Source of the DNA: a bacterium
GTDB lineage: Bacteria; Patescibacteriota; Minisyncoccia; Minisyncoccales; JAUYFS01
NCBI GenBank assembly: GCA_030689665.1
Contig: JAUYFS010000007.1
Location: 1-35,118 of the forward strand
DNA: 35,118 nt
Direction of reading: 5' to 3'
In this document: piece by piece, positions 1 to 35,118 of the stretch
Numbering within the stretch: position 1 is the first letter of the stretch
Layout: each line of letters begins with the position of its first letter
The notes under the pieces: model-generated
The model's input: only the letters and a program-made list of their open reading frames with translations
Told to the model about the DNA's origin: nothing
The model's database searches: none
Position numbers and translations under genes: made by a program

Positions 1-92
1 CTGGAATGTGTCCAGATTTATCCAGTGTTGTTTTTACAAACAATACCCACGATATTTATCCAGCATCTTGTACCCAACCTTAAGAAATAATC

Positions 93-125
93 GCCCTGCG
101 GGGTCAGTCCCCGCAGGGCATTTTT
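93..125. terminator. Palindrome with 11-bp perfect stem followed by T-tract; member of the GGG-TCAGA/TCTGA-CCC family
   Basis: gccctgcgggg(93-103)-tcagt-ccccgcagggc(109-119) followed by attttt. Confidence 0.8.
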
Positions 126-228
126 ATTCCAGCATTTTAGAGGGGATAGATTCAAATAAAGCAATTTTAATACAATATTGAGGTCTGTTTTTTTTAAGGC
201 CTCCTTTTTTATTTTAAAATCCGATTGT

Positions 229-257
229 GCTGTCGTGGGGTCTGACCCCACGACAGC
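229..257. repeat. Palindrome with 12-bp perfect stem and TCTGA loop (GGGTCTGACCC family)
   Basis: gctgtcgtgggg-tctga-ccccacgacagc. Confidence 0.85.
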
Positions 258-283
258 TTTTAGTTTTAGAAAAAGGTTTATTA

Positions 284-311
284 TTGACAAAAAATATGGA
301 GGTGGTATAAT
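284..311 (+). promoter_or_regulatory. Consensus sigma70-type promoter for the 308-aa ORF
   Basis: TTGACA (284-289), 16-nt spacer, TATAAT (306-311). Confidence 0.85.
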
Positions 312-370
312 AAAAGAACCAAAACACGAGAGTGTCTTTTGGCAAAAGGGGAAATTTTTGAGGTGTTGAA

Positions 371-1297
371 ATGGGAAGAAAAACAAATCTCCAAAAGGGG
401 AATGGGAATGGAAAAGGAAATGGCGGCAGTCGAGGGACTCCACCCCGGCACTATGGAAAAACTCCTCGTGGCCGAGAACCATCAGGAAAGAACATAAATA
501 CATCTAAATGGGGCAAGGAGACTCAGCAGGAGAACAAAACTCCTTCATTTGCTGACCAGCTCAGTCAAATGACTGGAGGCAAACCGGTTGAAGTTCAAGT
601 TGAACAAAAATCTGACAGTTCTATTGTGACGAAAATTCTTCCGGTTTCAGTTCCAGTAATTCTAGAAAAGCCGGTTGAGATTTTTGCAACCGCGCCGGCA
701 CCGACTGCGCCGATTGTTCCGCAAAAAACCCGCGAGCAAAAGTTTGCAGAAAAGGCAATGAACCTTATTTGCGAACGGTATGGGAACAAGGGTTTCCCGG
801 TCCATTTGTCTTACCAGACAAGTGGAAGAAAAAAAATCGCTTCAGCTCTATTGTCGGCATATGAGGTGATATCTGGGATAAAATTGAACTATTTCCCGGA
901 TGAAAATCTCAGCGCTATTATGCAAAGCTGGTTCTCGGGGGAACAGGGGGTTCTCAAAACAATGGCAAGCGCGTTCAAAACGCTGGAGGAGGAAATTTTA
1001 CAAGAGGCGCTGCTGGAAACATTTTTGGAGAATCTACCAGATTCCGAAAAATTCCACGACAGAGTCATTGTCGGCGCTATTTTCCGAACTTTTAAAAAGC
1101 TCGGAATTAGGCTGATCGTGACAAAAATTCCTCCGGAAATAATGGACGATATTCGCAGAGTCGTGAATTTTGGTCATATTGATACTCTGGGCTTGTCGGT
1201 TGCTCTTGAAAAGATTTGGAGCACCTATGCGGTCAAGGAAGTAGATCGGCCGGAAATCGTTTCAACAATAACAACGAGGCCAACGGTCTCGGCATAG
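371..1297 (+). CDS. Hypothetical protein (308 aa), basic Gly/Asn-rich N-terminus, no family recognised
   Basis: Long ORF with consensus promoter upstream, SD-like gaggtg at 360-365 and ATG at 371. Confidence 0.8.
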   Translation: MGRKTNLQKGNGNGKGNGGSRGTPPRHYGKTPRGREPSGKNINTSKWGKETQQENKTPSFADQLSQMTGGKPVEVQVEQKSDSSIVTKILPVSVPVILEKPVEIFATAPAPTAPIVPQKTREQKFAEKAMNLICERYGNKGFPVHLSYQTSGRKKIASALLSAYEVISGIKLNYFPDENLSAIMQSWFSGEQGVLKTMASAFKTLEEEILQEALLETFLENLPDSEKFHDRVIVGAIFRTFKKLGIRLIVTKIPPEIMDDIRRVVNFGHIDTLGLSVALEKIWSTYAVKEVDRPEIVSTITTRPTVSA

Positions 1298-1432
1298 ACA
1301 TAAGAACATATAGGGGTGTGGATTATAATTTGACGCAGGCAAAGTCAAACAATCCCCCTCTTTTTCAGTTTGGGAAATTTTAAAATAACAAAATGTCGGA
1401 CGCCCGACCCCCGCTAAATGTAGGAGGGATGT

Positions 1433-1451
1433 AGGAGGGTCTGACCTTCCT
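1433..1451. repeat. Short palindrome of the GGGTCTGACC family
   Basis: aggaggg-tctga-ccttcct, 7-bp stem with one G-U. Confidence 0.6.
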
Positions 1452-1473
1452 TTTGCGGGTTGGCTGCGGGGTT

Positions 1474-1504
1474 CCGCCCTGCGGGGTCAGACCCCGCAGG
1501 GCGG
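1474..1504. repeat. Palindrome with 13-bp perfect stem and TCAGA loop
   Basis: ccgccctgcgggg-tcaga-ccccgcagggcgg. Confidence 0.85.
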
Positions 1505-1599
1505 TTGTCGTGGGACCTGACCCTGTTTTGATGCTGCAGCTAAAATTAGCTTGAAAAAGATAGAAATTTCTTGTAAAATAAAATTAAAGGGGGAGTTGT

Positions 1600-1995
1600 A
1601 TGGTGGTTATGGCTGAAATGGGCGTTGCTGCGGGCATTGCTGTAAAGCTGGGGAGTGTTTTTGAAAATGTTTTCTTCAAAAGGAGAAGGAAACAACGAAA
1701 ACAGGAACAAAATTTTGATCTTGATATTGAAGCTTTTTTATTAAAAGCTTCTGAAAATCTGGAAAGGTCAAAAACCAAACAAAAAAAAGCTTATGGCTTT
1801 GGTTTGATTGAGGATTTTTTCCAAGATAAAGCTTTTCAGGAAAAAATAATGAAAATGGTTGATATGAATGTATTTTTTATGATAGGCAAGGAGTTAAAAG
1901 AATCAGATCAGATTTGCAGACCATATTTTTGGTCCGATTATATCAGGGGCTTTGAGGAGGCGGAAATTTTTTGTAAGAAGATAAACAGACAATAA
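1600..1995 (+). CDS. Hypothetical protein (131 aa)
   Basis: ORF preceded by SD gggggag a few nt upstream of ATG; followed by a terminator. Confidence 0.6.
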   Translation: MVVMAEMGVAAGIAVKLGSVFENVFFKRRRKQRKQEQNFDLDIEAFLLKASENLERSKTKQKKAYGFGLIEDFFQDKAFQEKIMKMVDMNVFFMIGKELKESDQICRPYFWSDYIRGFEEAEIFCKKINRQ

Positions 1996-2015
1996 TATAA
2001 AAAATAGGGAATTAT

Positions 2016-2039
2016 AGGGAATTTTTCCCTTGTTTTTTT
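2016..2039 (+). terminator. Rho-independent terminator
   Basis: aggga-atttt-tccct followed by tgttttttta. Confidence 0.65.
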
Positions 2040-2041
2040 AC

Positions 2042-2070
2042 TTGAAAACAAGAAACTATTTTGTTATTAT
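2042..2070 (+). promoter_or_regulatory. Extended -10 promoter upstream of pheST
   Basis: TTGAAA (2042-2047), 17-nt spacer, TGT-TATTAT (-10 at 2065-2070). Confidence 0.6.
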
Positions 2071-2097
2071 AAAATAATATAGATTTATAAATTTTTT

Positions 2098-3135
2098 ATG
2101 CTTTCAGAAAAGGAGTTGGAGGGAATTTCAGAACAATTCAAAAAAGAAATAGAAAAAATTGATTCTGAAAAAACTCTAAACGAAATCTTTAACCGCTATT
2201 TGGGTAAGAAGGGCGAAATTACCTGTTTTTTTGGTTTAATAAAAGATTTGCCGCCAAAAGACAAGCAAAAATTCGGCGCTAAATTGAATACTCTTAAAAA
2301 AGATTTCTTGGAAATTTTGGAAAAAGAAAGCGAAAAAATCAAAGAAAAATTTAATAGTGAAAAATTGGAAAAAGAAAGCTTTGATGTTTCAGCTCCGGGC
2401 CACAAAATCACCAAGGGACATCTTCATCCAGTAACTTTGGTTAGGAGAGAAGTTGAACAAATTTTCAGGGGAATGGGTTTTGAATCAATTGAGGGGCCAG
2501 AGGTTGAAACAGAGTGGTATAATTTTGATTCTCTAAATGTGCCAAAAGACCACCCGGCTCGCGATATGTGGGACACTTTTTGGATTAAAGACAACAATGG
2601 CCAGAAAAATTTATTGAGAACTCACACAAGCCCTGTTCAAGTCAGGTATATGGAAAAACATCTGCCGCCAATAAAAATAATTGTTCCTGGCAGGGCTTAT
2701 AGGCACGAAGCCACAGATGCGTCGCACGAATTTCAATTCCATCAAGTTGAAGGATTGATGATTGACGAAAATATAAATGTTGCCAATTTAAAAGCGATTC
2801 TTTTGAATTTTTTCAGAAAATTTTTCAAAAAAGATGTTGAAATTCGTTTAAGGCCAAGTTTTTTCCCTTTTACCGAACCAAGTTTTGAAATTGATATTTC
2901 TTGCATGGTCTGTGAGGGAAAAGGATGTTCAGCTTGCAAGAAAACTGGTTGGGTTGAATTAGGCGGAGCTGGAATAGTTCATCCGAATGTTTTAAAAGCG
3001 AGCGGATTAAACCCGAAATTATGGCAGGGTTTTGCTTTTGGAATGGGCATGGACAGGTTGGTGATGATGAAATATAAAATCAACCACATTAAATGGTTTA
3101 ATTCTTCGGATTTAAGGTTTTTAAAACAATTTTAA
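2098..3135 (+). CDS. pheS: Phenylalanine--tRNA ligase alpha subunit
   Basis: Motifs GRAYRHEATDASHEFQFHQVEGLMID, FRPSFFPFTEPS-like segment, GMGMDRLVMMKY; followed by pheT. Confidence 0.97.
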   Translation: MLSEKELEGISEQFKKEIEKIDSEKTLNEIFNRYLGKKGEITCFFGLIKDLPPKDKQKFGAKLNTLKKDFLEILEKESEKIKEKFNSEKLEKESFDVSAPGHKITKGHLHPVTLVRREVEQIFRGMGFESIEGPEVETEWYNFDSLNVPKDHPARDMWDTFWIKDNNGQKNLLRTHTSPVQVRYMEKHLPPIKIIVPGRAYRHEATDASHEFQFHQVEGLMIDENINVANLKAILLNFFRKFFKKDVEIRLRPSFFPFTEPSFEIDISCMVCEGKGCSACKKTGWVELGGAGIVHPNVLKASGLNPKLWQGFAFGMGMDRLVMMKYKINHIKWFNSSDLRFLKQF

Positions 3136-3136
3136 C

Positions 3137-5203
3137 ATGAAATTTTCATATAACTGGTTAAAAGAATATTTTGACAAGATTCCTGATTATAAAAAAGTCG
3201 TTGATTTAATAACAAACCATGCTTTTGAAGTTGAAGAGGTGAAAAAACAGGGAAGCGATTATATTTTAGACATTAAAATTTTGGCAAACAGGCCTGATTG
3301 TTTTAGTTATTTGGGAATTGCCAAAGAATTAAGCGCGATTTTGAACAAAAAAATAAAATTGCCAGTAGCGGAAAATTTAACTGGGATTAAAAAACAAGGA
3401 AAGAGTTTTAATGTTGAGGTTAAAGATAAAAAATTATGTCCGCGCTACACGGCAATTTTGATGAAAGGAGTTAGGGTAAAAGAATCTCCAAAATGGCTAA
3501 GGCAAAAACTTGAGGCAAGCGGATTAAATTCAATAAATAATATTGTTGATGCTGCCAATTACGCGATGTTGGAAACAGGACAGCCGCTACACGTTTTCGA
3601 TTTTGCGAAAATAGGAGATAAAAATATTATTGTCAGAAAAGCGAAAAAAGGAGAACAAATTACAACCCTGGATGATAATAAATTCGTTTTAGATGAAAAC
3701 ATTTTAGTGATTGCCGACAGCAAAGATTCTTTGGCAATCGCCGGAATCAAGGGCGGCAAAAAAGCTGAAATCACTGAAAAAACCAAGGATATTTTAATTG
3801 AGTCAGCCAATTTCCAGCAATTGGTTATCAGAAAGGGCTCCCAAAAACTGGCTTTAAGAACAGACAGTTCGCTTCGCTTTGAACACGGCCTGGACCCAAA
3901 TTTAACTTTAGAAGGAATGAAAAGGGTTGTTTTTTTAATAAAAGAGGTTGCTGGCGGAGCTGTTGAAGAAATCGCTGATTTTTATCCCGCGCCAATTAAA
4001 AACTGGAAAATCAAATTGAATTTCAAAAAAGTTGAAAAAATTTTGGGAATAGCGATTTCAATTCAGGAAATTATAAAAATTTTACAAGGATTGGGCTTGA
4101 AAATAATAAAAAAGGAAAAAGATTCAGTTTTAATTGAAGTTCCCACATTAAGGAAAGATTTGCTGCTGCAGGAAGATTTGGTTGAAGAAATTTGCAGAAT
4201 TTACGGAGTGGAAAAAATATTGGCAAAAGAGCCGATGATTCACGCAAAACCAGTTGATACCAACGAATCAAATTATTTGGAAGAAAAAATCAGGGATTTC
4301 CTGAAAGAGTTGAAATTCAGCGAGGTTTTCAATTATTCCTTCATATCTCAAACCCAAAAAAATATCCTTAAATATTCAAATCATTCTCTGGTGGAATTGG
4401 AAAATCCTTTAAGTTCCGAATTTCAGTATTTAAGGCCAAGTTTAATCCCGAATTTTTTGGATTCAGCAAAGAAAAATTTGCGTTATTTTGACAAATTCCA
4501 AATTTTTGAAATAGGAAAAATTTTCAGCCCCAATGGAAGGAAAAAATCAATTTACGATGTTCAGGGGATAGAAGAGAAAAAATCCATGGCGTTTCTAATG
4601 GCTGACAAAAATAAAAAAATGGAGCTTGATGATTTTAGATTTTTAAAAGGAATTACCGAAACATTTCTGCAGGAATTGGGAATCGCTGATTCTTGGTTTG
4701 ACGATGTTGTTCCTTTAATCCAAGAAAGAATTATTTTCTGGCATCCGAAAAGATTGGCAACAATCAAAATTCAAGACAAAACAATCGGCCAGATAGGGGA
4801 GGCGAATCCGGCATTGCTAAAAAATTTAAACATAGACGCCAATATAATGGTGGCCGAATTTGATTTGGAAGAATTGATAAAAATTTCCAGAGAAGAAAGA
4901 ACCTTCAGCTCAATTTCCGCCTTTCCGTCAGTTGTCAGAGATATTTCAATTTTAGTGCCTTTGGAAGTTAAAATTGACGAAGTTGTCAGAAAAATAGACC
5001 AATTGGGGGGAAAATTAATAAGCGACATTGAGCTGTTTGACATTTATTCCGAAGAAGAGCTTTTTAAAGGCAAGCAGAGTTTGGCTTTTAGGATTATTTT
5101 TCAGTCGGAAAACAAAACGCTTTCCAGCGAGGAAATTGATAATTTAATGAAAAATATTATAATGGGATTAGAGAAACAAAAAGATTGGCAAGTGAGAAAA
5201 TAA
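3137..5203 (+). CDS. pheT: Phenylalanine--tRNA ligase beta subunit, short form without the N-terminal EMAP/tRNA-binding insert
   Basis: MKFSYNWLKEYF start, B3/B4 and B5 segments, C-terminal FDX-ACB-like SAFPSVVRDISILVP; 688 aa. Confidence 0.96.
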   Translation: MKFSYNWLKEYFDKIPDYKKVVDLITNHAFEVEEVKKQGSDYILDIKILANRPDCFSYLGIAKELSAILNKKIKLPVAENLTGIKKQGKSFNVEVKDKKLCPRYTAILMKGVRVKESPKWLRQKLEASGLNSINNIVDAANYAMLETGQPLHVFDFAKIGDKNIIVRKAKKGEQITTLDDNKFVLDENILVIADSKDSLAIAGIKGGKKAEITEKTKDILIESANFQQLVIRKGSQKLALRTDSSLRFEHGLDPNLTLEGMKRVVFLIKEVAGGAVEEIADFYPAPIKNWKIKLNFKKVEKILGIAISIQEIIKILQGLGLKIIKKEKDSVLIEVPTLRKDLLLQEDLVEEICRIYGVEKILAKEPMIHAKPVDTNESNYLEEKIRDFLKELKFSEVFNYSFISQTQKNILKYSNHSLVELENPLSSEFQYLRPSLIPNFLDSAKKNLRYFDKFQIFEIGKIFSPNGRKKSIYDVQGIEEKKSMAFLMADKNKKMELDDFRFLKGITETFLQELGIADSWFDDVVPLIQERIIFWHPKRLATIKIQDKTIGQIGEANPALLKNLNIDANIMVAEFDLEELIKISREERTFSSISAFPSVVRDISILVPLEVKIDEVVRKIDQLGGKLISDIELFDIYSEEELFKGKQSLAFRIIFQSENKTLSSEEIDNLMKNIIMGLEKQKDWQVRK

Positions 5204-5249
5204 AACTTTAATAGAACCTTTTGGTTCCTGTTTTAATTTAAAAAACAAA

Positions 5250-7262
5250 ATGTCAAAAGAAGCGGCAAAAAATAAAGAATATACGGCAAAAGACATTCAA
5301 ATTTTGGAAGGCCTGGAGCCAGTGAGGCAAAGGCCCGGAATGTATATTGGTTCTACCGGTCCTGAGGGGCTGCACCATTTGATTTGGGAGGTTGTTGATA
5401 ATTGTCTTGACGAAGCCATAGGCGGACACGCCAAAAATATTGAAATTGTTTTGATGCACAACAACAGGACAAGCGTTGAAGACGACGGAAGGGGAATCCC
5501 TGTTGATATTCATCAAAAAACAAAGAAATCGGCGTTGGAAACGGTTTTGACAACTCTTCACGCGGGCGCTAAATTTAGCGAAAAAACCTATCAAATGTCC
5601 GGCGGTTTGCACGGGGTCGGGGTTTCTGTTGTTTGCGCTTTGTCAAAATATATGAAGGCAGAGGTTTGCCGCGGAGGAAACCTTTATTCTTTGGAATTTA
5701 AACAAGGAAAAGCGATTGGAAAATTGAAAAAAGAAAAAACCTGCAAAAAAACCGGCACAAAAATAACTTTTGAGCCGGATGAAACGATATTTACCACCAA
5801 TGACAAATTTGACATCAAAAAAATCACAAATCATCTTCGCCAGCAAGCCTATTTGACAAAAGGAATAAAAATTAGAATCAGAGACGAAAGAAGAGAGCCG
5901 CATTTTACTTATTCATTTTATTTTGAAGGCGGCGTTTTGTCTTATTTAAGGTATTTGGTAAGAGGGTATGAAACAAGCAATCCGAGCCCGTTTTTTGTCC
6001 AGCAAAAAAAAGAAAATTTTGAACTTGAAGTTGCTTTCCAATATACAAATGAAATAGACGCTTATGAAGAGAGTTTTACAAATAATATTTTCACCAGAGA
6101 GGGCGGATATCATTTAGTTGGGTTCAGGACAGCTTTGACGAGAAGCATAAACAGCTATGCCCGCAAAAATGAATTTTTCAAAGAAAAGGATGAAAACTTG
6201 ACAGGTGATGATGTAAGGGAGGGGCTTATCGCTGTTGTGGCAATCAGAATTCCAGGCCCCCAATTTGAAGGGCAAACAAAAGCCAGGTTGGGAAATCAGG
6301 AAGTAAAACCAATTGTTGAACAGGTTGTCGGAGAAGCGATTTTGGATTATTTTGAAAAATATCCGCAGGACGCCAAATTGATTATTGAAAAATGCGTTTT
6401 GGCTTCGCTAGCCAGAAAAGCCGCCAAAGCGGCAAAACAAACAGTTTTAAGAAAAGGGCTTTTGGAAGGGTTAAGTTTGCCGGGTAAATTGGCTGATTGC
6501 ATAAACAGAAAATCAGAGGAATCAGAGATTTTTATTGTGGAAGGAGACAGTGCCGGCGGAAGCGCTAAAAGCGCAAGGGATAGAAGGTCTCAGGCGATTT
6601 TGCCGTTGCGGGGAAAAATTTTGAATATTGAAAAATCAAGAATTGACAAAGTATTGGCATCTCAAGAAATCAGGTCTTTGGTAATTGCCATGGGCACTGC
6701 GATTGCCGATGATTTTAACATTGAAAAACTGAGATACCACAAAATCATTATAATGACAGATGCTGATGTTGACGGCGCGCACATAAGAACGCTTCTTTTA
6801 ACTTTATTCTTCCGTTATTTTAAAGAAATAATTGACAGGGGATATCTTTACATAGCCCAGCCGCCGCTTTATAAAGTGCAAAAAGGAAGACAGAGCGAAT
6901 ATGCTTATTCAGAAGAACAAAAAATAAGCATAATGGAAAAATTTAGAGAAGATTCCTCGGCAAAAATTTCTAAAAAAATAAAGCCAATTAAAAAGCAAAA
7001 AGATGAAGGCGAGGAAGAGGAAGCCGGCGAGGAAAAAATTTCTGGAGCATCAATACAAAGATATAAGGGTTTGGGAGAAATGAACACAGAACAATTATGG
7101 GAAACAACCATGGACCCATACAGAAGGGTTCTGAAAAAAGTTTTCATTGAGGACGGGAAAGCGGCTGACAGGATTTTTGATATTTTAATGGGAAACGAAG
7201 TTTTGCCGAGAAAAAAGTTTATTCAGACATTTGCCAAGGGAGTTAAAAACCTTGATATTTAA
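5250..7262 (+). CDS. gyrB: DNA gyrase subunit B (type IIA topoisomerase)
   Basis: RPGMYIGSTGPEGLHHLIWEVVDN, VEGDSAGGSAK, TDADVDGAHIRTLLLT, QRYKGLGEMN. Confidence 0.96.
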   Translation: MSKEAAKNKEYTAKDIQILEGLEPVRQRPGMYIGSTGPEGLHHLIWEVVDNCLDEAIGGHAKNIEIVLMHNNRTSVEDDGRGIPVDIHQKTKKSALETVLTTLHAGAKFSEKTYQMSGGLHGVGVSVVCALSKYMKAEVCRGGNLYSLEFKQGKAIGKLKKEKTCKKTGTKITFEPDETIFTTNDKFDIKKITNHLRQQAYLTKGIKIRIRDERREPHFTYSFYFEGGVLSYLRYLVRGYETSNPSPFFVQQKKENFELEVAFQYTNEIDAYEESFTNNIFTREGGYHLVGFRTALTRSINSYARKNEFFKEKDENLTGDDVREGLIAVVAIRIPGPQFEGQTKARLGNQEVKPIVEQVVGEAILDYFEKYPQDAKLIIEKCVLASLARKAAKAAKQTVLRKGLLEGLSLPGKLADCINRKSEESEIFIVEGDSAGGSAKSARDRRSQAILPLRGKILNIEKSRIDKVLASQEIRSLVIAMGTAIADDFNIEKLRYHKIIIMTDADVDGAHIRTLLLTLFFRYFKEIIDRGYLYIAQPPLYKVQKGRQSEYAYSEEQKISIMEKFREDSSAKISKKIKPIKKQKDEGEEEEAGEEKISGASIQRYKGLGEMNTEQLWETTMDPYRRVLKKVFIEDGKAADRIFDILMGNEVLPRKKFIQTFAKGVKNLDI

Positions 7263-7397
7263 ATAAACCGTTAAAGCTGGCGATAGGTAGCCCCTCCAAG
7301 TTTCCCTCCTTTCTTGAGGGGCTTTAAATCCATGATTCGCAGGCTATTGCCTGGAATTGTGGAGCCTGTCGTTAGCTTTAACGGTTTATTTTTTATT
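7261..7397 (+). terminator. Structured element 1: three-way-junction RNA/terminator overlapping the gyrB stop codon
   Basis: 28-bp closing stem 7261-7288/7364-7391 (outer 18 bp perfect: aaataaaccgttaaagct/agctttaacggtttattt), hairpins 7290-7322 and 7335-7357, then T-rich tail. Confidence 0.75.
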
Positions 7398-7405
7398 AAC
7401 TGAAC

Positions 7406-7539
7406 AGCAACAAGGTTTTTAGACACAGATAGTTAAATCTCCAGCGAGATTTAACTATCTACACTCTTGGCAACAAATCCTCGCTTTGCTTGGAATCATG
7501 CTTTGTTGCCTGCGAGAGTTGTCTGAAAACCTTGTTGCT
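7406..7539. other. Structured element 2: second three-way-junction inverted repeat, adjacent to the pth stop codon
   Basis: 20-bp closing stem 7406-7425/7520-7539; 14-bp perfect hairpin 7427-7460; hairpin 7463-7519 with 5+9 bp. Confidence 0.75.
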
Positions 7540-7541
7540 TT

Positions 7542-8120
7542 CTATTTGTTAAATTGGGTCATTGCTGCTGCCAAACTATTTTCAAGAGCTGTTTCAATCG
7601 CTTTGACGGCATTGTTTATTCCTTTATTCACTAATTTCAATTTTTCTTGGTTTTGCGGTTTTAACAAAAAAGTTCCCATATCTTTTATAGAACTTTTGTT
7701 TTTAAAGGGGCAAGTGCCGATTCTAAACCTGGCAAAGTCATTTGATTTTAAAGTTTTCACTATGCTTTCAACTCCTTTATGCCCGGCAGATTTTTTATTT
7801 TGGGAAATTTTAATTTTTCCAGCCTGTAAATCAATCTCATCATGAACAACCCATAAATTTTCTTTTTTAGCCCCTGATTTTTTTATTAGAGACCTTATTG
7901 CTTCTCCGGAATTATTCATAAAAGTAAGCGGTTTTATCAAAGCCACATTTTTCTTGCCGATTTTACCCTTTGAGACAAGGTATTTTTTATCAAAGGACTC
8001 TTTAAATTCTCCAAATTGATTTTTTTTGCTTATTTTATCAATCACTTCAAAACCCGTGTTGTGCGGGCTTTTTTCATATTCTTTTTCCGGGTTTCCCAAG
8101 CCAATAATAAATATTTCCAT
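7542..8120 (-). CDS. pth: Peptidyl-tRNA hydrolase
   Basis: MEIFIIGLGNPEKEYEKSPHNTGFEVID, KPLTFMNNSGEAI, HDEIDLQAGKIKI, GHKGVESI. Confidence 0.96.
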   Translation of the reverse strand: MEIFIIGLGNPEKEYEKSPHNTGFEVIDKISKKNQFGEFKESFDKKYLVSKGKIGKKNVALIKPLTFMNNSGEAIRSLIKKSGAKKENLWVVHDEIDLQAGKIKISQNKKSAGHKGVESIVKTLKSNDFARFRIGTCPFKNKSSIKDMGTFLLKPQNQEKLKLVNKGINNAVKAIETALENSLAAAMTQFNK

Positions 8121-8174
8121 TATTCAATTATAACAAAATGTAAAACGCAAAGCGAAAAACATAAATCCTAAAGT

Positions 8175-8300
8175 AATTTTCAATTTTCAATTTCTAATTT
8201 TCATTAAATTTTCAATGAATTAATTTTCAAACAAATTAGCGTTTAGAAATTGAATATTTGATAATTTAGTAGAAATTAAAAATTAGAAATTAGAAATTTT
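8175..8300. repeat. AT-rich imperfect inverted/direct repeat composed of aatttctaatttt / aattagaaatt units
   Basis: caattttcaatttctaattttc on the left versus aaattaaaaattagaaattagaaatt on the right. Confidence 0.5.
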
Positions 8301-8313
8301 TTACAGATTTAGT

Positions 8314-8342
8314 TTGTTTTTTAGTTTCTGTTTTGTTATAAT
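8314..8342 (+). promoter_or_regulatory. Extended -10 promoter for lepB
   Basis: TTGTTT (8314-8319), 17-nt spacer, TGT-TATAAT (-10 at 8337-8342). Confidence 0.65.
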
Positions 8343-8370
8343 CGTAGAAAATTCAAAATCTAAAACTAAA

Positions 8371-8922
8371 ATGATAACTAAGAAATTTATTATTGAAGCA
8401 ATTTTTCTCTTTTTACTGGCGCTAGTTGTTGTTTTGCCAATCAGGTTTTTTATCTTTCAACCCTTTTTTGTAAAATATTCTTCAATGGAACCAACCTACC
8501 ACAACGGCGACTATTTGATAGTTGATGAATTAACTTATAAATTCAGAGAACCAAAAAGAGAAGAAGTTGTTGTTTTCCATTATCCGCTTAATCCCAAAGA
8601 ATTGTTTATTAAAAGAATAATCGGGCTTCCCGGAGAAACGCTTTTTGTGAAAGACAACAAAATTTCAATTCGCTATGATTACGAAGACAAAGTTTTGGAA
8701 GAAAAATATCTGACGGAAGGAACGCTTACTCCTGGCAAGATAACAATTACTTTAAAACCTGACGAATATTTTGTTCTTGGAGACAACAGGGAACATTCAT
8801 CTGATTCCAGAATGTGGGGACCGATAAAAACCAACAGCATTATCGGCAGAGTTGTTCTTAGGCCAATTTCTTTGGTTGGACTGCAGAACTTTTTAAAACA
8901 AAGCACTTCTTCAAATAAATGA
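8371..8922 (+). CDS. lepB: Signal peptidase I
   Basis: N-terminal TM, YSSMEPTYHNGDYLIV, FIKRIIGLPGE, VLGDNREHSSDSRMWG; start moved to M20 of the tracked ORF. Confidence 0.93.
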   Translation: MITKKFIIEAIFLFLLALVVVLPIRFFIFQPFFVKYSSMEPTYHNGDYLIVDELTYKFREPKREEVVVFHYPLNPKELFIKRIIGLPGETLFVKDNKISIRYDYEDKVLEEKYLTEGTLTPGKITITLKPDEYFVLGDNREHSSDSRMWGPIKTNSIIGRVVLRPISLVGLQNFLKQSTSSNK

Positions 8923-8926
8923 ATAA

Positions 8927-9046
8927 CCCGCCTTCGCTCCGCCGAAGCTTGCAAGAGCGGAGGCGAGCTTCGCCAGAGCTACGGCGTGACGCAGTCCGTC
9001 CTTGGCTGGACAAAGTAAAATCCTTTGGCGGGGCAAGCCCGCTTTT
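8927..9046. repeat. GC-rich palindromic intergenic island
   Basis: cgccttcgctc(8929-8939)/gagcggaggcg(8955-8965); gcggg(9028-9032)/cccgc(9038-9042) followed by tttt. Confidence 0.6.
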
Positions 9047-9084
9047 GTTCTGAGGACTTCGGCGAGGTAAAACAAATAAAAAAT

Positions 9085-10404
9085 ATGGAAAAAGAAGAGA
9101 AAAAAACTATTCCAATTCAATCATTGGCCGGAATGCACGACATTTTGCCCGAGGACCAATTTTATTACAGGAGATTTGAGAAAATATTTGAAAAATTGTG
9201 CAATTTGTATAATTTTAAAAGAATTGACACGCCAATTTTGGAAAGCGCAGACCTTTTTATCAAAGGCACGGGAGCCGCGACAGACATTGTTCAAAAAGAA
9301 ATGTATTCTTTCAGAACTAAAGGCAATGATTGGGTGGCGCTTAGGCCCGAGGGAACGCCGCCGGTTGTCAGGGCTTATTTAGAGCATGGAATGGTCAGCT
9401 GGCCTCAGCCAATAAAACTTTTTTACTACGGCCCATTTTTTCGCCACGAATCGCCTCAAGCCGGCAGATACAGGGAATTCAGGCAATTTGGAGCAGAGGT
9501 TTTGGGAGAATCCTGCCCGTCAGTTGATTCAGAGGTTATTGCCTTGCTTTTTAATATTATCAACAAATACGGAATTAAAAATTTAATAGTGGAAATTAAT
9601 TCTTTGGGATGCAAAAAATGCAATTCTAAATTTATAACCGCCTTGGTCAAATATTTGAGAAAATTTTCCAACAATCTGTGCCAAAACTGCAAAAGAAGAA
9701 TTATTTCCAATCCTTTTAGGGTCTTAGATTGCAAAGAAACAACTTGCAGGGAAATTATTGAAAACGCTCCGCAAATAATTGATTATCTTTGTCTGGAGTG
9801 CAAGGAACATTTTAAAGAGGTTTTAGAATTTTTGGATATTTTGGAAATTCCTTACACCCTAAATCCATATTTGGTTCGCGGTTTGGATTATTATTCCAAG
9901 ACAGTTTTTGAAATTTTCTCAGTAGATGAAAAAAACAAAGAAGAAAATGACGAAAACGAGCAAAATAAAAAAATAAGCTTGGCTGGCGGAGGAAGATTTG
10001 ATGATTTGATAAGGGTTTACAACAAAAGAAATTTGCCGGCTTGCGGCGGCGGCATCGGAGTGGAGCGGGTGATTGATAAATTGAAAGAAATGGGAATAAA
10101 ACCGGAGGAAGATGAATCTCAGGTTTTCTTGGTTCAAATCGGAGATTCTGCCAAAAAAATAAGCATGAAAATTCTGCAAGATGTGAGAGCGGCAAACATA
10201 AAGATTGAAGCCAGTTTAAATAAAGATAATCTGAGAGAACAACTTGGCAGGGCTGACAAGCTGAAAATTCCAATTGTCCTGATTTTGGGGCAAAAAGAAG
10301 CTGCGGAAGGAAAAATTTTGATTAGGGATATGGCTTCCGAGCAGCAGGATTTGGTCAGAATAAACGATTTGATTCAGGAATTAAAAAAAATTATCAAAAC
10401 CTAA
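9085..10404 (+). CDS. hisS: Histidine--tRNA ligase
   Basis: LAGMHDILPED, LRPEGTPPVVRAYLEHG, FRHESPQAGRYREFRQFGAE, LVRGLDYYSKTVFE; start moved to M21 of the tracked ORF. Confidence 0.96.
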   Translation: MEKEEKKTIPIQSLAGMHDILPEDQFYYRRFEKIFEKLCNLYNFKRIDTPILESADLFIKGTGAATDIVQKEMYSFRTKGNDWVALRPEGTPPVVRAYLEHGMVSWPQPIKLFYYGPFFRHESPQAGRYREFRQFGAEVLGESCPSVDSEVIALLFNIINKYGIKNLIVEINSLGCKKCNSKFITALVKYLRKFSNNLCQNCKRRIISNPFRVLDCKETTCREIIENAPQIIDYLCLECKEHFKEVLEFLDILEIPYTLNPYLVRGLDYYSKTVFEIFSVDEKNKEENDENEQNKKISLAGGGRFDDLIRVYNKRNLPACGGGIGVERVIDKLKEMGIKPEEDESQVFLVQIGDSAKKISMKILQDVRAANIKIEASLNKDNLREQLGRADKLKIPIVLILGQKEAAEGKILIRDMASEQQDLVRINDLIQELKKIIKT

Positions 10405-10405
10405 G

Positions 10406-10738
10406 ATGAAAAATTGCTTATTTTGCAAAATTATAAAAAAAGAAATACCAAGCGAAATCATATATGAAGATGACAAGATAATTTCTTTTAAAGATATACG
10501 GCCAAAAGCCAAAATTCATTTTTTGATAGTTCCCAAAGAACACATTGAATCGGTAAGCGATTTGGAAGAAAAAAACAAAGATTTGGCCGGGGAATTAATT
10601 TTAACAGCCAAAAAAATAGCTGAAAAACACAACTTGACTGGATACAAATTAATCTTTAATGTAGGAAGAAGGGGAGGGCAATTAATTGACCATATTCATT
10701 TGCATCTCGTTTCCAGGGATATAGAAGAATTACCCTAA
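10406..10738 (+). CDS. HIT family protein (histidine triad nucleotide-binding)
   Basis: CLFCKIIKKEIPSEIIYEDD, GGQLIDHIHLHLV (HxHxH). Confidence 0.95.
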   Translation: MKNCLFCKIIKKEIPSEIIYEDDKIISFKDIRPKAKIHFLIVPKEHIESVSDLEEKNKDLAGELILTAKKIAEKHNLTGYKLIFNVGRRGGQLIDHIHLHLVSRDIEELP

Positions 10739-10754
10739 TAATTAATAAAATAAA

Positions 10755-10982
10755 ATGCCATTAACAGTAAGAAGAAAAGCCAAAGAATCTGTCCAGAGCC
10801 TGATTTTTCAATTTACCAAGGCGATTAGAGACAGCGGAATTTTATTTGGAATAAGGAAAAAAATGTTTAGGCACAGGCCGCTGAATAAAAGGGCAAGAAA
10901 AGAGAAAGCCCTGAGGAGTTTGGAGTTGAAGAAACAGCACGAAAGAGAAGAAAAACTGGGTTTGTCGGTAAAAAAATTTTAA
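10755..10982 (+). CDS. rpsU: Ribosomal protein bS21-like
   Basis: Small basic protein; SVQSLIFQFTKAIRDSGILFGIRKKMFRHRPLNKRARKEKA matches the S21 pattern. Confidence 0.7.
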   Translation: MPLTVRRKAKESVQSLIFQFTKAIRDSGILFGIRKKMFRHRPLNKRARKEKALRSLELKKQHEREEKLGLSVKKF

Positions 10983-10991
10983 TATTTTTTT

Positions 10992-11480
10992 ATGCCTTTT
11001 TTTGACCAAATAAAAGAAGATTTAAATAAGGCGTTAAAAGGAAAAGATGCTTTAGCCCAAAGCGTTTTAAGGTTGTTGATAGCGGAAATTCAAAATAAGC
11101 GAAAAGAAAAAAGATATAAGGTTTTTAAAGAAGGAATGGATGAAAAAGAACTGGAAGAAAAAACCAAATTGGATGAAGAAGAAATTGGGACAATTATTTT
11201 TCAAGAGGCAAAAAAAAGAAAAGATTCAATAAGGGAATTTGAAAAGGGGCGCAGGGACGATTTGGTTCAAAAAGAAAAAGCGGAACTTTCATTTTTAGAA
11301 AATTATTTGCCGAAACAACTGACTGAGGACGAAATAAAAAAACAAGTTCAGGAATTTATAAAAGAAACCGGCGAGAAAGATTTTGGAAAAGTAATGTCTG
11401 CTTTGATGCTTAAAAATAAAGGACGCGTTGACGGAGCTTTGCTTAGCCAAGTTGTGCGTTCCGAGTTGTCGGGAAATTGA
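10992..11480 (+). CDS. yqeY: GatB/YqeY domain-containing protein
   Basis: DLNKALKGKDALAQSVLRLLIAEIQNKRKEKR, FLENYLPKQLTEDEIKK, FGKVMSALM. Confidence 0.9.
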   Translation: MPFFDQIKEDLNKALKGKDALAQSVLRLLIAEIQNKRKEKRYKVFKEGMDEKELEEKTKLDEEEIGTIIFQEAKKRKDSIREFEKGRRDDLVQKEKAELSFLENYLPKQLTEDEIKKQVQEFIKETGEKDFGKVMSALMLKNKGRVDGALLSQVVRSELSGN

Positions 11481-11489
11481 TTTTAGAAT

Positions 11490-11933
11490 ATGGCTGATTT
11501 TTTAAATTTGGCAAAGATTAAGATTAAAAAAAATCTTTTTGAAAAAATAATAAAATTGGTTTTGGGAGCGGAGAAAAAGCAAGGACAAATTTCAGTTGTT
11601 TTGGTTGATTCGCAAGAAATCAAAAAAATAAACAAAAAATATCGCGGCAAAAACGAAATTACAGATGTGATTTCTTTTTCCAATAAAGACGTAAAAAACA
11701 AGTTTTTTTTGCCGGAAAAAGAAAAGGAATTGGGAGAAATATTTTTATGCCCCAAAGAGTTGAAAAAAATTGCGAGAGAAGCGGGAACAGATTTTAATTC
11801 GGAGTTAATAAAAAGTTTTATCCACGGAATTCTCCATTTATTGGGCTATGGCCATAAAAACAAAAAAGAATCGCTGAAAATGGAGAGAAAAGAGAAAAAA
11901 TATTTTCAAACTCTAACAGATAAAAGAAATTAA
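11490..11933 (+). CDS. ybeY: rRNA maturation RNase YbeY
   Basis: ITDVISF, LGEIFLC, metal-binding motif HGILHLLGYGH. Confidence 0.92.
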   Translation: MADFLNLAKIKIKKNLFEKIIKLVLGAEKKQGQISVVLVDSQEIKKINKKYRGKNEITDVISFSNKDVKNKFFLPEKEKELGEIFLCPKELKKIAREAGTDFNSELIKSFIHGILHLLGYGHKNKKESLKMERKEKKYFQTLTDKRN

Positions 11934-11943
11934 TTTTTATAAA

Positions 11944-13152
11944 ATGAGCCACAATGAAATTACCACAGGATTGGATATAGGCACAGATTCCATTAAACTC
12001 TTGGGCGTTGTGAGAAGAAAAGATTCTGATTTATTGGAAGTCGTTGCCAAAGGAATGATTAAGTCGGACGGGATAAGAAAAGGCATTGTGGTGGAGCCGG
12101 AAAAGGTTACAAAAAAAATTCAGCAGCTTCTCAGCCAAATAAAAGAGGTAAATACTGAAGAAATTCAGGATGTTGCCATTAACATAAACGGCAAACACTT
12201 GTACACGGTTTTAAGCAAGGGCTTGGTTTCTGTCTCAAGGGCTGACCAAACTATTTCCCAAGATGATGTTGAAAGAGTGATACTAGCGGCTCAAACAGTG
12301 AGTTTGCCCAACAATTACGAGCTAATTGATTCCTCGGTAAAGGATTTTATCGTTGACGGTCAAAACGGAATAAAACAGCCAACTGGAATGCATGGAGTAA
12401 GATTAGAAGCAGAAGTTTTGAATTTTTGCGCTTTTTCCCCGTATGTAAGGAATCTAAAAGATTGTGTCGTGGAAGCAGGTTTGGGAATAAGCGATTTAGT
12501 TCCTTCGGCCATAGCGGCAAGCATAGCTGTTTTAACGCCCCAACAAAAAGAACTTGGGGTTTTATTAATTGATATTGGCGCCGCCACGACATCAATGGCG
12601 GTTTTTGAAGAAGGTTGTATTTTGCACTCGGCTGTTTTTCCGATTGGCTCCTCGCATATTACCAATGATATCGCCATCGGATTAAAAATTGACGTTGAGA
12701 TAGCGGAAAGAATAAAAAAAGAATTTGGAACTTGCTTTAAGAGAAAGGGGTATTCAGGAAATAAAAAAATAAAAATAATCAAAGACAAAGAAATAGTTTT
12801 TTTGCAAAAATCATTATTTGAAATAATTGAAGCAAGGGTTCTGGAAATTTTTGACATTGTCAATCAAGAGCTGAAAAAAATAGAAAGGCAGGGAAAATTG
12901 CCGGCAGGAGTTGTTTTAACCGGCGGCGGAACAAAAATCAAAGGCATAGACGACCTGGCAAGAAAAGAATTAAAATTGCCGGCGAAAATCGGGATTCCCA
13001 AAGGAATTTTGGGCTTAGAAGAAGATCCAACGATAGCAAGTTTAGCCGGTTTGGTTCTTTTGGGAATTGAGGCAAAGGACGAAGAAGGCGGCGATTCGGG
13101 AATAAATATCGTCAGCGGTTTGTCAAAAATATTCAAAATTTTCAATCCTTAA
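11944..13152 (+). CDS. ftsA: Cell division protein FtsA
   Basis: TTGLDIGTDSIKLLGVV, LLIDIGAATTSMAVFEEG, GVVLTGGGTKIKGI; directly upstream of ftsZ. Confidence 0.95.
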   Translation: MSHNEITTGLDIGTDSIKLLGVVRRKDSDLLEVVAKGMIKSDGIRKGIVVEPEKVTKKIQQLLSQIKEVNTEEIQDVAININGKHLYTVLSKGLVSVSRADQTISQDDVERVILAAQTVSLPNNYELIDSSVKDFIVDGQNGIKQPTGMHGVRLEAEVLNFCAFSPYVRNLKDCVVEAGLGISDLVPSAIAASIAVLTPQQKELGVLLIDIGAATTSMAVFEEGCILHSAVFPIGSSHITNDIAIGLKIDVEIAERIKKEFGTCFKRKGYSGNKKIKIIKDKEIVFLQKSLFEIIEARVLEIFDIVNQELKKIERQGKLPAGVVLTGGGTKIKGIDDLARKELKLPAKIGIPKGILGLEEDPTIASLAGLVLLGIEAKDEEGGDSGINIVSGLSKIFKIFNP

Positions 13153-13163
13153 TAAAACTTAAA

Positions 13164-14096
13164 ATGATTCGCAAAACAAAAATCAAAGTCATTGGCGTTG
13201 GGGGGTCGGGGGGCAATGCTTTAAATCGCATGAATAAAGCCAAAATAGGCAACATTGAACTGGTTGCTTTGAATACTGATTTTCAGGACTTAAAAAAAAT
13301 AAAAGCAGATTTTAAAATTCAAATCGGAGAAAAAACGACCCGCGGTTTGGGAACAGGAATGGATTCTTCGCTTGGCAGAAAAGCGGCTTTGGAATCAAAA
13401 GAAAAAATTGAAAAAGTTTTAGCCGGCAGCGATATGGTTTTTATAACTTGCGGAATGGGAGGAGGAACCGGTACCGGAGCTTCTCCAATAGTGGCGGAAT
13501 TAGCGAAAAAAGCCGGAATTTTAACCATTGGGATTGTGACAACCCCGTTTTCTTTTGAAGGAATACAAAGAGAAAGAAATGCCCAGCAGGGCATTTCCGA
13601 ACTAAAAAACAAGGTTGATAGTTTAGTTGTTATAAATAATGATAATTTATTGGCAATGATAGACAAACAAACATCTCTTTTGGAAGCTTTTTGGATTTGC
13701 GACGATGTTTTAAGGCAAGCGGTAAAAGGAATTTCCGAGCTCATCTCACAGAGGGGAATGGTTAATGTTGATTTTGCCGATGTAAAAACAATTTTGAAAA
13801 ATTCCGGCTGCGCTTTATTTGGCATTGGCAAGGCAAGGGGCGAAAACAGAGTGGCAGAGGCAGTGGCTAGGGCGATTTCTTCGCCGCTTACAGAAACAAG
13901 AATAGAAAAAGCAAGCGGGGTTTTATTTAATGTGGCAGGAAAAAATTTATCTTTGTTTGAAATCAAAGACATAGCCAATTTGATAAAGTCCAAAATTGAC
14001 AGCAGGGCAAAAATTATTTTTGGAGCAAAAGAAGACGGCAAAATCGTTGATGATTCCATTGAACTGACTCTTTTGGTTACTGGTTTTAACAATTAG
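13164..14096 (+). CDS. ftsZ: Cell division protein FtsZ, core GTPase only
   Basis: VIGVGGSGGNALNRM, ALNTDFQDL, tubulin signature GGGTGTGASP; ends at the core domain. Confidence 0.97.
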   Translation: MIRKTKIKVIGVGGSGGNALNRMNKAKIGNIELVALNTDFQDLKKIKADFKIQIGEKTTRGLGTGMDSSLGRKAALESKEKIEKVLAGSDMVFITCGMGGGTGTGASPIVAELAKKAGILTIGIVTTPFSFEGIQRERNAQQGISELKNKVDSLVVINNDNLLAMIDKQTSLLEAFWICDDVLRQAVKGISELISQRGMVNVDFADVKTILKNSGCALFGIGKARGENRVAEAVARAISSPLTETRIEKASGVLFNVAGKNLSLFEIKDIANLIKSKIDSRAKIIFGAKEDGKIVDDSIELTLLVTGFNN

Positions 14097-14107
14097 TTTT
14101 ATTTTTT

Positions 14108-16228
14108 ATGGTTCCGCAAACAAGAAAAACATTTCATTTTGACAAAATGCAAAAAAGAGACGGCCAGATCGTTGATTTTTCATTGGAAAAAATTGAAGCA
14201 GCTATTTTTAAGGCGGTTACCGCGGTAAATCAGGGCGATGGAAAAATCGCCAAAAAGCTTACCCAAAAAGTTTTGGGCATTTTAAGCAGGAGGTTCAAAC
14301 CAGGAGAAATTCCGACCGTTGAACAAATTCAGGATATTATTGAAGAGGTTTTGATCTTAGAAGGACTGGTTGATACAGCCAAAGCGTTTATTCTTTATAG
14401 AGAGCAAAGAAGAAGATTAAGAGAAACCGCCACTGCCGTTGATGAGGCGGTTGCTTTGGTGGAGCAATATATCGGAGAAACCGATTGGGAGGTTAAGGAA
14501 AACGCAAATATGACTTATTCGGTGCAGGGATTAAACCATTACGTTACAGCTGCTGTTACAAAAAAATACTGGCTTAATAAAATTTATCCCCAAGAAATCA
14601 GAGAAGCTGCTTCTTCCGGTGATTTGCATATTCATAATTTAGACGCGCTTGCAACTTATTGTTGCGGTTGGGATTTGCAAGACATTTTAATGCGTGGCTA
14701 TGGAGGGGTTCCTGGAAAGGTAGAATCCAAACCAGCAAAGCATTTTAGAGCTGCTTTGGGGCAAATAGTTAATTTTTTCTATACTCTTCAAGGAGAAAGC
14801 GCTGGCGCCCAAGCGCTCTCAAATTTTGACACTCTTTTAGCGCCCTTCATTAGGTATGATAATTTGAATTATATCCAAGTAAAACAAGGAATTGAAGAAT
14901 TTTTATACAATTGTTCAATTCCAACAAGAGTCGGTTTTCAAACTCCTTTTACAAACATCACTTTGGATTTAAAGCCAACAGGCGATTTAAAAAATCAGCC
15001 GGTAATAATCGGCGGCAAACAACAAAAAGAAACCTATGGAGAATTTCAGGAAGAAATGAATGTTTTTAATAAAGCTCTTTTTGAAGGATTTATGGAAGGC
15101 GATGCCAAGGGCAGGGTTTTTACCTTTCCGATACCAACGATAAATATTACCAGCGATTTTGACTGGGATAATCCGGTTTATGATTCGCTTTGGGAATCAA
15201 CCGCAAAATACGGCATTAATTATTTTGCCAATTTTATTAATTCTGATATGAAGCCGGAAAACGCTAGGAGTATGTGTTGTCGATTACGTTTGGACAATAG
15301 GGAATTGTATAAAAGAGGCGGCGGGCTTTTTGGTTCCAACCCCAAAACAGGTTCCATTGGAGTGGTGACAATCAATCTTCCGAGAATAGGATATTTGTCA
15401 AAAACTAAAAAAGAGTTTTTTGACAGATTAAAAAAGATGATGGATATGTCAAAAGAATCGTTGGATATAAAAAGAAAGGTTTTGGAAGGTTTTATAAAAA
15501 AAGGACTTTATCCTTATTCTAAATTTTATCTCGCTGATGTGGAAAAAATGAGAGGGGAATATTTTTCCAACCATTTTTCAACCATTGGTTTAGTTGGAAT
15601 GAATGAAATGCTTTTGAATTTTTTGGGAGAAGACATTGGAACTAAAAGAGGAAGAAAATTTGCCGAAGAAGTTCTGAATTTTATGAGAGATATTTTAGTG
15701 GGATACCAAGAAGCAACAGGAAGCATGTATAATTTGGAAGCAACTCCGGCAGAGGGCACGTCTTATCGTTTGGCGCTAAAGGACAAGGAAAGGTATCCGG
15801 ACATAATTACTGCAGGAACAAAATCGCCCTATTATACCAATTCAAGCCAATTGCCGGTTAATTATACAGATGATTTATCGTTAGCCCTGAAATTGCAGGA
15901 TAATCTCCAGTCAAAATACACGGGCGGAACAGTGTTCCACATATTTTTAGGCGAAAGAGTTTCTGATACTGCAGTTGTCAAAAGTTTAATAAAAAAGATT
16001 TTTGAAAATTTCAAACTTCCTTACATTACTTTTAGCCCGACATTTTCAATTTGCCCGATTCATGGATATATTTCCGGAGAATACCATATTTGTCCCAAAT
16101 GCGTTGTCAATCAGCCCTGTGAGGTTTATTCGCGTATTGTGGGCTATTTAAGGCCTATTCAGCAATGGAATTTGGGCAAGCAGGAAGAATTCAAAGAGAG
16201 AAAAGAATTCTCTTTGAAAAAAATATGA
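14108..16228 (+). CDS. nrdD: Anaerobic ribonucleoside-triphosphate reductase
   Basis: N-terminal ATP-cone, C-terminal CPIHGYISGEYHICPKC and glycyl-radical segment SRIVGYLRPIQQWNLGKQEEF. Confidence 0.96.
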   Translation: MVPQTRKTFHFDKMQKRDGQIVDFSLEKIEAAIFKAVTAVNQGDGKIAKKLTQKVLGILSRRFKPGEIPTVEQIQDIIEEVLILEGLVDTAKAFILYREQRRRLRETATAVDEAVALVEQYIGETDWEVKENANMTYSVQGLNHYVTAAVTKKYWLNKIYPQEIREAASSGDLHIHNLDALATYCCGWDLQDILMRGYGGVPGKVESKPAKHFRAALGQIVNFFYTLQGESAGAQALSNFDTLLAPFIRYDNLNYIQVKQGIEEFLYNCSIPTRVGFQTPFTNITLDLKPTGDLKNQPVIIGGKQQKETYGEFQEEMNVFNKALFEGFMEGDAKGRVFTFPIPTINITSDFDWDNPVYDSLWESTAKYGINYFANFINSDMKPENARSMCCRLRLDNRELYKRGGGLFGSNPKTGSIGVVTINLPRIGYLSKTKKEFFDRLKKMMDMSKESLDIKRKVLEGFIKKGLYPYSKFYLADVEKMRGEYFSNHFSTIGLVGMNEMLLNFLGEDIGTKRGRKFAEEVLNFMRDILVGYQEATGSMYNLEATPAEGTSYRLALKDKERYPDIITAGTKSPYYTNSSQLPVNYTDDLSLALKLQDNLQSKYTGGTVFHIFLGERVSDTAVVKSLIKKIFENFKLPYITFSPTFSICPIHGYISGEYHICPKCVVNQPCEVYSRIVGYLRPIQQWNLGKQEEFKERKEFSLKKI

Positions 16229-16935
16229 AAATAAAAGGACTGCAAAAATTTACCCTGATTGATTACCCTCAAAAATTGGCCTGCACTATTTTTATCGCGG
16301 GCTGTAATTTTTTTTGTCCTTTTTGCCACAATTCAGAATTGGTTTGTCCGGAAAAAATTGAACAAATCAGAGAAATTCCGGAACAAGAAATTTTTGATTT
16401 TCTCAAACAAAGAAAAAAATTTTTGGAAGGAGTTTGCATTACTGGCGGAGAACCAACCCTAAACAAAGAAATTATTGATTTTGTCCAAAAAATAAAAAAA
16501 CTTGGGTATTCGGTTAAAATTGACACTAATGGAAGCAACCCAACGGTTATTGAGTCGCTTTTAAAAAGGGGACTGATTGACTATGTTGCCATGGATATAA
16601 AAGCTCCGAAAAATCGTTATCTTGAAATAACGCGTTCAGGCATAGGAGAAAATGTTGGCGATTTAATAGAACAATCAATCGCTCTTTTAAGAAATTCAAA
16701 CATTGATTTTGAGTTTAGAACAACCGTTGTCCCGGAGTTGTTAAACAAAGAAGACATTTTAGAAATAGCAAAATGGATAAAAGGTTCCAGAAGATATTAT
16801 CTTCAGAATTTTATCGGCGCAAAAACAGTTGACCCCTATTTTGAGAGCGTCAAGCCCTATCCGGACGATTATTTGGTGGAAATCAGGAACTCAATTGCGC
16901 CGTTTTTTGAAGTTTGCGAAATAAGAAACATCTAA
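16225..16935 (+). CDS. nrdG: Anaerobic RNR activating protein (radical SAM)
   Basis: CNFFCPFCHN (CxxxCxxC-type), CITGGEPTL; ATG overlaps the nrdD stop (ATGA). Confidence 0.93.
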   Translation: MKIKGLQKFTLIDYPQKLACTIFIAGCNFFCPFCHNSELVCPEKIEQIREIPEQEIFDFLKQRKKFLEGVCITGGEPTLNKEIIDFVQKIKKLGYSVKIDTNGSNPTVIESLLKRGLIDYVAMDIKAPKNRYLEITRSGIGENVGDLIEQSIALLRNSNIDFEFRTTVVPELLNKEDILEIAKWIKGSRRYYLQNFIGAKTVDPYFESVKPYPDDYLVEIRNSIAPFFEVCEIRNI

Positions 16936-16937
16936 AA

Positions 16938-18401
16938 ATGGACGAGGAAAATTTTGATTGGAGTTTATTGGTCGCTCTTTTTTTCATTAGTGGCGTGATT
17001 TTCGCCTCTTTTTTTGAATTGGAAAAATGGGAATTGTTTTTGATTGCTTTCTTGGTTCCTTTTTTTGTTTTTTTTATTGTTGAAAAAATTATTTTCAAAA
17101 AAATTTTAATTTCTTTCTTTTTTTTGTTTGGTTTGTGTTTTTTTATCGGAGCCGGATTTTTTTATTTTAATTTGGAGAAAATTAAAAACCTTGATGTTTT
17201 TGCCGAAGAAAAATTGGCGGTTTTTGTAATCAGCGAGCCCTCGCCAAAAGAAAGATTTCAAAGTTTTTTGGCTAAATCTCTGAAAAACGGAAATAAATTT
17301 TCCGTGAATGTATCCAATAGTTTTTATATTCAAGAGTACGATTGTTTGGAAATCAAAGGAAAAATAAAAAACATTGATTCAATTGACGATGACGGCTACA
17401 GGCATTATTTGCTTTCCAGGGAAGTAAAGGGAACAATTTATCTTCCTGAGACCAAAAAAATAAATTGCCCTCAAAACTTGGAAATGTCTTTTTATAAAAA
17501 AATTATCGGTTTTAAGAACAAAACCAAGGAAATTATAAATTTCAGCTTGCCCAAAATCAAAGCTGACTTTTTGTCAGCTTTGATTTTGGGCGGAAGAAAC
17601 ACCATTCCCAAAGAATGGAATGACAGATTAAACCGCACCGGAGTGAGCCATATTTTGGCGATTTCAGGAATGCACATTACGATTTGGGCTTTTTTGATTG
17701 TTGAAATTTTAATCCTTTTGGGATTTTGGAGAGGACAGGCGTTTTATATCGTTATTTTGTTTCTGGCGATTTATTTGATTTTAATCGGTTTTCCGGCCTC
17801 TGCCGTAAGAGCCGCTATTATGGCTGTAATTTTTTTAACAGTCCAAAAAATCGGCTACGCGACCCAGTCGGACAGATTGGTGATTATGGCGGCTTTTTTT
17901 ATGATTTTATTCAACCCTTTTGTCATTTATGACATTGGTTTTCAGCTTTCAGCGATGGCTATTCTGGGGATTATTTATTTGTCGCAGTTTTTTAACGATT
18001 TGCTTGAAAAAATAAAAATGCCGAGAATAATCAGCGAGGTTTTAGCAATGACTTTTGCGGCTCAAATTTTCGTGGTTCCGATACTGGCTTATAATTTTGG
18101 ACAAATTTCAGTTATCAGCCCGATTACAAACATTTTAATCGCGCCGCTTTTTCCTTTTATTTTGATAACAGGTTCAGCTTTGATAATTCTGGGTTTTTTC
18201 CATTTGGAACTTACTTTTTTCGTAAATTGGTTTTTAATTTTGGTTTTTGGATATTTTTTGGAAGTTGTCAGGTATTTTGACAAAGTCCCTTTCGCAATCG
18301 CTGAAATTAAAAACCTTTCATTTGTCGTTTTTGTGATTTACTACCTCTTTTTATCTTTAATCACTTGGTTTATAATTAAAAAAAGAAAATTCCAAATATG
18401 A
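16938..18401 (+). CDS. comEC: ComEC/Rec2-family competence membrane protein, no C-terminal metallo-beta-lactamase domain
   Basis: Multiple TMs; GRNTIPKEWNDRLNRTGVSHILAISGMHITI; PASAVRAAIMAVIF. Confidence 0.9.
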   Translation: MDEENFDWSLLVALFFISGVIFASFFELEKWELFLIAFLVPFFVFFIVEKIIFKKILISFFFLFGLCFFIGAGFFYFNLEKIKNLDVFAEEKLAVFVISEPSPKERFQSFLAKSLKNGNKFSVNVSNSFYIQEYDCLEIKGKIKNIDSIDDDGYRHYLLSREVKGTIYLPETKKINCPQNLEMSFYKKIIGFKNKTKEIINFSLPKIKADFLSALILGGRNTIPKEWNDRLNRTGVSHILAISGMHITIWAFLIVEILILLGFWRGQAFYIVILFLAIYLILIGFPASAVRAAIMAVIFLTVQKIGYATQSDRLVIMAAFFMILFNPFVIYDIGFQLSAMAILGIIYLSQFFNDLLEKIKMPRIISEVLAMTFAAQIFVVPILAYNFGQISVISPITNILIAPLFPFILITGSALIILGFFHLELTFFVNWFLILVFGYFLEVVRYFDKVPFAIAEIKNLSFVVFVIYYLFLSLITWFIIKKRKFQI

Positions 18402-19732
18402 GAATTTCAGATGAATCAAAAAAGGCCTGGATTATTACCGTAAATATGGGTTATGGCCATCAGAGGACCGCGTATCCTTTGAGGTTTTTGGCGGCTCAGT
18501 CCGGACTTATACAAAAAAACCAAGAATCCCAGAATGTGATAAATGCCAATGATTATTTCAGAATGCCGGAAAAAGACAGGATTTTTTGGCGCCAAACCAG
18601 GAATTTTTATGAAATGATTTCAAGATTTAAAAAATTTCCTCTTTTAGGAGATTTGGCTTTTTCTGTTTTTGATTTTTTCCAAAGAATCTTGGTTTTTTAT
18701 CCCAAAAGAGATTTGTCAAAACCAAATCTGGCCTTAAGGGGAAACTTTTCTCTTATTCAAAGGGGTTTTGGCAGGGATTTAATCGGAAAATTAAACATTG
18801 AAAGAGGCAAGCCGATTCCTTTCATCACTTCTTTTTTTCTTCCGGCTTTTATGGCTGAACGATTTGATTACAATGGCGAGATTTTTTGCATTGTTTGCGA
18901 TGCTGACATTGCCAGGATTTGGGCTTCTTTAAATCCCGAGAAAAGCAGAATTAAATATTTTGCCCCGAATCAAAGAGTGGTTGAAAGATTAAGAATGTAT
19001 GGGATTAAAAATGAAAATATTTTTTTAACCGGTTATCCTTTGCCTTTGGAAAATATCGGTTCTGAAGAAATGGAAATTTTGAAAGAAAATTTGCGTTATC
19101 GTCTTTTGAATTTAGACCCGCAAAAAAGATATTCGGCAAAATATCATGTTTTGATTGAAAAATATCTTGGTTCTTTGCCGGATTTTCCAAACCATCCGTT
19201 GACTATTTTATTTTCTGTCGGCGGGGCCGGAGCGCAAAAAGAGATTGGAATTAACATTGTAAAAAGCTTGAAAGAAAGGATAAAAAATAAAACGGTTAAA
19301 ATAATTTTATCTGCAGGAACCAAGGAGAAAGTTAAAAAATATTTTCAGGAAAATGTAAAAAAACTGGGGCTAGAAGACCATTTGTACGAAAACATTGATA
19401 TAATTTATCAGAAAAATATTTATGATTATTTTGAAGAATTTAACAAAAAACTCAGGAAAACCGACATTTTATGGACAAAACCAAGCGAACTTTCTTTTTA
19501 TTCCGCTTTGGGAATTCCGATTGTTATTGCGCCGACAATCGGTTCCCAAGAAGATTTTAACAAAAGATGGCTTATAAAATCCGGTTATGGAATGACTCAG
19601 GAAAATCCAAAATACACGGAACAATGGCTTTTTGACTGGTTAAAAACCGGCTATTTGGCAGAAGCGGCAATGCAAGCATTTATAGAAGGGGAGAAACTCG
19701 GCGTTTATAACATCCAAAAAATAATTTCTTAA
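18398..19732 (+). CDS. Glycosyltransferase-like protein (GT-B fold, MGDG-synthase-like N-terminus)
   Basis: VNMGYGHQRTAYPLR (GxGH), LFSVGGAGAQKEIG; overlaps comEC by ATGA. Confidence 0.55.
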   Translation: MRISDESKKAWIITVNMGYGHQRTAYPLRFLAAQSGLIQKNQESQNVINANDYFRMPEKDRIFWRQTRNFYEMISRFKKFPLLGDLAFSVFDFFQRILVFYPKRDLSKPNLALRGNFSLIQRGFGRDLIGKLNIERGKPIPFITSFFLPAFMAERFDYNGEIFCIVCDADIARIWASLNPEKSRIKYFAPNQRVVERLRMYGIKNENIFLTGYPLPLENIGSEEMEILKENLRYRLLNLDPQKRYSAKYHVLIEKYLGSLPDFPNHPLTILFSVGGAGAQKEIGINIVKSLKERIKNKTVKIILSAGTKEKVKKYFQENVKKLGLEDHLYENIDIIYQKNIYDYFEEFNKKLRKTDILWTKPSELSFYSALGIPIVIAPTIGSQEDFNKRWLIKSGYGMTQENPKYTEQWLFDWLKTGYLAEAAMQAFIEGEKLGVYNIQKIIS

Positions 19733-19735
19733 TTT

Positions 19736-19774
19736 AGCCGCGGAGGAGGGTCAGACCCTCCTCTGCGGCTTTTA
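19736..19774 (+). terminator. 15-bp palindrome with TCAGA loop plus T-tract (GGGTCAGACCC family)
   Basis: agccgcggaggaggg-tcaga-ccctcctctgcggct, one G-U, followed by tttt. Confidence 0.85.
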
Positions 19775-19777
19775 ATA

Positions 19778-19805
19778 TTGACAAATCGCTGATTTTTGGT
19801 ATAAT
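19778..19805 (+). promoter_or_regulatory. Consensus promoter placed for a leaderless sortase mRNA
   Basis: TTGACA (19778-19783), 16-nt spacer, TATAAT (19800-19805); ATG begins at 19812. Confidence 0.85.
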
Positions 19806-19811
19806 AAAATA

Positions 19812-20411
19812 ATGATAGTGATTAAGAAAATTAAGCCGTTTTTAAGGGCTTTTATTTTTTTCTTTGTAATCTGTTTTTTAATAATAAATTGGAATAATAT
19901 TTCCTGGATTTTCAATTACAAGGCAGTTTCCCAAATTCTCTCTGAAAAATTTTTGCCCAAAGAAAAAATTAATTATGAATATTCTGCTTTTCAGAATATT
20001 CTGGAAATTCCCAATTTGGAAATTTCAGCGCCAATTGTTTTTTTAGACGAGAAAAACAGCGACTTGGTTTATAAATCATTGGATTTTGGAGTTGTCCATT
20101 TTCCGGATTCAAAATTTCCCGGCCAAACAGGACAAACAATAATTTTAGGGCACAGCGCGCCTATTGGCTGGCCTAAAATAAAATACGATTGGATTTTCAG
20201 CAGGATAAACGAACTGGAACAAGGCGATAAAATCTTTATCCATTATAACAGCAAAAAATTCTCCTATTCTGTTAATAGAAAGATTTTCCTTGAAAGGGGA
20301 GAAGAAATTCCTGAAAACGGGTTGACAAAAAATAAAAATGTGTTAATATTAATTAGTTGTTGGCCCCCAGGCAAAGATTTAAAAAGGATTGCCATTGAGG
20401 CGCAGAACTAA
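19812..20411 (+). CDS. Sortase family protein
   Basis: N-terminal TM, LEIPNLEISAPI, TIILGHSAP (catalytic His), LILISCWPPGKDLKR (catalytic Cys/Arg). Confidence 0.88.
   Translation: MIVIKKIKPFLRAFIFFFVICFLIINWNNISWIFNYKAVSQILSEKFLPKEKINYEYSAFQNILEIPNLEISAPIVFLDEKNSDLVYKSLDFGVVHFPDSKFPGQTGQTIILGHSAPIGWPKIKYDWIFSRINELEQGDKIFIHYNSKKFSYSVNRKIFLERGEEIPENGLTKNKNVLILISCWPPGKDLKRIAIEAQN
20322..20349 (+). promoter_or_regulatory. Promoter inside the sortase gene, driving the downstream surface protein
   Basis: TTGACA (20322-20327), 16-nt spacer, TGT-TAATAT (-10 at 20344-20349). Confidence 0.6.
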
Positions 20412-20424
20412 AAAAGAAATATAA

Positions 20425-21702
20425 ATGTTTTTACCCAATTTTATAAAAATTAAAAGCTTTTTAATCCTTGCAATTATTTTACTGTTGCCTGTTTTTGTTT
20501 TTGCGGACACTTGTTCCGACCAGTGTTCTTATGTTGGAAAATTAGAGTATTACCAAGACAAAGTAAGACAATGCGGCAACTATGATTCAGACCCTTGCTT
20601 GGAATGGTCAAATTATTCAACCTATTCAACTTGCGTTGATGAATGCTCTTCTTTGGGAGAAAAAGAATATGCCAATGGAAAAATCAGGCAATGCGGAAAT
20701 TATGATTCAGACCCTTGCTTGGAATGGAATAATTGGGAAAACTACCAGGAATCCAAGACAAAAGACGAGCTTTCGGTTTCTTTAAAACCAAGCGTTTCCG
20801 CGGGTTGCGCTCCGCTTAACGGCATTGGTTTAACCGCAACGGTTTTAGGCGGCGAAGAAGGTTATTTCGCCTTTTATTTTGATTGTATGAATAATGGCAC
20901 TTGGGAAAAAACCTTGGACAGCAATAGCAGGGTTGTGCCGGTTGATAAACTTTGCAATTATTGGAACCCCGGAATTTATACGGCCAAAATAAGGATTGTG
21001 AAATTGGGCGTGGTTGCTGAAAATACGACAACAATAAATGCCAAAAATTGCGGGACAGCGGGAATAAAAGTTGAAAATTTGGCTACTAATGTTTCAGATG
21101 GAGTTTATTTGCGCGATTCTCTTCCAGCTGACCCGGGCGAACTTGTTTCTTTCCAAATAAAAATTATCAATGGCGTTTCTTCAATAAAAAATGCGGTTGT
21201 CTCGGATAATCTTCCTTCAAAAATGGCTTATGCCGGAAATTTAATCATTGACGGAAAATCAGCAAGCGGCGACATAATAAAAGGAATTAATATCGGCGAT
21301 TTAAATTCCGGTCAGACAAAAATTTTAAGCTTTAATGCGACAATCGCCGAAGCCAAGGAATTTAATTTTGGCCAAACCAAATTGATTAACACTGTTTTGG
21401 TTTACAGCGCAGGCGGTTCTGGTTCTGATTCAGCGACCGTTGTTGTGGAAAGAAAAGCGACACTGGCTGTCGCGACAAGCGTTTCCACGGGAATTACCAA
21501 TAATCTTTTGGTTGATTCTTTTTTCTTGCCGCTGGCAATTGGTTTATTGTTAGTATGGATTTTTAAATCTGGTATAATTGGGGTTGAGGAGTGGATTGAC
21601 GGCAAAAAACAGAAGACGGAAAAATATAGGTTTAAAAAATTGCTCCAATTAAAAATTTCTCAGGCCAAGATCAAAGAGTTTCTTGAAAGAAGGATTCCTT
21701 AG
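20425..21702 (+). CDS. Secreted/membrane-anchored protein with two Cys-rich tandem repeats and a DUF11-like segment
   Basis: Signal peptide FLILAIILLLPVFVFA, repeated CGNYDSDPCLEW, C-terminal TM LPLAIGLLLVWIF then basic tail. Confidence 0.8.
   Translation: MFLPNFIKIKSFLILAIILLLPVFVFADTCSDQCSYVGKLEYYQDKVRQCGNYDSDPCLEWSNYSTYSTCVDECSSLGEKEYANGKIRQCGNYDSDPCLEWNNWENYQESKTKDELSVSLKPSVSAGCAPLNGIGLTATVLGGEEGYFAFYFDCMNNGTWEKTLDSNSRVVPVDKLCNYWNPGIYTAKIRIVKLGVVAENTTTINAKNCGTAGIKVENLATNVSDGVYLRDSLPADPGELVSFQIKIINGVSSIKNAVVSDNLPSKMAYAGNLIIDGKSASGDIIKGINIGDLNSGQTKILSFNATIAEAKEFNFGQTKLINTVLVYSAGGSGSDSATVVVERKATLAVATSVSTGITNNLLVDSFFLPLAIGLLLVWIFKSGIIGVEEWIDGKKQKTEKYRFKKLLQLKISQAKIKEFLERRIP
20569..20727 (+). 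repeat. In-frame direct repeat, 120-bp period
   Basis: caatgcggcaactatgattcagacccttgcttggaatgg (20569-20607) recurs at 20689-20727 with 2 mismatches. Confidence 0.9.
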
Positions 21703-21724
21703 GTCCAATTAATAAAAAATCAAA

Positions 21725-22657
21725 ATGACATGGGTTTTGATAGGCGTTTTTTCTTATTTGATTTCAGCTTTCGTTTCTCTACTTGATAAATTTGTTTTAA
21801 AAACATTAATCCCGGAACCTAAGGTTTACACTTTTTATGTCGGGATTCTTGGAATTTTAGTTTTATTTCTTGCTCCTTTTGTCGGTTTTTCAATGATGCC
21901 GATAAAAGAGCTTTTATTGGCGCTTCTTGCCGGTGTTGTTTTTATTATTGGGCTTTTCTTTTTTTACAGCGGTTTTAAAAAATATGAGGTTTCAAGAGTT
22001 GTTTCAGCTGTTGGCGGATTAGGCCCGATTTTCACTTTTTTACTGATTATTTTGATTGGCAATCTTTTAAAAACAACAGAAACATCAATTTTTACAAATC
22101 AGCAGTTTTTGGCTTTTTTACTTCTTGTTTTGGGAAGTTTTTTAATTTCTTATGAGTTGGATAAAAAAATAACCCCTAGAAGTTTTTTTATTTCAGTTGC
22201 CGCTGCTTTTTTCTTTTCACTTAGTATTGTCCTGACAAAAAATGTTTTTTTGACCCAGCCGTTCTGGAACGCTTTGATCTGGATAAAAATTGGCGGCTTT
22301 TTGGCTGGAATAATGTTTATTTTTTTCAAGGAGGTTCAGGATGAGGTTTTTGGCTACGCTAAAAGTATTTCTAAAAAATCAGCAGGGGTTTTATTCTTAA
22401 ATCAAGGCATTTTATCGGTTTTTGCAGGTCTTCTTTCAAACTGGGCAATATTTTTAGCGCCAATGGGCGGCGTTGCTATTCTTAATTCTCTTCAAGGCGT
22501 CCAATATTTATTTTTGTTTGTTCTAACCCTGTTTTTATCTTTTTATTTCCCAGGTTTTTTAAAAGAAAAAATCGCGCGAAAGATTGTTTTGCAAAAAATA
22601 GCGGCAATTTTAATAATTATTTTTGGCATTGTTTTTTTGTATTTAAAATTTTTATAA
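21725..22657 (+). CDS. EamA/DMT-family transporter
   Basis: Ten-TM-like hydrophobic protein; FYSGFKKYEVSRVVSAVGGLGPIFTFLL. Confidence 0.75.
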   Translation: MTWVLIGVFSYLISAFVSLLDKFVLKTLIPEPKVYTFYVGILGILVLFLAPFVGFSMMPIKELLLALLAGVVFIIGLFFFYSGFKKYEVSRVVSAVGGLGPIFTFLLIILIGNLLKTTETSIFTNQQFLAFLLLVLGSFLISYELDKKITPRSFFISVAAAFFFSLSIVLTKNVFLTQPFWNALIWIKIGGFLAGIMFIFFKEVQDEVFGYAKSISKKSAGVLFLNQGILSVFAGLLSNWAIFLAPMGGVAILNSLQGVQYLFLFVLTLFLSFYFPGFLKEKIARKIVLQKIAAILIIIFGIVFLYLKFL

Positions 22658-22665
22658 AATAAAAG

Positions 22666-23661
22666 ATGAATAAAATCTCAAAAATTTTATTAATAATTTT
22701 AGCTGTTTTTTTGTGCATTTTGGGATATTTTTTTCTCGGCAGCCCGCAGCCAGCGGAAAAAATAAATTGGGGCGTTAATTTTTCCCAGCGATACGCGGAA
22801 CAATTGGGGATTGAATGGAAAGAATCGTTTCTGGCGATTTTAGACGATTTAGGCGCCAAAAAAATCAGATTGTCGGCTGACTGGGATTTAATTGAGGCAA
22901 ATTCCGGAGAATATAATTTTAATGATTTGGATTGGCAAATAAATGAAGCTGAAAAAAGAGATGTGGAGCTTATTTTAACTATTGGTTTGAAAACGCTTCG
23001 TTGGCCGGAATGCCATATTCCAGAATGGGCGAAAAATTTGACTGATAAAGAAAAAGAAGAAAAAATCACCACCTTGGTTAAAGAAATAGTTTTGAGATAT
23101 AAAGATAATTCTTCTGTAAAATTATGGCAAGTGGAAAATGAGATATTTTTTCCTTTTGGCGATTGTCCTAAAATTTCCAAAGATTTTTTTGAGAAAGAAA
23201 TTCAACTGGTTATGGATTTAGACAAATCAGGCAAACCAATTTTAATCACAGATAGCGGAGAATTCTCATTTTGGTTGAACTCAGCAAAATATGGAGATTT
23301 GGTTGGAACAAGTATGTATAGAAATGCTTGGTTTGGAGAATTTAATTTATCCGTTCCCTACCCGTTTCCGCCGATTTTTTACAGCAGAAGAGCTGATTTG
23401 GTTAAAACATTTTTTGATAAAAAAGTAATTGTGACTGAATTTCAAGCGGAGCCATGGGGTGAAAAACCGCTTTACGCCTTGAGTTTAGACAAGCAAAAAA
23501 AGCTTTTTTGGATAAATGATTTTGGAAAACACATAGAATTTGCCCAGAAAACCGGATTTGATGAAATTTATTTTTGGGGAACAGAATGGTGGTATTGGTT
23601 AAAAACAAAACAAAATTATCCGGAATTTTGGAACGCGGCAAAAGAACTATTTAAAAATTAA
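22666..23661 (+). CDS. Glycoside-hydrolase-like protein (TIM-barrel, N-terminal TM anchor)
   Basis: KKIRLSADWDLIE, LWQVENE (candidate acid/base), VTEFQAEPWG (candidate nucleophile), YFWGTEWWYW. Confidence 0.7.
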   Translation: MNKISKILLIILAVFLCILGYFFLGSPQPAEKINWGVNFSQRYAEQLGIEWKESFLAILDDLGAKKIRLSADWDLIEANSGEYNFNDLDWQINEAEKRDVELILTIGLKTLRWPECHIPEWAKNLTDKEKEEKITTLVKEIVLRYKDNSSVKLWQVENEIFFPFGDCPKISKDFFEKEIQLVMDLDKSGKPILITDSGEFSFWLNSAKYGDLVGTSMYRNAWFGEFNLSVPYPFPPIFYSRRADLVKTFFDKKVIVTEFQAEPWGEKPLYALSLDKQKKLFWINDFGKHIEFAQKTGFDEIYFWGTEWWYWLKTKQNYPEFWNAAKELFKN

Positions 23662-23691
23662 TCCGCAAGCTGTCGGAATTAGAAATTTTTT

Positions 23692-24396
23692 ATGCTTACC
23701 ATTGTTATTCCCAAATTAAACGAAGAAGAATATTTGCCGGGTCTTTTGAATTCAATCAAGGAACAGAATTACAATGATTTGGAAATTATTGTTTCTGACG
23801 CTGGTTCAAACGACAGGACCTTAGAAATCGCAAAAAACTATGGCTGCAGGATTGTCAAAGGCGGTTTGCCGTCAGTTGGAAAAAACAATGGCGCCAGGCA
23901 AGCAAAAGGAGATGTGATTATTTTCATGGACGCTGATATGAAACTAAACAAAGATGAATTGAAAGACGCCTTGAAGGAATTCAAAGCAAGGAATTTGGAT
24001 GTTGCCACCAGTCAGTTGCGTTCTTTGGAAAAAGGATTTTTCGGAGAAATAGTTTTACATTTATTCTATAATTTTCCGATAACAGCCCTTGAAAATATAA
24101 TTCCGCACGGTGTTGGATTTATAGCAATAAAGAAAAAATTATTTGATAATTTAAATGGTTTTGACGAAAAAGTTATTTTAGCCGAAGATATTGACCTTAT
24201 CAGGCGGGCAGCCAAAAAGAGTAAATTTGGGATTTTAAGAAATACCAAGCCATTTTATTCTTTGAGAAGATTTGAAAAAGAAGGTTGGATAAAAGCATTT
24301 GTTAAATATTTTATTTCTGAGATTTATTCTTTAATTTTTGGGCCTGACAGAAAACAAAAAATTAAATTCCGATTTAACCATTATAAAGAAAAATAA
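23692..24396 (+). CDS. Family 2 glycosyltransferase
   Basis: TIVIPKLNEEEYLPGLLNSIKEQ, IIVSDAGSNDRT, IIFMDADM. Confidence 0.9.
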   Translation: MLTIVIPKLNEEEYLPGLLNSIKEQNYNDLEIIVSDAGSNDRTLEIAKNYGCRIVKGGLPSVGKNNGARQAKGDVIIFMDADMKLNKDELKDALKEFKARNLDVATSQLRSLEKGFFGEIVLHLFYNFPITALENIIPHGVGFIAIKKKLFDNLNGFDEKVILAEDIDLIRRAAKKSKFGILRNTKPFYSLRRFEKEGWIKAFVKYFISEIYSLIFGPDRKQKIKFRFNHYKEK

Positions 24397-24400
24397 ATAT

Positions 24401-25156
24401 ATGCCGATTATTGCAACAAAAAGCGAAAATTTTTCTGAAAATCCTGATGAAAAAAAAGAAATTATTTCATGTATAATCCCTTTTTACAATGAAGAAAAAA
24501 GAATTTCTTCGGTTTTAAAAGCAATAAGCCAGATAAAAGGAATTTCGGAAATAATCTGCATTGATGACGGCTCTACTGACAATACCTCGGCATTAGTTGA
24601 AAATACTTTTTCCAAAATAAGACTGATAAAATTGGGAAAAAACAAAGGCAAGTCAGCAGCTATTGAAAACGGCTTGACTTTTGTGAAAACCAGATATGTT
24701 TTTTTAATTGATTCTGATTTAAATAACCTTAACATTGAAAAAATAGAAAAGGCAATAAATGCCGTAAAAACGGAAGACTCTATTGATATGTTCATTTTTA
24801 AAATAATAACAACCCCCACCTGGCTTTTGTTTCTAGTAAAGTTTTTTAGAGGCGATGTTATAGCTTCTGGGCATCGGATTTTAAAAACAGCGGATTTAAG
24901 ACAGGTTTTTTCCAGCAGAAAGCCCAAAAATTACCAACTGGAAGTGGCAATTAACGAGTATATGATGGAAAACAAGAAAAAGTGCTTTTGGCTGGAAGGA
25001 ATTGGCACAAATCCCCATAAATCAGAAAAAACCAATCTTAAGGGCTGGATTGACGATTTAACAGTTATTTTATTGCTATTTGGATATCTTGGCGTTTTTA
25101 ATTGGCTTAAACAGTATTTTTTATTTTGCAAGAAAGGGTATGAAAAACAAATTTAG
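24401..25156 (+). CDS. Family 2 glycosyltransferase
   Basis: SCIIPFYNEEKRISSVLKAI, CIDDGSTDNT, LIDSDLNNL; start moved to M22 of the tracked ORF. Confidence 0.88.
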   Translation: MPIIATKSENFSENPDEKKEIISCIIPFYNEEKRISSVLKAISQIKGISEIICIDDGSTDNTSALVENTFSKIRLIKLGKNKGKSAAIENGLTFVKTRYVFLIDSDLNNLNIEKIEKAINAVKTEDSIDMFIFKIITTPTWLLFLVKFFRGDVIASGHRILKTADLRQVFSSRKPKNYQLEVAINEYMMENKKKCFWLEGIGTNPHKSEKTNLKGWIDDLTVILLLFGYLGVFNWLKQYFLFCKKGYEKQI

Positions 25157-25208
25157 GTTTTGAGGGGATTGATTTTTACAAACTTTTGTATAAAATAAGC
25201 TTAGAAAT

Positions 25209-26636
25209 ATGAAAATTTTTGATTTTTTAATAAAATTTTTAAAAGAAACAAACCAATATTGTGAAAAAAACAAAAGGATTGTTTTGGAGAAAACCAAGCC
25301 CTATTTTGAGTTTTTGAAAAAAGAAATTGAGGCAAAAAAACAGCAATATTCAGGAGCTCTAAAAAAAATTGTTAGTTTTGCCGTTTGGACCATATTTATA
25401 CTTTTGGTTGGGTTTGTTGGCGGAGCTTTCGGCGGTTCTTATTTTTATTTTAAGGGCCAGAATTTTCTTTATGATTTAAAAAATGAAATTTTACTAAACA
25501 GGCCTTCCCAGATAACCAAGGTAATAGACAAAACAACATATCTTCCTCAAACTTCGCAGGAAGAAGCGACAATAAAAGTTGTTAACAAGGCCTCTCCGGC
25601 AGTTGTGACAATCATTATAACCAAAAAAGTCCCGGTTTATGAACAATATTATTCCAACCCTCTTAACCAGAGCCCTTTTGGAGATTTATTTGAACTTCAA
25701 ATTCCCAGAATAAGGCAAAAAGGCACAGAAAAGAAAAAAGTTGGCACTGGCACGGGTTTTATTATTTCTTCAGACGGATTAATTTTGACGAACAAACATG
25801 TTGTCAGCGACAAAGAAGCGGAATTCACGGTAGCGATGTCAGATCAAAAACTTTTTAAGGCAAAGGTTTTAGCCCTTGACCCATTTAATGACATAGCGAT
25901 TGTAAAAATTGAAAGGGATAAAATTATAGGCAATTCAGGCGAATTAAAAGAGCAAAATTTTCCGTATTTAATTCTTGGCGATTCTGAAAAAATTCAAATC
26001 GGCCAGACAGTAATCGCGATTGGCAATCCCTTGGGCGAATTTCAGAATACTGTTTCAGTTGGCGTTATTTCCGGGCTTGGAAGAAGTATCACGGCCTCAG
26101 GCGGAGGAATGACTGAAACTATTGACGATGTTATTCAAACAGATGCGGCAATTAACAAAGGAAATTCGGGTGGACCCCTTCTTAATCTTAGGGGCGAGGT
26201 GATTGGAATAAACACGGCAATGGTTGAGGGCGCGGAAAGTTTGGGTTTTGCAACGCCAATAAACGGAGCGAAAAAAGATGTAGATAGTTTTAGAAAAACA
26301 GGAAAAATCAGATACCCATTTTTTGGAATAAGATATGTTATGATAACCCCGGACATTAAAGAGGAAAAAGGGCTTCCAACTAATTATGGGGCGTGGATTT
26401 CTAAGGGCAGCAACGCTGGAGATGTTGCGATTGTTCCGGGCTCTGCGGCTGAAAAGGCCGGCTTAAAAGAAAATGACATAGTTTTGGAAATCGGCGGACA
26501 AAAAATAGACATAGATAATAAATTAAGCAAGGTGATTCAAAAATATAATCCGGGAAACGAAGTAAGCGTAAAAGCGATAAGGGGCAAAGAAATAATGAAT
26601 TTTATCGTTACTCTCGGAGAAAAAACCAGCGATTAA
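25209..26636 (+). CDS. HtrA/DegP-like serine protease with PDZ domain
   Basis: TM anchor; TGTGFIISSDGLILTNKHVV, DIAIVKIE, NKGNSGGPLLNLRGEVIGINTA, PGSAAEKAGLKENDIV. Confidence 0.95.
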   Translation: MKIFDFLIKFLKETNQYCEKNKRIVLEKTKPYFEFLKKEIEAKKQQYSGALKKIVSFAVWTIFILLVGFVGGAFGGSYFYFKGQNFLYDLKNEILLNRPSQITKVIDKTTYLPQTSQEEATIKVVNKASPAVVTIIITKKVPVYEQYYSNPLNQSPFGDLFELQIPRIRQKGTEKKKVGTGTGFIISSDGLILTNKHVVSDKEAEFTVAMSDQKLFKAKVLALDPFNDIAIVKIERDKIIGNSGELKEQNFPYLILGDSEKIQIGQTVIAIGNPLGEFQNTVSVGVISGLGRSITASGGGMTETIDDVIQTDAAINKGNSGGPLLNLRGEVIGINTAMVEGAESLGFATPINGAKKDVDSFRKTGKIRYPFFGIRYVMITPDIKEEKGLPTNYGAWISKGSNAGDVAIVPGSAAEKAGLKENDIVLEIGGQKIDIDNKLSKVIQKYNPGNEVSVKAIRGKEIMNFIVTLGEKTSD

Positions 26637-26754
26637 ATTCACCCTCCCAAATTTTTGGGTCAGGTGAATTATGGTCAAAAAAAGAGTTAAAATTAAATAA
26701 AAATTAACATTCTCCGATTTTTGGAAAACCAAAAACTTGGGAGGGTAAAAAACA
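26636..26754 (+). promoter_or_regulatory. clpB leader: inverted repeat sequestering the SD, with alternative local hairpins
   Basis: accctcccaaatttttgg (26641-26658) pairs with ccaaaaacttgggagggt (26729-26746), 17/18; GGGAGGG at 26739-26745, 9 nt before ATG. Confidence 0.75.
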
Positions 26755-29418
26755 ATGTTTGGTCCTAATTTTACAAAAAAAGCTCACGAAGCGGTTATGT
26801 TGGCGCAAAATATGGCGCAGCAAAGAGGCCAGCAGCAAGTTGACGCTTTGCATATTTTGCTGTCTTTGATTAGCCAGGAAGATACGATTATTCCTGTTGT
26901 TTTTAATAAACTGGGAATTGACAGTTCTAATTTAAAACAAACCGTGGAACAATCTTTGAGATTTATTCCCACAATTTCCAAAACAATCCAAACTGGCAGC
27001 CAGTTATATTTAACGCAGGATTTGGCAAAGGTATTGGAACAGGCAAAAGATGAAATGATAAAAATGGGAGACGAGTTTATTTCGCCCGAGCATTTATTTT
27101 TAGCTTTGTTGATTAGTTCCAGCAAAGCCAGAGAAATTTTGGAGCAAGTTGAAATAATTGAATTTGGAAAAACAACGGCAACAGGGAAAACAAAACTTGA
27201 TTATGATAATGCGCTGAAAATTATAAAAGAAATAAGGGGCGACCAAAAAATAACAGACCCGGAACCGGAAACAAAATTTCAAATTATTGAAAAATACTCA
27301 AGAAGTCTTACCGCTTTGGCAAGGAAGGGGAAATTGGACCCGGTTATAGGAAGAGACGATGAAATCAGGAGGATAATGCAGGTTTTATCAAGAAGGACAA
27401 AAAACAACCCGGTTTTGATTGGAGAGGCGGGAGTGGGAAAAACTGCTGTTGTTGAAGGTTTGGCTCAGAAAATTATCAGGGGTGATATTCCTGAAAGCTT
27501 AAAAGATAAAGAAATAATCGCCCTGGACTTAGGTTCTTTAATCGCCGGCACAAAATTCAGGGGCGAGTTTGAAGATAGGTTAAAAGGAATGGTAAAAGAA
27601 ATAGAAAAATCGTCCGGCAAATATATTTTGTTTATAGACGAGCTTCACACTTTGATAGGCGCTGGCGCGGCAGAAGGCGCGATTGACGCTTCAAATCTTT
27701 TGAAACCGGCTCTGGCAAGGGGCGAATTAAGGGCAATTGGAGCAACCACCTTAAAGGAATACCAAAAATACATAGAAAAAGACCCTGCTTTTGAAAGAAG
27801 ATTCCAGCCGATTTATGTTTCCGAACCAAGCAAGGATGACACCATAGCCATTTTAAGGGGATTAAAAGAAAAATATGAACTTCATCACGGAGTGAAAATA
27901 AAAGATGCGGCTTTGGTTGCGGCCGCCGAGCTTTCTTCTCGTTATATTACTGACAGATTTTTGCCCGACAAAGCGGTTGATTTAATTGACGAAGCGGCTT
28001 CTTCATTAAGATTGGAAATTGAATCAGAGCCGATTGATTTGGCAAAACTAAAAGAAGAAATCGCAAAGCGCGAGGTTGAAAAAGAAATTTTAAAAAAAGA
28101 AAAAGACGCGCGCTCCAAACAAAAATTAAAAGTTATTGAGAAAACAACAGTTGATTTAAAAGAAAAAGCAAAAGGAATTGAAACTCGTTGGTTGAGAGAA
28201 AAAGAACTTATTGATGAAATAAAAACAGAAAGAAACAGAATAGACAAACTTGTTTATGAAAGCGAAGTGGCTCAGAGGCAGGGCGAACTTCAAAAAGTGG
28301 CTGAAATAAAATACGGAAAAATTCCTGAGATTCAGAAAGAAATCAAAAAATCAGAGAAAAAACTTTCAGAAATTCAGAAGGATTCGCCGATTTTAAAAGA
28401 AGAAGTTATTGAAGAAGACATTGCGAAAGTTGTTTCAAAATGGACAGGTATTCCTTTAACCAGATTGATTGAGGAAGAGGCGGAAAAACTGGAAAAAATT
28501 GAAGAGTTTTTGAAAAAAAGAATAGTGGGACAGGATAAAGCGGTTATCGCTGTTTCCAACGCAATTAGAAGGGCAAGGTCTGGAATTTCGGAAGAAAACA
28601 GGCCGCTTGGTTCTTTTATGTTTCTGGGCCCTACTGGAGTTGGTAAAACAGAGTTGGCAAAAGCATTGGCAGAATTTTTATTCAACAACGAAAACGCAAT
28701 TGTTCGTTTGGATATGTCTGAATTTATGGAAAAATACTCAGTTTCCAGATTAATCGGTTCTCCTCCGGGATATGTTGGTTATGAAGAAGGGGGGCAATTA
28801 ACGGAAAAAATCAGAAGAAGGCCGTACAGCATTGTTCTTTTAGACGAGGTGGAAAAAGCGCACCCAGAGGTTTTTAATATTCTCTTGCAAATTTTGGAAG
28901 ATGGCCGTTTGACTGACGCCAAAGGCAGAATGACCTCATTTAAAAATACAATTTTAATAATGACTTCCAATATCGGCTCTGAATATATTTCACAAATGAG
29001 CGAGCTTGGGTTTTTAGCTGGTAAAGATGGAGCAAGAAGAGAAACTCTAAAAGAAAAAGTTTTTGACTCCCTAAAAGAGAAATTCAGACCGGAATTTCTT
29101 AACAGAATAGATGAAACAATAATTTTTAATTATTTAACAAAAGAAAACATAAGCAAAATAGTTAATTTAGAATTGAATAAATTAAAGACAAGATTGGAAA
29201 AGAAAAAAATTGAAATTAAAATTGAGGAAAAAACCAAAAAATTATTGGCAGAAAGGGGATTTGACCCGGTTCTCGGCGCTCGTCCTTTGCGAAGAGTTAT
29301 TCAACAGCTGATTTTAGACCCTTTGGCTTTGAAAATTATCAAAGGAGAAATCAAAGAAGGCGAGGCTGTTATTGTTGATTTGGACGCCAAAAAAGAAATA
29401 CAATTCTCAGTCAGATAA
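26755..29418 (+). CDS. clpB: ATP-dependent chaperone ClpB
   Basis: Clp-N repeats, [13 protein letters not shown], coiled M domain, [32 protein letters not shown]. Confidence 0.93.
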
Positions 29419-29432
29419 AGATTTATACTTCC

Positions 29433-29461
29433 TTGACAAAAATTTTATAAGGAGTTAATTT
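29433..29461 (+). promoter_or_regulatory. Promoter for groES-groEL
   Basis: TTGACA (29433-29438), 17-nt spacer, weak -10 TAATTT (29456-29461). Confidence 0.6.
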
Positions 29462-29465
29462 TAAA

Positions 29466-29492
29466 TTAGCAGTCAATAGTCGAGATTGCTAA
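29466..29492 (+). promoter_or_regulatory. CIRCE-like HrcA operator
   Basis: TTAGCAGTC-N9-GATTGCTAA versus CIRCE consensus TTAGCACTC-N9-GAGTGCTAA. Confidence 0.8.
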
Positions 29493-29573
29493 TTTTATTA
29501 AAAAAACAACATTAGAAAAAGGAGGCCAGTCCTTCTCTGGAGGAGGTCGGGCATCCTACAAACTAAAAATTCA

Positions 29574-29607
29574 CCCTCCTAAATTTTCATAGAAAAATTT
29601 TGGAGGG
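29574..29607 (+). promoter_or_regulatory. groES leader hairpin related to the clpB/groEL element
   Basis: caCCCTCCtAAATTTT-catagA-AAAATTTtGGAGGG, 6+7 bp with one T-T mismatch. Confidence 0.65.
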
Positions 29608-29630
29608 CAAGAAAATTAAAAACAAAAAAA

Positions 29631-29924
29631 ATGAACATAAAACCATTAGCAGACCATATTTTAATAGAGCCGATAAAAAAAGAAGAAAAAAGTCAGGCAG
29701 GAATTTTATTGCCGGAAACAACTGAAAAAGAAAGGCCGGAAGAAGGAAGAGTAATAGAAGTTGGGCCAGGGAGAAAAAATTCATCTGGCAAAATAATCCC
29801 TTTGGATATCAAAAAAGGAGATTTAGTTATTTTTTCAAAATACGGGCCAACAGAAATTAAAATAAAAGGCAAAGAATATCTTATTGCCAAAGAAGACGAT
29901 ATTTTGGCTATTATTGGAAAATAA
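29631..29924 (+). CDS. groES: Co-chaperonin GroES
   Basis: MNIKPLADHILIEPIKKEEKSQAGILLPETTEKERPEEGRVIEVGPG; upstream of groEL. Confidence 0.96.
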   Translation: MNIKPLADHILIEPIKKEEKSQAGILLPETTEKERPEEGRVIEVGPGRKNSSGKIIPLDIKKGDLVIFSKYGPTEIKIKGKEYLIAKEDDILAIIGK

Positions 29925-31666
<1,742 letters not shown>

Positions 31667-31674
31667 TTTCTAAC

Positions 31675-31703
31675 TTGACACAGCGATTTTATTTTGCTAA
31701 CAT
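31675..31703 (+). promoter_or_regulatory. Promoter of predicted sRNA1
   Basis: TTGACA (31675-31680), 17-nt spacer, TGC-TAACAT (-10 at 31698-31703). Confidence 0.75.
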
Positions 31704-31709
31704 CTAATC

Positions 31710-31764
31710 AGTGAGTGCTGTGATTCCAAGACCGGCCTTGCTCGAGTAAGGTCGGTCTTTATTT
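31710..31764 (+). ncRNA. Predicted small RNA 1 ending in a rho-independent terminator
   Basis: Predicted TSS ~31710; 12-bp hairpin aagaccggcctt-gctcgagt-aaggtcggtctt then tattttc; no ORF. Confidence 0.55.
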
Positions 31765-31791
31765 TCATGAATCTCACAGTTGTATTGCGAA

Positions 31792-31829
31792 AAAACCGTT
31801 CCGACGAATATCGGGGCGGTTTTATTTTT
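31792..31829 (+). terminator. Second rho-independent terminator between groEL and murB
   Basis: aaaaccg-tt-ccga-cgaata-tcgg-gg-cggtttt followed by atttttgg. Confidence 0.7.
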
Positions 31830-31945
31830 GGCTTCCTTGACCCCGCCACAATCATTGTATTTTAGAAGGCGGGGCGAGAAGAGGCGTTAAACGAAGCAAA
31901 TAAAAACAAACGTTGATACCTCATATTATAGATATCCTGGTCTCC

Positions 31946-31975
31946 TTGACACGATTTAACCTTGTTTGTTAAAAT
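31946..31975 (+). promoter_or_regulatory. Promoter of predicted sRNA2
   Basis: TTGACA (31946-31951), 18-nt spacer, TGT-TAAAAT (-10 at 31970-31975). Confidence 0.72.
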
Positions 31976-31982
31976 AAATTTT

Positions 31983-32038
31983 GACCGAGGGCAGCACTCA
32001 CTATTTTATATTCGGAGTCTACTCCCTCGGTCTTTTTT
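31983..32038 (+). ncRNA. Predicted small RNA 2 ending in a rho-independent terminator
   Basis: gaccgaggg (31983-31991) ... ccctcggtc (32024-32032) then tttttt; loop carries cagcactcact. Confidence 0.55.
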
Positions 32039-32074
32039 CTTGTCTAAAAACCGCCAATAAACTAAACTAAAACA

Positions 32075-33010
32075 ATGGAAATAAAAGAGAATATATCTCT
32101 GAAGGGTTTTACTTACTTTAAAATCGGCGGCAATGCCAGATATTTTTGCGCGGCAAAAACAATAAAAGATTTGTCAACGGCATTGGATTTTGCGCGAAAA
32201 AACAACATGGAAATTTTTGTTTTGGGAAATGGCTCAAAAATTTTGGTTTCAGACAATGGTTTTGAAGGATTAGTGATAAAAAACGAAATGAAATTTATAG
32301 AAATGACGGAAAAGGGCAATAATCCTCAATTGGAAGTTGCCAGCGGGGTTATGCTGACGGAATTAGTTGATTTTTGCCTTAAAAATTCTTTGTCAGGAAT
32401 AGAAAAATTATTTGGAATTCCCGCCACAATCGGCGGAATGATTTACAAAAATGCCGGCGCCCATGGATATTCAATTGGAAGCATTACGGAAAAAATAAGA
32501 ATTTTGAATTTAAAGAAAAACAAAATTGAAGAAATCATAAAAGATGAAAAAACTTTTGGCTATAGAACCAGTATTTTTCAAAAAAAACAGGAAATTATTT
32601 TAAGCGCTTTTTTAAGGTTTAAAAAAGAGGAAAATTCAAAAATAAAAGAAACAATTTCCGAAGTGACGAAAAAAAGAATGGAAAGCCAGCCGATAAATTA
32701 CCCGTCAGTCGGTTCAATTTTCAAGAATATACCGGCAAAGAATTTCAGCAAGGAAATTCTGGAAAAAGAGGATTTTCCGATTGTAAATTGTATGGTCTCG
32801 GCAGGGCTTTTGATAGAAAAAATGGGATTAAAAGGAATAAAGCAAGGCGATGCCCAGATTTCGGAAAAACACGCCGGATTTATAATCAATTTGGGCAATG
32901 CCAAAGCAAATGATGTAAGATTTTTGATTGATTTAATAAAAGAAAAGGCAAGGGAAAAATTCCACATTGAAATGAAAGAAGAAGTTGAGTATCTGGGCAA
33001 GTTTTTTTAA
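32075..33010 (+). CDS. murB: UDP-N-acetylenolpyruvoylglucosamine reductase
   Basis: [62 protein letters not shown]. Confidence 0.95.
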
Positions 33011-33023
33011 TTTTTTAAAATTT

Positions 33024-35118
33024 ATGCTTCTAACAAAAATTTTCGGAGACCCCAATGAAAAATTCATAAAAGGACTTCAACCGATAGTTGATGAGATAAA
33101 TTCTTTTGAGCCGGATTTGGAAAAACTTTCTGACGAACAACTAAAAGAAAAAACAAAAGAACTGAAAGAAAAATTAAAAAAAGACGGTTTGGATAAAATC
33201 TTGTCGTCAGCTTTTGCTTTGGTTAGGGAAGCGTCAAAAAGAACCTTGGAACAAAGGCACTTTGATGTTCAGCTTGTGGGCGGAATTGTTTTGCACCAGT
33301 CAAAAATAGCGGAAATGAAAACCGGCGAAGGAAAAACATTGGTTGCCACCTTGCCCGCTTATTTGAACGCTTTGGAAGAAAAGGGAGTCCATATTGTGAC
33401 GGTAAATGATTATTTGGCGAAAAGAGACGCTGTTTGGATGGGCCAAATATATTATGCTCTTGGTTTATCTGTTGCTTGCATTGTTCACGACAAAGCGTTT
33501 TTATATGACCCGAATTATATTCAAGAATACGAAAACCAAAACAAAAATACCCAAGAAGCTCAGCGCGACAAAGAAAGAGATTTGAAAGGCGGTTTTAAAG
33601 TCGTTGAAAGTTATTTAAGGCCGATTCCAAGAAAAGATGCGTATCTGGCAGATATTCTTTACGGCACGAACAATGAATTTGGTTTTGACTATTTAAAAAA
33701 CAACCTTGCTTACAAACCGGCTGATGTTGTTCAAAGAGAATTGAATTTTGCCATTGTTGACGAGGTGGATTCTATTTTAATAGACGAGTCAAGAACTCCT
33801 TTGATTATTTCCGTTCCAGACCAGGAAAGCATGCATTATTACAAGGATTTTGCAATGATTACCCCGCGTCTGAAAGAAGACGAGGATTATAATGTTGATA
33901 AAAAATACAGGGCAGTCACTTTGACCGAAGAAGGCATAAAAAAAATAGAAAAAATTCTCGGGCTGGAAAATATTTACGCTGAAAAAGGATTTAAATATCT
34001 TCATTTTTTGGAGCAGTCGTTGAAAGCAGAAATATTGTTTAAAAAAGACATTGATTATATTGTTAAAGACGGCGAAATTCTGATTGTTGACGAATTTACC
34101 GGAAGGGTTTTACCGGGAAGAAGATATTCGGGCGGGCTTCACCAATCAATAGAAGCAAAGGAAGGAGTAACGGTACAGCCGGAATCAAGAACAATGGCTT
34201 CAATTTCTTTTCAAAATTATTTCAGAATGTACAAAAAACTGGCCGGAATGACTGGTACTGCTCTGACATCTGCCGAAGAATTCCACAAAGTTTATAATCT
34301 GGAAGTAATTGTTATTCCGACCAACAAGCCAATGATTAGAAAAGATTTGCCTGACAGGATTTTCAGGACAAAAGAAGGAAAAAGCAGGGCAATTGTTAAT
34401 GAAATAAAACAGAGGCATCAGGCAGGACAGCCGGCCTTGGTTGGAACTGTTTCCATAGAAAAAAACGAGTATCTGGGAAAATTATTGGAAAGAGAAGGAA
34501 TCACTCATGAAATTTTAAACGCTAAAAACCACGAAAAAGAAGGAGAAATAATCGCTCAAACGGGAAAATTAGGCGCTGTTACTGTTGCGACCAATATGGC
34601 TGGCAGAGGAGTTGATATTGTTTTGGGCGGAAATCCCCCCTCAAAAGAAGGTTTGGTAAAAGTTAAAGAATTAGGCGGACTTTTTATAATCGGCACGGAA
34701 AGGCATGAAGCGAGAAGAATAGACAACCAGCTTAGGGGAAGAGCAGGCAGGCAGGGAGACCCGGGCGCGACGCAATTTTTTCTTTCTTTAGATGACGAAT
34801 TGCTGAAAATTTTTGGCGGAGACCAGATGAAGGGAATTCTTGAAAAATTTGATTTTCCAGAAGATGAACCGATAGAAAATAAAACCTTGTCCGGAATTAT
34901 TGAAGGCGCGCAATCAAAAATTGAAGCGATGAATTTTGATTTAAGAAAATATCTTTTGGAATATGATGATGTTTTGAACAAACACAGGGAAGTTGTTTAT
35001 AAAAAAAGAAAGGAAATTTTGAATAAAGCTGATATAAAAAGCGAGGTTTTGGGATTTTTAAAAAACGAGATAGAAAGAGTTGTTGATTTTAATTGCCAAG
35101 ACCTTGATTTTAAAAAAT
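33024..35118 (+). CDS. secA: Protein translocase subunit SecA (3' truncated by window edge)
   Basis: Read from sequence, absent from ORF track: [13 protein letters not shown]..., [80 protein letters not shown]. Confidence 0.97.

Follow-up and report, generated by a model that had tools for sequence, protein, structure and literature searches.

Between gyrB and pth: a folded element

The window, that is, the whole 35,118-nucleotide stretch of DNA that was analysed, is contig 32 in a 455-kb genome of 33 contigs. This genome is the sole member of its genus and family among the genomes compared. Between the convergent genes gyrB and pth, the window carries two three-way junctions, the second of which is the subject of this study. 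The features of the region, with positions counted along the window, are as follows.

5250-7262, plus strand: gyrB (DNA gyrase B; Pfam PF00204 and PF00986), flanking the element and convergent with pth
7261-7391, plus strand: neighbouring three-way junction between gyrB and pth (fold z = -11.5), followed by a T-rich tract
7406-7539, minus strand (the conserved strand): whole three-way-junction element (fold z = -10.7 and -10.9; 86 bits with the family model)
7412-7533, minus strand: core covered by the family (covariance) model
7406-7425, minus strand: one arm of the outer stem (the left one on the plus strand), from direct reading and folding
7520-7539, minus strand: other arm of the outer stem, from direct reading and folding
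7427-7460, minus strand: hairpin 2, 14-15 bp; its loop at 7441-7446 reads CGCTGG on the minus strand and is near-invariant across the family
7459-7462, minus strand: GTAG directly 5' of hairpin 2, a REP-like tag
7463-7519, minus strand: hairpin 1, 5+9 bp, with an internal G.A-type loop at its base
7496-7501, minus strand: bulge GCATGA, whose family form is GCATGGT or GCTTGGT
7542-8120, minus strand: pth (peptidyl-tRNA hydrolase; Pfam PF01195), convergent with gyrB, its stop codon 2 nt from the element

Direct reading of the sequence pairs the outer arms (7406-7425 with 7520-7539) over 20 bp with one G-U. Within them, a perfect hairpin joins 7427-7440 to 7447-7460, and adding the next C-G pair gives 15 bp with a 4-nt loop. 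The other hairpin pairs actct (7463-7467) with agagt (7515-7519) and ggcaacaaa (7469-7477) with tttgttgcc (7502-7510). When folded as RNA, positions 7406-7539 gave exactly this three-way junction at -69.2 kcal/mol, while shuffled versions reached -29.2 +/- 3.7 kcal/mol (z = -10.7; 0 of 200 as stable), confirming the arms and hairpins described in the initial annotation. Folding the minus strand as DNA gave a z of -10.9.

The initial annotation had also described 7261-7391 as a junction of the same topology and unrelated sequence. The folding score of this neighbour bears out the first point. As for the second, the neighbour reached just 6 bits with the family model presented below, filters off, which rules it out as a family member and upholds the lack of relationship between the two junctions; elsewhere in the genome, however, 7406-7539 has clear relatives in both sequence and structure. 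It had further been argued that two matched elements lying back to back point to selection for structure. Because 7261-7391 does not belong to the family, this argument is unsupported in that form, and we infer that the neighbour is likely the gyrB terminator, perhaps nothing more. True inverted pairs of family members do exist elsewhere, lying back to back at 5185-5318 and 5350-5473 of another locus of the same genome (L012), with a TIR on one side, and at one locus in a relative (L138).

Within the window, Rfam gave no match above the gathering score; a hit to MIR172 (E = 0.095) was under the cut-off and belongs to a plant miRNA, and was dismissed. Two other structured stretches were seen in the window: a multi-branched, palindromic, GC-rich one between two genes (8935-9075) and a long near-perfect hairpin within a long membrane-protein reading frame (17540-17600).

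A dispersed family with a conserved shape

A whole-genome folding scan exposed further three-way junctions, several of which share sequence with the minus strand of 7406-7539. The shared sequence sits in the unpaired parts (ACTCTCG ... GAGAGTGTAG ... CGCTGG loop ... GGTG), and the common fold from seven aligned copies shows compensatory changes at 31 of 40 pairs. The covariance model found 13 matches of at least 55 bits in the 455-kb genome; contig ends truncate three of them, and one overlaps another match. The search for similar elements proposed in the initial annotation yielded at least 11 good copies. Genome-wide, the window copy scored 86 bits (E = 3e-24). With filters off, it reached 85.9 bits on the minus strand and 7.3 on the plus; the conserved strand is therefore the minus strand and not the plus strand, on which the element had initially been read.

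Copies occur in 85 of the 247 genomes from the same order, with a maximum of 12 per genome. A phylum-wide sample yielded 25 positive genomes, 22 of them from outside the order, and Candidatus Nealsonbacteria is among the named carriers; beyond the order, the distribution is patchy. Such carriers, and the small size of the genome, suggest that the window comes from Patescibacteria. Rfam returned no family match at the element copies in 14 loci of this and related genomes, plasmids, phages and IMG/VR gave no matches with the queries used, and we found no description of the element in the literature searched. We conclude that the gyrB-pth element is a copy of a previously unlisted, probably mobile DNA repeat present in many Patescibacteria-like bacteria. 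Separately, the scanned loci include a stable multi-branched fold beside a tRNA-like sequence (L020:5040-5300), which does not match the family model.

Across 87 copies, 95.1% of the helix cells are paired. The covariation score reaches 0.825, whereas shuffles score 0.213 and slid pairings no more than 0.171; the alignment of the 87 copies was fitted to the model, which favours the structure, but the slid control shows that this effect is not general. The initial annotation had proposed selection for structure, to be abandoned if homologs lacked compensatory changes. Both sides have changed in 39 of the 40 pairs, and the proposal is strongly supported.

The conserved positions are the unpaired ones (82-100% overall). 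The bulged A of hairpin 2 is conserved at 100%, while the G and A of the basal loop in hairpin 1 reach 95-100%, the GC..GGT bulge 86-98% and the GCTG loop 82-98%. Outside the genome of the window, the outer-stem foot has the sequence GCGA-GGC...GCC-GAGC, in which G-C pairs close a tandem G.A mismatch, and it occurs on the conserved strand in 43 of 60 copies and on the other strand in 0; the window copy lacks this foot. The strand bearing the unpaired marks is the one described by the family model. Since the stems vary yet stay paired, and the unpaired bases hardly change, we take the shape of the element to be selected, most likely in the form of a folded DNA strand.

Empty sites, TIR elements and gene ends

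Near-identical copies with different flanks occur inside single genomes. In G198, where the element is present, 323 bp separate rpsH from rplF, and in its congeners G203, G090, G205 and G206 the spacer measures 23-45 bp; among 13 genomes of this genus, the copy is found in G198 only and is missing in the 12 congeners. In the same spacer (L269-L281), species of one genus differ in the palindromic inserts directly behind the rpsH stop, and several of these loci show a promoter-like TTGAC-TATAAT ahead of rplF.

Some copies are bounded by TIRs. In the genome of the window, TIRs of the TGTAAGAA...TTGTTTACA type enclose the copies of L018 and L032, as well as one in L017 that is degraded.

L017:14245-14410: TIR-bounded element with a 7-bp duplication
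L018:5524-6061: TIR-bounded element of 538 bp, with nested extra hairpins in a junction arm
L032:2821-3175: TIR-bounded element with a 6/7 duplication

Exact 7-bp target duplications accompany the TIR-bounded copies in L017 (CTTTAAT), L018 (AATAATC), L121 (TTTGATA) and L126 (TTTTAAA), and those in L032 and L123 match at 6 of 7 positions. A second TIR type, GGGTAAAG, surrounds copies in G084 and G061. Across the order, one TIR type is met repeatedly, in elements of 66-540 bp. As to an autonomous partner with such ends, only an internally deleted remnant of an rve_3 transposase was found, in one related TIR element (L223).

With some of its copies in such TIRs, their 7-bp duplications and a related element holding an rve_3 remnant, the family resembles the MITEs of IS481-like transposons, and these same features are what one would expect if the repeat were a purely passive module of IS481-like or other TIR-bounded miniature transposons, its junction a by-product of repeated palindrome formation. 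We consider this improbable. Unlike in such MITEs, the core also occurs in other TIR types or, in most members, free of TIRs: the window copy, beside which no TIR of the IS481-like type was seen, and most of the relatives' copies have none. Few elements of the recurring TIR type contain the core, and together with the TIR-less copies this indicates that the core forms a unit of its own, capable of being carried by TIR elements; related TIR elements occur without it. Moreover, the conservation of the unpaired bases calls for selection, to which passive cargo would not be subject. Counting against the mobile reading, on the other hand, the TIR-less copies showed no target duplication at their ends.

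Copies of the family are extragenic and lie near gene 3' ends, a location shared with REPs. Between tandem genes, the two orientations occur 31 and 7 times (p = 1e-4), and a stop codon lies 5-30 nt from the core on the strand opposite the conserved one in 27 cases vs 4 (p = 3e-5), in counts where copies from the same or from related genomes are only partly independent of one another. For 49 of 67 copies, the unit comes directly after the end of a gene that lies on the strand opposite the conserved one, with a sharp peak where the stop codon abuts it, and most of the relatives' copies adjoin a stop codon in one orientation. Outside the order, the stop-codon distance follows a like trend (10 vs 3); a sample from other families shows a similar trend (17 vs 7), which alone is not significant. 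The five copies in the one-contig genome G559 are all on the plus strand, and targeting by replication direction was set aside as not obvious.

This orientation bias is not required of a neutral insertion and counts against reading the repeat as mobile DNA, since RNA-level selection could yield it. It makes the main rival a functional RNA at mRNA 3' ends (a stabiliser, a site of processing or a signal for the end of transcription), whose usefulness would be the reason for its being copied around. Placement behind genes, the peak at the abutting stop codon and the strong covariation all agree with such a role, which we nevertheless hold to be rather unlikely. The conserved unpaired G.A motifs and loops are antisense to the neighbouring genes, which speaks against selection acting on a 3'-UTR RNA; the unit is not followed by a T-tract, and the element is dispensable at rpsH-rplF in the congeners.

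Mismatches in the stems bear on the same question. At positions scored without the model, the arms contain 19 G.T and 19 A.C mismatches (38 in all), whereas control tRNAs from the same loci contain 50 G-U and 0 A-C. Selection on RNA should favour G-U on one strand, and the 19:19 ratio thus suggests that pairing is not maintained on a single RNA strand. Consequently, the constraint on arm pairing looks DNA-level or strand-symmetric, as far as these few mismatches (n = 38) indicate. Model-fitted counts (75 G.T vs 15 A.C) were dropped as a measure of strand bias, since the model rewards G-U. Between the two forms originally envisaged, an RNA or the folded DNA of a mobile element, the second fits better, given the dispersal, the absence from congeners, the TIR elements with 7-bp duplications and the lack of strand bias in the mismatches.

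Relation to known systems and a proposed mechanism

REP, BIME and REPIN sequences are GTAG- and CGTC-tagged palindromes (PMC3733652, PMC3116915), and REPs are known to adjoin the 3' ends of genes (PMC3733652). Our family resembles them in consisting of dispersed intergenic palindromic repeats near gene 3' ends, often in inverted pairs, with no target duplication at their own ends and, in some copies, with a tetranucleotide 5' of a hairpin. In contrast to them, it measures about 150 bp, encloses a three-way junction, and possesses a near-invariant bulge and loop and a G.A foot; it is low in copy number, does not conserve GTAG and does not flank RAYT genes. Ahead of hairpin 2, GTAG is found in 16 of the 87 copies and GCAG in 20 (36 together), and, with a unit of this length, the family does not fit the REP pattern of a 20-40 bp palindrome whose foot carries a GTAG or CGTC tag.

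The 36 tagged copies and the REP-like location (PMC3733652) could nonetheless reflect an element of REP/REPIN type whose mover, a RAYT (Y1) transposase, has since been lost from the genome of the window. Y1 genes are indeed present in 63 of 85 genomes with copies vs 69 of 162 without (p = 2e-6), an association uncorrected for kinship and confounded by it. Even so, this origin seems very unlikely: none of 20 Y1-gene loci in relatives bears a copy, most of the RAYT genes inspected have simple hairpins of their own on their flanks, and copy-rich genomes (that of the window, G084 and G233) are without Y1. As the Y1/RAYT transposase (PF01797) is absent from the genome of the window and no copies lie beside the 20 Y1 genes, we rejected it as the mover. 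In the relatives, most of the RAYT-like genes at loci L165-L184 bear their own flanking hairpins of simple form, CGAGAACNGTTCTCG for example, and apparently represent REPtrons in the order.

Integron attC sites are folded single-strand substrates (PMC2727003). The family shares with them variable stems, a function expected from shape and extrahelical bases that mark one strand; unlike attC, it forms a three-way junction and not one hairpin, and no cassette arrays were seen. None of the attC boxes (GTTRRRY/RYYYAAC) is conserved in the consensus of the 87 copies, and a pure attC reading was rejected, GTTAAAT in hairpin 2 of the window copy not being conserved in the family. The ends of IS200/IS605 and palindrome-associated elements carry subterminal imperfect hairpins that are recognised as single-stranded DNA. 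The architecture of our family differs from these, and no Y1 transposase was found in the genome of the window or beside copies.

We favour, with a probability of about one half, the reading of the element as a non-autonomous mobile DNA repeat of about 150 bp, REP-like and patchy in Patescibacteria, which is read as a folded single DNA strand. Dispersal, absence at an orthologous site in congeners, a conserved shape with conserved unpaired bases on one strand and a preference for positions directly behind stop codons are observed directly, and a folded DNA strand is preferred because of the unpaired marks, the mobility and the mismatch pattern; the orientation bias keeps a role of RNA in 3'-end formation as its main competitor. 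Our model suggests that replication or repair would free the conserved strand (minus in the window), allowing it to fold into the three-way junction. A candidate trans-acting enzyme, of the HUH nuclease or tyrosine-recombinase type, would read the CGCTGG loop, the GCATGGT bulge, the G.A loops and the bulged A, and would then move or copy the element. TIR elements mobilised by an IS481-like transposase may also take some copies along as cargo. As for the window copy itself, it probably inserted between the convergent gyrB and pth long ago and no longer moves, and it may still affect both transcript ends.

More tentatively, the repeat might represent a phylum-wide, undescribed class of mobile DNA. 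Its recognised form would be the single-stranded three-way junction with G.A mismatches, a bulged A and a fixed bulge and loop, moved by a candidate recombinase that targets the positions directly behind stop codons in one orientation. If the folded DNA three-way junction is the substrate, a new architecture joins the single-strand elements recognised by shape (attC, IS608 ends and REPs). With the covariance model and sets of genomes of one genus with and without the element, insertion, strand choice and the effect on gene ends are directly testable. Patescibacteria genomes are very small, yet many of them keep several copies, some inside essential operons such as that containing rpsH-rplF.

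Follow-up and report, generated by a model that had tools for sequence, protein, structure and literature searches.

Do the two compact units in the gap between groEL and murB encode RNAs that recognize each other, and if so, what would such a pair control? The question arises in a 35,118-nt stretch of DNA (hereafter, the window) from the Patescibacteria, ultra-small and mostly host-dependent bacteria whose regulatory RNA is, to our knowledge, almost unexplored. An earlier note had described the two units and their promoters and proposed either an interaction between the RNAs or a shared binding site; the sequence and a promoter/terminator scan agree with that description of the units.

Both units lie on the + strand. 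The promoter of the first, sRNA1 (31675–31703), consists of TTGACA (31675–31680), a 17-nt spacer and a TGC-extended TAACAT (31698–31703), and would yield an RNA of about 55 nt (31710–31764; fold, promoter/terminator scan and covariance model R2, see below), with the 5′ end placed by its distance from the –10 box and the 3′ end by the terminator. Its predicted 5′ end is formed by block A (AGTGAGTGCTG; 31710–31720), followed by a strong intrinsic terminator stem-loop (31728–31759; terminator scan and fold) and a T-rich tail to about 31764. Thus, sRNA1 has its own promoter and Rho-independent terminator, and the terminator stem covaries among relatives. The second unit, sRNA2, is preceded by TTGACA (31946–31951), an 18-nt spacer and a TG-extended TAAAAT (31970–31975; whole promoter 31946–31975) and is predicted to be a structured RNA of ~56 nt or a candidate murB leader element (31983–32038; fold and covariance model R1). 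In the fold, the 5′ strand of its outer stem P1 (GACCGAGGG; 31983–31991) pairs with the 3′ strand (CCCTCGGTC; 32024–32032), which runs into T6 (32033–32038). The loop holds block A′ (CAGCACTCACT; 31992–32002) and a predicted inner helix, P2, between ACTC (31996–31999) and GAGT (32015–32018), the latter forming in relatives the 3′ part of a further block, B′. sRNA2 has its own promoter, and a terminator is present in only part of the loci. The promoters match the consensus at 10/12 (sRNA1) and 11/12 (sRNA2) bases, both with an extended –10 box, and the two hairpins are much more stable than shuffled sequences (z = –4.5 and –5.3). The neighboring murB gene follows at 32075–33010 (+ strand). A scan of the groEL–murB gap for tRNA and tmRNA returned none. 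The gap also contains a third strong terminator-like hairpin between the two units (AAAACCGTTCCGACGAATATCGGGGCGGTTTT-ATTTTT; 31792–31823), without an obvious unit of its own, and a further inverted repeat (CCCCGCC...GGCGGGG; 31842–31876).

Block A is the exact reverse complement of block A′ over 11 nt, as the earlier note had it, and the match can be extended by one flanking G-U pair. The 10-mer AGCACTCACT has exact occurrences at these two sites only in the whole 455-kb assembly. When both transcripts were dinucleotide-shuffled, complementarity of at least 11 nt arose in 7/20,000 trials; the match had been called unlikely by chance, and the shuffles bear this out, although we would grade a lone match of this length as only moderately improbable. 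A genome-wide search by duplex energy did not single out sRNA2 (–22.9 kcal/mol at its site versus –23.5 kcal/mol at the best other site). Gapped duplex energies were uninformative as to whether sRNA1 has the other mRNA targets expected of a sponged sRNA, and no other exact 10-mer site was found. Evidence from the window alone is suggestive of RNA pairing rather than proof of it.

To place the two units among known RNAs, the window was compared with 4227 Rfam 15 families, none of which matched the pair at the gathering threshold; six relatives gave sub-threshold matches only (E up to 1), and no published description of the pair was found in open PMC papers. It is thus a large RNA pair without a name in Rfam or in the literature searched, although base-pairing RNAs are known as a kind. 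Could the pair then represent a known housekeeping RNA, for instance SRP RNA or 6S RNA, that has split in two or diverged strongly? Neither of these was found at Rfam thresholds in the genome itself (L306–L345 plus the window), and the small-SRP family rose above its cut-off in 0/246 genomes of the order, an order-wide result that rests on this one family. However, the pair bears no likeness to SRP domain IV or the 6S bubble, the sRNA1 hairpin varies and is missing from some copies, and a simple regular expression for the Ffh/FtsY GTPase motif returned no candidate in the assembly, whose tmRNA and RNase P are intact. We therefore consider a housekeeping origin very improbable; the SRP pathway itself may be missing or very divergent. 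The assembly also contains tRNAs and a group I intron (L316, 9487–9735; 84 bits against a gathering threshold of 50).

The pair is conserved well beyond this genome. When 60 relatives were searched at the DNA level, three weak matches came up, all from the same order but outside the window's family; in each of them both units lie upstream of murB and groEL is absent. The search was then widened to 247 genomes from the order, of which 38 matched a pattern describing the sRNA2 loop (the reversed control pattern gave no match in the table); R1, the covariance model of sRNA2, matched 126, nearly always once, and R2, the model of sRNA1, matched 140, usually in one copy. Both RNAs were found together in 113 genomes and neither in 94 (Fisher p = 2e-28 for co-occurrence). 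Because its automatically derived structure missed stem P1, R1 works mostly at the level of sequence, and its count is too low. In the window, R1 matches 31978–32040 (E = 1.5e-13) and R2 31695–31767 (E = 6.7e-9), approximate values from shortened calibrations that are not independent evidence because the window copies helped to build both models. The pattern occurs in several named records, among them Candidatus Nealsonbacteria, Wildermuthbacteria, Brennerbacteria and Parcubacteria DG_74, and further convincing R1 copies in a phylum-wide sample were confined to the same class. R1 matches outside the class (e.g., L246 and L250) lack an adjoining murB and are apparently weak chance matches; hits of the pattern to Actinomadura and further non-Patescibacteria were likewise put down to chance, the pattern being degenerate and the collection large. 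The phage records searched gave no match to the pair. One genome (L017; contig G105:C84) carries two sRNA2 copies about 1.7 kb apart with one sRNA1 match, and in several families (L002, L003, L098) the gene ahead of the pair encodes an O-antigen-ligase-like membrane protein.

Most relatives possess two complementary blocks, A:A′ and B:B′, and the window pair is a reduced copy that retains A and A′ and has lost B and most of B′. The sRNA1 layout reads TTGACA, a 17-nt spacer, TGCTAATAT, N6, block A (AGTGAGTG), a variable hairpin that is missing in some relatives, block B (CTCCATTCTAAGTC), GGC and the terminator, the promoter architecture TTGACA-17-TGCTAATAT thus being kept in relatives too. That of sRNA2 comprises the P1 5′ strand (about 10 bp), block A′ (AGCACTCACT), AAA, block B′ (GACTTAGAATTGGAGT), AACTC and the P1 3′ strand. 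With the order 5′-A-B-3′ in sRNA1 and 5′-A′-B′-3′ in sRNA2, the blocks are circularly permuted, and we infer that both intermolecular helices together would make a pseudoknot-like, double-kissing arrangement. Each RNA can also fold back on itself: in sRNA1, A can pair with B, and in sRNA2, A′ and B′ can form helix P2. P1 is free to vary in sequence (57 distinct 9-mers in 81 loci); at one pair of P2 (ACUC:GAGU), a compensatory change from T-A to C-G is seen in 14 sequences from seven families. GGG:CCC and GAGG:CCUC variants of the sRNA1 A–B helix go with the same change in sRNA2, and the GGG/CCC segment versions change together in G095, in G090 and G100, in G022 and G148, and in G052. Such joint change of the internal A–B and A′–B′ pairings suggests a strand exchange between the two hairpins.

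If the two RNAs pair, their blocks should change together, and the earlier note had named covariation in relatives as one check. For this comparison, we assembled 81 loci from 28 families in which sRNA1 was chosen by promoter and terminator with complementarity ignored. Cognate partners form stronger duplexes than non-cognate ones, both for A (–17.7 versus –14.3 kcal/mol) and for B (–17.6 versus –13.7 kcal/mol), and when partners were permuted between families, with one locus per family, none of 2000 trials did as well as the cognate pairs for either block. Over eight A:A′ positions, both sides had changed with Watson–Crick pairing kept in 39 cells, and mismatches doubled on permutation (24.2 versus 11.1 in cognate pairs; 0/2000). 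Matched A:A′ pairs include CACCCACT/AGTGGGTG, GGTCCTCACT/AGTGAGGACC and CCCTCACAA/TTGTGAGGG, those of B:B′ include CTTAGGATTGGG/CCCAATCCTAAG, GTCTTACA/TGTAAGAC and GAATTGGAGTTTT/AAAACTCCAATTC, and CACCCAAAC/GTTGGGTG is a further matched cognate variant. Among the 27 genomes with sRNA1 and no R1 match, diverged sRNA2 copies with matching changes were seen in most of the 20 loci examined, in a scan that sought complementary hairpins and was hence biased towards finding them. Copies missed by R1 were found near their own sRNA1 in G007 (TATAGGTGAGT with ACTCACCTATA), G029 (ATGTGGGTGCT with AGCACCCACAT, plus CCCCGATTCTG with CAGAATCGGGG), G231, G236 and G227. Complementarity is thus upheld by compensatory change. 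These genomes gave a fair test of what the earlier note would have counted against the idea, relatives in which one segment changes without compensation in the other, and in most of the loci the matching changes just described were seen instead. The pairing is not perfect everywhere, and one-sided changes and mismatches do exist (8 G-U versus 30 mismatches among one-sided A:A′ changes, without clear enrichment of wobble pairs and in part reflecting misalignment in the rows of families f9 and f10).

Do the RNAs pair in cis, as parts of one transcript, or in trans? In several loci, sRNA1 and sRNA2 lie on opposite strands and keep their complementarity, and in some genomes sRNA1 lies some 50 kb from its own sRNA2, or on a separate contig, and still matches it. 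In G246, with the genes on different contigs, both TTAATGAGTA/TACTCATTAA and ACAAAGTC/GACTTTGT match, and compared with G245 of the same family, A and A′ differ correspondingly. The different-contig cases rest on draft assemblies, and we regard these genes as apparently unlinked. Opposite orientations and separate contigs argue that the pairing acts in trans and rule out pairing confined to a read-through transcript. A cis-encoded antisense RNA of the CopA type was rejected as well, the genes being separate, non-overlapping, often on the same strand and sometimes on different contigs. Taken together, comparative sequence data indicate that sRNA1 and sRNA2 almost certainly bind each other, and the interaction proposed in the earlier note gains support from cognate complementarity in two blocks that change together.

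The same observations bear on two explanations that dispense with RNA pairing. A chance match, or an inverted duplication whose two copies gene conversion keeps similar, might account for a lone 11-nt match given the shuffling result; it is already contradicted by covariation across relatives. The pair is conserved in over 100 genomes, its blocks are circularly permuted, and their changes run in step even where the loci are apparently unlinked, all of which speaks against it; matching at distant loci makes gene conversion between neighboring copies unlikely, so that we regard this explanation as hardly credible. Alternatively, the 11-mers could be DNA operator half-sites of one regulator (CIRCE-like, bound by HrcA) that covary with the specificity of that regulator. 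The string AGCACTC/GAGTGCT, shared by both blocks, does resemble CIRCE halves, and a search of the window for TTAGCACTC-N9-GAGTGCTAA with up to three mismatches found, at 29466–29492 ahead of groES, a CIRCE-like HrcA operator that departs from the consensus by 2 mismatches, so that groESL is probably under heat-shock control of the standard type. This was, however, the only such site in the window: neither 11-mer has a second half-site at the 9-nt CIRCE spacing, A and A′, each read along its own transcript, stay opposite in sense regardless of gene orientation or linkage, and a second, different pair of blocks and the internal helices covary too. The behavior of the relatives fits RNA pairing and disfavors a shared protein-binding site, leaving the operator explanation very improbable.

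What might the paired RNAs control? sRNA2 adjoins murB in almost every locus: 102 of 111 murB-linked copies are co-directional, in the position of a 5′ leader, and nine are divergent. In leader copies, P1 ends a median of 18 nt before the murB ATG, with a widely varying distance. The nine inverted loci span several families, and most have a clear terminator of their own. Elsewhere, sRNA2 lies between other genes away from murB (G037), upstream of an HPF-like gene (G052) or in a fetched locus without murB (G347). Inverted and murB-free copies argue that murB cannot be the only context of sRNA2, which can apparently work as a free RNA and is usually a murB leader—a refinement of its earlier description as a free sRNA. 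As for groEL, it does flank the pair in the window, yet this is incidental, since other loci lack it; a link to groEL was rejected, as it is murB and not groEL that accompanies the pair in relatives. In two distant genomes (L098, L253), the place of murB near sRNA2 is taken by a SpeD-like gene and an HPF-like gene of ribosome hibernation.

The reading that we favor, with moderate confidence, is that sRNA1 and sRNA2 are two dedicated partner RNAs that act in trans and whose likeliest output is the control of MurB synthesis. sRNA1 would be a short RNA made from a strong promoter, with block A at its extreme 5′ end. Before contact, each RNA would fold on its own blocks, A–B in sRNA1 and A′–B′ (P2) in sRNA2. 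Binding may start as a kissing contact of block A—in most relatives also of the downstream block B—with A′ and B′ in the sRNA2 hairpin loop and proceed by strand exchange to two intermolecular helices, with the outer stem P1 staying intact. This would remodel or stabilize the murB leader and might thereby set MurB synthesis. The pair thus probably regulates cell-wall synthesis.

The main rival to murB control leaves the pairing unchanged and makes murB a mere neighbor that is also driven by the sRNA2 promoter, the pair being a free-standing regulatory or ribonucleoprotein complex (a sponge with its sRNA, or a protein-bound two-piece RNA). Terminated, divergent or murB-free sRNA2 copies in several families plus one other order fit such a complex, as do strong conserved promoters, the usual single copy of each RNA and the lack of any other exact 10-mer site in the genome, as expected of a dedicated partner. 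Against it, sRNA1 moves, even to another contig, while sRNA2 nearly always stays at murB, suggesting that place matters, and in most loci the few nucleotides between P1 and the murB ATG leave no space for another promoter. On balance, we hold a murB-independent complex to be possible, though less probable than control of MurB synthesis. Somewhat less probable again is a two-piece functional RNA, ancestral in Paceibacteria, whose reciprocal strand exchange (an intermolecular pseudoknot) would build one conserved complex with a role beyond murB, murB often being expressed behind one of the pieces.

Two separate RNAs whose bases co-evolve in some 30 families, also where the genes are apparently unlinked, are a rare natural record of a selected RNA–RNA interaction, which makes the pair a useful test case for interaction predictors. 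Should MurB be its output, these tiny bacteria, most of them dependent on a host, would govern cell-wall synthesis by an RNA switch. In vitro, two short synthetic RNAs would be enough to put the prediction to the test.

Among known systems, sponges and 5′-UTR-derived RNAs (e.g., of E. coli) resemble the present pair in that an sRNA base-pairs with an RNA that is either free or derived from a leader. The sRNAs that sponges titrate act on further mRNAs; here, no other exact target of block A was found in the genome. CopA–CopT, RNAI–RNAII and OxyS–fhlA are antisense or kissing-loop RNA pairs and, like ours, involve structured RNAs, loop recognition at two sites and possible rearrangement into intermolecular helices. 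Unlike the CopA–CopT type, the present partners are separate genes, sometimes far apart, rather than overlapping antisense transcripts; their conservation on the chromosome extends across an order, and their blocks are circularly permuted. With regard to output, PmaR of Agrobacterium is a trans-acting sRNA that raises murB mRNA and is predicted to pair in the murB 5′ UTR; it has several targets and occurs in other bacteria (PMC6234868). The portion of that account used here (PMC6234868) describes no covarying murB leader element; the present pair looks dedicated. Compared in this way, by description, PmaR shares cell-wall synthesis as an output with the proposed pair and is the closest functional precedent that we found (PMC6234868).
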